From: Chloroflexota bacterium
GTDB taxonomy: Bacteria; Chloroflexota; Limnocylindria; QHBO01
Assembly (NCBI GenBank): GCA_040902225.1
Contig: JBBDXT010000004.1
Span: 240,060-304,059 of the forward strand
Reading direction: 5' to 3'
Length of the DNA: 64,000 nt
The position numbers and the translations under genes were made by a program. Under the pieces are notes generated by a model. It did no database searches. It had not been told where the DNA came from and saw nothing but the letters and a program-made list of their open reading frames with translations. Shown piece by piece: positions 1 to 64,000 of this stretch; the first letter of the stretch is position 1; each line of letters opens with the position of its first letter.

Positions 1-1
1 G

Positions 2-283
2 AACTACGCGGAGAACGCGTACAGCGCGCTCATCGGGCTCGTGTACTTCATCGGCTTCTGGGCCTGGCGCGGTCAGACCGTCGGCATGATGCCGTTCAAC
101 ATGCAGGTGGTGGGCGTCGCCGATGGCAAGAAGATCGACCTGGTGCGCGGTCTGTTGCGCTATGTCGGGTTCATCATCTCGATCATTCCGCTCTTCCTGG
201 GCCTCATCTGGGCCGCCTTCGACTCGCGCAAGCAGGGCTGGCACGACAAGATCGCATCGACGGTGGTGATCCGCCCGAATTGA
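2..283 (+). CDS. RDD family membrane protein (5' end outside window)
   Basis: Only the last 93 residues are in the window; the frame is open from base 2. RDD-family proteins are small integral membrane proteins of mostly unknown function. The visible part has an RGQTVGMMPFNMQVV stretch, matching the GxTxGK-like conserved block of the family, then a hydrophobic helix (GFIISIIPLFLGLIWAAF, about residues 59-76) followed by the typical DSRKQGWHDK ending, where RDD proteins carry a W-H-D motif. The family assignment is good; the substrate or role is unknown. It ends 11 bases before the CIRCE element of dnaJ and is probably a separate transcription unit. Confidence 0.8.
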   Translation, partial: NYAENAYSALIGLVYFIGFWAWRGQTVGMMPFNMQVVGVADGKKIDLVRGLLRYVGFIISIIPLFLGLIWAAFDSRKQGWHDKIASTVVIRPN

Positions 284-294
284 TCACCGCCTCG

Positions 295-321
295 CTGGCA
301 CTCTGATGTAGAGAGTGCCAA
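295..321 (+). promoter_or_regulatory. CIRCE operator (HrcA binding site)
   Basis: Left arm CTGGCACTC (295-303), nine-base spacer (304-312), right arm GAGTGCCAA (313-321). The arms are inverted repeats over eight of nine positions and match the CIRCE consensus TTAGCACTC-N9-GAGTGCTAA. It sits just upstream of the dnaJ -10 box, so bound HrcA would block RNA polymerase; heat release of HrcA is the known mechanism. Confidence 0.9.
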
Positions 322-325
322 TCGC

Positions 326-331
326 TATAAT
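326..331 (+). promoter_or_regulatory. dnaJ -10 box, near-leaderless start
   Basis: A perfect TATAAT lies nine bases before the dnaJ ATG at 341, with no Shine-Dalgarno sequence between. Transcription would begin at or within about three bases of the start codon, giving a leaderless or near-leaderless mRNA. Confidence 0.75.
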
Positions 332-340
332 CCGCGCGCC

Positions 341-1471
341 ATGGCTGTCAAGCGTGACTACTACGAGGTGCTGGGCGTTCCGCGCGACGCCTCCGACGAG
401 GAGATCAAGCGGTCCTACCGGCGCGCTGCGCAGCGCCACCACCCGGACATCGACTCGAGCGACGGGGCGGAGGCGCGTTTCAAGGAGCTGAGCGAGGCGT
501 ACCGCGTCCTCTCCGACCGGCAGCGTCGAACCGCGTACGACATGTTCGGCCACAGCGGAGTGGATGGAGTGGGCGCAGGCGGCTTCGAGGGTGGCTTCGG
601 CGGTGGGTTCGGGCCGTTCGGCGACATCTTCGACGCCTTCTTCGGCGGCTCGCCGGCAGGCACCCGCGGACGCCGACGCGTGGTTGCCGGCGCCGACCTG
701 CGCTACGACCTGACCATCGAGTTCAGTGAGGCCGTCTCTGGCGTCACGCGCGAGATCAGCTTTCCGACCCTCGCGCGCTGCTCGGTCTGCGAGGGGTCCG
801 GGGCCGAGCCGGGAAGCGAGCCGGAGAAGTGCCCGGAGTGCAACGGCACCGGCGAAAAGCGGCGCGTCAGTCAGACGATCCTGGGCCAGATGGTAAACAT
901 CACCGCCTGCCCCCGCTGCGCCGGCGAGGGTCGCATCGTGTCCACGCCCTGCGCAACCTGCCGAGCCGACGGCCGCGTCCGCGAGCAGCGCACGTTGAAT
1001 GTCGAAGTGCCCGCTGGCATCGAGTCCGGTCAGCGGATCGCGATCGAGGGGCAGGGCGAGGCCGGTCCCCGCGGCGGCCCGCCCGGCGATCTGTACGTCG
1101 CGGTCACGGTGCGCGAGCATGCTCAGCTCCTCCGCCGCGGCACGGAGCTCTTCTATGAGCTGCCTGTCACATTCCCGCAGGCAGCCCTTGGCGCAACGCT
1201 CGAGATCCCGACGGTCGAAGGCACTGAGCCGATGGAGATCCCGGCCGGGACCCAGAGCGGCGCCGAGCTGCGCCTCCGCGGCCGCGGTGTGCCCCGGCTG
1301 CGAGGCGTGGGTCGCGGCGACCTGCACGTGATCGTGACGGTCGTGATCCCGCCAAAGCCCTCGAAGCGTGAGCGTGAGCTGCTCAAGGAGCTCGGGGAGG
1401 TCAGCTCGCCCCCGGTCCTGCCCAAGGGCGGTCCAAGCCTGGTCGATCGGCTTCGCGATCTGTTCGGCTAG
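341..1471 (+). CDS. dnaJ: Chaperone protein DnaJ (Hsp40)
   Basis: Co-chaperone that delivers unfolded clients to DnaK and stimulates its ATPase; cytosolic. The 376 residues show the full type-I layout: J domain (1-70) with the HPD motif at 34-36, a Gly/Phe-rich linker (about 75-105), a zinc domain with four CxxC repeats (CSVCEGSG, CPECNGTG, CPRCAGEG and a divergent CATCRADG), and the C-terminal substrate-binding region. The start is the ATG nine bases after TATAAT. A CIRCE operator precedes it, so it is probably HrcA-repressed. It is not beside dnaK, grpE or hrcA, which are absent from the window; prmA follows after seven bases, a pairing seen in other bacteria. Confidence 0.96.
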   Translation: MAVKRDYYEVLGVPRDASDEEIKRSYRRAAQRHHPDIDSSDGAEARFKELSEAYRVLSDRQRRTAYDMFGHSGVDGVGAGGFEGGFGGGFGPFGDIFDAFFGGSPAGTRGRRRVVAGADLRYDLTIEFSEAVSGVTREISFPTLARCSVCEGSGAEPGSEPEKCPECNGTGEKRRVSQTILGQMVNITACPRCAGEGRIVSTPCATCRADGRVREQRTLNVEVPAGIESGQRIAIEGQGEAGPRGGPPGDLYVAVTVREHAQLLRRGTELFYELPVTFPQAALGATLEIPTVEGTEPMEIPAGTQSGAELRLRGRGVPRLRGVGRGDLHVIVTVVIPPKPSKRERELLKELGEVSSPPVLPKGGPSLVDRLRDLFG

Positions 1472-1478
1472 GCCGGCC

Positions 1479-2408
1479 GTGCGCTGGCTGGAGCTGACGG
1501 TCACTTGCGACAACGAGGCGATCGAGGCGGTCAGCGAGATCTTCGGCCGCGTTGGGCAGGGGTCTGCGGTACGGCCCACGCGCCTGATCCGGGATCCCGC
1601 GGACGAGCTGTCCGCTCGTGAAGACCCGACTGCACCGTACGAGATCACTGCCCACATCCCCGAAGACGAGGAGGCCCCAGCCGCGGTCGAGTCCACGGAG
1701 CGGGCGCTATGGCATCTCCAGGCCTTCGGGCTGCGCCCGGTCGGCGAGCTGCGAGTCCGCTCGGTCGACGACGCGGACTGGACCGACGCCTGGAAGGCCG
1801 GCTACGCCCCGCAGCGCATCGGGCGCGTGGCGATCGTGCCTTCCTGGCTGGATGAATCGATCGGGACCGATGAGGTGGCCCTGCGCCTGGACCCCGGCAT
1901 GGCCTTCGGCACCGGCCTCCATCCGACGACGCGCGGCTGCCTTACGCTTCTCCAGGAGATCTCGCCGATGCCTCCCGTCGTGCTCGACGTGGGCTCCGGG
2001 TCCGGGATCCTGGCCCTGGCGGCCCTGCGCCTCGGGGCGGATGGAGCAGTCTGCTACGACACTGATCCACTCGCCGTGGAGGCAACACTCGCCAACGCCG
2101 CGGCCAACGACCTGGCGGATCGGGTCACCGCCCAACTCGGGTCGTTGCCGCTCACGCCACCCGGCGAGGCCTATCGGCTGGTCCTTGCCAACCTCGTCGC
2201 AGCCGTGCTGGTCGACCTGGCCGAATCGCTCGCCGCCCACACTGCTCGCGGCGGTACGTTGCTGGCCAGCGGCATCATTGAAGGGCGTGCCGAGGAGGTC
2301 CTCGCCGCTCTCGCCGGCGCGGGCTTTAGCCTCGAGAATCGCCTTGACGACGGTGAGTGGGTCTCGCTTCGATTAGCGATTCCCGCTTCGCCACATCGGG
2401 CGCCTTGA
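1479..2408 (+). CDS. prmA: Ribosomal protein L11 methyltransferase PrmA
   Basis: SAM-dependent enzyme that methylates lysines and the N-terminus of ribosomal protein L11. The 309 residues have the PrmA N-terminal domain (MRWLELTVTCDNEA at the start), the linker with the DWTDAWKAGYAPQRIG block, and a Rossmann methyltransferase domain with DVGSGSGILALAA as SAM motif I and a later LVLANLVAAVL strand. I chose the GTG seven bases after the dnaJ stop; a longer reading frame into dnaJ has no homology. It is very likely co-transcribed with dnaJ. Confidence 0.92.
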   Translation: MRWLELTVTCDNEAIEAVSEIFGRVGQGSAVRPTRLIRDPADELSAREDPTAPYEITAHIPEDEEAPAAVESTERALWHLQAFGLRPVGELRVRSVDDADWTDAWKAGYAPQRIGRVAIVPSWLDESIGTDEVALRLDPGMAFGTGLHPTTRGCLTLLQEISPMPPVVLDVGSGSGILALAALRLGADGAVCYDTDPLAVEATLANAAANDLADRVTAQLGSLPLTPPGEAYRLVLANLVAAVLVDLAESLAAHTARGGTLLASGIIEGRAEEVLAALAGAGFSLENRLDDGEWVSLRLAIPASPHRAP

Positions 2409-2425
2409 CAGATGGAGGACGACGA

Positions 2426-3052
2426 ATGCAACTCACGATCACGACGTTTCTCTCGGTCGACGGTGTCATGCAGGGTCCGGGTGGCCCGGATGAGGATCGC
2501 AGCGACGGGTTCGACCGCGGCGGATGGCTGGTGCCGCACTTCGACGAGGCGACCGGCCAGTTCATGATCGAGGTCTTCGACAAGGCGGACGCCTTTCTGC
2601 TGGGGCGGCGAACCTACGAGATCTTCGCGGCGTACTGGCCGAAGGTGACCGACCCGGAGGATCCGATTGCGAACCCACTCAACACCCTGCCCAAGTACGT
2701 CGTCTCGACGAGGCTCCGCTCCGCAGAATGGCATGATTCGACCATCATCAAGGGCGACGTCCCCGGCGAGGTGGCGAGGCTCAAGGCGATGCCGGGCCGC
2801 GAGCTTCAGGTTCACGGCAGCGGTACCCTCGCCCGCACGTTGCTCGAGAACGACCTCGTCGACGAGTGGCGCCTGCTTGTCTTCCCGGTCATCGTCGGAG
2901 CGGGCCGGCGTCTGTTCCCCGACCTCGGAGTCGCTACCGGTCTTCGTCTCGTCGACTCACGTACGACCGGCTCCGGCACGGCAATCCACGTCTATCAGCC
3001 GACCGGCCGTGCCGAGTTTGGAGAGGTCGAGCCTCCGCCGCCGAGCCTGTGA
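2426..3052 (+). CDS. Dihydrofolate reductase family protein (RibD C-terminal-like)
   Basis: A 208-residue protein of the DHFR/RibD-C superfamily, NADPH-dependent reductases of various or unknown substrates. Features: start MQLTITTFLSVDGVMQGPGG, where the DGV element is typical of the family, the AFLLGRRTYEIFAAYWP block, the GREIQVHGSGTL-like cofactor strand (here GRELQVHGSGTLARTLL) and the closing DEWRLLVFPVIVGAGRRLF motif. The ATG at 2426 is set by a GGAGG at 2414-2418, seven bases upstream. Such proteins are often called pyrimidine reductase-like, but it is not beside riboflavin genes. It lies between prmA and rsmE; its role there is unknown. Confidence 0.85.
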   Translation: MQLTITTFLSVDGVMQGPGGPDEDRSDGFDRGGWLVPHFDEATGQFMIEVFDKADAFLLGRRTYEIFAAYWPKVTDPEDPIANPLNTLPKYVVSTRLRSAEWHDSTIIKGDVPGEVARLKAMPGRELQVHGSGTLARTLLENDLVDEWRLLVFPVIVGAGRRLFPDLGVATGLRLVDSRTTGSGTAIHVYQPTGRAEFGEVEPPPPSL

Positions 3053-3753
3053 ATCAACGCGTGTCCCGATTCTTCGTGGAGCCGGCGGCGATCGTGGGGG
3101 AACGGTTTCCGATCCCTTCGAGCATTGCCCACCAGCTATCGCGCGTTCTGCGGCTGCGCGATGGCGACGAGATCACGCTGCTCGATGGTCTGGGTGGGGA
3201 GGTGCGATGTCGACTCGAGGGGGGCGACTGCGTCGTTCTTGCGCGAGGCGTGGCTGGGGGCGAGCCGAAGCACGAGCTCACCGTCTGGCAAGCACTTCTG
3301 AAGGGCGACCACCTCGAGCCGGTCGTTCGGCATGGGACGGAGATCGGGATCGCGCGGTTCGGACTGTTCGTGAGCGAGCGCTGTATCGCGCGCGAGCTGA
3401 GCCCGCGACGGCTGGAGCGGCTGCAAGCCGTCGTCCGCGAGGCAGCCGAGCAGTCGGAGCGGGGAATCGTGCCGCCGGTCGACGCGCCGATTCCGTTTGC
3501 GGAAGCGCTGAAGACCGCTGCGCCCGGTTCGGTCCTGCTGTTCGAGCGGCACGAGGGCACGCGGCTCACCGAGGTGGAGGCGCCGCCGAGCGTTTTCATC
3601 GGTCCGGAGGGAGGGTTCAGCCCTGACGAGGTCGCAGCCGCAGAGCGGGCGGGATTGGAGATTGCTGGCTTGGGGCCGCGCATCCTGCGCTCGGAGACGG
3701 TGGCCGTCGCCGTTGCGGCGGCGATCTTGTCGCGGACCGGCGACTTCGCCTAG
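3049..3753 (+). CDS. rsmE: 16S rRNA (uracil-1498-N3) methyltransferase RsmE
   Basis: Methylates U1498 of 16S rRNA using SAM; a SPOUT (knotted) methyltransferase. The protein begins near SRFFVEPA, has an N-terminal PUA-like domain, and ends with the family signature FIGPEGGFSPDE followed by LGPRILRSETVAVAVAAAIL, which forms the SAM-binding knot. The GTG at 3049 overlaps the preceding stop (GTGA, translational coupling); a second GTG at 3061, starting MSRFFVEP, is an equally good start. prmA, the reductase and rsmE form one run of closely spaced genes, as prmA-rsmE do in many bacteria. Confidence 0.93.
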   Translation: MNQRVSRFFVEPAAIVGERFPIPSSIAHQLSRVLRLRDGDEITLLDGLGGEVRCRLEGGDCVVLARGVAGGEPKHELTVWQALLKGDHLEPVVRHGTEIGIARFGLFVSERCIARELSPRRLERLQAVVREAAEQSERGIVPPVDAPIPFAEALKTAAPGSVLLFERHEGTRLTEVEAPPSVFIGPEGGFSPDEVAAAERAGLEIAGLGPRILRSETVAVAVAAAILSRTGDFA

Positions 3754-3756
3754 GCT
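3751..3756 (+). promoter_or_regulatory. -10 box of HIT gene, leaderless
   Basis: TAGGCT six bases before the ATG at 3763, with a TTGTCG 18 bases further upstream (3727-3732). The box overlaps the rsmE stop codon. There is no ribosome binding site. Confidence 0.6.
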
Positions 3757-3762
3757 CCGCGC

Positions 3763-4125
3763 ATGGCCGATCGCGACCCCACCTACCAGGCCGAATGCCT
3801 CTTCTGCCGGATCGCGGCGGGCGAGATCCCGGCGGACCGGGTCTTCGAGGACGAGGCGGTGATCGTGTTCCGCGACATCAACCCGAAGGCGCCGACGCAT
3901 GTCGTGGCCATCCCGCGCCGCCACATCGCGTCAGCCGCAGACCTGACCGATGCCGATGGAGACCTGCTTGCTGCCCTCTTCAGCGCGCTCCGACACGTGG
4001 CCGGGAAGGCGGGACTGAGCGGCTACCGGATCCTGACCAACGTGGGCGCCGAATCCGGGCAGAGCGTGTTCCACCTCCACTTTCACCTGCTCGGCGGCCG
4101 CTCCATGACCTGGCCGCCCGGCTGA
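3763..4125 (+). CDS. HIT family protein (histidine triad nucleotide-binding)
   Basis: A 120-residue HIT protein, most like the Hint branch of purine nucleoside phosphoramidases. It has the N-terminal CLFCRIAAGEIPADRVFED block, the central FRDINPKAPTHVVAIPRRHI strand-turn, and the catalytic triad HLHFHLLGG near residue 107, followed by the tryptophan of the family C-terminus (MTWPPG). Cytosolic; the physiological substrate is unknown. It follows rsmE after nine bases and overlaps the next gene by one base (TGATG). Confidence 0.93.
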   Translation: MADRDPTYQAECLFCRIAAGEIPADRVFEDEAVIVFRDINPKAPTHVVAIPRRHIASAADLTDADGDLLAALFSALRHVAGKAGLSGYRILTNVGAESGQSVFHLHFHLLGGRSMTWPPG

Positions 4126-6127
4126 TGTTTCGAGCATCGGCTTCGGTTGCGTCCCGCCCTCGACTCCAGCTGGTCCTGCTCAGTGCCCTGATGCTCTTCG
4201 TCGAGCTGGCCCTGATCCGCTGGTCCGGCTCGCGCGTCATCTACCTGTCGTACTTCAGCAACTTCGTGCTGCTCGGCAGCTTCCTGGGGATCGGCATCGG
4301 GTTCCTGCGTGCCAAGTCGCGGGTCGACCTCTCCCCCTACGCCCCGTTGGCCCTGGCCTTCATCATCGGCGTCGTTCTCGTGCTGCGCATCGAGATCGAT
4401 CGCGGCGGCGGCCGAGCCATCTATTTCGGCGGCTTCGAGGCGCACGGCCTGCCGCTGCCGGTGGTGCTGCCGATCATCTTCGTGGCGGTTGCGGCGGTGA
4501 TGGCCCTCATCGGCGAGGCTGTCGCGCGCACCTTCGCGCGGTTCCAGCCGCTGGAGGCGTATGGCCTCGACATCGGCGGCAGCCTGCTGGGGATCATCGG
4601 CTTCACGCTGCTGTCGTTTACGGGCGCACCTCCCGTGGCCTGGGGCCTACTGGCCGCCGTCCTCATGGTGCTGGCGCTGCCCACCTGGAGGCGCTGGATG
4701 ACGGTCGCTGGGGCGCTGCTGCTGGTCGGCCTGCTGGCGCGCGATTCGGTTACCCAGAACACGTCATGGTCGCCGTACTACCGGGTCGTGACCGTCCCGC
4801 TGAGCGAGCCGGGCGAGTTCGCGGTGAGCGTCAACGGGATCCCGCACCAGACCATCTCCTCGGTGGCGAAGCGCCGGGCGGAGGAGCCGATCTACTTCGT
4901 GCCGTTCGAGCGCCTGGCACGGACCGATCCGGGTCGAGTCCTGGTCGTGGGTGCCGGCACCGGCAGCGACGTGGCGGTTGCCCTGTCGCTGGGGGCGACG
5001 AGCGTCGATGCGTGGAGATCGATCCTCGCCTCGCCCAGATCGGGGCTGAACGCCATCCCGACCACCCGTACGACGACCCACGGGTCCGGGTGATCATCGA
5101 TGACGGGCGCGCCTTTCTTGAGCGCAGCGACGCGGAGTACGACCTGATCCTGTTCGCGCTGCCGGACTCGCTGACCCTCGTCTCGGGCCAGTCCTCGCTT
5201 CGCCTGGAAAGCTACCTGTTCACCCGCGAGGCGCTGACCGAGGCCCGTACCCACCTGGCGCCGGGCGGTGTCTTCGCCATGTACAACTACTACCGCGAGG
5301 CGTGGCTGATCGACCGCCTGGCGGGGACGCTGCGGGCCGTGTACGGGCACGCCCCGTGCCTCGACAACGTCGGGACGGTTGGGCGCCTGGCGGCGCTGAC
5401 CGTGGGACTCGAGGAGGCATCGGTCGAGTGCGAGGCGAGCTGGTCACCGACCACCGAGGTCGTGGCGCCGGCCACAGACGACTACCCGTTCCTGTACCTC
5501 CAGCACCGCGAGATCCCGATCTTCTACCTGGTCAGCATCGGTCTCATCCTGGTCGTCTCTGCCGCAGGGGTGCGCATTGCAGGTGGACCGATGCGGGCCA
5601 TGGCCCCGCACCTTGACCTGTTCTTCATGGGTGCCGCGTTCCTGCTCCTGGAGACTAAGAGCGTGGTCCAGTTCGCGCTCCTGTTTGGCACCACCTGGGT
5701 GGTGAACGCGCTCGTCTTCGGAGGCATCCTGCTGAGCGTGCTGGCCGCGGTGATGTTCGCCCGACGGTTCCGGCTGCCGAGCCCGGCCATCCTCTTTCCG
5801 TTGCTGTTTGTGGCGGTCGCCATCAGCTGGTTTGTTGAGCCGAGCGCGCTCCTGGGGCTCGACCCGGCCTGGCGGTTCATCGCCAGCATCGGTGTCTATT
5901 TCAGCCCGATCTTCCTCGCCAACCTCGTCTTCGCGCAGCGCTTCGCCGCTACCGAGGACTCGACCGCCGCGTTCGGTGCCAACCTGCTCGGCGCCATGGT
6001 CGGCGGGGTGGTCGAGTATGCCGCGCTGGTAACTGGCTACCAGGCGCTGGCGGTGCTGGTGGGGCTGCTGTACGCCGCCGCCTGGATCACAGGTCGTAGT
6101 TCCTTGGTTGTGAAGCCGTTCCGTTGA
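4125..6127 (+). CDS. Membrane-linked spermidine synthase-like protein, frameshifted
   Basis: One gene of about 667 residues is split by a one-base deletion. The first frame runs from the ATG at 4125 (overlapping the HIT stop) to a stop at 5093; the second continues to 6127. At 5010-5017 the sequence reads GCGTGGAG where GCGGTGGAG would restore ...GATSVDA-VEIDPRLAQ.... Layout after correction: about six or seven N-terminal membrane helices, a soluble SAM/dcSAM-binding domain (VLVVGAGTGSDVAVAL, VEIDPRL, IIDDGRAFL, RLESYLFTREAL), then about six C-terminal helices. The fold is that of spermidine synthases, but the usual catalytic Asp strand reads DLILFALPDS, so polyamine synthesis is not assured. 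The MFS gene follows after seven bases. The remainder is intact, so a sequencing error is as likely as a real pseudogene. Confidence 0.8.
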
Positions 6128-6134
6128 TCGGCTG

Positions 6135-7418
6135 ATGCTCCGGGTCCTTCGCCAGCGGGACTACGGGCTGCTGTGGTTCGCTGGCCTGATCTCCACGCTC
6201 GGCGACTTCGTGCTCTTCGTTGGCCTGCCGTACGAGATCTATCGCCGGACCAACTCGACGCTGGCCACCGCCGGGATGACGCTGGCATTTCTTGTTCCGA
6301 GCATCCTGCTCGGATCGGTGGCCGGGGTCTACGTGGACCGATGGGATCGCCGGCGCCTGATGATCGTGGTCAACCTCCTCCAGGCGCTGATCATCCTTCC
6401 GCTTCTGCTGGTCGGCCAGCTCGGCCTGTGGGTCATTTACGCCGTGCTGGTGGCGGAGAGCAGCGTCTCCCAGCTCTTCAACCCAGCCCGGGTGGCCCTT
6501 GTCCCGTCGGTGTTGAGCGGTGGAAAGGAGGAGCTGCTGACTGCCAATGCGCTCACCGGCGTGGGACAGCACCTGGCGCGGCTGATCGGGCCGGCGGTCG
6601 GCGGCGTGATCGTGGCCACCGGCGGGCTGGGAGCGGTCGCGGTCATCGACTCGGCCTCCTTCGTGGTATCGGCGGGCATGCTCGCATTGATTCGCGCTCG
6701 GCCGATGGCGCCGCGCCCCACCGACTCGGTCGAGCACGCGGCACTCTCCGCCTGGCGGCGGCTGGTGTACGAGTGGCGGGTTGGCCTGCGTGTGGTATGG
6801 CACCAGCCGGTGCTGCGCGCCCTGCTGGTCTTTGCCACCATCGTGGGCATCGGGGAAGGCCTGACCATCACACTGTTCGTGGTGTGGACCACGGACGCGC
6901 TGCATTCCGACGCCACGGGATACGGCTGGGTCCTCTCGACGCAGGCCATCGGCGGGCTGGCGGGCGCGCTGGTGATCGCGCGCCTTGGCGCGAGGTTGCG
7001 ACCGCTGCCTCTGCTGATCGGCAGCGCCCTGGCGTTCGGCGCCATCGACCTGGTGCTCTTCACCTATCCGGTGGTCTATCCGTACATCGGGCCGGCGCTC
7101 GTGATGCTGGTGATCGTGGGCGTCCCGGGTGCCGGCCTGGGTGCGGCGACCACCACGCTGCAACAGTCCGAGACCGAGGACAGCCATCGTGGACGCGTCG
7201 TCGGAGCGATCGGCGCAGTGGCCGGCGTTGGTGCGCTTTTCGGTGCGGTCGCAGCCGGCATCCTGGGTGAATTCCTGCCGGTCATCCTGCTTCTCGTCGT
7301 GCAGGGGAGTGGCTACCTGATCGGTGGAACGGCCGTGGCGCTCCTCGTCGGCAGACGTCGCCTTAGTGCCGATAAGGAGGGAATCGGGGGTGTAGGCTCC
7401 GGCGGTGACCGCGGCTAG
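6135..7418 (+). CDS. MFS transporter
   Basis: A 427-residue major facilitator protein in the inner membrane with about 12 predicted helices. The DYGLLWFAGLISTLGDFVLF start, the GSVAGVYVDRWDRRRLM loop between helices 2 and 3 (the MFS motif A region, D-R-x-x-R-R) and the FNPARVALVPSVL segment are typical of the macrolide-efflux-like (MefA) or enterobactin-exporter-like MFS group. Substrate unknown. The ATG lies seven bases after the preceding membrane protein, so the two are probably co-transcribed. Confidence 0.88.
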   Translation: MLRVLRQRDYGLLWFAGLISTLGDFVLFVGLPYEIYRRTNSTLATAGMTLAFLVPSILLGSVAGVYVDRWDRRRLMIVVNLLQALIILPLLLVGQLGLWVIYAVLVAESSVSQLFNPARVALVPSVLSGGKEELLTANALTGVGQHLARLIGPAVGGVIVATGGLGAVAVIDSASFVVSAGMLALIRARPMAPRPTDSVEHAALSAWRRLVYEWRVGLRVVWHQPVLRALLVFATIVGIGEGLTITLFVVWTTDALHSDATGYGWVLSTQAIGGLAGALVIARLGARLRPLPLLIGSALAFGAIDLVLFTYPVVYPYIGPALVMLVIVGVPGAGLGAATTTLQQSETEDSHRGRVVGAIGAVAGVGALFGAVAAGILGEFLPVILLLVVQGSGYLIGGTAVALLVGRRRLSADKEGIGGVGSGGDRG

Positions 7419-7436
7419 GACGAGGAAAGGCGACTG

Positions 7437-7913
7437 ATGGCGAGGATCATCCTGTTCGGCTCGGCGGTGGTGGGTGTCCTGGCTGTGACGCTCGCCTACG
7501 CCGTCTGGAGCGGCCAGTACGAGGCTGAGCAGCCCAGCCCGTCGGCGGTTGCCTCGGGAAGCCTCGCGCCGGGCGCGTCTCCGAGCGCCGAGGGGAGTGC
7601 AGTGGCCAGTGCATCGGCCCAGGCGGAGCCCAGTGCCGCTGCCAGTGGTGCGACGACAACGTCGACGATCGCCGCCTTGGACTTCGGCCCCGACCTGACG
7701 GTCGCAGCGGGTTCCAGTGTCACCTGGACGAACAACGACACCGTCGCCCACACGGCCACCGAGGGGTCGAACGGGGTCGCGGCACCCAACGCGCGCTTCG
7801 ACCTCCAGCTGGCGGTCGGGGCGTCGGACAGCTACACGTTCACGGATGCGGGGACGTACCAGGTCACGTGCACCCTGCACCCGACGATGAACATGACGGT
7901 CACGGTGGAGTAA
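7437..7913 (+). CDS. Exported cupredoxin (plastocyanin-like copper protein)
   Basis: A 158-residue secreted or membrane-anchored protein. It has an N-terminal signal or anchor helix (IILFGSAVVGVLAVTLAYAVW, about 4-24), a long Ala/Ser/Pro-rich linker (30-75), and a plastocyanin-like domain (80-158). Type-1 copper ligands are visible: His in VAHTATEG, then Cys, His and Met in TYQVTCTLHPTMNMTV, the standard C-x3-H-x3-M-like loop. It probably carries electrons outside the membrane. A GAGGAAAGG-type ribosome site lies just upstream of the ATG. It overlaps the next gene by one base (TAATG). Confidence 0.88.
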   Translation: MARIILFGSAVVGVLAVTLAYAVWSGQYEAEQPSPSAVASGSLAPGASPSAEGSAVASASAQAEPSAAASGATTTSTIAALDFGPDLTVAAGSSVTWTNNDTVAHTATEGSNGVAAPNARFDLQLAVGASDSYTFTDAGTYQVTCTLHPTMNMTVTVE

Positions 7914-8431
7914 TGCGGCAGATGAACCTCGACATCTATGGCCATGACCCGATTCCGTGGTCGCGCGCCCTCGACCAGCTCGTGGCGGCGGCCGCGAGCG
8001 ACACGGCGGATGCCCCGCAGACCTGGTGGCTGACCACCAGCGGCCCCGATGGGCAGCCGCACGCCACCGGAGTGGGTGCCTGGTGGGCCGATGACAGGTT
8101 CTACTTCACGAGCGGCGCGAGAACGCGGAAAAGCCGGAACCTGGCCACGAACCCAAGGTGCGCGATCGCTGTCGCACTCGGTGACCTCGACCTGGTGGTC
8201 GAAGGGACCGCTGGCAAGGTGACCGATGAGGCGACGCTTGAACGGGTCGCCGAGCGTGCCCGGGAAGGGGGCTGGCCGGCGACCGTGAAGGACGGCGCCT
8301 TCACCGCCGAGTACAGCGCCCCGAGCGCCGGGCCGCCGCCATGGGACCTGTATGTCATGACGCCGCACACGGCGTACGGAGTGGCCACTGCCGAACCGTT
8401 CGGAGCGACTCGCTGGCGCTTCGAACCCTGA
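7913..8431 (+). CDS. Pyridoxamine 5'-phosphate oxidase family protein
   Basis: A 172-residue split-barrel flavin-binding family protein. Visible family features are the TWWLTTSGPDGQPHATGVGAWW block, which begins the barrel, the FYFTSGARTRKSRNLATNPR phosphate/FMN-binding stretch, and the CAIAVALGDLDLVVEGTAG strand. The ATG at 7913 overlaps the cupredoxin stop; an ATG at 7922 is the alternative. Members include F420- or FMN-dependent reductases, so the cofactor cannot be fixed from sequence alone. True PNPOx function is unlikely at this length. Confidence 0.85.
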   Translation: MRQMNLDIYGHDPIPWSRALDQLVAAAASDTADAPQTWWLTTSGPDGQPHATGVGAWWADDRFYFTSGARTRKSRNLATNPRCAIAVALGDLDLVVEGTAGKVTDEATLERVAERAREGGWPATVKDGAFTAEYSAPSAGPPPWDLYVMTPHTAYGVATAEPFGATRWRFEP

Positions 8432-8439
8432 TCGACCAA

Positions 8440-9405
8440 ATGCAGGGACCGGACCCCTACCTCGACAACTCTGGCAGGGACGACGTCCTCTCGGGTGGCG
8501 TGAAGCTGATCCCGATCACCACGCCGAAGGGCGACTTCCGAGTGTGGACCAGGCGGGTCGGCAACAACCCGACGGTGAAGGTCCTGCTCCTGCACGGGGG
8601 ACCCGGGGCTACGCACGAGTACCTGGCGGCCTTCGACTCGTACTTTCCCGCGGCCGGGATCGAGTACTACTACTACGACCAACTCGGCTCGGCCTACAGC
8701 GACCAACCCGACGACCCGGATCTCTGGACGATCCCCCGGTTCGTCGACGAGGTCGAGCAGGTGCGCCAGGCACTCGCGCTCGACCGCGACAATTTCTACC
8801 TGCTCGGCCAATCCTGGGGCGGCATGCTGGCGATCGAGTACGCCCTCGAGCACCAGCAGCACCTCAAGGGGCTCGTGATCTCCAACATGATGAGCAGCGG
8901 CGCGGCGTACAACGCCTACGCCGAACGCGTGCTCATGCCGGCGATGGACCAGGAGGCGCTCGCGCAGATCAAGCGCCTCGAGGCTGCGAATGCGTTCGAC
9001 GATCCGCGGTACATGGAGCTGCTGATGTCGCACTACTACGTGGACCACATCCTGCGCATGCCACCCGAGGCGTGGCCGGATCCCGTCAACCGCAGCTTCG
9101 CCGCCATCAACCCGGCCATCTATGTGCCGATGCAGGGCCCGAGCGAGCTCGGGGCGAGCGGCACCCTGGTCACCTGGGATCGCACAGCCGATCTTCCGAA
9201 CATCTCGGTTCCGACGCTGGTGATCGGCGCCCGCTACGACACGATGGATCCCGAGTTCATGGAAATGATGGCGGGCAAGGTCCAACGCGGAACGTATCTC
9301 TTTTGCCCCGATGGCAGCCACATGGCGATGTACGACGACCAGGTCACCTATTTGAAGGCATCCTCGACTTCATTCGCAACGTCGAGCAAGGTGCCCAGCG
9401 ATTGA
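8440..9405 (+). CDS. Alpha/beta hydrolase, proline iminopeptidase-like (3' frameshift)
   Basis: An alpha/beta hydrolase with the oxyanion HGGPGATHEYL motif, nucleophile elbow GQSWGGML (serine nucleophile), and the late acid/His motifs around GARYDTMDPEF and CPDGSHMAMYDD. This is the layout of proline iminopeptidases (peptidase S33). The frame as read ends at 9405 with an unrelated tail (KASSTSFATSSK...). One added T in the T-run at 9351-9353 would continue in the next frame to 9428 with the usual family ending YFEGILDFIRNVEQG, so a one-base deletion is inferred. The start is the ATG nine bases after the previous stop; longer frames upstream have no homology. Confidence 0.85.
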   Translation: MQGPDPYLDNSGRDDVLSGGVKLIPITTPKGDFRVWTRRVGNNPTVKVLLLHGGPGATHEYLAAFDSYFPAAGIEYYYYDQLGSAYSDQPDDPDLWTIPRFVDEVEQVRQALALDRDNFYLLGQSWGGMLAIEYALEHQQHLKGLVISNMMSSGAAYNAYAERVLMPAMDQEALAQIKRLEAANAFDDPRYMELLMSHYYVDHILRMPPEAWPDPVNRSFAAINPAIYVPMQGPSELGASGTLVTWDRTADLPNISVPTLVIGARYDTMDPEFMEMMAGKVQRGTYLFCPDGSHMAMYDDQVTYLKASSTSFATSSKVPSD

Positions 9406-9434
9406 TTGACCCTCTCCACGCTCGCTGATAGACT
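9406..9434 (+). promoter_or_regulatory. Promoter of rpsU
   Basis: TTGACC (9406-9411), a 17-base spacer and TAGACT (9429-9434). The expected transcript start near 9441 leaves a leader of about 50 bases that carries a CGCGC/GCGCG inverted repeat (about 9447-9461) and the AGGAGG ribosome site. Confidence 0.7.
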
Positions 9435-9490
9435 CCCCAGGCTTTCGCGCAGGATCGCGCGAGTCCATAGGCTGAGAGGAGGCGAGACGT

Positions 9491-9667
9491 TTGGCAGAGG
9501 TCCGCGTGGGCGAGAACGAGTCGTTCGAGAGCGCGTTGCGCCGCTTCAACAAGAAGATCCAGCAATCGGGGATCCTGGCCGAGGCGCGACGCCGCGAGCA
9601 CTACGAGAAGCCCAGCGTGAAGCGGAAGCGCAAGGAAGCCAAGAAGCGCAAGGTAACCCGCGAATAG
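9491..9667 (+). CDS. rpsU: Ribosomal protein S21 (TTG start)
   Basis: A 58-residue small-subunit ribosomal protein. The sequence [18 protein letters not shown] at the start and [11 protein letters not shown] at the end is typical of bS21, a basic protein near the anti-Shine-Dalgarno end of 16S rRNA. The start is TTG, fixed by an AGGAGG (9477-9482) eight bases upstream. The conserved neighbour YqeY follows, as in many Gram-positive and Chloroflexota genomes. It has its own promoter and lies just beyond the frameshifted hydrolase. Confidence 0.93.
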
Positions 9668-9745
9668 CCGCCAGACGCTCCCTCAATTCGCGCGGGCGAC
9701 GGTCAACCGGATCACCAGACGGATGACGCCCACCCCCATCAGCCG

Positions 9746-10192
9746 ATGACCCTGCAGGACCGGATCGAGACCGCCATGCGCGACTCGATGCGCGCCCGTG
9801 ACGAGCGCCGCACCCAGACGCTGCGCATGGCAATGTCTGCCGCCCACAACCGCGAGATCGAGCTCGGCCGATCGATATCCGACGAGGACTACGTCGAGAT
9901 CCTCGGCAAGCAGGTCAAGCAGCGCCGCGAGAGCATCGAGGCGTTCCGGGCCGGCGGTCGCGAGGCGATGGCCGCCAACGAGGAGGCCGAGGCCGAGATC
10001 CTGGCCGAGTTCCTGCCCGAGCCGCTCTCCGCCGAGGAGCTCGAGACGGCGGTCCGCGCAGCGATCGCGGAGACCGGCGCCTCGTCGCCGGCCGACCTCG
10101 GCCGGGTGATGGGCAAGGTCGTGCCGCAGACCAAGGGACGTGCCGACGGGAAGGCCGTCTCTGACCTCGTGCGGCGCCTGCTGGGGAGCTGA
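9746..10192 (+). CDS. YqeY / GatB-related domain protein
   Basis: A 148-residue protein matching the YqeY family, which resembles the tRNA-binding tail domain of GatB, the amidotransferase subunit. Family marks are the TLQDRIETAMRDSMRARDE start, the KQVKQRRESIEAFRAGGR helix, EAEILAEFLPEPLS, and the C-terminal ADLGRVMGKVVPQTKGRADG block. It may act in tRNA-dependent amidation or quality control, but the function is not established. The rpsU-yqeY order is conserved. The 7TM-HD gene follows after three bases. Confidence 0.93.
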   Translation: MTLQDRIETAMRDSMRARDERRTQTLRMAMSAAHNREIELGRSISDEDYVEILGKQVKQRRESIEAFRAGGREAMAANEEAEAEILAEFLPEPLSAEELETAVRAAIAETGASSPADLGRVMGKVVPQTKGRADGKAVSDLVRRLLGS

Positions 10193-10195
10193 GCG

Positions 10196-12307
10196 ATGTT
10201 CATCCCACGCACGCTGGCGAGCACTGAGTCGTCCTCGGGACGAGGGGCTTGGGCCCGCACGGCGATCGTCGGCGGCTTCCTGGCCGTGGCCATCTTCGCC
10301 GTCCTGAGCGTCAACGTTGGCAGCGGCCGGCTGAACCTGTCGGTTGGCGACGTCGCCCAGGCCGATATCACCGCTCCGTTGACGCGCAGCTTCGTCAGCG
10401 ACTCGCAGACCGAGGCGGCCCGCACGGCAGCCGCCAACGCCGTCGCGCCGGTCTACGAACAGATCGGACCCCCTGCCGACATCCGCGACCGCCAGCTCGT
10501 CGCGTACGACAAGATCACGCGCGCGGTCCGCAACGTCCTCCTCCAGCGCGACGCCGGCACGATCACCGAGGACGAGCTGCACCAGCAACTCTCGTCGGCA
10601 GTCCCCGCCCTTGCCGACGACCAGGTCTCGCTGCTGGCGTCGCTGCCGGTGAACAACTGGATGCTCATGGCGGATGCAGGGCGGGGGGTGCTGGAGGCGA
10701 CGCTCTCGGCGGAGGTGCGCGACGATCGGCTGGCCGAGGCTCGGCAGCAGGTACGGACCAACATCACCAACGACCTGCCCCAGCCGCAGCGTGAGCTGGC
10801 CGGCGACCTGGCCGCCGCCCAGGTGGCACCCAACACCCAGCTGTCTGCCTCGAAGACGGCCGCCGCCCGCGCCGCCGCCCGCGCCAGGGTCGTGGATGTG
10901 GTCGTGGAGGTGCGCCAGGGCGAGATCGTGGTGCGCGAGGGCGACCCCATCACGGCGCTCGACGTCGAGAAGCTCGAGCAGCTGGGCCTGACCCGGCCCA
11001 GCCTGGAAGCCGCCACGCTCGCCGGCCATGCCCTGGTGGCCATCCTGCTCGCCTCGCTGCTGGTCGCCTTCCTGTGGCGCTTCGAGCCGACCATCTGGTT
11101 CCGCAACCGCTCGCTGCTGCTCTTCGTGCTTGCGCTGCTGGGAACGGCGGTGGCGTTGCGCATCGCTGCGGATCGGACCCTGTGGGCCTACGTGGTGCCC
11201 ACCGCGGCGACGGTCCTGCTGACTGCCATCCTGCTCGACGGCGCCGCCGGCGCTGCCATGGCGCTGGCCCTGGCAACCCTGGCGGGGGTCATGAACCAGG
11301 ATGCCTTTGGCCCGGCGGCGTACACCCTCGCCGGTGGGCTGGCAGCCGTGATCACGATCGTCCGAGCCGAGCGGCTGAACGTGTTCGTGCGGGCGGGAGT
11401 CGCCATCGGCCTCGTCAACGTGGTGGTGCTCACCGCCTTCAACCTGATGGAGCAGCGCGACGTCGCGGCGATCCTGCAGGGGCTGGCTGCCGGGACGGTG
11501 AACGCCGCGCTGGCCGTCTTCCTGGCGGTCGGCTCGTTCGCCGTGCTCGGCAACCTGTTCGGGATCATGACCGTCTTCCAGCTGCTCGAGCTGGCGAACC
11601 CGTCGTCGCGCCTGCTGCGCAGGCTGCTGATGGAGACCCCGGGGACCTATCACCACAGCGTCATGGTCGGCAACCTCGCCGAGCGGGCGGCCGAGACGAT
11701 CGGCGCGGACCCGCTCCTTGCCCGCGTGGCGGCCTACTACCACGACATCGGCAAGATGAAGAACCCGCTTGCCTTCATCGAGAACCAGGCCGGTGCGCAC
11801 AACATCCACGACGACCTGACGCCCGAGTCGAGCGCCCGCATCATCGCCGGCCACGTGCGCGACGGGATCGACCTGGGATACGAGTTCGGGCTGCCGGTGC
11901 AGATCATCGGCTTCATCCCGCAGCACCACGGCACGAGCGTGATGAGCTACTTCTACGGCAAGGCGCTGCGCGAGCTGGGCGGCGACGAGGAGGTCGCCGC
12001 GCGCGACCGCTATCGCTACCCGGGGCCGAAGCCGCAGAGCCGCGAGGCAGCGATCCTGATGCTGGCCGATGGCGTCGAGGCATCGGTCCGGTCGCTCGAG
12101 GAGAAGGACGAGGTCTCGATCCGTGACATGGTCAATCGCATCGTCGATGCACGGGTCGAGGATGGGCAGCTCGATGAGGCGGAGCTGACCCTGCGCAACC
12201 TGTCGCAGATCAAGGAAGCCTTTGTCCAGCAGCTGCTGGGCATGTACCACACCCGCATCCAGTACCCCGACAACGTCGTGCCGCTTGAGCAAGAACGCGA
12301 GGCTTGA
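10196..12307 (+). CDS. 7TM-HD domain phosphodiesterase (PgpH/YqfF-like)
   Basis: A 703-residue inner-membrane protein with the 7TMR-HD architecture: an N-terminal helix (about 20-40), a large extracytoplasmic 7TMR-HDED domain (45-265), seven helices (about 270-470), and a cytoplasmic HD domain (about 485-690). HD-type metal ligands are visible in TYHHSVMVGNLAERAAE, YYHDIGKMKNP, GHVRDGIDLG and IPQHHGTSVMSYFY, with a late LMLADGVEASVRS block. The Listeria homologue PgpH hydrolyses cyclic di-AMP; that activity is plausible here by family membership. It lies in the usual yqeY-yqfF-ybeY order, so it is probably co-expressed with ribosome-biogenesis genes. Confidence 0.93.
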   Translation: MFIPRTLASTESSSGRGAWARTAIVGGFLAVAIFAVLSVNVGSGRLNLSVGDVAQADITAPLTRSFVSDSQTEAARTAAANAVAPVYEQIGPPADIRDRQLVAYDKITRAVRNVLLQRDAGTITEDELHQQLSSAVPALADDQVSLLASLPVNNWMLMADAGRGVLEATLSAEVRDDRLAEARQQVRTNITNDLPQPQRELAGDLAAAQVAPNTQLSASKTAAARAAARARVVDVVVEVRQGEIVVREGDPITALDVEKLEQLGLTRPSLEAATLAGHALVAILLASLLVAFLWRFEPTIWFRNRSLLLFVLALLGTAVALRIAADRTLWAYVVPTAATVLLTAILLDGAAGAAMALALATLAGVMNQDAFGPAAYTLAGGLAAVITIVRAERLNVFVRAGVAIGLVNVVVLTAFNLMEQRDVAAILQGLAAGTVNAALAVFLAVGSFAVLGNLFGIMTVFQLLELANPSSRLLRRLLMETPGTYHHSVMVGNLAERAAETIGADPLLARVAAYYHDIGKMKNPLAFIENQAGAHNIHDDLTPESSARIIAGHVRDGIDLGYEFGLPVQIIGFIPQHHGTSVMSYFYGKALRELGGDEEVAARDRYRYPGPKPQSREAAILMLADGVEASVRSLEEKDEVSIRDMVNRIVDARVEDGQLDEAELTLRNLSQIKEAFVQQLLGMYHTRIQYPDNVVPLEQEREA

Positions 12308-12326
12308 GCCCCGACCCGGCTGCGCC

Positions 12327-12332
12327 TAGGAT
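12327..12332 (+). promoter_or_regulatory. -10 box of ybeY, leaderless
   Basis: TAGGAT six bases before the ATG at 12339. TTGAGC (12304-12309), which overlaps the previous stop codon, lies 17 bases upstream as a -35 box. No ribosome site is present. Confidence 0.65.
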
Positions 12333-12338
12333 GGCGCC

Positions 12339-12926
12339 ATGGGCTGCGTCGTCACCTTTCACCATCGGATCAGCCAGGATCGGCTGACCGCGGCGATGGA
12401 GCCCCAGGCCCCCGACGCATTTCACGCGCTGCTTGAGTCGGCGCTGGGCGAGACCGCCGAAGCGGCGACGGGCTCCCAGGACGTCGAGATCGAGCTGACG
12501 CTGTGCGGCGACGAGGAGATGACGCACCTCAACTTCGACCACATGGGCGAGCGCGGACCGACCGACGTTCTCGCCTTTCCGCTCCACCAATGGTCGATCG
12601 ACATGGGGCATTCGCACCTGGCCGATGAGGATGCCGGCACTCCGCCCGGACCCCTCCTGCTGGGCGACGTGGTGATCGACGTCGACCAGGCGGTTCGCCA
12701 GGCGGTCGACGGCGGCTGGAGCCCGGCACAGGAGATCGCTCTGTTGTCGGTGCATGGCACGCTCCACCTGGTTGGCCACGACCACGTGGAGATCGAGGAC
12801 GAAGAGGCGATGCGGGCCATCGAGCGGCGGGTCCTGGCACGGCTGCACAAGCGACACGCCGACGTGGGCTGGCAGCCCGGCTCGCTCTTCGACCAGCCAG
12901 CCAACACGGTCTCCGCCGGCGCCTAG
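12339..12926 (+). CDS. ybeY: Endoribonuclease YbeY (rRNA maturation)
   Basis: A 195-residue zinc endoribonuclease for 16S rRNA 3'-end maturation and ribosome quality control. The catalytic signature HGTLHLVGHDH (H-x3-H-x5-H type, around residues 140-150) is present, with the preceding GERGPTDVLAFPL and LLGDVVIDVDQA blocks. At 195 residues it is longer than typical (about 150); the extra length is an insertion between LAFPL and LLGD and a C-terminal tail. It starts at the ATG six bases after TAGGAT. It converges on the FAD oxidase gene with overlapping stop codons. Confidence 0.93.
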   Translation: MGCVVTFHHRISQDRLTAAMEPQAPDAFHALLESALGETAEAATGSQDVEIELTLCGDEEMTHLNFDHMGERGPTDVLAFPLHQWSIDMGHSHLADEDAGTPPGPLLLGDVVIDVDQAVRQAVDGGWSPAQEIALLSVHGTLHLVGHDHVEIEDEEAMRAIERRVLARLHKRHADVGWQPGSLFDQPANTVSAGA

Positions 12927-14068
12927 ATCCATCGGTCTGCCGCGAGCTCGGCGGGTACCGAGGCTCCGCTGAGGATCGCGTCGACCACCAGCGTGGCAGA
13001 GCCCGGGCCGGTCGAGATGCCCCATGGGCCGTGGCCGGCACACACGAAGAGGCCCGCGATGCCCGCGACCGGACCGATGAACGGGCGGCTGTCGACCGAC
13101 TGCGGCCGCGCGCAGACGCGCACCTGGCGCACCGGAGCGCTGCCGATCGCCGGCAGGTAGCGCGTTCCGCGCTCTATCAGCAGCCGCCCAACGCGCCCTG
13201 GGTCGGGCTCGTCCGGCAGGAAGATGGAGCCCAGGGTCGAGACACCCGCCGCGCTCGCAACCGTGAAGAGGGAATGGGGGTCGGCCGCAGGCTCACCCTC
13301 CGCGGCTCGTGCCGCCGCCACCAGCGGGCGGTTGACGGCGTCCACCGCGTCCTGCTCGATGACGTGACGCGGCGCCGCCGTTCCGAGGTCGAGCTGCACG
13401 GTCACGCCCCATGTGCGGCTGATCGGCCGCCAGGTGCCGGCAGGATCGACCAGGGGCGGTGACCACGGGCCGGCCGCGATCAGGACGGCTCCCGCCGCAT
13501 GCCGCGTCCCGTCCGAGAGCGTGACGCCCCTCACCGTCCCGGCTTCGATCCACGGCTCGGCTGCGGCCCCAACGCGCAGCTGCGCACCGCGCTGCGTGGC
13601 CAGCCGGCTGAAGGCGGCGGTGGCCGAGGCGGGAGGAATCGGATAGCCGGTGTCAAGGCGACAGGCGGCGAAACCGGGCACCAGGGATGGCTCGGCGGCT
13701 GCCACTGCATCGGCGTCCACGAATTCCACGGCGAGGTCGGGGACGACGTCGGTCAGGAGCTGCACCTGGCGGAGCGAGGCTTCGGCATCGCGGTTGAGCA
13801 TGAGGACCCCCGCCGGTCGACCCGGTAGCGCAAACCCGTCGTCGGCGAGCGCGAGCTGGCGGTATTGCTCCAGGCTGGCTTGGTACAGCGGGGCCAGGAT
13901 GGCGTCGAAGGGATGCTGGATGGCGCCGAGGTTGCGACCCGATGCCCCCGCGCCAATGGCGGTGGCCTCGTATAGCACGACCGTCGCGTCACGCTCGGCG
14001 AGGATGGCGGCCGCTGAGCAGCCGATGATCCCGCCGCCGATGATGGCGACGTCGGGGGAGCGCGACAT
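12923..14068 (-). CDS. FAD-dependent oxidoreductase (DAO/glycine oxidase family)
   Basis: A 381-residue flavoprotein of the D-amino-acid oxidase fold. The N-terminal dinucleotide-binding motif AIIGGGIIGCSAA with a following VVLYEA strand, GAGASGRNLGAI (the arginine/asparagine FAD loop of this family) and a C-terminal GLFVCAGHGPWGISTGPG FAD-contact motif are all seen. The substrate is probably a secondary or D-amino acid (sarcosine or glycine oxidase-like), but it cannot be fixed. The ATG at 14068 is supported by CACAAT eight bases upstream; an in-frame ATG at 14089 would add seven residues. It diverges from pth with only 30 bases between start codons. Confidence 0.88.
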   Translation of the reverse strand: MSRSPDVAIIGGGIIGCSAAAILAERDATVVLYEATAIGAGASGRNLGAIQHPFDAILAPLYQASLEQYRQLALADDGFALPGRPAGVLMLNRDAEASLRQVQLLTDVVPDLAVEFVDADAVAAAEPSLVPGFAACRLDTGYPIPPASATAAFSRLATQRGAQLRVGAAAEPWIEAGTVRGVTLSDGTRHAAGAVLIAAGPWSPPLVDPAGTWRPISRTWGVTVQLDLGTAAPRHVIEQDAVDAVNRPLVAAARAAEGEPAADPHSLFTVASAAGVSTLGSIFLPDEPDPGRVGRLLIERGTRYLPAIGSAPVRQVRVCARPQSVDSRPFIGPVAGIAGLFVCAGHGPWGISTGPGSATLVVDAILSGASVPAELAADRWI

Positions 14069-14076
14069 TCCGGCGG

Positions 14077-14082
14077 ATTGTG
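14077..14082 (-). promoter_or_regulatory. -10 box of FAD oxidoreductase, leaderless
   Basis: On the minus strand CACAAT ends eight bases before the ATG at 14068. It lies in the 30-base gap shared with the divergent pth gene, whose own weaker CACCAT box (14084-14089, nine bases before ATG 14099) sits beside it. Confidence 0.55.
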
Positions 14083-14098
14083 CCACCATCGGCCGCGC

Positions 14099-14682
14099 AT
14101 GAAGGTCATCTGCGGCCTGGGCAACCCGGGCGAGCGCTACCTGCTCACGCGCCACAACGTCGGCTTTCGGGTGGTGGACCTGCTCGCCGATCGCTGGGGG
14201 CTGACCGGCGCCGGCCGCGTCCGCGATGGCGCGGCGGTGCTCGAGGCCACCCTGCACGAACCGATCGGGAAGGTGCTGCTGGTGAAGCCGCAGCGCTTCA
14301 TGAACCTGTCGGGCTCCGCCCTCAAGGCCGCCATGCGACAGACCGATGCAGATCCCGCCAGCGACCTGCTGGTGATCGCCGACGATGCCGACCTGCCGCT
14401 GGGAAAGGTGCGACTGCGGCGATCGGGCTCGGCGGGCGGGCATAATGGCCTGCGCGACATCATCGACACCCTGGGGAGCGACGAGTTCAACCGGCTGCGG
14501 ATCGGGATCGGCCGGGGCGGTGAGCTGGTCGACCACGTGCTGGCGACCTTCAAGCCGGGGGAGAGGACCCTCGCCAGCGAGGCGGTCGCCACCGGAGCCG
14601 ATGCCGCCGAGCGCTGGCTGCGCGACGGGATCGACGCGGCGATGACCGAGTTCAACGGCCTCGACCTGGGCGAAGCGCCGGA

Positions 14683-14686
<4 letters not shown>
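14099..14686 (+). CDS. pth: Peptidyl-tRNA hydrolase
   Basis: A 195-residue esterase that releases peptides from peptidyl-tRNA dropped by ribosomes. Family marks: MKVICGLGNPGERYLLTRHNVGF at the start, including the catalytic His in RHNVGF and Asn in GNPG, KPQRFMNLSG, the Asp in DDADLPLGKVRLR, and GSAGGHNGLRDI. The ATG at 14099 is preferred; an upstream in-frame ATG at 14078 would give an unusual MCHHRPR extension. mfd overlaps its stop (GTGA), the pth-mfd order known from Gram-positive bacteria. Confidence 0.95.
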
Positions 14687-18055
<3,369 letters not shown>

Positions 18056-18069
<14 letters not shown>

Positions 18070-18304
18070 TCGAGTGGCACTCCATGGTGGCCGATATCTC
18101 GATCCCGTCTTCGGTCGTCGCCTCGATGGTGACGGTTGCGGTGTCGCCGCGATCATCCAGGGTGGCGGTGCCGGTGCCGAGGGTGCCGCCGACCGCCACC
18201 GGGGTGACGTTTATGGTCTCGCTGCCGCCGTTGAAGTACGCAAGGGCCCAGATCGGCACGGCGGTGAGAGGCGAGGCTGGCGTGGCGGCAGTGGCATCGG
18301 TCAT
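18056..18304 (-). CDS. Small hypothetical protein
   Basis: I do not recognise this 82-residue protein. It begins MTDATAATPASPL and then is rich in Thr, Val and Gly with alternating pattern, suggesting beta strands, and has one cysteine near the end (MECHSIKDY). There is no signal peptide or membrane helix. It is considered real because a GGAGGA ribosome site lies about ten bases upstream of the ATG on the minus strand and codon usage looks normal. It overlaps the 3' end of mfd by 14 bases and diverges from acnA. Confidence 0.6.
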
Positions 18305-18464
18305 GGCGAACCCTCTCCTCCGGCGACCATGCGGCGAAGAATACGAGGCTTGAATCGGGGCGTATACTCCGAATTGATCACTCGACCCGGGACGGGCGCA
18401 CCCGTCCGGCGCCGACCGCTCTGATACCGCGCTCCAGGCGCGGATGACGAAGGAGGCGCGTCCC

Positions 18465-21323
18465 GTGTCCAGTCAATCTCCCCTCATCGATCCCGCCCAG
18501 GCCCGTTCGACGCTGCGCGTCGGCGATCGAACCTACGCCTACTATCGCCTCGATGCCGCGGGCGCCGTTGACCTGGCGCGCCTGCCCTACACCGTCAAGG
18601 TCCTGCTCGAGAATGCGCTGCGGCACGCGGCCGGAGGCTCGGGCCTGGTCTCGCCGGCCGACGTGCGAGCTCTCGCAACCTGGGATCCCTCACAGCCGGG
18701 GGAAGCGGAGCTGCCGTTCATGCCGGCGCGCGTGATCCTGCAGGACTTCACCGGCGTCCCCTGCGTCGTGGACCTGGCTGCGATTCGCGACGCAGTGGCG
18801 TCGATGGGTGGCGATCCCTCGCGCGTCAACCCGCTCGTGCCGGCCGACCTGGTCATCGATCACAGCGTGCAGGTCGACCTCTTCGGTTCGGAGCTGGCCT
18901 TCGCCGGCAACGTTGAGCGCGAGTACGAGCGCAATGGCGAGCGCTACGCCCTGCTGCGCTGGGCACAGCAGGCCTTCGACAACTTCAGGGTCGTTCCGCC
19001 GGGTACCGGCATCGTGCACCAGGTCAACCTCGAATTCCTGGCCGACGTGGTGACCGCGCGACCGGATGGCGAGGGAGAGCCTGTCGCCTTCCCCGACACG
19101 CTGGTCGGGACCGATTCGCACACCACCATGATCAACGGGCTTGGGGTCGTCGGCTGGGGGGTCGGCGGAATCGAGGCCGAGGCCGCGCTGCTCGGTCAGC
19201 CGCTCTACCAGCCGATGCCGGTGGTGGTCGGCTTCCGCCTCGACGGCGAGCTGCGCCCGGGCGCGACCGCCACCGACCTGGTGCTGTACGTGACCGAGAT
19301 GCTGCGCAGCCATGGCGTTGTCGGAAAGTTCGTCGAATTCCACGGGCCTGGCCTCTCCCGCCTTGGCCTGGCCGATCGGGCCACCATCAGCAACATGTCG
19401 CCGGAGTTCGGCGCGACCGCCACCCTCTTCCCGATCGACGACGAGACGCTGCGCTATCTGCGCATGACTGGCCGGTCGGCCGAGACGGTGGATCGGGTCG
19501 AGTCCTACGCCAAGGCACAGGGCCTCTTCCGGACCGATGCATCCGTCGAGCCGCGATTCAACGAGTCGCTCGGATTGGACCTGGCAAGCGTCGAGCCATC
19601 GGTCGCCGGGCCGCGTCGGCCGCAGGACCGCGTCCCGCTGACCGACCTCCAGCGCTCGTTCCGCGAGGTGTTCGCGGATGGCCTCAAGAACCACCGCCTG
19701 GTGGACGAGGCGAGCGCCGAATCGTTCCCGGCCAGCGACCCGCCGTCGTTCAACGCCAGCGCGCCCGTCGAGGATCGGCGCATGGAGCGGCCCGAGGCAC
19801 AGGCTGACCATCCGCCTGTCGAATACCAGCCGGTGGACGTCGAGATGGATGGTGGGCGGTTCACGCTGCGCTCCGGTTCGGTGGTGATCGCCGCCATCAC
19901 CTCCTGCACCAACACCAGCAACCCGAGCGTGATGGTGGCCGCCGGCCTGCTTGCCCGGAACGCCGTGGCGCGCGGGCTGAGCACCCCGCCATGGGTCAAG
20001 ACCTCGCTCGCGCCGGGCTCACGGGCGGTCACCGACTACCTGGCCGGCGCGGGCCTCATGGCGCCACTCGAGGCGCTCGGGTTCGACCTGGTCGGCTACG
20101 GGTGCACCACCTGCATCGGCAACTCGGGGCCGCTGGCCGACGAGATCGCCGCCGCGATCGAGGCCAACGACCTGGTCGGCGTGGCGGTCCTCTCCGGGAA
20201 CCGCAACTTCGAGGGTCGGATCCATCCGCTGGCACGGGCCAGCTACCTCGCGTCGCCGCCGCTGGTGGTGGCCTTCGCCCTTGCCGGTCGGGTCGACATC
20301 GACCTCACAACCCAGCCGCTGGGGACGGATCGCGACGGTCGGCCAGTCTTCCTGGCAGAGCTGTGGCCATCCCCTGCCGAGATCGCCGATGTCGTGGCCA
20401 CGCAGGTCCGGTCCGAGATCTTCACGCGCAACTACGCATCGGTCTTCGATGGTGATGACCGGTGGCGAGCGCTGCCTGTGCCCGCAGGCGATCGCTACGC
20501 CTGGGACGCGGCCAGCACGTACGTGGCGCTGCCGCCGTTCTTCGACGGGATCGGGCCTGAGCCCGCGCCGCTGGAGGACGTCGTCGACGCCAGGGTCCTG
20601 GCGGTGCTGGGCGACAGCGTCACAACCGACCACATCTCCCCGGCCGGCAGCATCGCCCGCACCTCACCGGCCGGGACGTGGCTGGTGGAGCGCGGGGTCG
20701 AGCCGCGTGACTTCAACTCGTACGGGGCGCGTCGCGGCCATCACGAGGTGATGATGCGCGGCACCTTTGCCAACATCCGGCTGCGAAACCTGCTGACCCC
20801 CGACGCGGAGGGGAACATCACCGAGTACCTGCCGTCCGGCGAGCGGATGAGCATCTTTGACGCCGCGCAGCGCTACGCCGACGAAGGCACCGAACTCGTC
20901 CTCCTTGCCGGCAAGGAATATGGCTCGGGCTCGTCGCGCGACTGGGCCGCCAAGGGACCGTATCTGCTCGGCGTGCGCGCGGTCATCGCCGAGTCGTACG
21001 AGCGAATCCATCGGTCAAACCTGGTCGGGATGGGAATCCTGCCGCTGCAGTACCTGCCCGGGGAGAGCGCCATGGCGCTGGGCCTGACCGGCCGGGAGCG
21101 ACTCAGCGTGACCGGCATCGCCGATGGGCTTCGGCCTCACCAGGAGCTGAGCGTGACCGCCACCTCAGAGGAAGGTCGCGACCTGCGATTCCGCGCGATT
21201 GCCCGCCTCGACGGCGAGATCGACGTGACGTACTACCGCAACGGGGGCGTGCTTCAGACGGTGCTCCGCCGCCTGGTGAAGTCCACAGCCGATCGCCAGT
21301 CTTGGGGGCCAGCTATTCAGTAG
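18465..21323 (+). CDS. acnA: Aconitate hydratase (AcnA/IRP type)
   Basis: A 952-residue aconitase that isomerises citrate and isocitrate in the TCA cycle. Iron-sulfur ligands are in SCTNTSNPSV and GCTTCIGNSGPL. The catalytic swivel domain has DFNSYGARRGHHEVM and EYGSGSSRDWAAKGP. The start is the GTG at 18465, set by AGGAGG at 18451-18456, eight bases upstream; an ATG at 18444 lies before that ribosome site and is less likely. It has a long linker (about residues 411-460) with an ESFPASDPPSF motif between domain 3 and the iron-sulfur cysteine domain. A TATACT at 18363-18368 may be its -10 box. Confidence 0.96.
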   Translation: MSSQSPLIDPAQARSTLRVGDRTYAYYRLDAAGAVDLARLPYTVKVLLENALRHAAGGSGLVSPADVRALATWDPSQPGEAELPFMPARVILQDFTGVPCVVDLAAIRDAVASMGGDPSRVNPLVPADLVIDHSVQVDLFGSELAFAGNVEREYERNGERYALLRWAQQAFDNFRVVPPGTGIVHQVNLEFLADVVTARPDGEGEPVAFPDTLVGTDSHTTMINGLGVVGWGVGGIEAEAALLGQPLYQPMPVVVGFRLDGELRPGATATDLVLYVTEMLRSHGVVGKFVEFHGPGLSRLGLADRATISNMSPEFGATATLFPIDDETLRYLRMTGRSAETVDRVESYAKAQGLFRTDASVEPRFNESLGLDLASVEPSVAGPRRPQDRVPLTDLQRSFREVFADGLKNHRLVDEASAESFPASDPPSFNASAPVEDRRMERPEAQADHPPVEYQPVDVEMDGGRFTLRSGSVVIAAITSCTNTSNPSVMVAAGLLARNAVARGLSTPPWVKTSLAPGSRAVTDYLAGAGLMAPLEALGFDLVGYGCTTCIGNSGPLADEIAAAIEANDLVGVAVLSGNRNFEGRIHPLARASYLASPPLVVAFALAGRVDIDLTTQPLGTDRDGRPVFLAELWPSPAEIADVVATQVRSEIFTRNYASVFDGDDRWRALPVPAGDRYAWDAASTYVALPPFFDGIGPEPAPLEDVVDARVLAVLGDSVTTDHISPAGSIARTSPAGTWLVERGVEPRDFNSYGARRGHHEVMMRGTFANIRLRNLLTPDAEGNITEYLPSGERMSIFDAAQRYADEGTELVLLAGKEYGSGSSRDWAAKGPYLLGVRAVIAESYERIHRSNLVGMGILPLQYLPGESAMALGLTGRERLSVTGIADGLRPHQELSVTATSEEGRDLRFRAIARLDGEIDVTYYRNGGVLQTVLRRLVKSTADRQSWGPAIQ

Positions 21324-21507
21324 GTACCTGGTACGTCGATGGAGCGACGGCCGACGGGGCTCGCGGCGACCGCTCATTCACCGGGTGACTCGTGCATCGG
21401 AGGGGGTGGGCACGCTCGGGGCCTCACCGCCACACCAGTGATTGTGTGAATAAGGGCACAGCCCGCGCGACCGTCGCGGCTTGAGGCCGCAGGCACCGGA
21501 CCCGAGT
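21324..21507. other. Convergent intergenic region, 184 bases
   Basis: Between the ends of acnA and the PAS-GGDEF-EAL gene. It holds a perfect five-base hairpin GCGGC-TTGAG-GCCGC (21476-21490) without a T-run on either side, and a lower-GC patch around 21440-21456. I see no gene, riboswitch or convincing terminator. Confidence 0.4.
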
Positions 21508-23871
21508 TCAGGCGCTCAACGCCGACGGCCAGCCGTGGGCGAGCAGCTCGATCACCTCGACCGCGGGCAGGGCGGGGGAGAAATGGAAGCCCTGGCCCAG
21601 CCGGCAATCGATGGCTCGCAGCCTGGTCAGCTGCTCGGCGGTCTCGATCCCCTCGGCCAGCACCTCCATGTGCAGCGTCTGGCCCAGCTTGACGATCGAC
21701 CGAACCAGGACTGGAACATCGCGCCCGTGACCGATCGCGGCCGTGAAGGAGCGGTCGATCTTCAGCACCTCGACCGGCAGGCGCTCCAGGTAGCTGAGCG
21801 ACGAGTAGCCGGTGCCGAAGTCATCGATCGCCAGCCGCGCCCCGAGTGCGCGGAGGCGGTGCAGGGTCGCGGTGCTCTGGTCGAGGTCCGCCATCAGGCC
21901 GCTCTCGGTGATCTCCAGCGTCAGGCGCTCAGGGGGAATGCCACTCGATTCGACCGCATCCGCCACGGTCTGCACGAACTCCGGCTCCTGGAGCTCGCGC
22001 GCTGACACGTTGACCCACATCGACAGGCGCTGGAGCCGCGGCCCGGAGAGGCGTCCGGCGGCGGTCCAGGCAGCGAGCTGTCGGCAGGCCTCGCCGATCA
22101 TCCAGCGGCCCAGCGGCACGACCAGCCCGGTCTCCTCGGCGATCGGGATGAACTCGGTTGGAAGCACGAGCCCGCGCTCGGGGTGACGCCAGCGGACGAG
22201 TGCCTCGACACCGGTGACGTTGCCGCTGCGCAGGTCGACGATCGGCTGGTAGTGCAGCTCGAAGTCCTGGTTCGCGATCGCCTGCTCCAGGTCGCCCTTG
22301 AGCTCCATCCGCGTCACGGCGGCCTCGTGCATGTGTGGCTCGTAGAAGGCGAAGCCCGCCTTCCCCGACGTCTTGGCGGTATACATGGCCAGGTCGGCCT
22401 GACGCAGGAGGTCATCCGGTTCGGTGCTGCCGTCAGAGGTGATGGCGGCGCCGATGCTTGCCCGCATGACGACCTGCCGGCCGTGGAACTCGAATGGCGA
22501 GCGGAGTGCCTCCAGGATTCGCTCGGCCGCGCGCCGCGTGCCGTCCTTGTTGGTCTCCTCGAGCAGGATCGCGAACTCGTCGCCGCCAAATCGAGCCGTC
22601 GTGTCCTCGGGGCGCATCACCGCCCGCAGTCGCTCGGCGACCGCCACCAGCAGCTGGTCGCCGGCTTCGTGGCCGAGCGAGTCGTTGACGGTCTTGAAGT
22701 CGTCGAGGTCGGAGAAGAGGACCGATACGGACCCTCGACCGCGAGCCTGGCGAGCCAGTGCGTGGGCGACCCGGTCGCGGAAGAGAGCACGGTTGGCGAG
22801 GCCGGTCAGCGAATCGTGGAAGGCCTGGTGCTGGAGCTGCATCTCCAGCTCCTTGCGCAGGGTGATGTCGTGGATCAGCGCGCTGAAGCGAATATTATCG
22901 CCGCTGCCGACCGGCCAGATCGTCAGCTCGGCCAGGAATTCGTGCCCGTCGCGATGCAGCGCCGTGACCTCGATCCGCTTTCCGACGAGGGGACCCTCCC
23001 CGGTCACCAGGTAGCGAGCAAGCCCTGCCCGATGTGCCGCGCGCTGCGCGACCGGAATGATCTTCTCCTCGAGCGGCTCGCCCAGTGCCTCCTGCCGGGA
23101 CCAGCCGAAGGCCGCTTCTGCCTGCGCGTTCCAGTCGATGATGCGGCCCTGGGCATCGATCGCGACATACGCCTGGCTGGCGCTCTCGATGATCAGCTGA
23201 GTCTGCTCCTCGTTCTCGCGGGCCGCCATCTCGGCCTCTTTCTGCGCCGAGATGTCGATCATGTAGCCGCGGTAGCGCGTCGGCTCGCCGCGCTCGTTGC
23301 CGATCACGACCCCCTCGTCGCGGATCCAGATCTCGCGACCGTCCCGGGTCCGCATGCGGTACTCGCTCACGGACCGGGCGCCGATGTCACGGCGGCCTTC
23401 AAATTCCTCGTCCTCGAGGACCCGCTGCCGATCGTCGGGGTGGATATGGCTCATCCACAGGCTCGTGTCCGCCTGCCACTCGGCGGCGCTGTAGCCGAGC
23501 AGCTCCTGGATCCGGGGGCTGACGTAATGCCAGGTGGCATCCGCCCCGAGATCGGCGACATACAGGACCGCTGGCAGCTCCTCCACCATGGCCCGGTATC
23601 GCGCTTCGGCGTCCCTGAGGTCGTCGACCAGGCCACGGCGTGGTCCGACGCCCGACCAGGCGAGGATGCCAATGAGGCCGATCGCGCTGGCAATCGCCAG
23701 GACCAATGTCACCTCGCGCCCGCTGGGGACGAGCTTGGTGGCGAGCGCGGCGATGATGCCGATTCCAACGAGCAGCACGACGTTCACGAGTGCCACGACC
23801 TGCCGATCGCGACGCCTCGCGGCCGCGCGCCCTCGTAGCTTCATGGTCACCAGCGGTGGATCGGGCTCCAT
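21508..23871 (-). CDS. PAS-PAS-GGDEF-EAL cyclic-di-GMP regulator
   Basis: A 787-residue membrane-bound signalling protein. Order: two N-terminal helices (about 25-70), a PAS domain (90-215), a second PAS domain (225-345), GGDEF (350-515) and EAL (525-780). The cyclase site RFGGDEF is intact and an inhibitory I-site RPED lies five residues before it. The EAL domain keeps GVEALVRW, the Asn in [31 protein letters not shown] and AEGIET, so both synthesis and breakdown of c-di-GMP are possible. The ATG at 23871 gives [11 protein letters not shown]; an ATG nine codons later is an alternative. No c-di-GMP effector is nearby; it stands alone between acnA and apt. Confidence 0.92.
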
Positions 23872-23933
23872 ATCACCAACCGAAGGTACCCTTCCGCCCT
23901 CACGACCCGAATAGCCCGTTCGTCCCGCTCACG

Positions 23934-23963
23934 TTGCCGGGGCGGGACGCATCGGTCTAGACT
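23934..23963 (+). promoter_or_regulatory. Promoter of apt
   Basis: TTGCCG (23934-23939), an 18-base spacer and TAGACT (23958-23963), about 34 bases before the GTG start. A GGAG ribosome site follows six bases before the start codon. Confidence 0.6.
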
Positions 23964-23997
23964 CAGCCTCGCCCGTTCGCCCCACCTGGAGTGCCCC

Positions 23998-24528
23998 GTG
24001 ACCGCTCGCTCCACCGACGACCTGCGCGCCAAGATCCGCGAGGTGCCGGACTTCCCGAAGCCGGGGATCCTCTTCTACGACATCACCACCCTGCTGCGCG
24101 ACGCCGATGCATTCAAGGAAGTGATCGACCGCATGGCCGAGGCGGTGAAGGGGGAGAAGATCGACCTGGTGGTCGGGATGGAATCCCGGGGGTTCATCTT
24201 CGCGGCCCCTCTGGCCGACCGCCTGGGAGCGGGATTCGTCCCGGTGCGCAAGCTCGGAAAGCTGCCGGCCGAGACGATCGAGGTCGAGTACGACCTTGAA
24301 TACGGGACCGCAACGCTCGAGATCCACCGTGACGCCATCACCCGTGGGCAGCGGGTCTTGGTGGTGGACGACCTGCTGGCCACGGGCGGGACGGTGCTCG
24401 GCACGATCGAGCTGGTGCGCCGGCTGGGTGGCGAGATCGCGGGGCTCTCGTTCGCGGTCGAGCTGACCGCGCTGGGCGGGCGCGACAAGCTCGCCGAATT
24501 CGCGATCCACACGCTGCTCGCCTACTAG
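23998..24528 (+). CDS. apt: Adenine phosphoribosyltransferase
   Basis: A 176-residue purine salvage enzyme converting adenine and PRPP to AMP. It starts [26 protein letters not shown], typical of Apt, has the [14 protein letters not shown] block, and the PRPP-binding signature [13 protein letters not shown] near residue 120. Length is normal for the family (about 170-180). The GTG start has a GGAG six bases upstream. It sits between a c-di-GMP regulator and a GNAT gene; ahcY further downstream yields adenosine, so apt fits with purine recovery from the SAM cycle. Confidence 0.95.
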
Positions 24529-24538
24529 TCGCCCGTCG

Positions 24539-25399
24539 ATGGCCGCTCTCCCAGCCACCCAGCTTCATGCTCGCTCCGTCACGGATCGCGACGAGATCGC
24601 GGCGTATCTGCGCAGCGACCGTCGCTACGCCGCCTATGCCCTCGGAGACCTCGACTCGCCGGCGCGCGGCCGCTGCTCATGGGGGATCGCCTACGATGCC
24701 GGCGGCGAGCCCGCAGCGCTCGCGATGCACCACGACGGCCTCGTGCCGCAGCCGCTCTTCCTGATGGGCGAGCCCGACGGCTGCCGGGCCGTGCTGGCCA
24801 GCGTCATCAAGCCGCGAGACGCGTTCTTCCAGGCGATGGAAGCCCTGGACGCCGCTGCCGCGGACCTCTATGAGCTCGAACGGGCGACCGTCTTGCTGCG
24901 GATGGTTGTCGACGCGACGACCTTTGTCCCCACCGCGGGCGTTGCCGTACGCCTCAGCGCGGCAGACATCGACGATCTGAATCGGCTCTATCAGCTCGGA
25001 TTCCGTGCGGGCTTCGCGCAGGCGATCCTCGACGACGCGGTCTATTACGGGATCCGCATCCACGGCCGCCTGGTGAGCGCCGCCGGCACCCACGTCATCA
25101 ACCGTGGCGAGGGGATCGCGGTGGTCGGCAACGTGATGACCCACGCCGACTACCGTGGCCACGGCTTCGCCAGGATGGTGACTGGCGCGGTGACCTTGGA
25201 TCTGCTCGAGCAGGTCCCGGACGTGGCCCTCAATGTCCACGCGGATAACGAGTCGGCCATCGCGGCCTACTCCAGACTCGGCTACCGTGAGTACTGTCGG
25301 CTGACCGAGAGGCTGGGGCGCCGCCGTTCCGGCGGCTGGGGGTTGATGCGACCGATACGAGAGGCAATGAGAATCACGTGGCCACGAGACCAACGCTGA
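24539..25399 (+). CDS. GNAT family N-acetyltransferase
   Basis: A 286-residue protein. The C-terminal half is a GNAT fold with the acetyl-CoA-binding region GNVMTHADYRGHGFARMVTG (the R-G-x-G-x-A loop) and the late strand NVHADNESAIAAYSRLGYREY. The N-terminal half (1-140) looks like a degenerate second GNAT domain, as in tandem-GNAT proteins (the RYAAYALGDLD motif is common there). The acceptor is unknown. It starts ten bases after apt, and its last 22 bases overlap the ahcY start, so it is probably in the same transcript. Confidence 0.82.
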   Translation: MAALPATQLHARSVTDRDEIAAYLRSDRRYAAYALGDLDSPARGRCSWGIAYDAGGEPAALAMHHDGLVPQPLFLMGEPDGCRAVLASVIKPRDAFFQAMEALDAAAADLYELERATVLLRMVVDATTFVPTAGVAVRLSAADIDDLNRLYQLGFRAGFAQAILDDAVYYGIRIHGRLVSAAGTHVINRGEGIAVVGNVMTHADYRGHGFARMVTGAVTLDLLEQVPDVALNVHADNESAIAAYSRLGYREYCRLTERLGRRRSGGWGLMRPIREAMRITWPRDQR

Positions 25400-26652
25400 A
25401 GGGTGACGTTCGCGACATCGGCCTGGCCGATGCGGGGGCGCTGAAGATCGAATGGGCAGATCGCCAGATGCCGGTGCTGGCGGGAATCCGCGAGCGGTTC
25501 GCGGCCGAGCGACCGCTGGCGGGCTGGAAGATCAGCGCCTGCCTGCACGTCACCGCCGAGACGGCGAACCTGATGCGCACCCTGGCAGCCGGTGGCGCCG
25601 ATGCCGTCCTCTGCTCGTCGAACCCGCTCTCCACCCAGGACGACGTGGCGGCTTCGCTGATCGAGCATCACGGCATCCCCACCTACGCCATCAAGGGAGA
25701 GGATCGCGACTCGTACTATGGCCACATCGCCGCAGCGCTGGACCACGCCCCCCAGGTGACCATGGACGACGGCGCAGACCTGGTCTCGGAGCTGCACACG
25801 AGGCGCACGGAACTGCTCCCCGATGTTGTCGGCGGGACCGAGGAGACGACCACCGGCGTCATCCGGCTGCGCGCCATGGCGGCGGCCGGCAAGCTGCGCT
25901 TCCCGGTGCTCGGGGTCAATGAGGCGCTCACAAAGCACCTCTTCGACAACCGCTATGGCACCGGGCAGAGCGCCATCGACGGGATCCTGCGCGCGACCAA
26001 CGTGCTGATCGCCGGCAAGCAGGTGGTGGTGGGTGGCTACGGGTGGGTCGGTCGCGGCATCGCCGCCCGCGCGGCCGGCATGGGCGGCATCGTGACCGTG
26101 GTCGAGGTCGACCCGATCCGGGCGCTGGAAGCGGCAATGGACGGCTACCGGGTCACGACCGCCTCGGTCGCCGCCGAAGGTGGCGAGATCTTCATCGCCG
26201 CCACCGGCAACCTGAACGTGTGGGGCGCAGCCGACTTCCCGAAGATGCGGGACGGCGCGATCCTGGCCAATGCCGGCCATTTCAACGACGAGTTCGAGCT
26301 GTCCGCGCTGGAGTCGCAGGCAGCCTCGTCACGGGAGGTGCGGCCCTCCACGCGCGAATACCTGATGGCCGACGGGCGGCGCCTCTTCCTCCTCGCCGAT
26401 GGACGCCTGGTCAACCTGGGCGCCGCCGAGGGGCACCCGGCGCTGGTGATGGACATGAGCTTCGCCAACCAGGCTCTTGGCCTGGAGTGGCTGCGCTCGC
26501 ATGCCGGGGAGCTGGAGCCCCAGGTCTACGGCATCCCCGAGGAGATCGACCGCGAGGTGGCGCGCCTCAAGCTGGAGTCGATGGGGATCGAGATCGATCC
26601 GATGACGGTCGCCCAGAAGGCGTACAGCGAGTCCTGGGAGTCTGGCACCTGA
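25378..26652 (+). CDS. ahcY: Adenosylhomocysteinase
   Basis: Hydrolyses S-adenosylhomocysteine to adenosine and homocysteine, removing the product inhibitor of methyltransferases. The 424 residues are the short form seen in thermophiles and archaea. Visible: [50 protein letters not shown], the active-site [12 protein letters not shown], the NAD-binding [21 protein letters not shown] region, and NAGHFNDEF. The GTG start at 25378 is inside the GNAT gene; no better start with the conserved N-terminus exists. metK follows, giving a two-gene SAM-cycle unit. Confidence 0.96.
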
Positions 26653-26683
26653 GCGGCGGCCGGCGCGGCGTGCGCGCCGACGC

Positions 26684-26689
26684 TACACT
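26684..26689 (+). promoter_or_regulatory. -10 box of metK, near-leaderless
   Basis: TACACT ten bases before the metK ATG at 26700, with no ribosome site in between. The leader would be at most about four bases. Confidence 0.5.
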
Positions 26690-26699
26690 CGGCCCCGCA

Positions 26700-27917
26700 A
26701 TGTCCATCCCTGACGGCCACACCCTCTTCACCTCCGAATCCGTGACCGAGGGTCACCCCGACAAGCTCTGCGACCAGATCGCTGATGCCGTCCTTGACGA
26801 CGTCCTGTCCCGCGATCCGGAGTCACGCGTGGCGGTCGAGGTGGCTGCCACGACGGGGCTCGTCTTCGTGCTCGGCGAGATGTCGACCAAGACCTATTGC
26901 GACGTACAGTCGGTGGTGCGCGACACCGTGCGCCAGGTCGGCTACGACAACGCGCGCCTGGGCTTCGACTGGGAGACGTGTGGGACCATCACCGCCCTGA
27001 AAGAGCAGTCGCCCGACATCGCGCTGGGAGTCGACCACGCGCTCGAGGCGAAGCAGGGGATCGACCCGGACGAGCTCGGTGCCGGCGACCAGGGGATGAT
27101 GTTCGGCTACGCCTCGGACGAGACCCCTGAGCTGATGCCGATGCCGATCCAGCTCGCCCACCAGGTGAGTCGCAAGCTGGCGGAGGTGCGACGCGACGGC
27201 GGGCTGTCATTCCTGCGGCCGGATGGGAAGAGCCAGGTCACGGTCGAGTACGACGCCGATCGCCGTCCGCGACGGGTGCACACGGTGCTGGTCAGCACCC
27301 AGCACGATCCTGAGGTTGCACCGCTTGACCTGGAGGAGGGGATCCGTGAGCTGGTGATCCGCGGCGCCATCGATGCGGACCTGCTCGACGACGACACGCG
27401 TTACCTGGTGAACCCGACCGGGCGCTTCGTGATCGGTGGACCGATGGGCGATTCCGGCCTGTCAGGGCGCAAGATCATCGTCGACACCTACGGCGGCATG
27501 GCCCGCCACGGTGGCGGCAGCTTCAGCGGCAAGGACCCCACCAAGGTGGACCGATCGGGCGCCTACATGGCCCGCTACGTCGCCAAGAACCTGGTCGCCG
27601 CCGGCCTGGCGCAGCGCTGCGAGTTGCAGTTGGCGTATGCCATCGGCGTGGCTCATCCGCTCTCGATCAACCTGCAGACCTTTGGCACCGGCGTCGTGTC
27701 TGATGCGGTCCTGGCCGACCTGGTCGAGCGCAGCTTCGACCTCCGTCCCGGCGCGATCATCGCCGGGCTCGACCTGCGCCGGGCGATCTACCGCCCAACC
27801 GCCACCTACGGCCACTTCGGGCGAAGCGACCTGGACCTTCCCTGGGAGCGGACCGATCGTGCCTCCGCCCTGCGCGAGGCGGCCGGCGCGGTGGGAGTCG
27901 CTGGGGCGCCGGCCTGA
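26700..27917 (+). CDS. metK: S-adenosylmethionine synthetase
   Basis: A 405-residue cytosolic enzyme making SAM from methionine and ATP. Signatures: [20 protein letters not shown] (ATP and Mg2+ binding), [16 protein letters not shown], and the P-loop-like [19 protein letters not shown]. Standard length. The ATG at 26700 is used; a long upstream extension through ahcY in this frame is a shadow. The adjacent ahcY and the many SAM-dependent methyltransferases in the window (prmA, rsmE) fit a methyl-cycle role. Confidence 0.96.
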
Positions 27918-27925
27918 GCGACGCG

Positions 27926-28567
27926 GTGACGCCCCGCGCCACGCCAGATTCGCCGATTCGCTGGGGAGAGCCGCCGCGCGGCGGCAGCCTCGGGGGCTCA
28001 TTCTCGGCGCTCGTCTCCCGGTTGCGGTCGATGCTCGGAGGAGGGCAGCTTCCTTCCAAGCAGTCCCTGCCCACTCTCCCCATGGCGCTGCGCCGCGGCG
28101 AGCTTGCCCAGCGCTACCTGGCTGCCGAGGGGGCGGCCGATCATCCAACCGCGGGCGGGGCTGCCTCGACCGCCGTTGAGCAGGCCATTACCGAACAGGC
28201 CTGGTGGCCGGCCGACGTGTGGGGTCATCGCGCCCTGTGGCACTTCGAGCAGGCCGGCATGGAGCTGGAGGCGACCCGCGCCGCGCGACGGATCGGCGAC
28301 GTGCGCGTGGGCGGCGGTGACCCGGCCAGCAGCCGCCGATACTATGCCGAGGCGATCAGCGAGGCGCGCGACATCGGCGCGGAGCGAGAGGAGGGCCTGG
28401 CGGCGCTTGGGATGGGCCGCGCCGAGCTCGAGTTGCGCAACGTGACGACGGCTCGCCGGCTCGGACAGATCGCGCTCGACCTGCTTGAGCGCTGCGAGGC
28501 GCCAGCGGACGAGACGGCTGCGGCACGTGACCTGCGTGGCGAGGAGAAGGAAGTCAGCGGGAACTAG
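27926..28567 (+). CDS. TPR-like hypothetical protein
   Basis: A 213-residue soluble protein. The first 50 residues are Pro/Gly/Ser-rich and probably disordered. From about residue 55 it is helical, with repeated helix pairs such as WWPADVWGHRALWHFEQAG and RRYYAEAISEARDIG that resemble tetratricopeptide repeats. The function is unknown. The GTG eight bases after metK is the start; an internal ATG at 28081 would remove the low-complexity part. It ends with stop codons overlapping those of the gene on the other strand. Confidence 0.7.
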   Translation: MTPRATPDSPIRWGEPPRGGSLGGSFSALVSRLRSMLGGGQLPSKQSLPTLPMALRRGELAQRYLAAEGAADHPTAGGAASTAVEQAITEQAWWPADVWGHRALWHFEQAGMELEATRAARRIGDVRVGGGDPASSRRYYAEAISEARDIGAEREEGLAALGMGRAELELRNVTTARRLGQIALDLLERCEAPADETAAARDLRGEEKEVSGN

Positions 28568-28974
28568 TCCTCGACGAACCCCGTGCTGAGGAAGAAAGGC
28601 GGCGGACAGCCCCCGATATCGAAGCCGGTTGGTGGGACGGTCGAGTACCAGCCTCCGCCCATCCGCACCGATTCGCCCATCCTCAGCTCGCGCCAGCTTC
28701 CGTGGACGACAGGCTGTCCGTCCTGGACCCGCAGGAAATACCCCGGCGGCCAGACGACGGTGGACGAATCGTCGCCCGTTGTTTCGATGCAGCCGTCCAC
28801 CTCGACGAGCTCGCCTTCGAAGAGTGCACCGGGCCCACTTCCCCAGATCGAGTGTCGAGGGAATGCGTAGCCATCCGGGACGGGCCATGCTCCGTAGATG
28901 TACCACGCGGCGTAGGCGCCGCCGACCACGAGCGCGACCCCAATCAACATCGCGAAGCGTCTCAGCCCCGTCAT
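28564..28974 (-). CDS. Membrane-anchored hypothetical protein
   Basis: I do not recognise this 136-residue protein. It has one N-terminal helix (FAMLIGVALVVGGAYAAWYIYGAW, about 7-30) with no cleavage site that is obvious, then a beta-rich extracytoplasmic domain with Gly/Pro turns and two cysteines (DGCIETT and GGCPPPF) that could form a disulfide. It starts at the ATG nine bases after CATTAT on the minus strand (28984-28989), so it is probably leaderless. It is divergent from manC. Confidence 0.68.
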   Translation of the reverse strand: MTGLRRFAMLIGVALVVGGAYAAWYIYGAWPVPDGYAFPRHSIWGSGPGALFEGELVEVDGCIETTGDDSSTVVWPPGYFLRVQDGQPVVHGSWRELRMGESVRMGGGWYSTVPPTGFDIGGCPPPFFLSTGFVED

Positions 28975-28983
28975 CCATAAACC

Positions 28984-28989
28984 ATAATG
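28984..28989 (-). promoter_or_regulatory. -10 box of the membrane-anchored protein
   Basis: CATTAT on the minus strand, nine bases before the ATG at 28974, in the 74-base gap shared with manC. No ribosome site is present. Confidence 0.45.
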
Positions 28990-29034
28990 ATCTGGGTGGC
29001 GCATCGGTTCAAGCTGCCGGCCCAACGATGGTGG

Positions 29035-29040
29035 TACGGT
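29035..29040 (+). promoter_or_regulatory. -10 box of manC, leaderless
   Basis: TACGGT eight bases before the ATG at 29049, with no ribosome binding site. The longer open frame upstream of this ATG has no homology. Confidence 0.55.
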
Positions 29041-29048
29041 CACGCCCG

Positions 29049-30119
29049 ATGTTTGCGATCGTGATGGCCGGCGGCTCCGGCACCCGCCTGTGGCCGCTAT
29101 CGCGGCGCTCATCTCCGAAGCAGCTGCTGGCGCTCACCGGGGATACGAGCCTTCTGCAGCAGACAGTGGCGCGCCTCGGCAACCTGCTGAAGCCGCATGA
29201 CGTCTACGTCATCACCTCGCAGGCGCATGTCCGTGCCACGCAGGCGCAGCTGCCGCAGCTCCCTCCCGGCAACGTGCTGGGGGAGCCGCTGGCCCGCTCG
29301 ACCGCGGTGGCGGCGGGGCTCGCCACGGTCCTCGCCCGCCGGGAGAGCGACGAGGTCGCGCTGGTGCTGCCGGCGGACCACTTCGTGGCCGACGAGGGCA
29401 AGTTCATCGAGGCACTCCAGGAGGCCGAGCGCACGGCGGAGCGCGGCTACCTGGTCTGCCTCGGCGTCGTCGCGACCGCCCCGGCCACCGGATACGGCTA
29501 CATCAAGATCGGGACGCCATTACACGCCCCGCAGCAGACCGCCATGGTCGAGCACTTTGTCGAGAAGCCGAGCGTCGCCGAGGCGAAGAAGATGCTCGCC
29601 GACGGCGGCTACCTGTGGAACGCCGGAATCTTCGCGTGGCGCGTGTATGCCTATCGGCAGGCGGTGGAGAAGTTTCAGCCGGCCCTCGCGGAAGCGCTTG
29701 ACAAGATCGGGTCGCTGCATCGAACGCCGGGCTGGGTCTCGGAGGTCAGGGAGATCCTCGAGCCGGTGCAGGCCATCTCGATCGACGTCGGGATCGCCGA
29801 GCCGGCGGCTGCCGATGGACGCATGGCGGTGGTGCCGCTCGACGCCGGCTGGAGCGACATCGGCTCCTGGTCGGCCCTGCTCGAGGCGCTCTCGGCGCGG
29901 ACCGGGGCGAGCCTCGTAGCGTCCGGCCAGCACCTTGACCGCGGCTCGGAACGAGTGCTGGTGCATGGCGGCGAGAGACTGGTCGTCACGGTCGGGCTGC
30001 GGGACATCATCATCGTCGACACCCCCGATGCGCTGCTGGTGTGTGCCCGCGACCGGGCCGAGGAGATCAAGCCGGTCCTGGACGAGATCGCCGAGAAGGC
30101 CGGCGAGCGGTACCTGTAG
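29049..30119 (+). CDS. manC: Mannose-1-phosphate guanylyltransferase
   Basis: A 356-residue nucleotidyltransferase that makes GDP-mannose from GTP and mannose-1-phosphate. It has the N-terminal pyrophosphorylase signature MAGGSGTRLWPLSRRSSPKQ, LVLPADHFV, GYGYIKIG, HFVEKP, and WNAGIFAWRV, all typical of GDP-mannose pyrophosphorylases. It lacks the C-terminal isomerase domain of the bifunctional forms; the separate SIS-type isomerase downstream may supply that step. It leads a run with an acyltransferase, a phosphohexomutase and the isomerase, which together would feed GDP-mannose for glycan synthesis. Confidence 0.9.
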   Translation: MFAIVMAGGSGTRLWPLSRRSSPKQLLALTGDTSLLQQTVARLGNLLKPHDVYVITSQAHVRATQAQLPQLPPGNVLGEPLARSTAVAAGLATVLARRESDEVALVLPADHFVADEGKFIEALQEAERTAERGYLVCLGVVATAPATGYGYIKIGTPLHAPQQTAMVEHFVEKPSVAEAKKMLADGGYLWNAGIFAWRVYAYRQAVEKFQPALAEALDKIGSLHRTPGWVSEVREILEPVQAISIDVGIAEPAAADGRMAVVPLDAGWSDIGSWSALLEALSARTGASLVASGQHLDRGSERVLVHGGERLVVTVGLRDIIIVDTPDALLVCARDRAEEIKPVLDEIAEKAGERYL

Positions 30120-30123
30120 GCCG

Positions 30124-30765
30124 ATGTCGCCGGTGCGCCTTGCCTGGCTGGCGCGGCTCGTCGGGGTGGGGTTGGCGCTCTACCTGCGCCTCGTGGTGCG
30201 GACGTGTCGGGTCATCGGTCCGGCCACCCGCGACCAGGTGGTGCTGACTTCCTGGCACGAGTTCAACATGCTCACCTTCGTCGTGGCTCGAAGGCGGCGC
30301 GGCGATCTGCCGCACGCTTCGTTCTCGACGAGCGGCCTCAGGGGAGCCGCGATCACCTCGATGCTCAAGCGCAGCGGCACTCGGGTTGAAGTCTTCGAGC
30401 TGCCTCCGGAAGAGGATCGTGCCGCTGGCCGGGCATTCGCCCTCCGCATGGCGCGCGCGGCCGAGTCAGGCGCCTCGCTCATCGTCACGCCGGATGGCCC
30501 GTTCGGCCCCTACCGCGTCGCCAAGCCCGGGGCGCTGATCCTGGCGCGCGCCTCAGGCCTGCCGGTCCAGCCGTGGGCCATGTCGATTCGGCCCACGATC
30601 CGCCTTAGGGGCCGATGGGATCGCCAGCTCGTCCCGCTTCCCTTCTGCCGGATCCGCATCATCGAGGGCGAAAGGTTCACGGTGCCACCTCGCAAGCCCG
30701 TTCGCGCCCTGGTGCCCGTTGTGGAGGCGGAGCTGAATCGGATCAGTGGAAGGTCAGCAGCCTGA
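30124..30765 (+). CDS. DUF374 lysophospholipid acyltransferase-like protein
   Basis: A 213-residue protein with a short N-terminal hydrophobic segment (LARLVGVGLALYLRLVV). It carries the DUF374 signature TPDGPFGPYRVAKPGALILARASGLPV around residues 123-150 and an upstream SWHEFNML element in the position of the acyltransferase His block. DUF374 proteins resemble LPLAT/LpxL-type acyltransferases and are thought to act at the membrane; the acyl acceptor is unknown. It begins four bases after manC and is probably co-transcribed with it. Confidence 0.85.
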   Translation: MSPVRLAWLARLVGVGLALYLRLVVRTCRVIGPATRDQVVLTSWHEFNMLTFVVARRRRGDLPHASFSTSGLRGAAITSMLKRSGTRVEVFELPPEEDRAAGRAFALRMARAAESGASLIVTPDGPFGPYRVAKPGALILARASGLPVQPWAMSIRPTIRLRGRWDRQLVPLPFCRIRIIEGERFTVPPRKPVRALVPVVEAELNRISGRSAA

Positions 30766-30779
30766 TAAATAGCCGAAGC

Positions 30780-30819
30780 GCCGGTCTTACAACCGGCTCG
30801 CCCGCCTGATGGTCGGGCG
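30780..30819 (+). other. Tandem hairpins between two genes
   Basis: Two adjacent perfect six-base stems: GCCGGT-N6-ACCGGC (30780-30797) and CGCCCG-N9-CGGGCG (30799-30819), bracketed by AGCGCC (30777-30782) and GGCGCT (30816-30821), which could also pair. No T-run follows. They lie between the DUF374 gene and the phosphohexomutase, where a terminator or RNA-stability element could act. Confidence 0.45.
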
Positions 30820-30852
30820 CTACCATACCGGCATAGCCCACCTTCACTGCCC

Positions 30853-32307
30853 ATGACCAGGATCAAGTTCGGCACCGACGGCTGGCGTGCCGCGATCGCC
30901 GAGGACTTCACGTTCCACAACGTGCGTCGCTGCGCGCGCGGCGTGGCCGAGTACCTGGCCGCCGAGGGGACCGCGGACCGCGGCGTGGTGGTCTGTCACG
31001 ACCGTCGATTCGCCTCGGAGTATTTCGCGCAGGCATGTGTCGAGGTGCTGGCCGCGCACGACATCCGCTCGTTCATGCCGCCCGATGCGGTGCCGACCCA
31101 GGTTGGCAGCTTCTTCACCCACGAGATGGCGGCCGGGGCCGGGATCGTGATCACGGCCAGCCACAATCCGTGGATCGACAACGGCTTCAAGGTCAAGGCC
31201 GACAGCGGCGGGGCGGCTGCGCCCGAGATGCTGGCCGCGATCGAGGCGACCATGGACCAACACCCCGAGGACGAGCTCCCGCCTCGTCGTGACTACGCCG
31301 ATGCGGTGACCGCCGGCCTGGTCGAAACCTTCGACCCGTATCCCCGCTTCCGTGAGCAACTGGCCAGCATCGTCGACCTCGAGCGGATCCGTGCGGCGCA
31401 CGGCCGGGTGCTGGTCGAGCCGATGTACGGATCGGGTGCCGGCTGGTTCACACGACTCCTGGGCGGGGGCGGGCTCACCATCAACGAGCTGCACACCGAG
31501 CGCAACCCGTTCTTCGGGGGCGTCAATCCCGAGCCGATCCGCCCCAACATCGATGCCTGGCTGCGGGAGATCTCGCGCTGGGGCGCGGACATTGGGATCG
31601 CCTTCGATGGCGATGCCGACCGGGTCGGGATGGCGACCGAGGAGGGCGTCTTCGTCAACCAGCTGCAGGTCTACGGCCTGCTGTACTGGTACCTGCTTGA
31701 GGTGCGGGGCCAGATTGGTCCCGCGGTGTACACCGTGACCAGCACCTCCATGGCACCCCGACTGGCCGAGATCTACGGCACGCGGGCCTACGAGACCGGG
31801 GTCGGCTTCAAGTTCGTCGGCCCCAAGATGACGGAGACGCACGCGGTCATCGGCGGGGAGGAGTCGGGAGGCTTCGGCTTCGGGATGCACATCCCCGAGC
31901 GCGACGGCCTGGCGTCGGGCCTCTTCCTGCTCGACCTGTGGCTCACCAGGGCCAAGAAGGCGTCCGAGGTGCTGGCCGAGCTCCAGGCGCTGGCTGGCCC
32001 GAGCTACTACAACCGCATCGACATCCGCTTCCCCCGCGAGGGCTATGACAGCGTCAAGGCCGATACCCTCGCCCGGCTGGAGCACGAGGCGCCCGAGACG
32101 CTCGCCGGCGGAGCGGTCGTCCGTCGCCAGGCGCTCGAGACCGGTGATGGGTTCAAGTTCTATCGCGACGACGGCGCCTGGCTCCTGATCCGGTTCTCCG
32201 GAACCGAGGCGCTGCTGCGCATCTACGTCGAGGCGCGATCGCCCCAGGATGTCGAGACGCTGCTCGAGGAGGGCCGCCGCATCGCCATCGCGGGGGTTCC
32301 AGCCTGA
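30853..32307 (+). CDS. Phosphohexomutase (phosphoglucomutase/phosphomannomutase)
   Basis: A 484-residue alpha-D-phosphohexomutase. Motifs in order: FGTDGWR at the start, the phosphoserine loop ITASHNPWIDNG (near residue 100), the metal loop FDGDADRVG (about 254-262), the sugar-binding GGEESGGFGF and the phosphate-binding RFSGTEALLRIY. Within the cluster it would interconvert the 6- and 1-phosphates of mannose or glucose, supplying manC. The family member cannot be told apart from sequence by eye. It starts at the ATG at 30853, after a 30-base region with TACCAT at 30821-30826 as a possible -10 box. The isomerase follows after four bases. Confidence 0.9.
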   Translation: MTRIKFGTDGWRAAIAEDFTFHNVRRCARGVAEYLAAEGTADRGVVVCHDRRFASEYFAQACVEVLAAHDIRSFMPPDAVPTQVGSFFTHEMAAGAGIVITASHNPWIDNGFKVKADSGGAAAPEMLAAIEATMDQHPEDELPPRRDYADAVTAGLVETFDPYPRFREQLASIVDLERIRAAHGRVLVEPMYGSGAGWFTRLLGGGGLTINELHTERNPFFGGVNPEPIRPNIDAWLREISRWGADIGIAFDGDADRVGMATEEGVFVNQLQVYGLLYWYLLEVRGQIGPAVYTVTSTSMAPRLAEIYGTRAYETGVGFKFVGPKMTETHAVIGGEESGGFGFGMHIPERDGLASGLFLLDLWLTRAKKASEVLAELQALAGPSYYNRIDIRFPREGYDSVKADTLARLEHEAPETLAGGAVVRRQALETGDGFKFYRDDGAWLLIRFSGTEALLRIYVEARSPQDVETLLEEGRRIAIAGVPA

Positions 32308-32311
32308 GCCG

Positions 32312-33484
32312 ATGAGCGACGCTCGCGACTACTTCGGCTACAAGCGCCCTGACGACGAGCCGGGTCGCCGCGAGGAAGCGGCCGCGGACGATCCGACCGC
32401 ACCGCCGCAGTTCGACGAGGCGATCACGCTCGACGATCCGAGGGTGATCCGCGGAGTCGACTCCGAGGACATGGTCGGTCGCGTTCGCGAGCTGCCCCGC
32501 CAGCTCGCGCTGGCGGCCAGGGTCGCCGCCTCGGTCAAGCTGCCGCCGTCGCATACCCACGTTGACGCAGTCTGCGTGCTGGCGATGGGCGGCTCGGCGA
32601 TCGGCGCGGAGCTGGTGGAGGGGGTCGCCGGCGACCGTCTCAGGGTGCCGCTGGTGGTGCATCGCGACTACGGCCTGCCGGCCTGGGCCGGTGAGCGGAC
32701 GCTGGTGATCGCGGCCAGCCACTCGGGCGAGACGGTGGAGACCGTCTCCGGGGCGGAGGAGGCGCGCCGCCGTGGGCTGCCCCTGGTCGTCATCAGCACC
32801 GGTGGGGCGCTCGGGGCGACTGCGGCCGCCGAAGGGACGCCATACCTCCGCTACGAGAGCCCGGGTCAGCCTCGCGCCGCGATCGGCTTCGGCATCGGCT
32901 TGATGCATGAGCTGCTGGTTCGCGCGGGCCTGCTCGTCGATCCGGACCCGCTCGGACCTGCGGTAGAGACGGTCGAGGCATTGCTCGAGCGAAATGCGCC
33001 ATCCGTCGAGACCGATGCCAGCCCGGCCAAGCAGCTGGCATGGTCGATCTTCGGTCGGGTCCCGATCATCTACGGCGCGGGGCGGATGGCCGCAGTCGCG
33101 CATCGCTGGAAGACGCAGATGAACGAGAACGCCAAGGCGTGGGCCGCCTTCGAGCCGATGCCGGAGGCCAACCACAACGCCATCGAGGGGAGCCTCAATC
33201 CCAGGGAGCTCTCCGACGCGCTCTACGTGGTCGAGCTGCGCGACCCGACTGAGCCGCCAGAGATCGCCGCGCGCTACGGCGTCGTCAACGAGCTGCTCGG
33301 CGAGCGCGCGACGAACCGCAGCGTAGTCTGGGCCGAGGGGCCGTCACCGCTGGCGCGGGTGCTCAGCGGCGTCGCATTCGGCGACCTGGTGAGCGTGTAT
33401 CTCGCAATTCTGTACCAGACCGACCCAACCCCGGTTACACTCTTGGCAATGTTGAAGCAGCGGCTCGCTCGGTCGACCGACTGA
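32312..33484 (+). CDS. SIS-domain phosphoglucose/phosphomannose isomerase
   Basis: A 390-residue protein with the double SIS fold of the bifunctional PGI/PMI family known from archaea and some bacteria. Features: the first SIS domain with VLAMGGSAIGAELVEG, ASHSGETVETVSG (phosphate-binding Ser loop) and VISTGGALG; the second with PIIYGAGRMAAVAHRWKTQMNENAK and the catalytic EANHNAIEG motif that is characteristic of this family. It interconverts fructose-6-, glucose-6- and mannose-6-phosphate. Together with the mutase and manC it completes the route from fructose-6-phosphate to GDP-mannose. The first 50 residues are acidic and variable. Confidence 0.9.
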   Translation: MSDARDYFGYKRPDDEPGRREEAAADDPTAPPQFDEAITLDDPRVIRGVDSEDMVGRVRELPRQLALAARVAASVKLPPSHTHVDAVCVLAMGGSAIGAELVEGVAGDRLRVPLVVHRDYGLPAWAGERTLVIAASHSGETVETVSGAEEARRRGLPLVVISTGGALGATAAAEGTPYLRYESPGQPRAAIGFGIGLMHELLVRAGLLVDPDPLGPAVETVEALLERNAPSVETDASPAKQLAWSIFGRVPIIYGAGRMAAVAHRWKTQMNENAKAWAAFEPMPEANHNAIEGSLNPRELSDALYVVELRDPTEPPEIAARYGVVNELLGERATNRSVVWAEGPSPLARVLSGVAFGDLVSVYLAILYQTDPTPVTLLAMLKQRLARSTD

Positions 33485-33486
33485 CG

Positions 33487-33507
33487 GGCGCCGGTAGTAA
33501 CGGCGCC
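33487..33507 (+). other. Hairpin after isomerase gene
   Basis: GGCGCCG (33487-33493), a seven-base loop and CGGCGCC (33501-33507) begin two bases after the isomerase stop codon. It is a perfect seven-base stem but lacks a T-run, so a weak terminator or mRNA 3'-end stabiliser is possible. Confidence 0.5.
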
Positions 33508-33536
33508 GGGTGCCGGCGCTGGGAGGGCAAGCGACG

Positions 33537-33818
33537 GTGCATTCGAGCATGATCGGCAAGGTCGAAAAGGCGATGCGGTACGCGCACGAGCCTGACCGCG
33601 TGAAGATTGGGCGCCTGACCGCCACCTTCTCCGGCGACAACGGGACACATACCGTCTCGCTCGATGCCGATGCATGGCACTGCGACTGCCACCTCTTCGA
33701 ATCCGCTGGCGGCTGCTCGCACACGCTGGCCGTCCAGAAGATGCTCGACCCGATGCTCTCCGACGCGGCCAAGGACACGCCGCTCTATGGTCGACGCGAG
33801 GCAGCTGCCCTGGCGTAG
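33537..33818 (+). CDS. SWIM zinc-finger small protein
   Basis: A 93-residue protein. It carries a SWIM-type zinc finger, CxCx(n)CxH, in WHCDCHLFESAGGCSHTLAVQKML at about residues 49-72, preceded by a beta hairpin (RLTATFSGDNGTHTVSLDADAW). SWIM domains bind DNA or proteins. The GTG at 33537 has GGGAGG (33521-33526) ten bases upstream; an internal ATG at 33549 is the alternative. It is followed by a strong terminator, so this ends the manC-to-isomerase run or is a single-gene unit. Confidence 0.78.
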   Translation: MHSSMIGKVEKAMRYAHEPDRVKIGRLTATFSGDNGTHTVSLDADAWHCDCHLFESAGGCSHTLAVQKMLDPMLSDAAKDTPLYGRREAAALA

Positions 33819-33841
33819 GGCCCCGCCTGCGTTCGCATTCG

Positions 33842-33876
33842 AGGCCCACCGCGCGCTCGTCGCCGGTGGGCCTTCT
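33842..33876 (+). terminator. Rho-independent terminator
   Basis: AGGCCCACC (33842-33850) pairs with GGTGGGCCT (33865-33873) through nine bases around a 14-base loop, followed by TTCT. It lies 24 bases after the SWIM gene and just before the B12 riboswitch promoter. Confidence 0.75.
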
Positions 33877-33878
33877 GC

Positions 33879-33884
33879 TACGAT
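33879..33884 (+). promoter_or_regulatory. -10 box of the btu operon
   Basis: TACGAT at 33879-33884, directly after the terminator and about 20 bases before the riboswitch. It is placed where the btuFCD promoter is expected; no clear -35 is seen. Confidence 0.45.
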
Positions 33885-33904
33885 CGGCGCCTTATCAACT
33901 GAAG

Positions 33905-34045
33905 ACCGCGTCGGGTGCCGTGGCCGCAAGGACCACGGTTCAATGGAGAAGCCGGTGAGACGCCGGCGCAGTCCCGCTACTGTATCCGCGCCCCCTTCCA
34001 CGGGAGCACGGGAGCCAGGTCGCCAGCCCGCACGCGATGTCCAGC
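33905..34045 (+). promoter_or_regulatory. Cobalamin (B12) riboswitch
   Basis: The conserved core is plain: GGGTGCC (33913-33919), GAAGCCGGTGAGACGCCGG beginning at 33948, then GCAGTCCCGCTACTGT (33968-33983), and a B12-box-like GGGAGCCAGGTCGCCAGC (34010-34027). These are the signature blocks of the adenosylcobalamin riboswitch. It lies 30 bases before btuF, so it should repress the B12 uptake operon when cobalamin is plentiful. The GTGAAAGGGAACGG ribosome-site region follows, which suggests control of translation initiation rather than termination. Confidence 0.93.
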
Positions 34046-34074
34046 CCCCTCGTGTGAAAGGGAACGGCATCACC

Positions 34075-35031
34075 ATGGCTCTCCGTCTTCGTCCGCTCCT
34101 CTGGCTCCTCGTCCTGCTTCTGGTCGCCTGCACGCCGGCACTTTCGAGCAGCCCAACGCCGATACGCACCGCCTCGCCAGTCCCGGCAGCGAGCGTTTAC
34201 CCACTCACCCTGACCGATGACGCCGGCCGGGCTGTCAGCCTGGAGGCGGATCCTCAGCGGATCGTCAGCCTCGCCCCCTCGAACACGGAGATCGTATGCG
34301 CCCTCGGCGCCTGCGACCGCCTGGTCGGGGTGACCGACTTCGACGACTATCCGCCGCAGGTGAGCGATGTGCCCGAGGTCGTGATCGCGGCCCAGGTCGA
34401 CCTCGAGAAGGTCGTCGCCGCCGATCCGCAGCTCATTCTCGCGGCCGGCAACGAGCTGACCCCCACCGCCGTGGTCACCCAGCTGGCCAACCTCGGCTAT
34501 CCCGTGCTGGTGCTCTATCCGCAATCCCTCGACGAGCTGTATGCCGATATCGAACTGATCGGTCGTGCCATCGACGCCTTCACCGAGGCGGTCGACACGG
34601 TGGCCAGCATGCGCACCCGCGCCCAGGCAGTCGCCGATGCGGTCGCATCGGCGGAGCGCCCGCGCACGTTCTACGAGGTGGGCGTCTTCCAGGGAACGAT
34701 CTACACCGCCGGCGCTGATTCCTTCCTCGCCTCGCTCATCTCGGTTGCCGGCGGCGACCCGATCACCGGGGATCCACGCTCGACCGCCATCCAGCTCGAG
34801 GACCTGGTCGCGTCCGACCCGCAGCTGATCCTGCTGGGTGACGCGGTCTACGATCCTTCGATCACGCCGGAGGTCGTCGCGGCCCGGGTCGGCTGGGAGG
34901 GGATGACAGCCGTCAGCAGCGGTCGCATCGTGGTGATCCTCGACGATCCGGTCATCACGCGACCCGGGCCGCGGATCATCGATGGGCTGGAAGCGCTGGC
35001 ACGCGCGATCCACCCCGAGCGATTCAGCTAG
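34075..35031 (+). CDS. btuF: B12-binding lipoprotein, ABC transporter (BtuF)
   Basis: A 318-residue substrate-binding protein of the Fe3+/cobalamin class. It has a lipoprotein signal peptide with lipobox LVAC (Cys19), so it is anchored outside the cytoplasmic membrane. The mature part has the two-lobed fold signatures DDAGRAVSLEADPQRIVSLAPSNTEIVCALGA and a second lobe with QLEDLVASDPQLILLGD. The B12 riboswitch upstream and btuC/btuD downstream mark cobalamin (or a cobinamide-type corrinoid) as substrate, although siderophore binding proteins share the fold. The ATG at 34075 has a purine-rich AAAGGGA site upstream. Confidence 0.9.
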   Translation: MALRLRPLLWLLVLLLVACTPALSSSPTPIRTASPVPAASVYPLTLTDDAGRAVSLEADPQRIVSLAPSNTEIVCALGACDRLVGVTDFDDYPPQVSDVPEVVIAAQVDLEKVVAADPQLILAAGNELTPTAVVTQLANLGYPVLVLYPQSLDELYADIELIGRAIDAFTEAVDTVASMRTRAQAVADAVASAERPRTFYEVGVFQGTIYTAGADSFLASLISVAGGDPITGDPRSTAIQLEDLVASDPQLILLGDAVYDPSITPEVVAARVGWEGMTAVSSGRIVVILDDPVITRPGPRIIDGLEALARAIHPERFS

Positions 35032-35043
35032 GCCGTCCTGCAG

Positions 35044-36147
35044 ATGCGTGCTGCCACCGCCACCAGCCCGCGCTACGTCACCCGCCCCTCGCTGACGCGG
35101 GCAGGGCTGGTACTGGGCGGCAGTGGGGTCCTGCTGCTGATCACCATGCTCGGCGCCGTGGCGATTGGCAGCGTCGGGGTGGGGTTCGGCGACACGGCAG
35201 CGATTCTCGGGAAGCGGCTGCTGGCATTGCCAATTCCCGTGACATGGAGCCCCGCCGCGGAGACGATCATCTTCGAGCTGCGCCTGCCACGCGTCCTGAC
35301 GGCGATGCTGGTTGGCGGTGGGCTGGCCATGGCAGGCACGGTCTTCCAGGCGCTGCTGCGTAACCCGATGGCGGATCCGTACATCATCGGTACCGCTGCC
35401 GGCGCATCGCTGGGGGCGATCATCGGCATCCTGGCGCCCGTGCTCGTGCCGGCCCTCGCCGTGGGCGCGGGGACGGCGTGGCTCGGACTGGGCATGGTGC
35501 AGGCGCTGGCCTTTGCCGGCGGGATCGGCACCGTCCTGCTGGTCTACGCCGTGGCTCGCGGCAACGGCAGGGTGCCGGTGGTGACGCTGCTGCTGACCGG
35601 GTACGCCGTCTCATCGGTGCTGGCGGCCGGGGTCGCGCTATTGATGTTCGTCTCGGGGCGTGCACTTGGCACCATCTTCGGCTGGCTGATGGGATCGCTG
35701 GCGGGCGCCACCTGGCCAGGGCTCGCGTTTGCGGCACCGCTGCTGGCCGCCAGCTTCGCCCTGCTGCTGGTTCGGTGGCGACGCCTGAACCTCCTCCTGC
35801 TGGGTGATGACCAGGCGGGGCACCTTGGGGTCGAGGTGGAGCGCGAGAAGCTCGTGCTCACCATGCTGGCCACCCTGGCGACGTCGGCGGCGGTGGCGAT
35901 CTCGGGCACGATCGGCTTCGTGGGCCTGGTGGTGCCGCACCTGCTGCGCCTGGGGACCGGACCGGATCACCGGCTGCTGCTGCCGGCCAGCATCCTGTAT
36001 GGCGCCGCACTTCTCGCGCTGGCGGACCTCGGCGCGCGACTGGCCGGGGGGATCCCGGTGGGGATCGTCACCGCCCTCTTGGGCGCGCCGTTCTTCATCT
36101 GGCTGCTGAGGCGATCGCGCGACCTGGGCAGGGCGGCCACGGCATGA
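35044..36147 (+). CDS. btuC: B12 ABC transporter permease (BtuC, FecCD family)
   Basis: A 367-residue FecCD-family permease with about nine or ten predicted helices. Typical motifs: RLPRVLTAMLVGGGLAMAGTVFQALLRNPMADPYIIG (the family start block), VTLLLTGYAVSSVL, and the cytoplasmic coupling region GTIGFVGLVVPHLLRLGTGPDHR. It forms the membrane channel with BtuD and takes corrinoid from BtuF. The start is the ATG 12 bases after btuF, and its stop overlaps btuD (ATGA). Confidence 0.92.
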   Translation: MRAATATSPRYVTRPSLTRAGLVLGGSGVLLLITMLGAVAIGSVGVGFGDTAAILGKRLLALPIPVTWSPAAETIIFELRLPRVLTAMLVGGGLAMAGTVFQALLRNPMADPYIIGTAAGASLGAIIGILAPVLVPALAVGAGTAWLGLGMVQALAFAGGIGTVLLVYAVARGNGRVPVVTLLLTGYAVSSVLAAGVALLMFVSGRALGTIFGWLMGSLAGATWPGLAFAAPLLAASFALLLVRWRRLNLLLLGDDQAGHLGVEVEREKLVLTMLATLATSAAVAISGTIGFVGLVVPHLLRLGTGPDHRLLLPASILYGAALLALADLGARLAGGIPVGIVTALLGAPFFIWLLRRSRDLGRAATA

Positions 36148-36950
36148 CTGTCGCAACCGATGCGCTGGTCGTCGCCCGCGACCTGGTCGTCGGCTTTCCG
36201 CTGCCCGGCGGTGGCCGGCGAGAGGTCCTGCGCGGCGTCGACCTGGCGCTTGCGCGCGGAGAGCTGGTGGCATTGCTGGGCACCAACGGCAGTGGCAAGA
36301 CAACGCTCCTGCGCACCTTTGCGGGCACGATGGCGCCGGATCGGGGAACCGTCGTCTTCGACGGCAGGTCGGTCAGCGGCTGGCGCCGGCAGGCGCTCGC
36401 CCGGCGCATCGCGGTCCTGCCCCAGCAGCTGGAGCTGCCGCTCGGGTTCCGAGTGGCGGAGTTGGTGGCGATGGGGCGCGCTCCGCACGCTCGGCGCCTC
36501 TTTGCCTCCACCGCCGACGACGAGCGGGCGATCGCCCGCGCGCTCCTGGATGCCGATGCCGCCGACCTGGCTGACCGCCCGGCCGAGGAGCTCTCCGGTG
36601 GGGAGCGCCAGCGGCTGCTGGTTGCGATGGCACTCGCCCAGGAGCCCGACCTGCTCCTCCTCGACGAACCGACCCTGCATCTCGACCTCGCCCACCAGGT
36701 CGCCCTGCTGGGCGCGATCCGGCGGTTGCGCGACCAGCGCGGACTGACCGTCCTGGCCGTGCTGCATGACCTGAACCTGGCCGCCGCCTTCGCCCCGCGG
36801 GTGGCGATCCTCGACGAGGGCCGCGTGGTCGCCGATGGACCGCCGGCGGATGTGCTGAGCCCCGACCTGGTGCGTCGGGTGTTCGGGGTCCGGGTCGACG
36901 AGGCGCGCACGCATGACGGGCATCGCCACCTGGCACTGCGCGAGGTCTAG
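36144..36950 (+). CDS. btuD: B12 ABC transporter ATPase (BtuD)
   Basis: A 268-residue ABC ATPase. Walker A GTNGSGKTT (near 47), Q-loop around QQLELPLGFRVAELV, signature ELSGGERQRLLVA, Walker B LLLLDEPTLHLDL and the switch His in VLHDLNLAA are all intact. It energises BtuC. It overlaps btuC by four bases, and its stop overlaps the stop of the convergent AI-2E gene. Confidence 0.93.
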   Translation: MTVATDALVVARDLVVGFPLPGGGRREVLRGVDLALARGELVALLGTNGSGKTTLLRTFAGTMAPDRGTVVFDGRSVSGWRRQALARRIAVLPQQLELPLGFRVAELVAMGRAPHARRLFASTADDERAIARALLDADAADLADRPAEELSGGERQRLLVAMALAQEPDLLLLDEPTLHLDLAHQVALLGAIRRLRDQRGLTVLAVLHDLNLAAAFAPRVAILDEGRVVADGPPADVLSPDLVRRVFGVRVDEARTHDGHRHLALREV

Positions 36951-38209
36951 CGCTCCTGGCCTTCGCCCTCGTCCTCGTCGACGGTGATGTCGATCTGCTC
37001 CTCGCCATCGGCGCGCACGCTGCGGTGGACATGGATGTGCGGATGCGTCTCGTCCGAGACCTGGGCCTTGGCGACCTTGACCATCGTCCCCTCGTCGACG
37101 TCGCTCAACCGCTCGGCTTCGGGAAGGGCGACGTTCGGCAGCTCGCTCCACAGGACCAGGTTCAGGAAGACGTTCAGCACGGCGATGACCGGGATGCCGA
37201 AGAGCGCGCCCCACACCCCGGCGACCTGGGCGCCAACCAGCAGGCCGACCAGCACCAGGATCGGGTGCATCCCGAGCGCACCCTGCATCAGGCGTGGCTG
37301 CAGCCAGTTGACCAGGATGGTCTGCACCGCGACCAGGATGATGGTCGAGATCAGGAAGGTGTCGGGGGTGTAGATCCAGGCCGCAGCGATCGGCGGGATG
37401 AGGGCCAGCGGCGGGCCGAAGAAGGGGATCAGCATCGCCAGCGCCGACAGGGTCCCGACCAGGAAGAGATACGGGATCCCGAAGATGCTGCCCACGAGGG
37501 CCACCAGGAGGGCCTGGATGACGGCCAGCACCAGCTGCGCCCGCAGGAAGCCACCAAAGGCGCGCGCCACGCTGCTCTCCAGGATCTGCATCTCGTCGGA
37601 GTACTGTCGCGGCACCGCGCGGTTCAGCTTGGCCAGCAGGCGCTCGCTGTCGATCAGCATGTAGAGCGACAGGATCAGAATCAGGAACAGCGCGCCGAGC
37701 GTCGCCAGCGTGGCCCCGGCGATCTCCTGTGCCTGGTCGAAGATGGCCCCTGACAGGATGCCGACCTGGTCCTGTGCACTGTGGAAGAGCTCGACCAGGT
37801 CGATCTGCAGCCGATCGAGGCCGAGCGTGGACTGGTAGCCCGCCAGCGTTGCCTCGATCTTGGCGGCGGTCTGCGGGAAGTCGTCGGTGGCCTGCGCCAG
37901 CTGCTGGGTGATCGCCGCCCCGGTCGTGAAGAGCGCGAACCCGAGGGCAACCAGGGCGAACAGGTAGGCGACACCGACCGCCACGCCACGAGAGATGTGC
38001 CGTCCCTCGAAGAAGTGGACGACCGGGGACATCACGAAGGCGAGCAGCCATGCCAGGAACAGGATCAGCAGGATCTGGCTGAAGCCGCCCAGGAAGCCGA
38101 TCAGGATCTGGATCAGGAGCACCGCGAAATAGGCGGATCCCAGGACCAGGAACGCCAGCAGCCAGCGGCGCTCGCGGGGCCCGATCCCGGTCGTTGGCTG
38201 ATCGCTCAT
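36947..38209 (-). CDS. AI-2E family transporter
   Basis: A 420-residue membrane protein of the AI-2E (PerM/TqsA) family: N-terminal helices, a soluble middle part (about 85-165), then a cluster of helices with PYLFLVGTLSALAMLIPFFGPPLALIPPI and VNWLQPRLMQGALGMHPILVLVGLLVGAQVAGVWGAL blocks. Despite the name, substrates vary and include Na+/H+ exchange and polyamine-like export. The C-terminal 50 residues are acidic and cytoplasmic, with a THPHIHVHRS stretch that could bind metal. The ATG overlaps the trpS stop (ATGA), so it is co-transcribed with trpS. Confidence 0.87.
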   Translation of the reverse strand: MSDQPTTGIGPRERRWLLAFLVLGSAYFAVLLIQILIGFLGGFSQILLILFLAWLLAFVMSPVVHFFEGRHISRGVAVGVAYLFALVALGFALFTTGAAITQQLAQATDDFPQTAAKIEATLAGYQSTLGLDRLQIDLVELFHSAQDQVGILSGAIFDQAQEIAGATLATLGALFLILILSLYMLIDSERLLAKLNRAVPRQYSDEMQILESSVARAFGGFLRAQLVLAVIQALLVALVGSIFGIPYLFLVGTLSALAMLIPFFGPPLALIPPIAAAWIYTPDTFLISTIILVAVQTILVNWLQPRLMQGALGMHPILVLVGLLVGAQVAGVWGALFGIPVIAVLNVFLNLVLWSELPNVALPEAERLSDVDEGTMVKVAKAQVSDETHPHIHVHRSVRADGEEQIDITVDEDEGEGQER

Positions 38210-39210
38210 CCGCGGCCGCCCGCCGGAGGGCCGATGCCAGTGGCCGCCCGGACCTCGCTCATCGTCGCCTCCAGGATGGGGCGCACCTTGGCCGCACCCG
38301 CCGCAAGCACGCGCTCGACGTGACCGGGGTCCGCCGCCAGCTCCTGCCGGCGCACCCGCATCGGGCGGAACCGCTCGATGATCCGCTCCGCCAGCAGCTC
38401 CTTGGTCTCGACGCAGCCGGTGCGGGCGGTCCGCTCGCCGTCCTGGATCTGGAGGTAGTCCTCGCCGAAGAAGCGGTGCAGCTGGCAGACGTTGCAGACC
38501 TCGGGACGCCCCGGATCGGTGCGTTTGATGCGCTGCGGGTCGGTCACCATCTTCTGCACGGTGCGCCGGATCTCGTCCGGCTCGGCAAAGATCGGGATCG
38601 TGTTGCCGGCTGACTTGCTCATCTTGCGCACACCGTCGGTGCCGAGCACCACCGGCGCGTCGGTGAAGACCGCCTGGGGCTCGGGGAAGATCGGTCCGTA
38701 GCGGCGGTTGAAGGCCCGCACGATCTCGCGCGACAGCTCCAGGTGCGCCGCCTGGTCCTTGCCGATCGGCACCCGGCTGGCCTTGTAGATGACGATGTCG
38801 GCCGCCTGCAGGACCGGGTAGTCGAGCAGTCCCATGCTGTTCTCGACGCCCTCGTCGCGCTTCTCCTTGTAGGTGGGTGTGCGCTCCACCCAGCTCACTG
38901 GGACGACGGTGTTGAAGATCCAGGCCAGCTCCGCGTGCTCCGGAAGGTCTGACTGCCTGATCAGCGCGCACCGGTCCGGGTCGAGTCCCACGGCGAGAAG
39001 ATCGAGCACCATCTCGTGCGTGAGCTCGCGCAAATTCCGCCCGTCGTGGACGGTGGTCATGGCGTGGTAGTCAACGATCGCGTAGATCGCCTCGTACTGA
39101 TCCTGGAGCGCGACATAGTTGGCCTGCGCGCCAAGGTAATTGCCCAGGTGCGAGGCCCCGGACGGCTGAATTCCGCTGAAGACGCGCTCGCGCACGGTCG
39201 TCTCGGTCAT
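38206..39210 (-). CDS. trpS: Tryptophanyl-tRNA synthetase
   Basis: A 334-residue class-I aminoacyl-tRNA synthetase. The HIGH-type motif is PSGASHLGNYLGA (about 16-28) and the KMSKS motif is intact (VRKMSKSAGN, about 193-202). Block GLLDYPVLQAADIVIYKA and QLHRFFGEDY are TrpRS hallmarks. The start is the ATG eight bases after TACACT on the minus strand, a leaderless start. Much longer open frames upstream on this strand overlap birA and are shadows. It is divergent from birA. Confidence 0.96.
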   Translation of the reverse strand: MTETTVRERVFSGIQPSGASHLGNYLGAQANYVALQDQYEAIYAIVDYHAMTTVHDGRNLRELTHEMVLDLLAVGLDPDRCALIRQSDLPEHAELAWIFNTVVPVSWVERTPTYKEKRDEGVENSMGLLDYPVLQAADIVIYKASRVPIGKDQAAHLELSREIVRAFNRRYGPIFPEPQAVFTDAPVVLGTDGVRKMSKSAGNTIPIFAEPDEIRRTVQKMVTDPQRIKRTDPGRPEVCNVCQLHRFFGEDYLQIQDGERTARTGCVETKELLAERIIERFRPMRVRRQELAADPGHVERVLAAGAAKVRPILEATMSEVRAATGIGPPAGGRG

Positions 39211-39218
39211 CGGCGGCG

Positions 39219-39224
39219 AGTGTA
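39219..39224 (-). promoter_or_regulatory. -10 box of trpS, leaderless
   Basis: TACACT on the minus strand (39224 to 39219), eight bases before the ATG at 39210; no ribosome site. Confidence 0.6.
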
Positions 39225-39276
39225 GCGTGCGGGAGCGGCCACGGCCGCTCGGAGGCGGTCGCTGGAACTCAGGCGG

Positions 39277-39282
39277 CATAAT
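39277..39282 (+). promoter_or_regulatory. -10 box of birA operon, leaderless
   Basis: CATAAT seven bases before the ATG at 39290. This would be the main promoter of the birA-fab operon. No ribosome site. Confidence 0.55.
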
Positions 39283-39289
39283 GCCGCGC

Positions 39290-40102
39290 ATGACCGATGC
39301 AGCCGACTGGTCGCGCGCCGCCGATCCCGCACGCAGAATCGGGCACGCGGTCGAGTTCCACGCCGAGATCGCATCGACCAACGATCGCGCCCGCGCTGCA
39401 CTGTCCGAGCCCGGCGGCGAGGGGCTGGCAGTCGTGGCGGACCTGCAGACCGCCGGTCGAGGCCGGCGTGGCCGGACCTGGATCTCGCCGGCCGGGGCGA
39501 ATCTTCTGTTCAGTGTCGCGTGGCGACCTGCCATCGCGTCGCCGGAGGCTGGCCTGCTCGGGGGGGCGGCCGCGCTCGCAGTCCGTGATGCGTGCGCCAC
39601 GCTGGTCCCCGACGCAGGGCTCGCGATCCGATGGCCGAACGACGTGGTCGATCGCGATGGTCGCAAGGTGTCGGGCCTGCTGGTCGAGACGGCTCTTGAG
39701 AGCGAGGAGCTGGCCGAGGCGGTGGTCGGGATCGGGATCAACGTCAACTGGCTCCCGGCCGAGATGCCGCCGGAGATCGGTGGCAGCGCGACCTCGCTGC
39801 AGGCGCTCCGCGGCGCGCCGATCGATCGGGTTCTGCTGCTGGGGAGGATGCTCGACGCCCTGGACGTGGAGGCGCGGGCACTGGAGAGGGGTGACAGCCC
39901 CCTGCCCCGCCTGCGCGCCAGCTCCTGGCTCGACGGGCGAGAGGTCGAGGTCGAGACCGGCGCCGCGACGATCGCCGGACGCGCCGCCGGGATCGCCGAC
40001 GACGGGTCGCTCCTGCTCGACGCGGAGGTCGGGCGCGTGGCATTGAGCGTCGGGGAGGTGGCGCGGGTGCACGAGCCGCTGCCCGCCACCGTGCGGCGAT
40101 GA
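39290..40102 (+). CDS. birA: Biotin-[acetyl-CoA carboxylase] ligase
   Basis: A 270-residue biotin protein ligase. It attaches biotin to the lysine of AccB through biotinyl-5'-AMP. Present: STNDRA, the biotin-AMP loop GRGRRGRTWISP, the strand RWPNDVVDRDGRKVSGLLVET with the catalytic Lys, and GIGINVNW. It has no N-terminal DNA-binding domain, so it cannot act as the repressor BirA of E. coli. The ATG at 39290 follows CATAAT by seven bases; an ATG three codons earlier overlaps that box. It heads the acc/fab gene run and so is next to its substrate gene set. Its stop overlaps the next start. Confidence 0.92.
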   Translation: MTDAADWSRAADPARRIGHAVEFHAEIASTNDRARAALSEPGGEGLAVVADLQTAGRGRRGRTWISPAGANLLFSVAWRPAIASPEAGLLGGAAALAVRDACATLVPDAGLAIRWPNDVVDRDGRKVSGLLVETALESEELAEAVVGIGINVNWLPAEMPPEIGGSATSLQALRGAPIDRVLLLGRMLDALDVEARALERGDSPLPRLRASSWLDGREVEVETGAATIAGRAAGIADDGSLLLDAEVGRVALSVGEVARVHEPLPATVRR

Positions 40103-40671
40103 GCGAAGCGGCTGTCCGACCGAACCTCACCACAGCCCCGGACGGCGACCCTGACCGCCCGGACGTCCTGGCGGCGCAGCGTGACCGCGCGGCCTTTGAC
40201 GTTCTCTACCGTCGCTACCTGGATCGCGTCTACGGCTACGCCTTCTACCAGCTGCGCGACCACCACGACGCCGAAGACGCCACCGAGCGCACCTTCCTGG
40301 CGGCCCTTCGCGCCCTGCCGGAGTTCCGCGACGAGGGCGCCAGCTTCCGGGCATGGCTCTTCAGGATCGCCCACAACACGATCATCAACGCCCGCCGCAG
40401 CCGATTCCGACGCCGCACCGAGCGACTCCCCGATGGCCTCGATCGCATCGCCCCGAATGCCGATCCCGCCGGACTGGTCCTTGAGGCGGACGAGAGGCGT
40501 CGGGTTCTGCGCGCCGTTGCCGAGCTACCCGAAGACCGCCGGCAGGTGGTGCTGCTCCGTTTCGTCGATGGCCTCAGCTCGCGCGAGATCGGGCAGGTGA
40601 TGGACCGATCCGAGGGCGCGGCGAGGGTCCTCCTGCACCGGGCGCTGCGCGACCTGGCGGCTCGCCTGTAA
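40099..40671 (+). CDS. ECF-type RNA polymerase sigma factor
   Basis: A 190-residue sigma-70-family extracytoplasmic-function factor with only regions 2 and 4. Region 2: AAFDVLYRRYLDRVYGYAFYQLRDHHDAEDATERTF and FRAWLFRIAHNTIINARR (the -10 binding helix). Region 4: VAELPEDRRQVVLLRFVDGLSSREIGQVMDRSEGAARVLLHRAL (the -35 helix-turn-helix). The ATG overlaps the birA stop (ATGA). It is placed between birA and the accD gene with a small membrane protein that may be its anti-sigma partner, so a role in controlling fatty-acid genes is possible but unproved. Confidence 0.92.
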   Translation: MSEAAVRPNLTTAPDGDPDRPDVLAAQRDRAAFDVLYRRYLDRVYGYAFYQLRDHHDAEDATERTFLAALRALPEFRDEGASFRAWLFRIAHNTIINARRSRFRRRTERLPDGLDRIAPNADPAGLVLEADERRRVLRAVAELPEDRRQVVLLRFVDGLSSREIGQVMDRSEGAARVLLHRALRDLAARL

Positions 40672-40734
40672 CGAAGGGCGCCTCGCGGTGTTGGCTAGGA
40701 TGACGACTGCCCGCACCGATCGAGGAGACCCAGC

Positions 40735-41109
40735 CTGCCAACCCGCACGGCGGCCGAACGCCTGGATGTGGCCGTCGATCGCCTTCTGACCGGACGCCAT
40801 CCCGCCGTAGGGCCGGAGCTGGCGCCGCTGGTCGACGCAGCCTCGGTCGTGCGTTCCGCGCTCGGCCCGCTACCGGCCGGATCACGTTTCGAGGCTCGCC
40901 TCGCCTCGCGCCTGGCGGGCCAGGCGCCGCTCTGGCACCTCGTCGCAGCGATCGGCGACGCGACCCGCCGCGAGCTGCGCCACCCAGGACGGATCCTGAT
41001 CACCGGCGCGGTCTCATCGGCCGCTGTCGGGGTCGGGGTCACCGTCCTCGCCTTTCGGCGCGCGGGACGGCGGCACGCCGGCGCCGGCCACCAGCCGGCG
41101 CATCGGTAG
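40735..41109 (+). CDS. Small membrane protein, putative anti-sigma partner (CTG start)
   Basis: About 124 residues if read from CTG at 40735, which has AGGAG (40723-40727) seven bases upstream; the first ordinary start is GTG at 40768 (113 residues). The N-terminal helix-rich part (ERLDVAVDRLLTGRHPAVGPELAPLVDAASVVRSAL) is of a type seen in small proteins beside ECF sigma genes in Chloroflexota, and a single membrane helix follows (RILITGAVSSAAVGVGVTVLAF, about 90-112). There is no zinc-binding anti-sigma motif. A TAGGAT at 40696-40701 may be its own -10 box. The assignment as anti-sigma rests on position and topology only. Confidence 0.55.
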   Translation: MPTRTAAERLDVAVDRLLTGRHPAVGPELAPLVDAASVVRSALGPLPAGSRFEARLASRLAGQAPLWHLVAAIGDATRRELRHPGRILITGAVSSAAVGVGVTVLAFRRAGRRHAGAGHQPAHR

Positions 41110-41118
41110 CCAAGCCAG

Positions 41119-42123
41119 ATGCAGATCAAGCTCCCCTTCTCCCGGCGGCGCGAGGTCACGCCCGAGACGTGGACCGTGTGCCCCAGCTGCGAGTCGCAGA
41201 TCTTCAACCGCCAGCTGGAGCGGAACCTCCGCGTCTGCCCCACCTGCGGCCACCACTTCCGGATGGGGATCGGGCAGCGCATCGAGCTGCTGCTGGATGA
41301 CGGGAGCTTCATCGAGCGTGAAGCCGGACTCGAGTCGGGCGACCCCCTCAGCTTCCACGACCAGAAGCCATACGTCGATCGGCTCGAGGCGTCGCGCATC
41401 AAGACCGGGCTGCGAGAGGCGGCGGTGTGGGGGATCGGCACCATCGACGGGCAGCGAGTGGCGATCACGCTCTTCGACTTTCACTTCATGGGCGGCAGCA
41501 TGGGAAGCGTGGTCGGCGAGAAGCTGGCTCGCTGCTTCGAGGCTGCCCTCCTCGAGCGGATTCCCGCCATCGTGGTCAGCGCCTCGGGCGGCGCGCGCAT
41601 GCAGGAGGGAACCCTCTCGCTGCTGCAGCTCGCCAAGACGACCGCCCCGCTGATGAGGCTCGATGCAGCCGGGATCCCGTTCATCAGCGTCCTCACCGAT
41701 CCCACCACCGGCGGCGTCCTGGCCAGCTTCGCGTCCCTCGGTGACGTGATCCTGGCCGAGCCGAAGGCGCTGATCGGGTTCGCCGGGGCGCGCGTGGCGA
41801 GCGGCACGGTGGGGGAGGAGTTGCCGGAGGGCTTCCAGAGCGCCGAATCCCTCCTCGAGCACGGCTTCGTCGACGACATCGTTCCGCGCTCTGAGCTGCG
41901 CGCCACCCTCTCGCGCCTGCTGCGCCTCCTGCCGGTAGCGGCGGTCGAGGATGGCTGGCAGACGCCGGGTGACACGCGGGGCTGGGGCCCGATCGGCGTG
42001 CTCTCGGGCATGGCCGAACGCCTCGGCACGGCCGTCAGTGAGACGATCGGGATCGATGTCGAGCAACCGCCCGCCGACGAATCCGGACCAGCCGCGCGTC
42101 GCACCCGCGAGGACGAACGATGA
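41119..42123 (+). CDS. accD: Acetyl-CoA carboxylase carboxyltransferase beta subunit
   Basis: A 334-residue beta subunit of the carboxyltransferase, which moves CO2 from carboxybiotin to acetyl-CoA. An N-terminal zinc ribbon has CPSC and CPTC pairs (residues about 21-43). The crotonase-type core shows FHFMGGSMGSVVGEK and SASGGARMQEGTLSLLQLAKT with the oxyanion glycines, and LTDPTTGGVLASFASLGD. The ATG is at 41119. It overlaps accA (ATGA), giving 1:1 translation. A normal-length, intact protein. Confidence 0.96.
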   Translation: MQIKLPFSRRREVTPETWTVCPSCESQIFNRQLERNLRVCPTCGHHFRMGIGQRIELLLDDGSFIEREAGLESGDPLSFHDQKPYVDRLEASRIKTGLREAAVWGIGTIDGQRVAITLFDFHFMGGSMGSVVGEKLARCFEAALLERIPAIVVSASGGARMQEGTLSLLQLAKTTAPLMRLDAAGIPFISVLTDPTTGGVLASFASLGDVILAEPKALIGFAGARVASGTVGEELPEGFQSAESLLEHGFVDDIVPRSELRATLSRLLRLLPVAAVEDGWQTPGDTRGWGPIGVLSGMAERLGTAVSETIGIDVEQPPADESGPAARRTREDER

Positions 42124-43112
42124 GCGAGATCCTGCTCAGCGCTGAGCCCCCGACGGCCGAGGCGATCGAATTGGCCTGGCGCCGCGTTCAGCTGGCCCGC
42201 CACCCGCAGCGGCCCCGCACGCTCGACCTGGTCGCGCTCATCTTCGATGACTTCGTCGAGCTGCATGGTGACCGCTCGTTCCGCGACGATCCGGCCATCG
42301 TCGGCGGGCCGGCGCTGCTCGACGGCCGCCCGGTGATGGTGATCGGCCACCAGAAGGGGAAGGACACCGAATCCAACATCTTCCGCAACTTCGGCTCCCC
42401 GTACCCCGAGGGGTTCCGCAAGGCCCAGCGCCTGATGCGCCTGGCGGACAAGCTGGGGATGCCGCTCGTCACCTTCCTGGACACGGCCGGTGCATTCCCC
42501 GGTCCCGCGGCCGAGGAGCGCGGCCAGGCCGAGGCGATCGCCTCGTCAATCAAGCTGATGACCGGGCTCCAGGTACCGATCGTGGTGGTCATCATCGGGG
42601 AGGGAGGATCCGGGGGCGCGCTGGCGATCGGCGTGGGGGATGAGATCCTGGCGCTCGAGAACGCCACCTACTCGGTGATCTCCCCCGAAGGTTGCGCGGC
42701 CATCCTGTGGCGCGCCCCCGAGGCCGCGCCAACCGCGGCGGCCGCGATGCGCATGACCGCCGCCGACCAGCTCGAGCTGGGCGTCATCGACGGGGTGATC
42801 GACGAGCCGGGCGAGGGCGCGCACGGCGACCACGCGGGGACCGCCACCGCCGTCAAGGAGGCGATCCTCGGGGCGCTGGGCAGGGTCACGAGGCTTGAAA
42901 CCGAGGCACTGCTGACGACCCGCTATGCTCGTCTGCGCGGAATCGGGCTGTTCCGGGAGACGGAGACCTCGTCGGCGCAGCTGCCGCAGGAGCCATCCCT
43001 TCGCCGCCGGATCGGCCGCCTGCTGCGATTGCCCGGCGTGCCGCGGCGGCCGCGCTGGAGCGAGATCTGGCCGAGCAGCGAGGACGCCGACAACAACGAG
43101 GAGGGTGCATGA
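42120..43112 (+). CDS. accA: Acetyl-CoA carboxylase carboxyltransferase alpha subunit
   Basis: A 330-residue alpha partner of AccD. Marks: VQLARHPQRPRTLDLVALIFDDFVELHGDR, GHQKGKDTESNIFRNFGSPYPEGFRKA, FLDTAGAFPGPAAEERGQAEAIA and IGEGGSGGALAIGVGDEILALENATYSVISPEGCAAILWR. It is full length. The last 60 residues are basic (RRRIGRLLRLPGVPRRPRW) and not conserved in the family. It overlaps accD at its start and the biotin-less AccB gene at its stop (ATGA). Confidence 0.96.
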   Translation: MSEILLSAEPPTAEAIELAWRRVQLARHPQRPRTLDLVALIFDDFVELHGDRSFRDDPAIVGGPALLDGRPVMVIGHQKGKDTESNIFRNFGSPYPEGFRKAQRLMRLADKLGMPLVTFLDTAGAFPGPAAEERGQAEAIASSIKLMTGLQVPIVVVIIGEGGSGGALAIGVGDEILALENATYSVISPEGCAAILWRAPEAAPTAAAAMRMTAADQLELGVIDGVIDEPGEGAHGDHAGTATAVKEAILGALGRVTRLETEALLTTRYARLRGIGLFRETETSSAQLPQEPSLRRRIGRLLRLPGVPRRPRWSEIWPSSEDADNNEEGA

Positions 43113-43579
43113 CCGACGGAGCGGATCCGCTGAAGCAGATCGAGCAGGCCGCTGCGGAGCTGATCCCCCAGCTCACCGAGCGGCTGGCACAGCACGGGCT
43201 TGGCGAGATCGAGGTGCGCCACGGCGACCTGCGCATCCGGGTGGCGCGGGCCGTCGCGCCTGCGCAAGCACAGGCGGCGGCTCCCGGCCGTGCCGTGCCC
43301 GCGCACAGCGCGCTGCCCGGCGACCGGGTCGGCGTCGTGCCCAGCGGCCCGTCGGCCCAGGGCGTGACTTCGCCTGCCGTCGGCTTCTTCGTGTATGCCG
43401 ATGGGCTCGGCCCCGGACTGCCGGTCGACAAGGGCGATGAGCTGGGGCACGTCGAGATGCTTGGCGTCCGCCACGATGTCCGCGCGCCGCGCCGTGGCCT
43501 GGTCCGCAACCTCGTCACCGAGACCGGCGAAGCGGTCGAGTACGGCCAGCTCCTGATCGAGATGGAAGCCGCCGAGTGA
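43109..43579 (+). CDS. Biotin-less AccB-like protein (BADC-like)
   Basis: A 156-residue protein with the AccB layout: an N-terminal helical part (KQIEQAAAELIPQLTERLAQHG), an Ala/Pro linker (50-90) and a C-terminal biotinyl/lipoyl-type barrel (VTSPAVGFFVYADGLGPGLPVDKGDE to GEAVEYGQLLIEME). The biotin motif EAMK(L/M) reads E-M-L-G at residues 116-119, so glycine replaces the lysine that receives biotin; no lysine lies nearby. It cannot be biotinylated at the normal site. A true accB lies at 47715. In plants such BADC proteins bind ACCase and lower its activity; a similar role here is an inference. It overlaps accA and fabD. Confidence 0.85.
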   Translation: MTDGADPLKQIEQAAAELIPQLTERLAQHGLGEIEVRHGDLRIRVARAVAPAQAQAAAPGRAVPAHSALPGDRVGVVPSGPSAQGVTSPAVGFFVYADGLGPGLPVDKGDELGHVEMLGVRHDVRAPRRGLVRNLVTETGEAVEYGQLLIEMEAAE

Positions 43580-44541
43580 CCGTCGCGCTCGTCTTCTCCC
43601 CGCAGGGGTCGCAGTCCGTTGGGATGGGACGTCAGCTGGCGGCCGTCTCGCCGGCCGCCGCGGCGGTCTTCCGGGAGGCGGACGCGGCGCTCGGCTGGGA
43701 GGTATCCCGTCTCGCCTGGGAGGGCCCCGAGGATGAGCTGAACGACACGCGACACACGCAGCCCTGCCTGCTGGCCACCTCGATCGCGTGCCTGCGCGCG
43801 CTCGAAGAGGAGCTCGACGGGATGGGGGAGGGGCTCTCCCCGTCCTTCGTCGCCGGCCATTCGGTCGGCGAGTACGCCGCACTCGTCGCTGCCGGCGCGC
43901 TGTCGGTTGACGATGCCCTGCGCCTGGTTGCCCACAGGGGCGAACTCATGGCCGATGCACGCGTTAGCGGCGGCATGGTGGCGGTGATCGGCCTCGACCG
44001 CGAGGCGGTGACCGCTGTCGTTACAAGCCTGGGCCTGGACGCGGACCTGGTCGTCGCCAACGACAATGCCCCGGGCCAGGTCGTCATCAGCGGCACTCCA
44101 AATGCCCTGCTGGCGGCGACGGAACCGCTGCGCGCCGCTGGGGCGCGGCGGTCGATTCCGCTCAAGGTGTCCGGGCCATTCCATTCCCCGCACATGGCCG
44201 GCATCGGCGCCGAGCTGGCGCGCGCCCTGGCCACGGCGGACTGGCACGATGCCGAGCCACCGGTGGTCAGCAACGTCACGGCCGAGCCGGTGCGCGACGC
44301 CGCCGAGATCAGGACCCTGCTCGCCCGCCAGCTGCATTCCCCGGTCGAATGGGTCGGATCGGTCCGACGCATGGCGGACGAGGGGGTCGACACCTTCGTG
44401 GAGTGCGGCCCTGGCAATGCCCTGACCGGCATGGTGCGTCGGATCGTGCTGGAGGCGCGCACGCTGAACGTCTTCGACCCGGCCAGCCTGGCGGCGGCAG
44501 CGGATGCGCTGGCCGGGGCGATCGTCAGGGTGCCGGCCTGA
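43576..44541 (+). CDS. fabD: Malonyl-CoA:ACP transacylase
   Basis: A 321-residue acyltransferase that loads malonyl groups on ACP. The catalytic serine is in GHSVGEY (Ser96), with the N-terminal FSPQGSQSVGMG glutamine loop, the arginine region RGELMADA, and the catalytic His in SGPFHSPHM (about 200). The GTG start overlaps the preceding stop (GTGA), and its stop overlaps the accC ATG (TGATG). Complete. Confidence 0.95.
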   Translation: MTVALVFSPQGSQSVGMGRQLAAVSPAAAAVFREADAALGWEVSRLAWEGPEDELNDTRHTQPCLLATSIACLRALEEELDGMGEGLSPSFVAGHSVGEYAALVAAGALSVDDALRLVAHRGELMADARVSGGMVAVIGLDREAVTAVVTSLGLDADLVVANDNAPGQVVISGTPNALLAATEPLRAAGARRSIPLKVSGPFHSPHMAGIGAELARALATADWHDAEPPVVSNVTAEPVRDAAEIRTLLARQLHSPVEWVGSVRRMADEGVDTFVECGPGNALTGMVRRIVLEARTLNVFDPASLAAAADALAGAIVRVPA

Positions 44542-45905
44542 TGTTCAACAAGGTCATGATCGCCAACCGCGGCGAGATCGCGGTGCGCATCCTGCGCGCC
44601 TGCCGCGACCTGGGCGTGCCGGCCGTTGTCGCATTCAGCGAGGCGGACCGCGACACGCTCGCCGTCCGCATGGCGGACGAGGCGATCTGCATCGGTCCTG
44701 CCGAAGCCCGAAAGAGCTACCTCAACCAGCCGGCCGTGGTGTCCGCAGCGCTCATTGCGGGGTGCGATGCCGTTCACCCCGGTTACGGGTTCCTCTCCGA
44801 AGATGCGGGCTTCGCGGAGGTGTGCGCGGCCCACGATCTGCACTTCATCGGCCCTCGAGCGGAGGTGCTCGAAAAGTTCGGCAGCAAGTATGCGGTTCGA
44901 CGCATGCTCGCCGCCAACGGGCTCCCCACCGTGCCGGGCAGCAAGGGCATCCTGTCCGACCTGCGCGATGCGCTGGACCAGGCTTCGGCGGCCGGCTATC
45001 CGGTCCTGCTCAAGCCGTCGGCCGGCGGCGGCGGTCGCGGCATGCGCCTGGTCCGCTCACCCCGCGAGATGGAGACCTCCCTGCCGCTGGCGCGTTCCGA
45101 AGCACAGGCGGCCTTCGGCGACGATTCGGTCTACTTCGAGAAATGGATCGAGGAGAGCCGGCACGTCGAGGTCCAGGTGCTGATCGATCGCCACGGCAAC
45201 GGGATTCACCTGGGGGAGCGCGACTGCAGCGTGCAGCGACGACACCAGAAGATTATCGAGGAGGCGCCGTCGCCCGCCATGGGAGACGATGCGCGAGAGA
45301 CGCTGCGCGACCTCGCCATCCGCTCGGTCATGGCCGCCGGCTACGAGAGCGCCGGCACGCTCGAGTTCCTGCTGGACGGCGACGGCAACTTCTACTTCAT
45401 CGAGATCAACTGCCGCATCCAGGTCGAGCACCCGATCACCGAGATGCTGACCGGCATCGATCTGATCGCGGAACAGATCCGGCTGGCATCCGGCGAGAAG
45501 CTCGCGCTGCGCCAGGAGCAGGTCCAGCTGCGCGGGCACGCCATCGAGTTTCGGATCAACGCCGAGGACCCCGGCGACAACTTCGCGCCGCAGACCGGGA
45601 CGGTCGAGGAGCTCCAGCTTCCTGGCGGACCGGGGGTTCGCGTTGACACGCACCTCTATCCCGGCTACGAGGTCCCGCCCTACTACGACTCGTTGCTGGC
45701 CAAGCTGATCGTGTGGGGTGAGACGCGCGAGATGGCGCTCGCCCGCTCGCGTCGTGCCCTTGCCGAGTTCCAGGTGTCAGGGATCAAGACGAACCTTCCC
45801 TTTCATCGTGGGATCATCGACAACGCCGCCTTCCTGGACGGCGCAGTGAGCACCAACCTGCTCGACCGGGTCGGACCGGCCGCCTTCGTGGCGGGCAGCG
45901 CATGA
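44541..45905 (+). CDS. accC: Acetyl-CoA carboxylase biotin carboxylase
   Basis: A 454-residue biotin carboxylase that carboxylates the biotin on AccB using ATP and bicarbonate. Marks: [41 protein letters not shown], the ATP-grasp loop [34 protein letters not shown], and [23 protein letters not shown]. Length is normal. The ATG at 44541 overlaps the fabD stop; a longer upstream frame is a shadow. fabZ overlaps its stop (ATGA). Confidence 0.96.
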
Positions 45906-46432
45906 CACCAATGGAGGACGAAGCGCCGATGACCGACGACGCTGCCGTCACCGGAACCGCGGTCGACCTCGCCTTGCCGCTCGAGGCCGCCGACATCATG
46001 CGCATCATCCCGCATCGTTACCCGTTCCTTCTCATCGACCGCGTGGTGGAGCTGGAGCCAGGCAAGCGCGTGGTGGCCACGAAGAGCGTGACCGCCAATG
46101 AGCCCCAGTTCACCGGCCATTTCCCTGATCGGCCCATCATGCCGGGCGTGCTGATGGTCGAGGCGCTGGCCCAGGCAGGGGCGGTCGCCGTCCTGTCCCT
46201 GCCCGAATACCGCGGCAAGCTGGCTCTCTTCGCGGGGATCGACGACTGCCGCTTCCGGCGCACCGTGCTCCCCGGCGACACGCTTCGGCTGGAGGTCACC
46301 CTCGAGAAGCTGCGCGGCGTCTTCGGCCGTGGCCGGGGCGTCGCCAGCGTGGACGGCGAGGTGGCGGTTGAGGCGACCATCTCCTTCGTGATTCCCCGCG
46401 ACCAGTCGATCGCCGGGGGTGAGCCACGGTGA
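45902..46432 (+). CDS. fabZ: 3-hydroxyacyl-ACP dehydratase FabZ
   Basis: A 176-residue hot-dog-fold dehydratase that removes water from 3-hydroxyacyl-ACP. Catalytic His is in [24 protein letters not shown], with Glu in the same block. The start at 45902 overlaps accC, giving [13 protein letters not shown]; an ATG at 45929 is a second candidate, with GGAGGA upstream. The core begins at [17 protein letters not shown]. It overlaps fabF by four bases. Confidence 0.95.
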
Positions 46433-47718
46433 CCGACCGCTGGCAGCGACCCAGCTCGGCCGAGCGCGGCGAGCGGCGCGTGGTGGTGACCGGCATGGGC
46501 GCCGTCACTCCCATCGGCAACGACGTGCCGTCGTACTGGGCGTCGCTGGTCGCCGGTCGCAGCGGGATCGACTGCATCGCCGCCTTCGATCCGTCGCGGC
46601 TCGACGTCAAGATCGCCGGCGAGGTGAAGGACTTCCAGCCCGAGATGGTGATGGCGAGGAAGGAGGTCCGGCGGCACGATCGCTATGTGCATCTCGCCTG
46701 GGCCGCATCGGTCGAGGCGCTGGCCGATGCCGACATCCCCAACCCGATCGTGGACGAGTCGCTGGCCGAGGGGACCGGCGTGATCATCGGCTCTGGGATC
46801 GGCGGGATCAATACCATGATCCGCGACGTGATCGAGGCGCATGACCTCGGCGTCGAGCGTGTCGGGCCGTTCCTGGTGACCTCCCTCATCCCGGACATGG
46901 GCGCGGGTTTCGTGGCCATCAACGCGAATGCCCGAGGGCCGAACTACGCGACGGTCAGCGCCTGCAGCAGCAGCAACCACGCCATCGGCGACGCGCTCAA
47001 CATCATTCGTCGCGGGGACGCGGAGGTGATGATCGCGGGGGGAGCCGAATCGGGGATCGGCGAGATCCCGGTCGCCGCCTTCGCCGCTATGCGCGCCCTC
47101 TCCACGCGCAACGACGCGCCGCAGAAGGCGTCCCGCCCGTTCGATGCCGACCGCGACGGCTTCGTCATGGCCGATGGCGCCGGGGTCCTCCTCCTCGAGG
47201 CGCTGGAGCACGCCGTCGCACGGGGTGCCCGCATCCATGGCGAGCTGGTCGGCTACGCCGCCACGGACGATGCATCGCATATCACGCTGCCAGCTCCCGG
47301 CGGTCGGGGCGCGGTGGCCTCCATGAGCCTGGCCCTGGCCGATGCGGGCCTGACGACCGACGAGATCGGCTACATCAACGCGCATGGGACCAGCACCGTG
47401 CCCAACGACAAGGCGGAGACGGCGGCGATCAAGACGGTCTTCGGCGAGGGCGCCTACCGCGTTCCGGTTAGCAGCACCAAGAGCATGACCGGGCACCTGC
47501 TGGGCGCGGGAGGCGGGATCGAGGCGATCGCCTGCATCCTGGCGATCGAGAACGGGATCCTGCCGCCGACGATCAACTACGAGAACCCGGACCCCGACTG
47601 CGACCTCGACTACGTCCCGAATATGGCGCGCGGGGCGGCGATCGAGACGGCCATGAGCAACTCGTTCGGCTTCGGCGGGCACAACGCGACGCTCATCTTC
47701 AAGCGGTACGTGGCGTGA
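46429..47718 (+). CDS. fabF: 3-oxoacyl-ACP synthase II (FabF)
   Basis: A 429-residue condensing enzyme that elongates acyl-ACP with malonyl-ACP. The thiolase-fold triad is visible: Cys in [16 protein letters not shown], His in [12 protein letters not shown] and His in [16 protein letters not shown] with the active-site Lys just before it. The GTG start overlaps fabZ, and its stop overlaps accB (GTGA). It is a KAS II-type by length and motif; KAS I cannot be fully excluded. Confidence 0.95.
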
Positions 47719-48191
47719 GCGTCGATGATGCCCCGTCGGAGCAGGTGCTGGCCGCGATTGACCTCCTGGCGCCCGGCTTCGAGGCGAGCGGACTTGACGA
47801 GCTCGAGGTGGAGGCGGGAGACCTGGTCGTCCGCCTTGCCCGGCCTCGGCCGGCCCAACCCGCCGCGCCTGCCCCAGCCGCGACCGGCGGCGCGCCTGCC
47901 CCAGCCGCGACCGGCGGCCCGCTCACGCCCTACGGCGAGTCGGCCCCGGGGATGCGCTTCGTGACCGCGCCGCTGACCGGTGTCTGGTACGCCTCTCCCT
48001 CGCCGGGCGCGCGCCCGTATGTCCAGGAGGGGGACGAGATCGGTGCGGGCGCGGTGGTCGGCCTGATCGAGGCAATGAAGCTGTTCAACGAGATCAAATC
48101 GGACGTGGCCGGCAAGGTTGTCCGTGTCCTCGTCGAGCGCGGGACGCTGGTCAAGCGCCAGCAGCCACTCGTCGAGATCGACCCGCGCTGA
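47715..48191 (+). CDS. accB: Biotin carboxyl carrier protein (true AccB)
   Basis: A 158-residue AccB. The biotin motif is intact: Lys122 in GLIEAMKLFNEIKSDVAGKV. The N-terminal part (1-45) resembles the paralogue at 43109, followed by an Ala/Pro linker in which a 27-base unit is duplicated exactly (PAATGGAPA twice), and a C-terminal barrel with the thumb-like loop (YASPSPGARPYVQEGD). It is the substrate of BirA and partner of AccC. The GTG start overlaps fabF by four bases. Confidence 0.95.
   Translation: MSVDDAPSEQVLAAIDLLAPGFEASGLDELEVEAGDLVVRLARPRPAQPAAPAPAATGGAPAPAATGGPLTPYGESAPGMRFVTAPLTGVWYASPSPGARPYVQEGDEIGAGAVVGLIEAMKLFNEIKSDVAGKVVRVLVERGTLVKRQQPLVEIDPR
47865..47918 (+). repeat. 27-base perfect tandem duplication in accB linker
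   Basis: Two identical 27-base units, 47865-47891 and 47892-47918, each coding for nine linker residues. The duplication is in frame and lengthens the Ala/Pro-rich hinge of the biotin carrier protein; it may vary between strains. Confidence 0.9.
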
Positions 48192-48203
48192 CCGCACGAT
48201 CGC

Positions 48204-48212
48204 AGGAGGAGG
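48204..48212 (+). promoter_or_regulatory. Strong ribosome binding site of fabH
   Basis: AGGAGGAGG ends four bases before the ATG at 48217. It decides the start of fabH, which otherwise has an upstream open frame, and is the strongest ribosome site within the fab operon. Confidence 0.7.
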
Positions 48213-48216
48213 ACCG

Positions 48217-49293
48217 ATGGCGCCGAACGCCGTGATCACCGGGTGGGGGATGTATGCGCCATCGCGCGTGATGACCAATGACGACCTGGCAAAGATGGTC
48301 GACACGTCCGACGAGTGGATCGTGTCGCGGACCGGGATCCGCGAGCGACGAATCGCGGCGGACGACGAGAACACCACCATCCTCAGCGTCCACGCCGCGC
48401 GGGATGCGCTGGCGGTGGCAGGCGTGGACCCAACCGAGGTCGACCTGGTCATCGTGGCCACCTGCTCGCCCGACTATCCGCTGCCGGCGACCTCGGTGAC
48501 GGTCGCGACCGCCCTGGGCGCCACCCGCGCGGCGGGGTTCGATCTGCAGGCGGCCTGCTCCGGCTTCCTGTACGGGCTCGCCACCGGCGGCAGCTTCATC
48601 CAGAGCGGCATGTACCGCAACGTCCTGGTCATCGGCGTCGAGGTCCTGAGCCGATTCCTGAACTGGAAGGACCGCAACACGTGCGTGCTGTTCGGCGACG
48701 GGGCGGGGGCGGTGCTGCTCGAGGCGTCCGAGCAGCCCGGCGGGCTCATCGGCTTCAACCTGTACAGCGACGGCACCGGCTACGAGGGGATCATCGTGCC
48801 GGCCGGCGGTTCCGTCTGTCCCGCCTCGCCGCAGACCAGCGCCGAGGGCAAGCACTTCATCCAGATGGCCGGGCGCGAGGTCTACAAGTACGCCACCCGC
48901 CAGCTGGCCGACTCGGCGGTCGCCGCCCTGCGCGACGCCGGCATCAGCGTCGGCGAGGTTGACCAGTTCGTCTTCCACCAGGCCAACCTGCGCATCATCG
49001 AGAAGGTGCAGCGCCAGCTCGCGATTCCGGACGAGAAACTCTACATCAATATCGAGAAGTACGGGAACACGAGCGCGGCATCGGTGCCGATGGCGCTGGT
49101 CGAGGCGATCGCCGCGGGTCGCGTCAAGCAGGGAGACAAGATCCTGATGGTTGCCTTCGGCGCCGGCTATACGGCGGGCGCGGCGGTGGTCGAGTGGACC
49201 GCCGATCCCGCGCGCGCGTTCCTGGCACCGGGCGAGCAGACGCGCCTCGGCATGCCGCGCATCGCCGAGCCCGAGCTCGCGGTCGCAGGCTGA
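48217..49293 (+). CDS. fabH: 3-oxoacyl-ACP synthase III (FabH)
   Basis: A 358-residue initiating condensing enzyme that joins acyl-CoA to malonyl-ACP. Triad: Cys114 in LQAACSGFLYG, His in FVFHQANLRIIEKV and Asn in KYGNTSAASVPMAL. The N-terminal GWGMYAPSRVMTNDDLAKMVDTSDEWI and RTGIRERRIA stretches are typical. Branched or straight primer use cannot be told. The ATG at 48217 has a very strong ribosome site. The fabG ATG overlaps its stop (TGATG). Confidence 0.95.
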   Translation: MAPNAVITGWGMYAPSRVMTNDDLAKMVDTSDEWIVSRTGIRERRIAADDENTTILSVHAARDALAVAGVDPTEVDLVIVATCSPDYPLPATSVTVATALGATRAAGFDLQAACSGFLYGLATGGSFIQSGMYRNVLVIGVEVLSRFLNWKDRNTCVLFGDGAGAVLLEASEQPGGLIGFNLYSDGTGYEGIIVPAGGSVCPASPQTSAEGKHFIQMAGREVYKYATRQLADSAVAALRDAGISVGEVDQFVFHQANLRIIEKVQRQLAIPDEKLYINIEKYGNTSAASVPMALVEAIAAGRVKQGDKILMVAFGAGYTAGAAVVEWTADPARAFLAPGEQTRLGMPRIAEPELAVAG

Positions 49294-50048
49294 TGTTCGA
49301 TCTGACCGACAAGGTGGCGCTGGTCACCGGTGGGAGCCGCGGCCTTGGCCGCGCCATTGCCCTGGCCCTGGCGCAGCAGGGAGCCGACGTGGGGGTCAAC
49401 TACCGCGGCAATGCCGAGGCGGCGGCCGAGGTGGTCGCCCAGATCCGCTCCATCGGCCGGGCCGCGATCGCGATCCAGGGCGACACCAGCGCGGGCCGCG
49501 AGGCATGCGAGGCGATCGTCAAGGCGGCCATCGACGAGTTCGGCAAGGTCGACATCCTGGTGAACAACGCGGGGATCACGCGTGACAACCTGCTGATGCG
49601 AATGGACGCCGACGAGTGGGAGTCGGTCATCAATACCAACCTGTCGGGTCCCTTCTGGATGACGCGCGCCATCGCCAGGCCGATGCTCAAGGCCCGCTCG
49701 GGTCGGATCATCAACATGAGCAGCGTGGCCGGCCGAATGGGAAACGTCGGTCAGGCCAACTACGCCAGCGCCAAGGCGGGTCTGATCGGCCTCACCAAGT
49801 CGGTCGCGCGCGAGCTGGCCAGTCGCGGGATCACGTGCAACGCCATCGCGCCCGGCCTGATCCAGACGGAGCTGACGGCCGACATCTCGGAGGCGGCCCG
49901 CGACTTCGTCATCAACAGCACCCCGCTGGGGTACATCGGCTCCGTCGACGACGTGGCCGCGGCGGCGGTCTACTTCGCCTCGGATGAGTCGCGGTACGTC
50001 ACCGGACAGGTGCTGGGCGTCGATGGCGGGATGATGATGGGCAGCTGA
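49293..50048 (+). CDS. fabG: 3-oxoacyl-ACP reductase FabG
   Basis: A 251-residue short-chain dehydrogenase that reduces 3-oxoacyl-ACP with NADPH. Cofactor motif VTGGSRGLGRAIA (11-23), NNAG at 91-94, the catalytic serine near 143 (NMSSVAG), Tyr157 and Lys161 (YASAK) and a C-terminal GQVLGVDGGM ending. It is the last gene of the fab run; the next gene is the unrelated sodN with its own promoter. No terminator is evident after it. Confidence 0.94.
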   Translation: MFDLTDKVALVTGGSRGLGRAIALALAQQGADVGVNYRGNAEAAAEVVAQIRSIGRAAIAIQGDTSAGREACEAIVKAAIDEFGKVDILVNNAGITRDNLLMRMDADEWESVINTNLSGPFWMTRAIARPMLKARSGRIINMSSVAGRMGNVGQANYASAKAGLIGLTKSVARELASRGITCNAIAPGLIQTELTADISEAARDFVINSTPLGYIGSVDDVAAAAVYFASDESRYVTGQVLGVDGGMMMGS

Positions 50049-50076
50049 TCGGCGGTCGCAGCCGGCAGGCCCGTGA

Positions 50077-50105
50077 ATGACCGGGACAGATCGGCTGACT
50101 ACACT
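50077..50105 (+). promoter_or_regulatory. Promoter of sodN
   Basis: ATGACC (50077-50082), a 17-base spacer and TACACT (50100-50105). The leader would be about 30 bases with a GAGGAG ribosome site at 50132-50137, ending four bases before the ATG. Confidence 0.55.
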
Positions 50106-50141
50106 TCTCCTTCCACCCAAGACTGCTAGCTGAGGAGCCCG

Positions 50142-50573
50142 ATGCTGACCATCCGTTCCCTCCTGCACCCCTCCCGCATCGTCGATGCCCACTGCGACAT
50201 CCCGTGCGGCATCTACGACCCCGAACAGGCCCGGATCGAGGCCGAATCCTGTCTGCGCATCATCGAGAAGCACGACGCCAGCGAAGACAAGCTCTTCCGC
50301 GCGCGCTGCATCCACGTCAAGGAGGAGCGCGCCGAGCTCGTGAAGCATCACCTCGACGTGCTGTGGCACGACTACTTCAAGCCGGAGCACCTGGAGAAGT
50401 ACCCGGACCTGCACGACACCTTCTGGAAGGCGACCAAGCAGGCCAGCAAGGTCAAGCAGTCGCTCGACGCGGCCGCGGCCAAGGATCTGCTGGCGATGAT
50501 CGATACCATCGACGAGATGTGGAAGGCGACTGGAGGGGCCGAGAAGACGCGCGTCAGCGGTCGTCCCTCCTAG
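50142..50573 (+). CDS. sodN: Nickel superoxide dismutase
   Basis: A 143-residue precursor of Ni-SOD, which converts superoxide to H2O2 and O2. The nickel hook HCDIPCGIYDP is at residues 17-27: His17 becomes the new N-terminus after removal of the 16-residue leader (MLTIRSLLHPSRIVDA), and Cys18 and Cys22 bind nickel. The rest is the four-helix bundle, with the QARIEAESCLRIIEKHDAS block. Ni-SOD needs a dedicated protease, which is encoded next (sodX). Confidence 0.96.
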   Translation: MLTIRSLLHPSRIVDAHCDIPCGIYDPEQARIEAESCLRIIEKHDASEDKLFRARCIHVKEERAELVKHHLDVLWHDYFKPEHLEKYPDLHDTFWKATKQASKVKQSLDAAAAKDLLAMIDTIDEMWKATGGAEKTRVSGRPS

Positions 50574-50577
50574 GCCG

Positions 50578-50991
50578 ATGGCTCGCGGGCAGAGGCTGAG
50601 CGTGCCGCTCTTCCTGGCGCTCGGCATGGCGGCTGGGATCACGCTTGGCCGCCGATGGCTCGACGTCGTCGAAGTGCGCGGCGGTTCGATGGCCCCATCC
50701 CTGCTCGCCGGCGATCGCCTGCTGGTGGAGTCCCGTTCCTACCAGGGGCGCCCGCCGCGCCGCGGCGAAGTCGTGCTGGCTGCCGATCCCCGCGAGCCGG
50801 AGCGCGAGCTCATCAAGCGCGTCGCCTCGATTGACGATGCCGCGTCGTCAGCAGAGCTGCGTGGTGACGCTCCCGAGGCCAGCACCGACTCTCGCGAGTT
50901 CGGGGCGATCCCCCTGTCGGCGATCCGCTGGCGTGCTGTCTTCCGCTACTGGCCCCCGCAGCGGGCGGGCCGGCTGGCGCCCGGTCAGTAG
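50578..50991 (+). CDS. sodX: Ni-SOD maturation protease (SodX, S26 family)
   Basis: A 137-residue signal-peptidase-like (S26) protein with one N-terminal helix (LFLALGMAAGITLG, about 11-24). The catalytic pair is Ser37 in RGGSMAPSL and Lys80 in ELIKRV. Proteins of this size next to sodN are the known maturases that cut the Ni-SOD leader to free the His. It starts four bases after the sodN stop, so the two are co-expressed. Confidence 0.92.
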   Translation: MARGQRLSVPLFLALGMAAGITLGRRWLDVVEVRGGSMAPSLLAGDRLLVESRSYQGRPPRRGEVVLAADPREPERELIKRVASIDDAASSAELRGDAPEASTDSREFGAIPLSAIRWRAVFRYWPPQRAGRLAPGQ

Positions 50992-50995
50992 TCGC

Positions 50996-51376
50996 TCAGA
51001 CCGCCCCGCACAGCTCGCCTACGGCGTTCACGCACCCCTCCAGATTGGCGGGGAGCAGCTCGACGCGCTCGCCGGCCTCGGCCTGGATCAGCCACTCGGT
51101 TCCGGGCACCGGTCGAACGGCGATGCGCGCCGCCGGCGCGCGCTCGCTCACGAAGGCGACCACGGGACCCAGCCCGGCATCGCCGTACTCCTGCCGGATC
51201 GCTCCCGCATCGACGAGCACGATGTCGGGGCGCCGCAGCGCCACCGCCTGGTGCAGCCGGGCGGCATCGTTGTAGAAGAAGGCGAGTGCACGGCTCAGCC
51301 GTCCCTCGACCGCATCGGCCAGATCGCGGTCACGAGTGAGGCAGTACACCAGGACCTCGTGCGACGGGTCGGTCAT
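50996..51376 (-). CDS. Receiver-like hypothetical protein
   Basis: A 126-residue soluble protein whose order of strands and helices resembles a response-regulator receiver fold: VLVYCLTRDRDLADAVEGRL, then RRPDIVLVDAG in the place of the phosphoacceptor strand, and ARIAVRPVPGTEWL later. The acidic pair after strand 1 is missing, so it is probably a non-phosphorylated, degenerate receiver. The function is unknown. The ATG at 51376 is eight bases after TAGTCT on the minus strand. It is divergent from deoC and its stop is five bases past the sodX stop, facing it. Confidence 0.6.
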   Translation of the reverse strand: MTDPSHEVLVYCLTRDRDLADAVEGRLSRALAFFYNDAARLHQAVALRRPDIVLVDAGAIRQEYGDAGLGPVVAFVSERAPAARIAVRPVPGTEWLIQAEAGERVELLPANLEGCVNAVGELCGAV

Positions 51377-51384
51377 GCCCGCGA

Positions 51385-51390
51385 AGACTA
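51385..51390 (-). promoter_or_regulatory. -10 box of receiver-like gene, leaderless
   Basis: TAGTCT on the minus strand (51390 to 51385), eight bases before the ATG at 51376; no ribosome site. Confidence 0.5.
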
Positions 51391-51427
51391 CACCGGGCCG
51401 CCGATGGGCCTGGATTGGGCCCAGCGG

Positions 51428-51433
51428 TACAAT
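51428..51433 (+). promoter_or_regulatory. -10 box of deoC, leaderless
   Basis: TACAAT nine bases before the ATG at 51443; no ribosome site. Longer frames upstream are shadows. Confidence 0.6.
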
Positions 51434-51442
51434 TCCGGGCCC

Positions 51443-52405
51443 ATGGCCACCACCACCCCGGCTAGGCGACGTGCGGACCGCGACCTGAGCGCGCCTCGCC
51501 ATCAGGCGCTCGGCAGCCTGCTGGGCCGCGTCTGGGCCGTCGACCAGGTCGGTGTCGATGAGCGCGCCGCGTCCCTCGCCAAGCGCAGCATCAAGCGCGA
51601 GTCGAAGCTGTGGGGGCTCGACCTGGCGATTCGGATGGTCGACCTGACCACCCTGGAGGGGAAGGACACCCCCGGCAAGATCCGCGCACTGGCCGGCAAG
51701 GCTCGCCGGCCCGATCCGACTGATCCGAGCATCCCCAGCGTCGCTGCCCTGTGCGTCTACCCGAGCATGATCGCCACTGCCAAGGCGGCCCTGGCAGGGT
51801 CCAGCGTCAAGGTCGCCTCCGTCGCCACCTATTTTCCGTCCGGTCAGGCCCCGCTGGCGGTCAAGCTGGAGGACGTTCGCCAGGCGGTCGCGGCCGGCGC
51901 CGACGAGATCGACATGGTGATCGATCGTGGCGCGTTCCTGGCTGGCCACTACGCCCAGGTCTTCGACGAGATCGTGGCCGTCAAGCAGGCGGCAGGCGAC
52001 CATCACCTAAAAGTGATCCTCGAGACCGGGGAGCTCGAGACCTATGACAACGTGAGACGCGCATCGGTGCTGGCGATGGCCGCCGGGGCGGATTTCATCA
52101 AGACCTCGACCGGCAAGGTGCAGCCGGCCTCGACCCTGCCGGTGACGTTGGTGATGCTCGAGGCGATCCGTGACTTCTACGCTCAGACGGGACGCGCGGT
52201 GGGCATGAAGCCCGCCGGTGGCATCCGGACCGCCAAGGAGGCGATCGCCTACCTGACCGTGCTGTACGAGACGCTCGGACCGGACTGGATGACCCCCGAC
52301 AGATTCCGGTTTGGCGCCTCGACGCTCCTCAACGACCTGCTGATGCAGGTTCGCAAGGAGCGCACCGGCCGATACTCAGGCGGTGACTATTTCACCCTCG
52401 ACTGA
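51443..52405 (+). CDS. deoC: Deoxyribose-phosphate aldolase
   Basis: A 320-residue class-I aldolase, the long form of DeoC, which cleaves deoxyribose-5-phosphate to glyceraldehyde-3-phosphate and acetaldehyde. The Schiff-base Lys is in GADFIKTSTGKVQPAS, and the second conserved Lys is in GMKPAGGIRT. VAALCVYP and ADEIDMVIDRGAFLAG are typical strands. It starts at the ATG nine bases after TACAAT. An aldehyde dehydrogenase pair lies about 1.2 kb downstream and could oxidise the acetaldehyde. Confidence 0.95.
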   Translation: MATTTPARRRADRDLSAPRHQALGSLLGRVWAVDQVGVDERAASLAKRSIKRESKLWGLDLAIRMVDLTTLEGKDTPGKIRALAGKARRPDPTDPSIPSVAALCVYPSMIATAKAALAGSSVKVASVATYFPSGQAPLAVKLEDVRQAVAAGADEIDMVIDRGAFLAGHYAQVFDEIVAVKQAAGDHHLKVILETGELETYDNVRRASVLAMAAGADFIKTSTGKVQPASTLPVTLVMLEAIRDFYAQTGRAVGMKPAGGIRTAKEAIAYLTVLYETLGPDWMTPDRFRFGASTLLNDLLMQVRKERTGRYSGGDYFTLD

Positions 52406-52456
52406 GCCGATGGTCGAGGTCGCGGCCGCGGCCACGGCCTGAGGCCTCACGAACCG

Positions 52457-52954
52457 GTGGTCCGCCCCGTTTCATCAATCGTGCGACTGCCCCCGTTTCA
52501 GCGGCTGGTCGACGACCACGCCGCAGAGCTGCATCGGTTCCTCGTCGCCAGCGTGGGCGTCGTCGACGCGGAGGACTGCCTGCAGGACACGTTCCTGTCG
52601 GCGCTGCGTGCCTATCCGAGGCTGCATCACGCCGACAACCTGCGGGCGTGGCTCTACACGATTGCCCAGCGCAAGGCAACCGACGCGGTGCGTGCGCACC
52701 GGCGTCATCGGGCAACCGACCTGGATGGTGTCGCGGAGGACCGCCTGGCGAGTCCGCCGCATCGGTCACCCGACGACGAGCTGTGGATGTCGGTGCGGGG
52801 GCTCCCGGCCAAGCAGCGTGCCGCGCTGGTGCACCGCTACGTCTTCGACCTGGCGTATCGCGACGTTGGAGAGCGGATGGGGATCAGCGAGGAAGCGGCT
52901 CGACAGAACGTCAGCGCCGGCCTGCGCCGGCTGCGCATGGAGGTGGACCGATGA
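52457..52954 (+). CDS. ECF-type sigma factor beside DNA repair gene
   Basis: A 165-residue region-2/region-4 sigma factor. Region 2 has LVDDHAAELHRFLVASVGVVDAEDCLQDTFLSAL and LRAWLYTIAQRKATDAVR; region 4 has LPAKQRAALVHRYVFDLAYRDVGERMGISEEAARQNVSAGLRRLRME. The GTG at 52457 is used. Its stop overlaps the ogt start (ATGA), so the two proteins are made together. No anti-sigma gene is seen. Confidence 0.85.
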   Translation: MVRPVSSIVRLPPFQRLVDDHAAELHRFLVASVGVVDAEDCLQDTFLSALRAYPRLHHADNLRAWLYTIAQRKATDAVRAHRRHRATDLDGVAEDRLASPPHRSPDDELWMSVRGLPAKQRAALVHRYVFDLAYRDVGERMGISEEAARQNVSAGLRRLRMEVDR

Positions 52955-53562
52955 CCGATCTGAAGCAACAGCTGCGCAACGCCCCGCTCGCGGAGCTCGA
53001 CAGGAAGGGGCTCACGGCGGCACTCGCCCAGCGTGCAGATCAGGCGTCCCTTCTTGACGTGGCCTACGCGGAGATCGACTCGCCGATCGGCGAGTTGATC
53101 GTCTTCGTCACGCCTCGTGGCCTGCTGCGGGTCAAGTACGCCGATGAGCCGATCGAGGGTGTGCTCGCCGACGTGGCGGCCCGCGTGTCGCCGCGCATTC
53201 TGCATGCCCCACCTCGTACGGACGAGGCGCGCCGGCAGCTCGAGGGCTACTTCGGCCTTCGCCGCCGGACCTTCAACCTCCCGCTCGACTGGTCGCTGGT
53301 GCACGGCTTCGCCGCCGGCGTGTTGCGTCAGACGGCGCGCATCCCCTTTGGCGACGTGCGCAGCTATGGCCAGGTCGCCGCCAAGGCGGGCTCGCCCCGT
53401 GCCGCCCGGGCGGCTGGCAACGCCCTCGGCTCGAACCCGATCCCGATCGTGGTGCCCTGCCACCGCGTGCTCCACGCCGACGGCGGCCTGGGCGGCTACT
53501 CGGGCGGCCTCGACCGCAAGCGTTACCTGCTGGCACTGGAGGGATCGCTCCCAGTGCGATAA
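52951..53562 (+). CDS. ogt: Methylated-DNA-protein cysteine methyltransferase
   Basis: A 203-residue O6-alkylguanine transferase that takes the alkyl group on its own cysteine. The site IPIVVPCHRVLHADG is at residues 164-178, with Cys170, and the DNA-binding helix RSYGQVAAKAGSPRAARAAGNALG precedes it. The protein has an N-terminal region of about 40 residues (KQQLRNAPLAELDRKGLTAALAQRADQ) ahead of the usual AdaB-like domain. It is coupled to the sigma factor gene upstream by a four-base overlap. Confidence 0.93.
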   Translation: MTDLKQQLRNAPLAELDRKGLTAALAQRADQASLLDVAYAEIDSPIGELIVFVTPRGLLRVKYADEPIEGVLADVAARVSPRILHAPPRTDEARRQLEGYFGLRRRTFNLPLDWSLVHGFAAGVLRQTARIPFGDVRSYGQVAAKAGSPRAARAAGNALGSNPIPIVVPCHRVLHADGGLGGYSGGLDRKRYLLALEGSLPVR

Positions 53563-53563
53563 T
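53558..53563 (+). promoter_or_regulatory. -10 box of the ALDH gene, leaderless
   Basis: GATAAT seven bases before the GTG at 53571; it overlaps the ogt stop codon. No ribosome site. Confidence 0.5.
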
Positions 53564-53570
53564 CCGCCGC

Positions 53571-55094
53571 GTGACCCTGACCAAGAAGCCGGAGACCCGT
53601 CCCGCCGCGGCCTCCTGGGGCCTTTCCAAGGTGGGAACCCCGTGGGAATACGCCTCCGCCCCGGAGGCGACCGACCACATCGAGATCCGCCGCGAGTACG
53701 GCCTCTTCATCGACAACGCCTTCACGCCGAGCCGTCCCAGGGCGACCTTCGAGGTGATCAACCCCGCCACCGAGGAGCCGCTCTCCCGGGTGGCGAAGGC
53801 CTCCAGGGCCGATGTCAACCGCGCCGTCACGGCCGCCCGTCGCGCCTATGAGACGGTCTGGTCGCGGCTCCCCGGCAGCGAGCGGGCGAAGTACCTCTAC
53901 CGCATCGCGCGGATCATGCAGGAGCGGTCGCGCGAGTTCGCCGTGGTCGAGACCATGAACTCCGGCAAGCCGATCAAGGAGAGTCGCGACGTCGACGTCC
54001 CGTTGGCGGCGGCCCACTTCTTCTACTACGCCGGCTGGGCCGACAAGCTGGATTACGCATTCCCGGGGCGCACGCCCCGCTCGTTGGGCGTTGCCGCGCA
54101 GATCATCCCCTGGAACTTCCCGCTGCTGATGCTGGCCTGGAAGATCGCCCCGGCCCTCGCCGCCGGCAACACCGTGATCCTCAAGCCGGCCTCAACCACG
54201 CCGCTGACGGCCTACCTGTTCGCCGATGTGGTGCGCCAGGCAGAGCTGCCGCCGGGGGTCGTGAACATCATCACCGGGCCGGGCGAGATCGGGATGGAGC
54301 TGGTCCGCCATCCCGACGTCAACAAGGTCGCCTTCACGGGCTCGACCGCGGTCGGCAAGATGATCGGCCGCGCGGTCGCGGGCAGCCGCAAGAAGCTGAC
54401 CCTGGAGCTCGGCGGCAAGGCCGCCAACATCGTGTTCGACGATGCGCCGCTCGACCAGGCAATCGAGGGGATCATCAACGGCATCTACTTCAACCAGGGC
54501 GAGGTGTGCTGCGCCGGCTCGCGCCTGTTCGTGCAGGAGTCCGTCTACGAGCCGCTCCTCGACAAGCTCAAGGCCCGCCTCTCGACCCTGCGAGTGGGAG
54601 ACCCGCTCGACAAGAACACCGATGTCGGGGCCATCAATTCGGCCGGCCAGCTGGCCAAGATCGCCGAGCTGGTGCAGTCCGGGATCGAGGAGGGGGCCGA
54701 GATCTTCCAGCCCGATTGCGTCCTGCCCGATAAGGGCTTCTTCTTCCGGCCAACCCTCTTCACGGGGGTGAGCCAGAGCCATCGGATCGCGCAGGAGGAG
54801 ATCTTCGGGCCGGTCCTCTCGGTCCTCACCTTCCGGACGCCGGAGGAGGCGATCGAGAAGGCCAACAACACGCCGTACGGGCTATCGGCCGGGGTCTGGA
54901 CCGAGAAGGGAAGCCGCATCTTCAAGATGGTGGCGGCCATGAAGGCGGGTGTCGTCTGGGCCAACACATTCAACCGATTCGACCCGACCTCGCCCTTCGG
55001 CGGCTACAAGGAGTCTGGCTACGGTCGTGAGGGCGGCATCCACGGCCTGGGGGCCTATCTCGACCTGACAGCCGGAAGCGCGAACGGCCGATGA
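53571..55094 (+). CDS. Aldehyde dehydrogenase
   Basis: A 507-residue NAD(P)-dependent aldehyde dehydrogenase. Conserved: YGLFIDNAFTPSRPRATFEVINPATEEPL, IIPWNFPLLMLAWKIAPALAAGNTVILKPAS (cofactor contact with the catalytic Asn), ELGGKAANIVF (the general-base Glu, about 283), GEVCCAGSRLFV (the nucleophile Cys, about 305) and FGGYKESGYGREGG. The substrate is unknown; acetaldehyde from DeoC is a possibility. The cupin gene overlaps its stop, and a truncated ALDH follows, so the three are one unit. Confidence 0.92.
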   Translation: MTLTKKPETRPAAASWGLSKVGTPWEYASAPEATDHIEIRREYGLFIDNAFTPSRPRATFEVINPATEEPLSRVAKASRADVNRAVTAARRAYETVWSRLPGSERAKYLYRIARIMQERSREFAVVETMNSGKPIKESRDVDVPLAAAHFFYYAGWADKLDYAFPGRTPRSLGVAAQIIPWNFPLLMLAWKIAPALAAGNTVILKPASTTPLTAYLFADVVRQAELPPGVVNIITGPGEIGMELVRHPDVNKVAFTGSTAVGKMIGRAVAGSRKKLTLELGGKAANIVFDDAPLDQAIEGIINGIYFNQGEVCCAGSRLFVQESVYEPLLDKLKARLSTLRVGDPLDKNTDVGAINSAGQLAKIAELVQSGIEEGAEIFQPDCVLPDKGFFFRPTLFTGVSQSHRIAQEEIFGPVLSVLTFRTPEEAIEKANNTPYGLSAGVWTEKGSRIFKMVAAMKAGVVWANTFNRFDPTSPFGGYKESGYGREGGIHGLGAYLDLTAGSANGR

Positions 55095-55603
55095 CCTCCG
55101 GCGAGCACAGCTCTGGCTACCTCATCGCGCCTGGTGAGGGCGACGCCGTCTGGACGCTCGGCGGCCGGTTCGCGACGCTCATGGCCGGAGAAACCTCCGG
55201 CGGCCACGCCGCCCTGATTGAGGCTGTGGTGGGGCGCGCCGGGGAGCCTCCTCTCCACATCCACCATCGCGAGCACGAAGCCTGGTTCGTCCTCGAAGGG
55301 CAGCTCAGCTTCCAGGTGGGGGATGCCACGCTCGTGGTCGGCGCCGGCAGCTTCGCGTTCGCGCCGATGGGAATTCCGCACGCGTTCACCGTGGATGTCG
55401 AGCCGACCCGGGTCCTGTTGCTGGCAATGCCGGGCGGCTTCGAGCGCTTCGCTCAGGAGCTCGGCGTGCCGGCGACCACTGACGAGCCCCTCGAGCCGCT
55501 GGCGGTGCCCGGGCCCGAGGTGCTTGGCCCGGTCGCGGAGCGCTATGGGATCGAGGTCATCGGTCCGCCCTTGCGGATCGCGCGTGGCGAGGAGGGGACG
55601 TGA
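55091..55603 (+). CDS. Cupin domain protein
   Basis: A 170-residue single-domain cupin. The metal-binding motif 1, HIHHREHEAWFVLEG (His, His, His and Glu positions around 56-70), and motif 2 FAFAPMGIPHAFTVDV (the later His) are present, so it should bind a metal. Function unknown; many such proteins are dioxygenases or sugar isomerases. It sits between the full and truncated ALDH genes with four-base overlaps, which suggests a shared role. Confidence 0.85.
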   Translation: MTSGEHSSGYLIAPGEGDAVWTLGGRFATLMAGETSGGHAALIEAVVGRAGEPPLHIHHREHEAWFVLEGQLSFQVGDATLVVGAGSFAFAPMGIPHAFTVDVEPTRVLLLAMPGGFERFAQELGVPATTDEPLEPLAVPGPEVLGPVAERYGIEVIGPPLRIARGEEGT

Positions 55604-56592
55604 GCCCGCGAGCGCGGGCGACCGCCACCAAGGCGCCCGCGAAGCCGGGCGCCTCGGTCCTGCGGGCCAAGACTGCAGCGCCGCTCGCCATCCGCGATGG
55701 GGCAGGGTCCGCCGGCCAGCGACTCGAGGTGCGCAAGACCTACAAGCTGTACATCGGCGGTGCCTTCCCGCGCACCGAATCGGGCCGCGCCTACGAGATC
55801 CACGGTGCGAAGGGCGAGCTCCTCGCCAACGCCTGTCGCGGGACGCGCAAGGACATCCGAGACGCGGTTCGCGCCGCACGCACGGCGCTGCCCGACTGGT
55901 CGGCCAAAACTGGCTTCAACCGCAGCCAGATCCTGTATCGCATCGCTGAGCTGATGGAGGGTCGCCGCGACCAGTTCGTCAGTGAGGTGATGGCCGCCGA
56001 GGGAGTTGGGCGGCAACGCGCTACCCGCCTCACCGATGCCGCGATCGATCGCTGGGTCTGGTACGCCGGCTGGGCCGACAAGTTCAGCCAGGTGAACGGG
56101 TCGGTCAACCCGGTCAACGGCAGCTACTTCAACTTCAGCGTACCCGAGCCGAGCGGCGTAGTCGGGGTGATCGCGCCCGAGGGGTCGAGCCTGCTCGGGC
56201 TGGTGAGCCGCCTGGCTCCGGTCATCGTCTCCGGCAACTGTGCGGTGGTTCTGGCCTCCGAGTCACGCCCGCTTCCGGCGGTGACGCTCACCGAGGTCTT
56301 CGCCACGTCAGACGTGCCAGGTGGCGTGGTCAACCTGATCACCGGGCTGCGTAGGGAGCTGGTGCTGCACCTGGCGGGACACATGGACGTCAACGCTCTT
56401 GATGCGTACGGACTCGACCCGGCGCAGGGGGTTGCCGTGGAGGAGCTGGCCACGGAGAACGTGAAGCGCCTCGTGCGGCCGCCAACGAACGGATCGAACG
56501 CGGTCGATTGGCTCAGCCCGCGCGCCCAGTCGCCCTACCTGATCGGGGAGTTCACCGAGACGAAGACCGTCTGGCACCCGATCGGCAGCTAG
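55600..56592 (+). CDS. Truncated aldehyde dehydrogenase-like protein, catalytically dead
   Basis: A 330-residue protein with only the first part of an ALDH. Residues about 45-250 match the cofactor-binding half (KTYKLYIGGAFPRTESGRAYEIHG, GVVGVIAPEGSSLLGLVSRLAPVIVSGNCAVVLAS, DVPGGVVNLITG). The region with the general-base Glu and nucleophile Cys is absent, and the C-terminus ends in an unusual NVKRLVRPPTNGSNAVDWLSP tail. The truncation is probably old, because the tail is in frame with a normal stop. The neighbouring full ALDH suggests a non-catalytic partner, as in the two-domain ALDH16 family. Confidence 0.83.
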   Translation: MSPRARATATKAPAKPGASVLRAKTAAPLAIRDGAGSAGQRLEVRKTYKLYIGGAFPRTESGRAYEIHGAKGELLANACRGTRKDIRDAVRAARTALPDWSAKTGFNRSQILYRIAELMEGRRDQFVSEVMAAEGVGRQRATRLTDAAIDRWVWYAGWADKFSQVNGSVNPVNGSYFNFSVPEPSGVVGVIAPEGSSLLGLVSRLAPVIVSGNCAVVLASESRPLPAVTLTEVFATSDVPGGVVNLITGLRRELVLHLAGHMDVNALDAYGLDPAQGVAVEELATENVKRLVRPPTNGSNAVDWLSPRAQSPYLIGEFTETKTVWHPIGS

Positions 56593-57905
56593 CCCAATCT
56601 CAGCCAGCTGGCCAGCGTCGAGCCGAACAGGACGGCGGTGAGCAGGATCACCAGCCCGGTCAGGCCCCAGGCCAGCACGTTCAGCCACCTCGGGTTGGTG
56701 TGCTGGCCCATGATCCGCGGGTTGTTCACCAGCCGCAGCATGAAGACCAGGATGATCGGGAGCAGGATCCCGTTGAGGTTCTGGCTGACCAGGATGACGC
56801 CGATCAGCGGCAGTCCCGGAATGAGAACGACCACCGCGCCGATCACGATCAGGGCGGTGTAGAGCCCCATGAACGCGGGCGCCTCGCTGAACTTGCGGGA
56901 GACGCCCGACTCCCAGCCGAACGACTCGCACACGGCGTAGCTTGTCGTGAGGGGCATGACCGTCGCCGCCAGCACCGATGCCCCGAACAGCCCGAAGGCA
57001 AAGAGTGCCTTGGCGAAATCGCCGGCAACCGGGGCCAGGGCGAGCGCCGCCTGGTCCGCGCTCTCGATGGTGATGCCCCGCGGAAAGATGGTCACGGCCG
57101 TCACGATCACGATGAAGAGGGCGATGGCATTGGTCCAGATGCCGCCCAGCACGGCGTCCGCCCGCTCGAAGGTGAGCTCCTCGGGGCCTAGCCCCTTGTC
57201 CGCGACCGATGACTGCAGGTAGAAGAACATGTACGGCGTGACGGTGGTGCCGACCGCTGCGACCATCAGCAGCAGCGCGTTCGGCGCCAGCGAGACCGAT
57301 GGCGAGATGAGTGCCCGCCCCACCTCGCCCCAGTCGGGACCCGCCACGAAGGCGCTCACCACGTAGGCGCCGAAGACGACCGCCACGGACAGGAAGACGC
57401 GCTCCACGACGCGGTAGCTGGCGAAGACGACCAGCGCCCAGATTCCCGCCGCCACGATCGGCACCGTGGCGTAGCGGGAGATCCCAAAGATCTCCAGCGC
57501 AGCGGCTGCTCCAGCGAACTCGGCCACGATGTTCGCGCCGTTGGCGATCAGCAGCACAACCATCGCGAAGAGGGTCCAGCGGATCCCGAAATCGTCGCGG
57601 ATCAGGTCGCCGAGGCCCTGCCCGGAGACGGCGCCCATGCGCGCCGCCATCTCGAGAACGACCACCAGCAGGATGGTCGTGATCGGGAAGATCCAGAGCA
57701 GCGAGAGGCCCGTCTCCGCCCCGAGGACGCTGTAGGTGGCGATCCCACCCGCGTCGTTGCCGGCCAGACCGGCAACCAATCCGGGTCCCATCACGCCGAG
57801 GAAGGCCAGCACCCCGGACCGATGGACGCGGAAGTTCGGCAGGCGCTCGCGGAGGGAGCGCTGTGCGCGCCGCATGGGGCGGGGGAGTGCCAGGCGCCGG
57901 GTCAC
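56589..57905 (-). CDS. NRAMP-like metal transporter (atypical motifs)
   Basis: A 438-residue NRAMP-fold transporter with about 11 helices. The TM1 metal motif DPGN reads D-A-G-G (LAGNDAGGIATYS) and the TM6 MPH motif reads T-P-Y (VGTTVTPYMFFYL). Loss of the TM6 Met, which normally selects for Mn2+/Fe2+, is a mark of NRAMP-related magnesium transporters. The GTG at 57905 is five bases after the upstream stop; ATGs at 57959 and 57875 are alternatives. It is downstream of the MgtE-N/CBS gene, which fits a magnesium role. Its end faces the ALDH-like gene with overlapping stops. Confidence 0.85.
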   Translation of the reverse strand: MTRRLALPRPMRRAQRSLRERLPNFRVHRSGVLAFLGVMGPGLVAGLAGNDAGGIATYSVLGAETGLSLLWIFPITTILLVVVLEMAARMGAVSGQGLGDLIRDDFGIRWTLFAMVVLLIANGANIVAEFAGAAAALEIFGISRYATVPIVAAGIWALVVFASYRVVERVFLSVAVVFGAYVVSAFVAGPDWGEVGRALISPSVSLAPNALLLMVAAVGTTVTPYMFFYLQSSVADKGLGPEELTFERADAVLGGIWTNAIALFIVIVTAVTIFPRGITIESADQAALALAPVAGDFAKALFAFGLFGASVLAATVMPLTTSYAVCESFGWESGVSRKFSEAPAFMGLYTALIVIGAVVVLIPGLPLIGVILVSQNLNGILLPIILVFMLRLVNNPRIMGQHTNPRWLNVLAWGLTGLVILLTAVLFGSTLASWLRLG

Positions 57906-57910
57906 GTCGC

Positions 57911-59179
57911 CTACCGATCCTCGGCCGGCTCGTAGATCTCCGGGAGGCGCTTGCGCCAACCCTCGCCCAGCGCGCGCTCGAGGGCGTCGTCGACGGTCAC
58001 GATCCCCTGCATGCGGCCCTCTCCGTCGACCACCGGCAGCGCCAGCAGGTTATAGCGCGCGATAGCGGCTCCCACCTCTTCCGCATCGAGGTCGACGCCC
58101 ACGCTGATCGGTTCGGGCCGCATGAACTCGCGCACCGCCGTCTCCGGCGCCGCGACGATCAAGCCACGCAGCGTGATGGTGCCGACCAGCATCCCCTCGG
58201 CATCGGTCACGTACAGGTAATAGACGTGGTCGGCATCCGGATGCAGCTCACGCAGCCGCTCGATGACCTGCTCGGCGGTCATCTCGGGCGTAACGGTGAT
58301 GAAGTCGGTGGTCATCAGGCCGCCGGCGGTCTCCTCGCCGTAGGCGAGCAGCTCGCGGACATCGGATGCCTCCTCCGGCTCCATCAGGCCGAGCAGCTGC
58401 TCCTGGCGCTCTTCCGAGAGGTCGGCGACCAGGTCGGCGGCCTCGTCCGGCCCCATCTCCTCCAGGATGTCGGCTGCCTTCTCCGGGGGGAGCGCCTCGA
58501 GCAGGTCGACCTGGTCGTCCGCTGCCAGCTCCTCGAGGACGTCGGCGGCTCGTTCGTCGTCCAGCGCGGCGAGGATCCCGGCCCGATCGCGCGGCGCCAG
58601 CTGCTCGACGATGTGGGCCACGTCCGCCGGGTGAAGCGTGCCGAGCGCCTCGTGTGGAACGCGCAGCTTCAGGCTCGAGACGCTCGATTCCACCGGGTCG
58701 ACGTCCTCCCACTCGATGTAGTTCTCCGGCTCGAGGTGCAGCGCCCGCGCCAGCCGCTCGCCAGGGCCGGAGAGCCCGAGCCGACGGAGGATGCCCGCCA
58801 GCCCCACGTCAACCGCCACCAGGCGCAGCCGCGCCTCGACCGGTGCGAGCTGGATGTCATTGACGCGAACGATCTTGCGATCCTCGACGTCGACGATCTG
58901 CTTGTCGAGCAGGTCGAGCCAGAGGCGAATCTCATTCGGGCGCTGGCGAAAGCTGGCCATGTCGATGCGCGTGGTGCGCAGGCGCGCCCCTTCGGCGTCG
59001 ATCTCCTCGACATCGGTCCAGGGCAGAAAGATGTCGCGACCGCCGGTGACCCGAACCACCAGCCCCGTGACCGGCGGGTACTGTTCGCCGAGAGCCACGA
59101 TCAGATCGCGCAGCTTGCCGAGGGACTCGCCGTTCCGGTCGCGAACCGGACGGCCGACCAGCCGGCTGAGGAAGAGCAT
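57911..59179 (-). CDS. PRC-barrel, MgtE N-domain and CBS protein
   Basis: A 422-residue soluble protein. Order: a PRC-barrel domain at the start (VGRPVRDRNGESLGKLRDLI, 8-75), a second small barrel (about 90-160), an MgtE-type helical repeat domain (about 180-290) with many acidic L-x-P-x-x-A-A-D/E repeats, and two CBS domains (about 300-415). The membrane channel of MgtE is absent. In MgtE these two soluble domains sense Mg2+ and gate the pore. Here they are probably the sensor for the NRAMP-like transporter encoded next. The start has a GAGGTGG ribosome site. Confidence 0.88.
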   Translation of the reverse strand: MLFLSRLVGRPVRDRNGESLGKLRDLIVALGEQYPPVTGLVVRVTGGRDIFLPWTDVEEIDAEGARLRTTRIDMASFRQRPNEIRLWLDLLDKQIVDVEDRKIVRVNDIQLAPVEARLRLVAVDVGLAGILRRLGLSGPGERLARALHLEPENYIEWEDVDPVESSVSSLKLRVPHEALGTLHPADVAHIVEQLAPRDRAGILAALDDERAADVLEELAADDQVDLLEALPPEKAADILEEMGPDEAADLVADLSEERQEQLLGLMEPEEASDVRELLAYGEETAGGLMTTDFITVTPEMTAEQVIERLRELHPDADHVYYLYVTDAEGMLVGTITLRGLIVAAPETAVREFMRPEPISVGVDLDAEEVGAAIARYNLLALPVVDGEGRMQGIVTVDDALERALGEGWRKRLPEIYEPAEDR

Positions 59180-59419
59180 GAGACGACCACCTCGCTCTGG
59201 CGTCGGATGGGACGTGACGCGCGCGAGCGGCGAGGTCGACGCTAGGCGGTCACCCTCGCCCCGGCCATCGGCCTCGGGCGCGCGCAGATTCGGCTATCGG
59301 AACCGGCATCCACCTTGGATCGTGCTACGCCTCGCTGCGTTCTCCGCGGCACGACAGCTGGCCGAAGCCGCTGTCGCGTCCTCCTGATTCTAGACCGCGC
59401 TCGGTGCCCGCGGAACCCC
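59180..59419. other. Gene-free interval, 240 bases
   Basis: Upstream of the MgtE-N/CBS gene (minus strand) and after the end of the CGNR gene. A TAGAAT read on the minus strand near 59390 could be a -10 box, which would give a leader of about 200 bases for the metal-transport genes. I do not recognise an M-box, yybP-ykoY or other named riboswitch in it. Confidence 0.35.
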
Positions 59420-60064
59420 TCAGGAAACGCTGGCCGGTGTTTCATTGAGCTGATCCCGAGCGCGAGCACGATGTCGCGCAACCTTTGCCTGGTTACCGCA
59501 CGTGCGCATGTCACACCACCGTCGCCTCCCGGTTCGGGAGCGATCGATGAAAAGGTACCGGCAGCCGGCGTTGGCGCAGACCCGCAGGCGCGACGGCGCG
59601 TCATCGGCCAGGAACTGGGCAAGTGAGCTGGCGATGGTGGCGCGCGCCTGGTCGAGCCGGTCGCCGACCTGGGCGAAGGTGTAGCGAGTGCCATCCGGAT
59701 CGCGCTCGACCTGGTGGTAATGGAGCCCGTGGCGAAGGATGTGGTTGAGGTCGCGCAGCTGCTCGCTCGTCGGGTGGCCGGTCTCGGTCACCTGCGCGGC
59801 GATGAGGTGCAGGACCTCGCGCAGATGGTGGAACCGCTCGATTCGCCGCGCGGTCTCCTCGGGGTCGCGCCGAAGATGCGCGGCTTCGACGGCCATCCCC
59901 CGGCCGCTGATGAGGCGGCGCTCTCGCAGCCACGTCAGCAGCGAGCTCATGTCGGGCACGGCGTCGACGGGCTCGCCCCGCTCGTATTCGAGCGTGTTGC
60001 CGAAGGAAATGAAGAGCTCCTCGGCCTGGTCGGGCTCGTTGGGGGCAGTACCATCAAGTGCCAT
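59420..60064 (-). CDS. CGNR zinc-finger transcription regulator (ABATE domain)
   Basis: A 214-residue regulator. The N-terminal part (1-150) is an ABATE-type ligand-binding domain (FISFGNTLEYERGEPVDAV; LRDLNHILRHGL), and the C-terminal part is a CGNR zinc finger with Cys163, Cys168, Cys184 and Cys189 and the WCDMRTCGNQAKVARHRAR motif, a DNA-binding type. It starts at the ATG six bases after TACAAT on the minus strand, which lies inside a repeated operator, so it probably represses itself and the divergent peptide gene. Confidence 0.9.
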   Translation of the reverse strand: MALDGTAPNEPDQAEELFISFGNTLEYERGEPVDAVPDMSSLLTWLRERRLISGRGMAVEAAHLRRDPEETARRIERFHHLREVLHLIAAQVTETGHPTSEQLRDLNHILRHGLHYHQVERDPDGTRYTFAQVGDRLDQARATIASSLAQFLADDAPSRLRVCANAGCRYLFIDRSRTGRRRWCDMRTCGNQAKVARHRARARDQLNETPASVS

Positions 60065-60094
60065 GTAACCATTGTACAGCGCTTGACAAGTTAC
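60064..60094. promoter_or_regulatory. Operator copy 1 (TGTAACC-N17-AAGTTAC)
   Basis: TGTAACC (60064-60070), 17 bases, AAGTTAC (60088-60094), an inverted repeat of GTAAC. It covers the -10 box of the CGNR gene and the -35 box of the peptide gene. A second copy with the same arms and spacing lies 54 bases away. The CGNR protein is the likely ligand (inference). Confidence 0.7.
60071..60076 (-). promoter_or_regulatory. -10 box of CGNR gene, leaderless
   Basis: TACAAT on the minus strand (60076 to 60071), six bases before the ATG at 60064, inside operator copy 1. Confidence 0.6.
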
Positions 60095-60111
60095 CTCGAT
60101 CCGCGTACAGT
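60083..60111 (+). promoter_or_regulatory. Strong promoter of the 53-residue peptide gene
   Basis: TTGACA (60083-60088), a 17-base spacer and TACAGT (60106-60111), the best sigma-70-like promoter in the window. The transcript would begin near 60118, within operator copy 2, and run about 78 bases before the start codon. Confidence 0.8.
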
Positions 60112-60117
60112 AACCGC

Positions 60118-60148
60118 TGTAACCGTTCATACGGCATAAATAAGTTAC
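60118..60148. promoter_or_regulatory. Operator copy 2 (TGTAACC-N17-AAGTTAC)
   Basis: TGTAACC (60118-60124), 17 bases, AAGTTAC (60142-60148), identical in arms and spacing to copy 1. It covers the predicted transcript start of the peptide gene. A single extra GTAAC at 60110-60114 lies between the copies. Confidence 0.7.
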
Positions 60149-60195
60149 AGCAGATCTCGAGCACCACTCGCGATACCCAACCCAGGAGGTTTCAA

Positions 60196-60357
60196 ATGAG
60201 CCGAGGAACATATCTCGGACTGCTCGCAAATCTGCGACAGAATGAGATTCTCTACGAGGCACGCCGCCGCACGCACTCCACGGAGCCGATCCGCGAGCGC
60301 GACGGCCGCGGCCTTGGCGCCTCGTTGCTGCGCGTCCTGCGCATCACCAAGCGCTAA
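60196..60357 (+). CDS. Small basic peptide, 53 residues, unknown
   Basis: I do not recognise it. It reads MSRGTYLGLLANLRQN at the start and ends GLGASLLRVLRITKR, with many arginines and short amphipathic helices; no signal peptide or membrane helix is clear. It is accepted as real because AGGAGG (60184-60189) is six bases before the ATG, a near-consensus promoter lies upstream and a Rho-independent terminator follows 15 bases after the stop, so it is a complete single-gene unit. It diverges from the CGNR regulator, which may control it. Confidence 0.78.
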   Translation: MSRGTYLGLLANLRQNEILYEARRRTHSTEPIRERDGRGLGASLLRVLRITKR

Positions 60358-60371
60358 CCCGCCCCAAACAG

Positions 60372-60408
60372 AGCGGTCCAGCCCCTCGCCCGGGACTGGG
60401 CCGCTTTT
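60372..60408 (+). terminator. Rho-independent terminator of peptide gene
   Basis: AGCGGTCCAG (60372-60381) pairs with CTGGGCCGCT (60396-60405) through ten pairs including one G-U, with a 14-base loop and a TTTT run at 60405-60408. Confidence 0.85.
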
Positions 60409-60417
60409 CCGTGCCCC

Positions 60418-60423
60418 TAGAAT
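60418..60423 (+). promoter_or_regulatory. -10 box of polX, leaderless
   Basis: TAGAAT six bases before the ATG at 60430, ten bases after the terminator T-run. No ribosome site. Confidence 0.6.
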
Positions 60424-60429
60424 GGCCCG

Positions 60430-62181
60430 ATGCCTCGGCCCCGCGCGATCTCACGCACTGACCCCACCCTCATCAGCAACGCGGACATGGCGCGGGTATT
60501 CAACGAGATCGCCGACATGCTGGAGATCTCGGGCGAGCTGGTCTACAAGGCGGTCGCGTATCGACGTGTCGCAGATGCGGTTGAGCGCTGGCCCGATGAC
60601 GTCGCTCATCTCTTCCAGGCCGATGATCCCCCCAAGATCCCAGGAGCCGGCCCGGCACTGAGCACCAAGCTGGCGGAGCTGGCAACCACCGGACAGCTGG
60701 CGTATTACGACCGCATGCGTGCCCAGGTTCCCAGCGGGCTGCTGGAGATCCTGAAGATCCCCGGGGTCGGGCCGCGAACCGTGAAGCAACTCCACGACGA
60801 GCTGGGGATCGATTCCGTCGAGGCGCTGCGGGCTGCCGCGGAGGCGGGGACGCTTCGCAGCCTGAAAGGGCTCTCGGCCCGGACCGAGGAGAACATCCTC
60901 GCCGCCATGGCCCGCCTGGCCTCGCGGGGTACCCGCCTGCTCCTGCACGACGCCGATGCGCTGATGTCCGGCCTGGTCGATCAGCTGCGGGAGGTCCGCG
61001 GCGTGCGCGCCATCGAGCCGGCGGGATCGCTGCGGCGCCGAAAGGCGACGATCGGGGATCTCGACTTGCTTGCTGCGACCGATGATCCCGCACGCCTGAT
61101 CCGTGCCCTCGACAGCCTGACGACCGTGGAACACGTGCTCAGCGCGGGCACGGACAAGTCGAGCATCGTGCTGGCCGAGGGGCCGCAGGTCGACCTGATG
61201 GTCTGTCCGCCGGCCGCCTGGGGCAGCCACCTGGTCCACTTCACCGGCAGCAAGGAGCACAACGTCGCCCTGCGTGGCATGGCGCTCGAGCGCGGCCTGT
61301 CGCTCTCCGAGAAGGGCTTCAAGGTCGTCGAGAGCGGTGAGCTGCAACCGATTGCCACCGAGGAAGAGGTCTACGAGCGGCTCGGCCTGCTGTTGATCCC
61401 GCCCGAGCTGCGCGAGGACAGCGGCGAGATCCAGGCCGCGCTGGCCGACCGCCTGCCCGACCTCGTCAACATGACCGATCTACGCGGCGACACCCACGTG
61501 CACTCGGACTGGACCGATGGGGTCGATTCGATCGAGGTGATGGCTCGCGCGGCGCGCGACCTCGGCCGCGCCTGGATCGTCCTGACCGATCACTCACCGT
61601 CGCTCGGCATCACGCGTGGCCTGACCGTCGAGCGAGTGACCGAGCAGCGCGAGGAGATCAGCCGGCTGAATGGCGAGCTTGCGCCGTTCCGTATCCTGCA
61701 CGGCACCGAGATGGAGATCCGTGCCGATGCGACCCTCGACTATCCCGATGACCTGCTGGCCCGGTTTGACGTCGTGGTGGCAAGCGTGCACACCGCCCGC
61801 GGGCAGTCGACCGAGCAGCTCACCCGTCGCACGCTGGCGGCGATCGACAACCCGAACGTCGACGTCATTGCACATCCCACCGGGCGAATCGTGAATCGCC
61901 GCGACCCGATCGCCCTCGATTGGCCGCGCGTCTTCGAGGCCGCGGCCCGCACCGGCACGGCGCTGGAGCTGAACGGCAGCCCCCGCCTTGATCTCGACGA
62001 CGCCCTGGCTCGCGCGGCCGGCCAGGCGGGCGTGCGACTCACCCTGGCCAGCGATGCGCATCGCACCGAGGAGCTCGACCAGCTCCGCTACGCGGTCTCG
62101 GTCGCGCGACGCGCGTGGCTGACGCCCGCGCAGGTGGTCGGTACCCGCACCGCCGACGAGCTGCTGGAGCTGGTGGGATGA
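60430..62181 (+). CDS. polX: DNA polymerase/3'-5' exonuclease PolX
   Basis: A 583-residue family-X polymerase with a PHP domain. The N-terminal part has two helix-hairpin-helix elements (FQADDPPKIPGAGPALSTK and LLEILKIPGVGPRTVKQL), the polymerase catalytic strand GDLDLLAA, and SKEHNVALRGMALERGLSLSE. The C-terminal PHP nuclease begins at RGDTHVHSDWTDG (about 352) and has LTDHSPSLGI, LHGTEMEI and the final SDAHR. It fills small gaps in base-excision repair. It starts at the ATG six bases after TAGAAT. Its stop overlaps the next start (ATGA). Confidence 0.95.
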   Translation: MPRPRAISRTDPTLISNADMARVFNEIADMLEISGELVYKAVAYRRVADAVERWPDDVAHLFQADDPPKIPGAGPALSTKLAELATTGQLAYYDRMRAQVPSGLLEILKIPGVGPRTVKQLHDELGIDSVEALRAAAEAGTLRSLKGLSARTEENILAAMARLASRGTRLLLHDADALMSGLVDQLREVRGVRAIEPAGSLRRRKATIGDLDLLAATDDPARLIRALDSLTTVEHVLSAGTDKSSIVLAEGPQVDLMVCPPAAWGSHLVHFTGSKEHNVALRGMALERGLSLSEKGFKVVESGELQPIATEEEVYERLGLLLIPPELREDSGEIQAALADRLPDLVNMTDLRGDTHVHSDWTDGVDSIEVMARAARDLGRAWIVLTDHSPSLGITRGLTVERVTEQREEISRLNGELAPFRILHGTEMEIRADATLDYPDDLLARFDVVVASVHTARGQSTEQLTRRTLAAIDNPNVDVIAHPTGRIVNRRDPIALDWPRVFEAAARTGTALELNGSPRLDLDDALARAAGQAGVRLTLASDAHRTEELDQLRYAVSVARRAWLTPAQVVGTRTADELLELVG

Positions 62182-62954
62182 CCGCCACCGACGCGCGCCG
62201 CGAGGGGCTGTGGATCATCGGGCGCCGCATCGAGCGCCCCGAAACGATCGTGCTGGCCGCGGTGATGGCCGGCCTGGTTGTCTACGGCTGGTTCGCGCCG
62301 GCCTTCTGGCTGGCCGTGGCGATCGCCGGTCAGCTGGCGATCGGCGGGATGGGTGCGGTGTGGGTCATCGGCCCGGTCCGTTCCCGGTTCGGCTTCGCGA
62401 GATATGCGACCTTCCCGGTGGCAGGCGTGGCCCTCACCCTCCTTGGCCAGATGCTGAGCCCGACCGCGCAGCTGCTGGGTGCCCCGGTGGTCGCACTGCT
62501 CCTGTTCGGCGTGCTGTGGTACGAGCTGCGGCTGCCTGAGGGCCGATCACCGCGGCTGAGCATCGACCTCACCCTGGTGGGGATCGTCTTCGCTGCGGCC
62601 GCAGGAATCGCGGCCAGCTTTCCGGCCGCGTCCTGGCCGCCGGCCGTGCTGCTGGTGGTGATTGCGGCCGCGGTGCCCGCGCTGCGCGCGGCCGAGCTGC
62701 GCGGGCGGTACGGGGTGGAGGCGGTCGGCCAGGCCGCACTGCACCTGCTGGCAATTGCCCAGCTCGGCGCCAGCCTGGCGCTGCTGCACCTCCCCGGCGT
62801 GGTCGGCTCAGCGGTCCTCGCGCTGGGCTTTCACGCGTGGGCAGGCGCGGCCGAAGCGCTGGGCAACGGCGCGCGCACGAGGGCGGTGGCACTCGAGTTC
62901 GGCAGCCTCGCGCTGCTCGGGCTGCTGGTCGCGCTCCTCCTGAAGCCGGCATGA
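62178..62954 (+). CDS. Polytopic membrane protein, unknown function
   Basis: A 258-residue membrane protein with about seven or eight hydrophobic segments (for example TIVLAAVMAGLVVYGWFAPAFW, VALTLLGQMLSP, LTLVGIVFAAAAGIAASF, AVLLVVIAAAVPALRA). The Leu/Ala/Val-rich sequence has no motif that I know. The start ATG overlaps the polX stop, and its stop overlaps the next ORF (ATGA), so it is part of the polX operon. Confidence 0.75.
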   Translation: MTATDARREGLWIIGRRIERPETIVLAAVMAGLVVYGWFAPAFWLAVAIAGQLAIGGMGAVWVIGPVRSRFGFARYATFPVAGVALTLLGQMLSPTAQLLGAPVVALLLFGVLWYELRLPEGRSPRLSIDLTLVGIVFAAAAGIAASFPAASWPPAVLLVVIAAAVPALRAAELRGRYGVEAVGQAALHLLAIAQLGASLALLHLPGVVGSAVLALGFHAWAGAAEALGNGARTRAVALEFGSLALLGLLVALLLKPA

Positions 62955-63193
62955 CCGAGGCGACGCCAACCGGCGGCTCTCCTGACCTGTGTCTGCGGTG
63001 TGACGGGCCGATCCAGTCGATGGGGATCGAGGACTTCCGGGTTGAGCTGCGCGTCCCGCGTCCCCAGCCTCGGCGCGCGTTGACACCCCTCTCGGGCTCT
63101 GCTACAACAAGGCGCCCTTCGGCCTGGTGGCCCCGCCGCACGGGCAATTTCCGCACCATTGACCGCCTCAAATTGAGCTTGGGGAGACGATGA
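62951..63193 (+). CDS. Degenerate zinc-ribbon ORF
   Basis: An 80-residue reading frame. It starts as a zinc-ribbon protein would (PDLCLRCDGPIQSMGIEDFRV), then joins directly to VELRVPRP, which resembles the end of the second half of such ribbons; the middle part with the second CxxC is missing. The last 40 residues are arginine/serine-rich and unlike a folded protein. The next gene's promoter (TTGACA-N17-TACAAC, 63080-63108) lies inside it. It may be a decayed gene rather than a working one. Confidence 0.4.
   Translation: MTEATPTGGSPDLCLRCDGPIQSMGIEDFRVELRVPRPQPRRALTPLSGSATTRRPSAWWPRRTGNFRTIDRLKLSLGRR
63080..63108 (+). promoter_or_regulatory. Promoter of the TPR gene
   Basis: TTGACA (63080-63085), a 17-base spacer and TACAAC (63103-63108). 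A leader of about 75 bases follows to the ATG at 63190, with a GGGGAGA ribosome site right before it. Confidence 0.7.
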
Positions 63194-64000
63194 CGCTCGA
63201 CGAGACGGAGACCATCAACCGCCAGCGCAGGCATCTCACCGATGTCGCCATCGGGCAGGCGACGCGCGGGGAATGGGAGGGGGCGGTCTCCAGCAACCAG
63301 CAGATCCTTGAGCTGGGTGGCGACACCGACGCGTACAACCGGCTGGGAAAGGCGCTCGCCGAGCTGGGGCGTCACGCGGAGGCGCTGGACGCATACCAGG
63401 GAGCCCTGGCGCGCGATGCCACCAACCGCATCGCCGAGCGGAACGTGGGCCGGCTGCGGGTCATCGCCGGCGGCGGCGACGCGTCGGCGGTGGGGGATGG
63501 AAAGCAGGAGAAGGCATTGGCCTCGCACTTCATCGAGGAGATGGGGAAGACCGGCCACGCTCGCCTCATCAACCTGATCCCAGCCAAGCAGCTCGCCTCA
63601 CTCTCGGCCGGCGACGCGGTCGAGCTGGCGCTGGAGGGGGCCCTGCTGGTTGCGCGCGTCGGCGAGGTGGAGGTGGGCCAGGTCGAGCCTCGCATCGGCG
63701 CACGGCTCGCCAAGCTCATGAAGGCCGGCAACCGCTACGAGGCAGCCATCACCACCGTCGATCGTGACGAGGTGCGGGTGATCATCCACGAGGCGTTCGC
63801 CGATCCGGCCAACTTCGGCAAGGTCAGCTTTCCCGGTAGCGCGACCGGACGGCCGGGTGACGTCCGACCGTACATCAAGGGCACGGCGCTCCGCTACGAT
63901 GACGAGGAGGAGTCCGAGGAGGTGGAGGAGGAGACGGAGGAGGTCGAGGAGCTCGACACCAGCCTTCCGGAATTCTCCGCCGAACCCGACGTCGAGGAAG
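63190..64000 (+). CDS. TPR protein with acidic tail (cut by window end)
   Basis: At least 270 residues, open at the window end. The N-terminal part (1-95) has tetratricopeptide-like helices (GEWEGAVSSNQQILELGGDTDAYNRLGKALAELGRHAEALDAYQGAL). The middle part (about 120-230) is a beta-rich domain (LARVGEVEVGQVEPRIG-type strands). After residue 235 comes an acidic Glu-rich tail (DDEEESEEVEEETEEVEE). The function is unknown. It has its own promoter inside the preceding ORF, whose stop overlaps its ATG. Confidence 0.8.
   Translation, partial: MTLDETETINRQRRHLTDVAIGQATRGEWEGAVSSNQQILELGGDTDAYNRLGKALAELGRHAEALDAYQGALARDATNRIAERNVGRLRVIAGGGDASAVGDGKQEKALASHFIEEMGKTGHARLINLIPAKQLASLSAGDAVELALEGALLVARVGEVEVGQVEPRIGARLAKLMKAGNRYEAAITTVDRDEVRVIIHEAFADPANFGKVSFPGSATGRPGDVRPYIKGTALRYDDEEESEEVEEETEEVEELDTSLPEFSAEPDVEE

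Follow-up and report, generated by a model that had tools for sequence, protein, structure and literature searches.

The CGNR regulator and the features of its locus

The window analysed, a stretch of 64,000 nt from a Chloroflexota genome, carries a gene for an ABATE/CGNR regulator and, divergent from it, a small gene for a basic peptide (Table 1). Both Pfam domains of the regulator scored above cut-off (zf-CGNR, E = 5e-19; ABATE, E = 5.5e-14) and lie in the order of the family, with ABATE followed by the CGNR zinc finger. A Foldseek search with the AlphaFold2 model returned 3h0n as its sole match (E = 2.4e-8, TM 0.60/0.68), and the zinc-binding cysteines at residues 163, 168, 184 and 189 are unchanged across 19 relatives. 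The protein shares both domains, the four cysteines and the fold with the Pfam PF07336 + PF11706 family and with Jann_2411 (PDB 3h0n, PMC2954205), although the motif that gave the family its name reads CGNQ in this genome. The known structure, probably a dimer, has a zinc finger proposed to bind DNA (PMC2954205). The earlier note had treated CGNR proteins as established DNA-binding regulators, which overstates the case: for 3h0n both DNA binding and a ligand of the ABATE domain were predicted, neither was tested and the target was not named (PMC2954205). Beyond that paper, searches of the open-access literature turned up no work on the DNA target of any CGNR protein. Whereas no target is named for Jann_2411, the present locus shows a specific output operon and a dyad that is duplicated and conserved.

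Table 1. Features of the CGNR locus. Positions are those of the window.
Feature	Position	Strand	Remarks
ABATE/CGNR regulator gene, 214 aa	59420..60064	-	ATG at 60064; Pfam, AlphaFold2 fold, zinc-site cysteines
Operator copy 1, GTAACC-N18-AGTTAC	60065..60094	.	14/14 relatives, one with a single mismatch
Predicted CGNR -10, TACAAT	60071..60076	-	6 nt before ATG; read from sequence
Peptide-gene promoter, TTGACA-17-TACAGT	60083..60111	+	-35 inside operator copy 1; TTGACA in 14/14
Extra unpaired GTAACC half-site	60110..60115	+	This genome only
Operator copy 2, over predicted transcript start of peptide gene	60119..60148	.	14/14, one with a single mismatch
Leader; position of the DSR membrane microprotein gene in G002	60149..60195	+	G000/G002 comparison, clean loss here
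Ribosome site, AGGAGG	60184..60189	+	Sequence; similarly strong site in relatives
Basic peptide gene, 53 residues, net charge +7	60196..60357	+	Kept in 14/14 relatives
Intrinsic terminator-like hairpin	about 60369..60408	+	-26.8 kcal/mol, z -4.6

TGTAACC-N17-AAGTTAC is found twice without a mismatch, at 60064-60094 and at 60118-60148, 54 nt apart from start to start. Copy 1 covers both the CGNR -10 and the peptide gene's TTGACA -35, whilst copy 2 begins at the predicted start of the peptide transcript, as the earlier note had proposed. The promoter, ribosome site and terminator-like hairpin of the peptide gene were likewise found as it described them. The hairpin was overlooked by a simple terminator scan because it ends in just four T; a similarly placed hairpin is strong in G005 (z -5.1) and weaker in G003 (z -1.8). 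With its predicted -10 sitting 6 nt from the ATG, and the start codon close behind this box in relatives too, the CGNR gene probably has a leaderless mRNA. The gene for a PolX-type DNA polymerase downstream (60430-62181) also looks leaderless, having TAGAAT a few bases before its ATG, and its place in the gene order is kept in several relatives. On the other side, an Nramp-type transporter gene and an MgtE_N/CBS/PRC-barrel gene (56589-59179) follow the CGNR gene on the same strand.

In this genome the exact dyad is confined to this region. No further copy of TGTAACC-N17-AAGTTAC is present in the window, where 100 dinucleotide shuffles gave an expectation of 0, and a scan of the whole genome (2.28 Mb, up to two mismatches) returned as forward matches just the two copies at the locus. 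When the 132-nt divergent region itself was shuffled 5000 times, an identical 5+5 dyad occurred twice at equal spacing in just 3 shuffles. A genome-wide regulon was ruled out, there being no further exact sites in this genome. Exact sites were also limited to the CGNR locus among the family genomes searched.

Conservation of the candidate operators and of the operon

The family sample comprised 21 relatives and this genome, with a close CGNR ortholog in 14; most of the genomes used in this work are metagenome assemblies. Both dyads are present in 14/14 of these loci, 49-54 bp apart, and a locus deviates by no more than a single mismatch in one of its copies. Their placement is kept as well: TTGACA lies inside copy 1 in every locus with a -10 some 17 nt further on, and copy 2 begins 2-7 nt past this -10 (5-7 nt in 13/14 loci). 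On the minus strand copy 1 holds a TATAAT-like box in most of the 14, and in all of them the CGNR start codon is close behind. The operators overlap both promoters, as in divergent repressors, throughout the 14 orthologous loci. The earlier note had staked its reading on the half-sites and the peptide being conserved beside orthologous CGNR genes; both are kept in 14/14, which strongly supports the autoregulated-switch architecture that it had read from the sequence.

A closer inspection of the 14 loci refined the operator. Information content is about 2 bits at half-site positions and mostly below 0.6 bits across the spacer of copy 2, while the spacer of copy 1 also holds the -35. The dyad proposed in the earlier note stood, but the outer T of its TGTAACC did not: at 0.3 bits in copy 1 it is unconserved. 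What is conserved is a 30-nt dyad, GTAACC-N18-AGTTAC, whose half-sites are 25 bp apart. When exact GTAAC/GTTAC pairs were sought at spacings of 8-44, the 25-bp spacing was found in 14/14 loci (26 sites) and any other spacing once. Other families of the class show the same preferred spacing. As a control, the dyad with one extra base between its half-sites was searched in 151 genomes, and no CGNR divergent region of the family was among the matches listed.

The peptide had been called an orphan. This is wrong: every one of the 14 relatives that have a CGNR ortholog has the peptide next to it. Compared with the closest relative, the sister species G002, its gene shows 9 synonymous and 2 nonsynonymous differences (omega 0.07); other pairs are looser, with omega of 0.34-0.67. 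Judged from these substitutions, the peptide is under selection. AlphaFold2 models it as a helix with moderate confidence (mean pLDDT 73).

The single small output that the earlier note supposed is a reduced state. In 11/14 relatives the operon has a second gene, placed after copy 2 and ahead of the peptide gene, which encodes a single-span membrane microprotein of 27-38 residues in which one hydrophobic span is followed by G-x-D-S/T (the G-x-D-S-R motif). This gene is missing from the locus in G005, G009 and the present genome, where no match to the microprotein was found anywhere; relative to G002, about 150 nt have been cleanly removed here. Searches of Pfam and NCBIfam matched neither the peptide nor the microprotein to a family.

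The site beside CGNR genes and microproteins elsewhere

The membrane microprotein is widespread in Chloroflexota, often with a related basic peptide; outside the phylum none was found in 14 named genomes, a search that had no positive control there. Its neighbour is either CGNR or, instead, a GntR, MocR, LysR or Lrp regulator. Where CGNR adjoins the microprotein, the dyad is present within one mismatch at 8/12 loci, and where it does not, at 0/18. In these comparisons the operator follows the CGNR gene rather than the output genes.

Several loci illustrate the range of arrangements. At L171 (G019, same family) the microprotein and basic peptide adjoin a MocR-type regulator (GntR + aminotransferase), a swap within the family, and at L170, L181, L183, L185, L247, L248 and L249 related microproteins adjoin GntR, LysR or Lrp regulators. 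At L229, L242 and L249 the microprotein precedes a PhzF or EamA gene. One family of the class (L091, L095, L097) has a microprotein with a C-terminal extension, FGYDSR...HHDRA..., about 67 residues long in total, and a separate peptide gene was not seen.

Among Chloroflexota CGNR loci outside the class, the dyad was present in 6/21 and not in the other 15/21. Two loci from another Chloroflexota family (L193, L197) have paired dyads in the CGNR divergent region with an EamA transporter gene about 0.3 kb beyond; at L197 the two are separated by a similar-looking basic peptide of 50 residues.

Outside Chloroflexota, an exact TAACC/GGTTA dyad at 22-23 bp was found in 30/48 CGNR loci, mostly from Burkholderia and so not independent, and at another spacing once. 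Further cases came from Labrys, Trinickia, Aquisalimonas, an acidobacterium and an actinobacterium. Moreover, when the half-sites were chosen before the scan, the site was found in 5 of 7 CGNR loci on proteobacterial plasmids (Pantoea, Cupriavidus, Shinella and Rhizobium twice), solely at 25-26 bp. It is duplicated in Burkholderia, Labrys, Pantoea and Cupriavidus, and a single copy in Rhizobiaceae, an acidobacterium and actinobacterium L023. Three actinobacterial loci (L252, L258, L259) have instead a duplicated GAACC-N9-GGTTC in their CGNR divergent regions, which is shorter than the GTAAC dyad by about one helical turn; this form was spotted after the fact and is weaker evidence. The site is missing from the CGNR loci of Gemmatimonadota and most actinobacteria examined, and a single code for all CGNR proteins was ruled out on these grounds. 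Genes near CGNR elsewhere encode EamA, AzlC, MFS and AEC transporters, alpha/beta hydrolases and oxidoreductases.

Regulatory model and its alternatives

We consider it probable that the locus is a local autoregulated repressor module, in which a CGNR dimer on the two dyads would control its own gene and the divergent microprotein operon until a signal sensed by the ABATE domain releases it. The dimer would recognise paired GTAAC half-sites at a spacing of 25 bp, and the dyad symmetry of the sites is consistent with the predicted CGNR dimer. Bound at copy 1, it would block the -10 and start codon of the CGNR gene together with the -35 of the divergent operon; at copy 2 it would occupy the transcript start of the operon. 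A copy spacing of 53-54 bp is about five helical turns, which would place both dyads on one face of the DNA and may permit cooperative binding. This placement fits repression, and is also compatible with activation by another mode. Release of the repressor by the sensed signal would turn the operon on. That transporters, hydrolases and oxidoreductases neighbour CGNR genes elsewhere suggests that ABATE domains sense small molecules. The output would be the basic helical peptide and, in most relatives, the single-span microprotein, probably working jointly at the membrane, as the pairing of a membrane span with a basic helix suggests.

The layout resembles the TetR/tetA type, in which a one-component repressor regulates itself and a divergent target through two operators placed over shared promoter elements. 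However, the TetR type has a helix-turn-helix regulator and a pump or enzyme as output, whereas here a zinc-finger regulator faces one or two microproteins. Elsewhere, though, CGNR genes do face transporter genes, of the EamA, MFS, AEC and AzlC types.

Co-occurrence of dyad and CGNR is not binding, and a different regulator might bind the dyads with the CGNR gene merely another of its targets. We regard this as very improbable, given that exact sites occur at the CGNR locus only in the family genomes searched, that in several phyla the site accompanies CGNR genes whose neighbours are unrelated, and that it is gone where the microprotein operon has another regulator. The peptide could also bind CGNR as an anti-repressor or co-repressor, forming a feedback loop that has no separate output; the module is compact, the peptide is predicted to be basic and helical, and within the family it is invariably beside CGNR. 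Yet the related peptide and microprotein pair adjoining the MocR-type regulator in L171 indicates that it is not tied to CGNR, and many site-bearing CGNR genes show no such peptide, making a pure feedback loop unlikely.

Small membrane and basic peptides are commonly toxins, tight double operators would suit tight silencing, and the partner gene has been lost from three genomes (this one, G005 and G009), all of which would fit a toxin-antitoxin-like unit whose peptide or membrane partner is silenced by CGNR or by the divergent layout. The CGNR and peptide genes are, however, divergent rather than in one operon as in two-protein toxin-antitoxin systems, the peptide is kept under selection where its partner is absent, and other site-bearing CGNR genes would control transporters, hydrolases and other enzymes. 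As the main reading, a mobile element or toxin unit was discarded: the module is family-wide rather than patchy, and stands beside the conserved PolX gene in several relatives. We therefore hold a toxin-like role for either microprotein to be quite unlikely.

Beyond the family, we suggest only tentatively, at somewhat short of even chances, that the GTAAC/GTTAC dyad, usually duplicated, is the recognition code of much of the CGNR/ABATE family across phyla, with spacing and half-site letters depending on lineage (GAACC-N9-GGTTC in some actinobacteria), and that its output in Chloroflexota is a two-microprotein membrane unit, not described before, which has changed regulator repeatedly (CGNR, GntR, MocR, LysR, Lrp).

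For the CGNR/ABATE family a structure has been solved and a role in DNA binding predicted, and the conserved candidate operator makes that prediction a simple binding experiment, which extends to the CGNR proteins of Burkholderia or Pantoea. Two unnamed microprotein families are now tied to a defined candidate switch, and the conditions that induce the operon should reveal their role.
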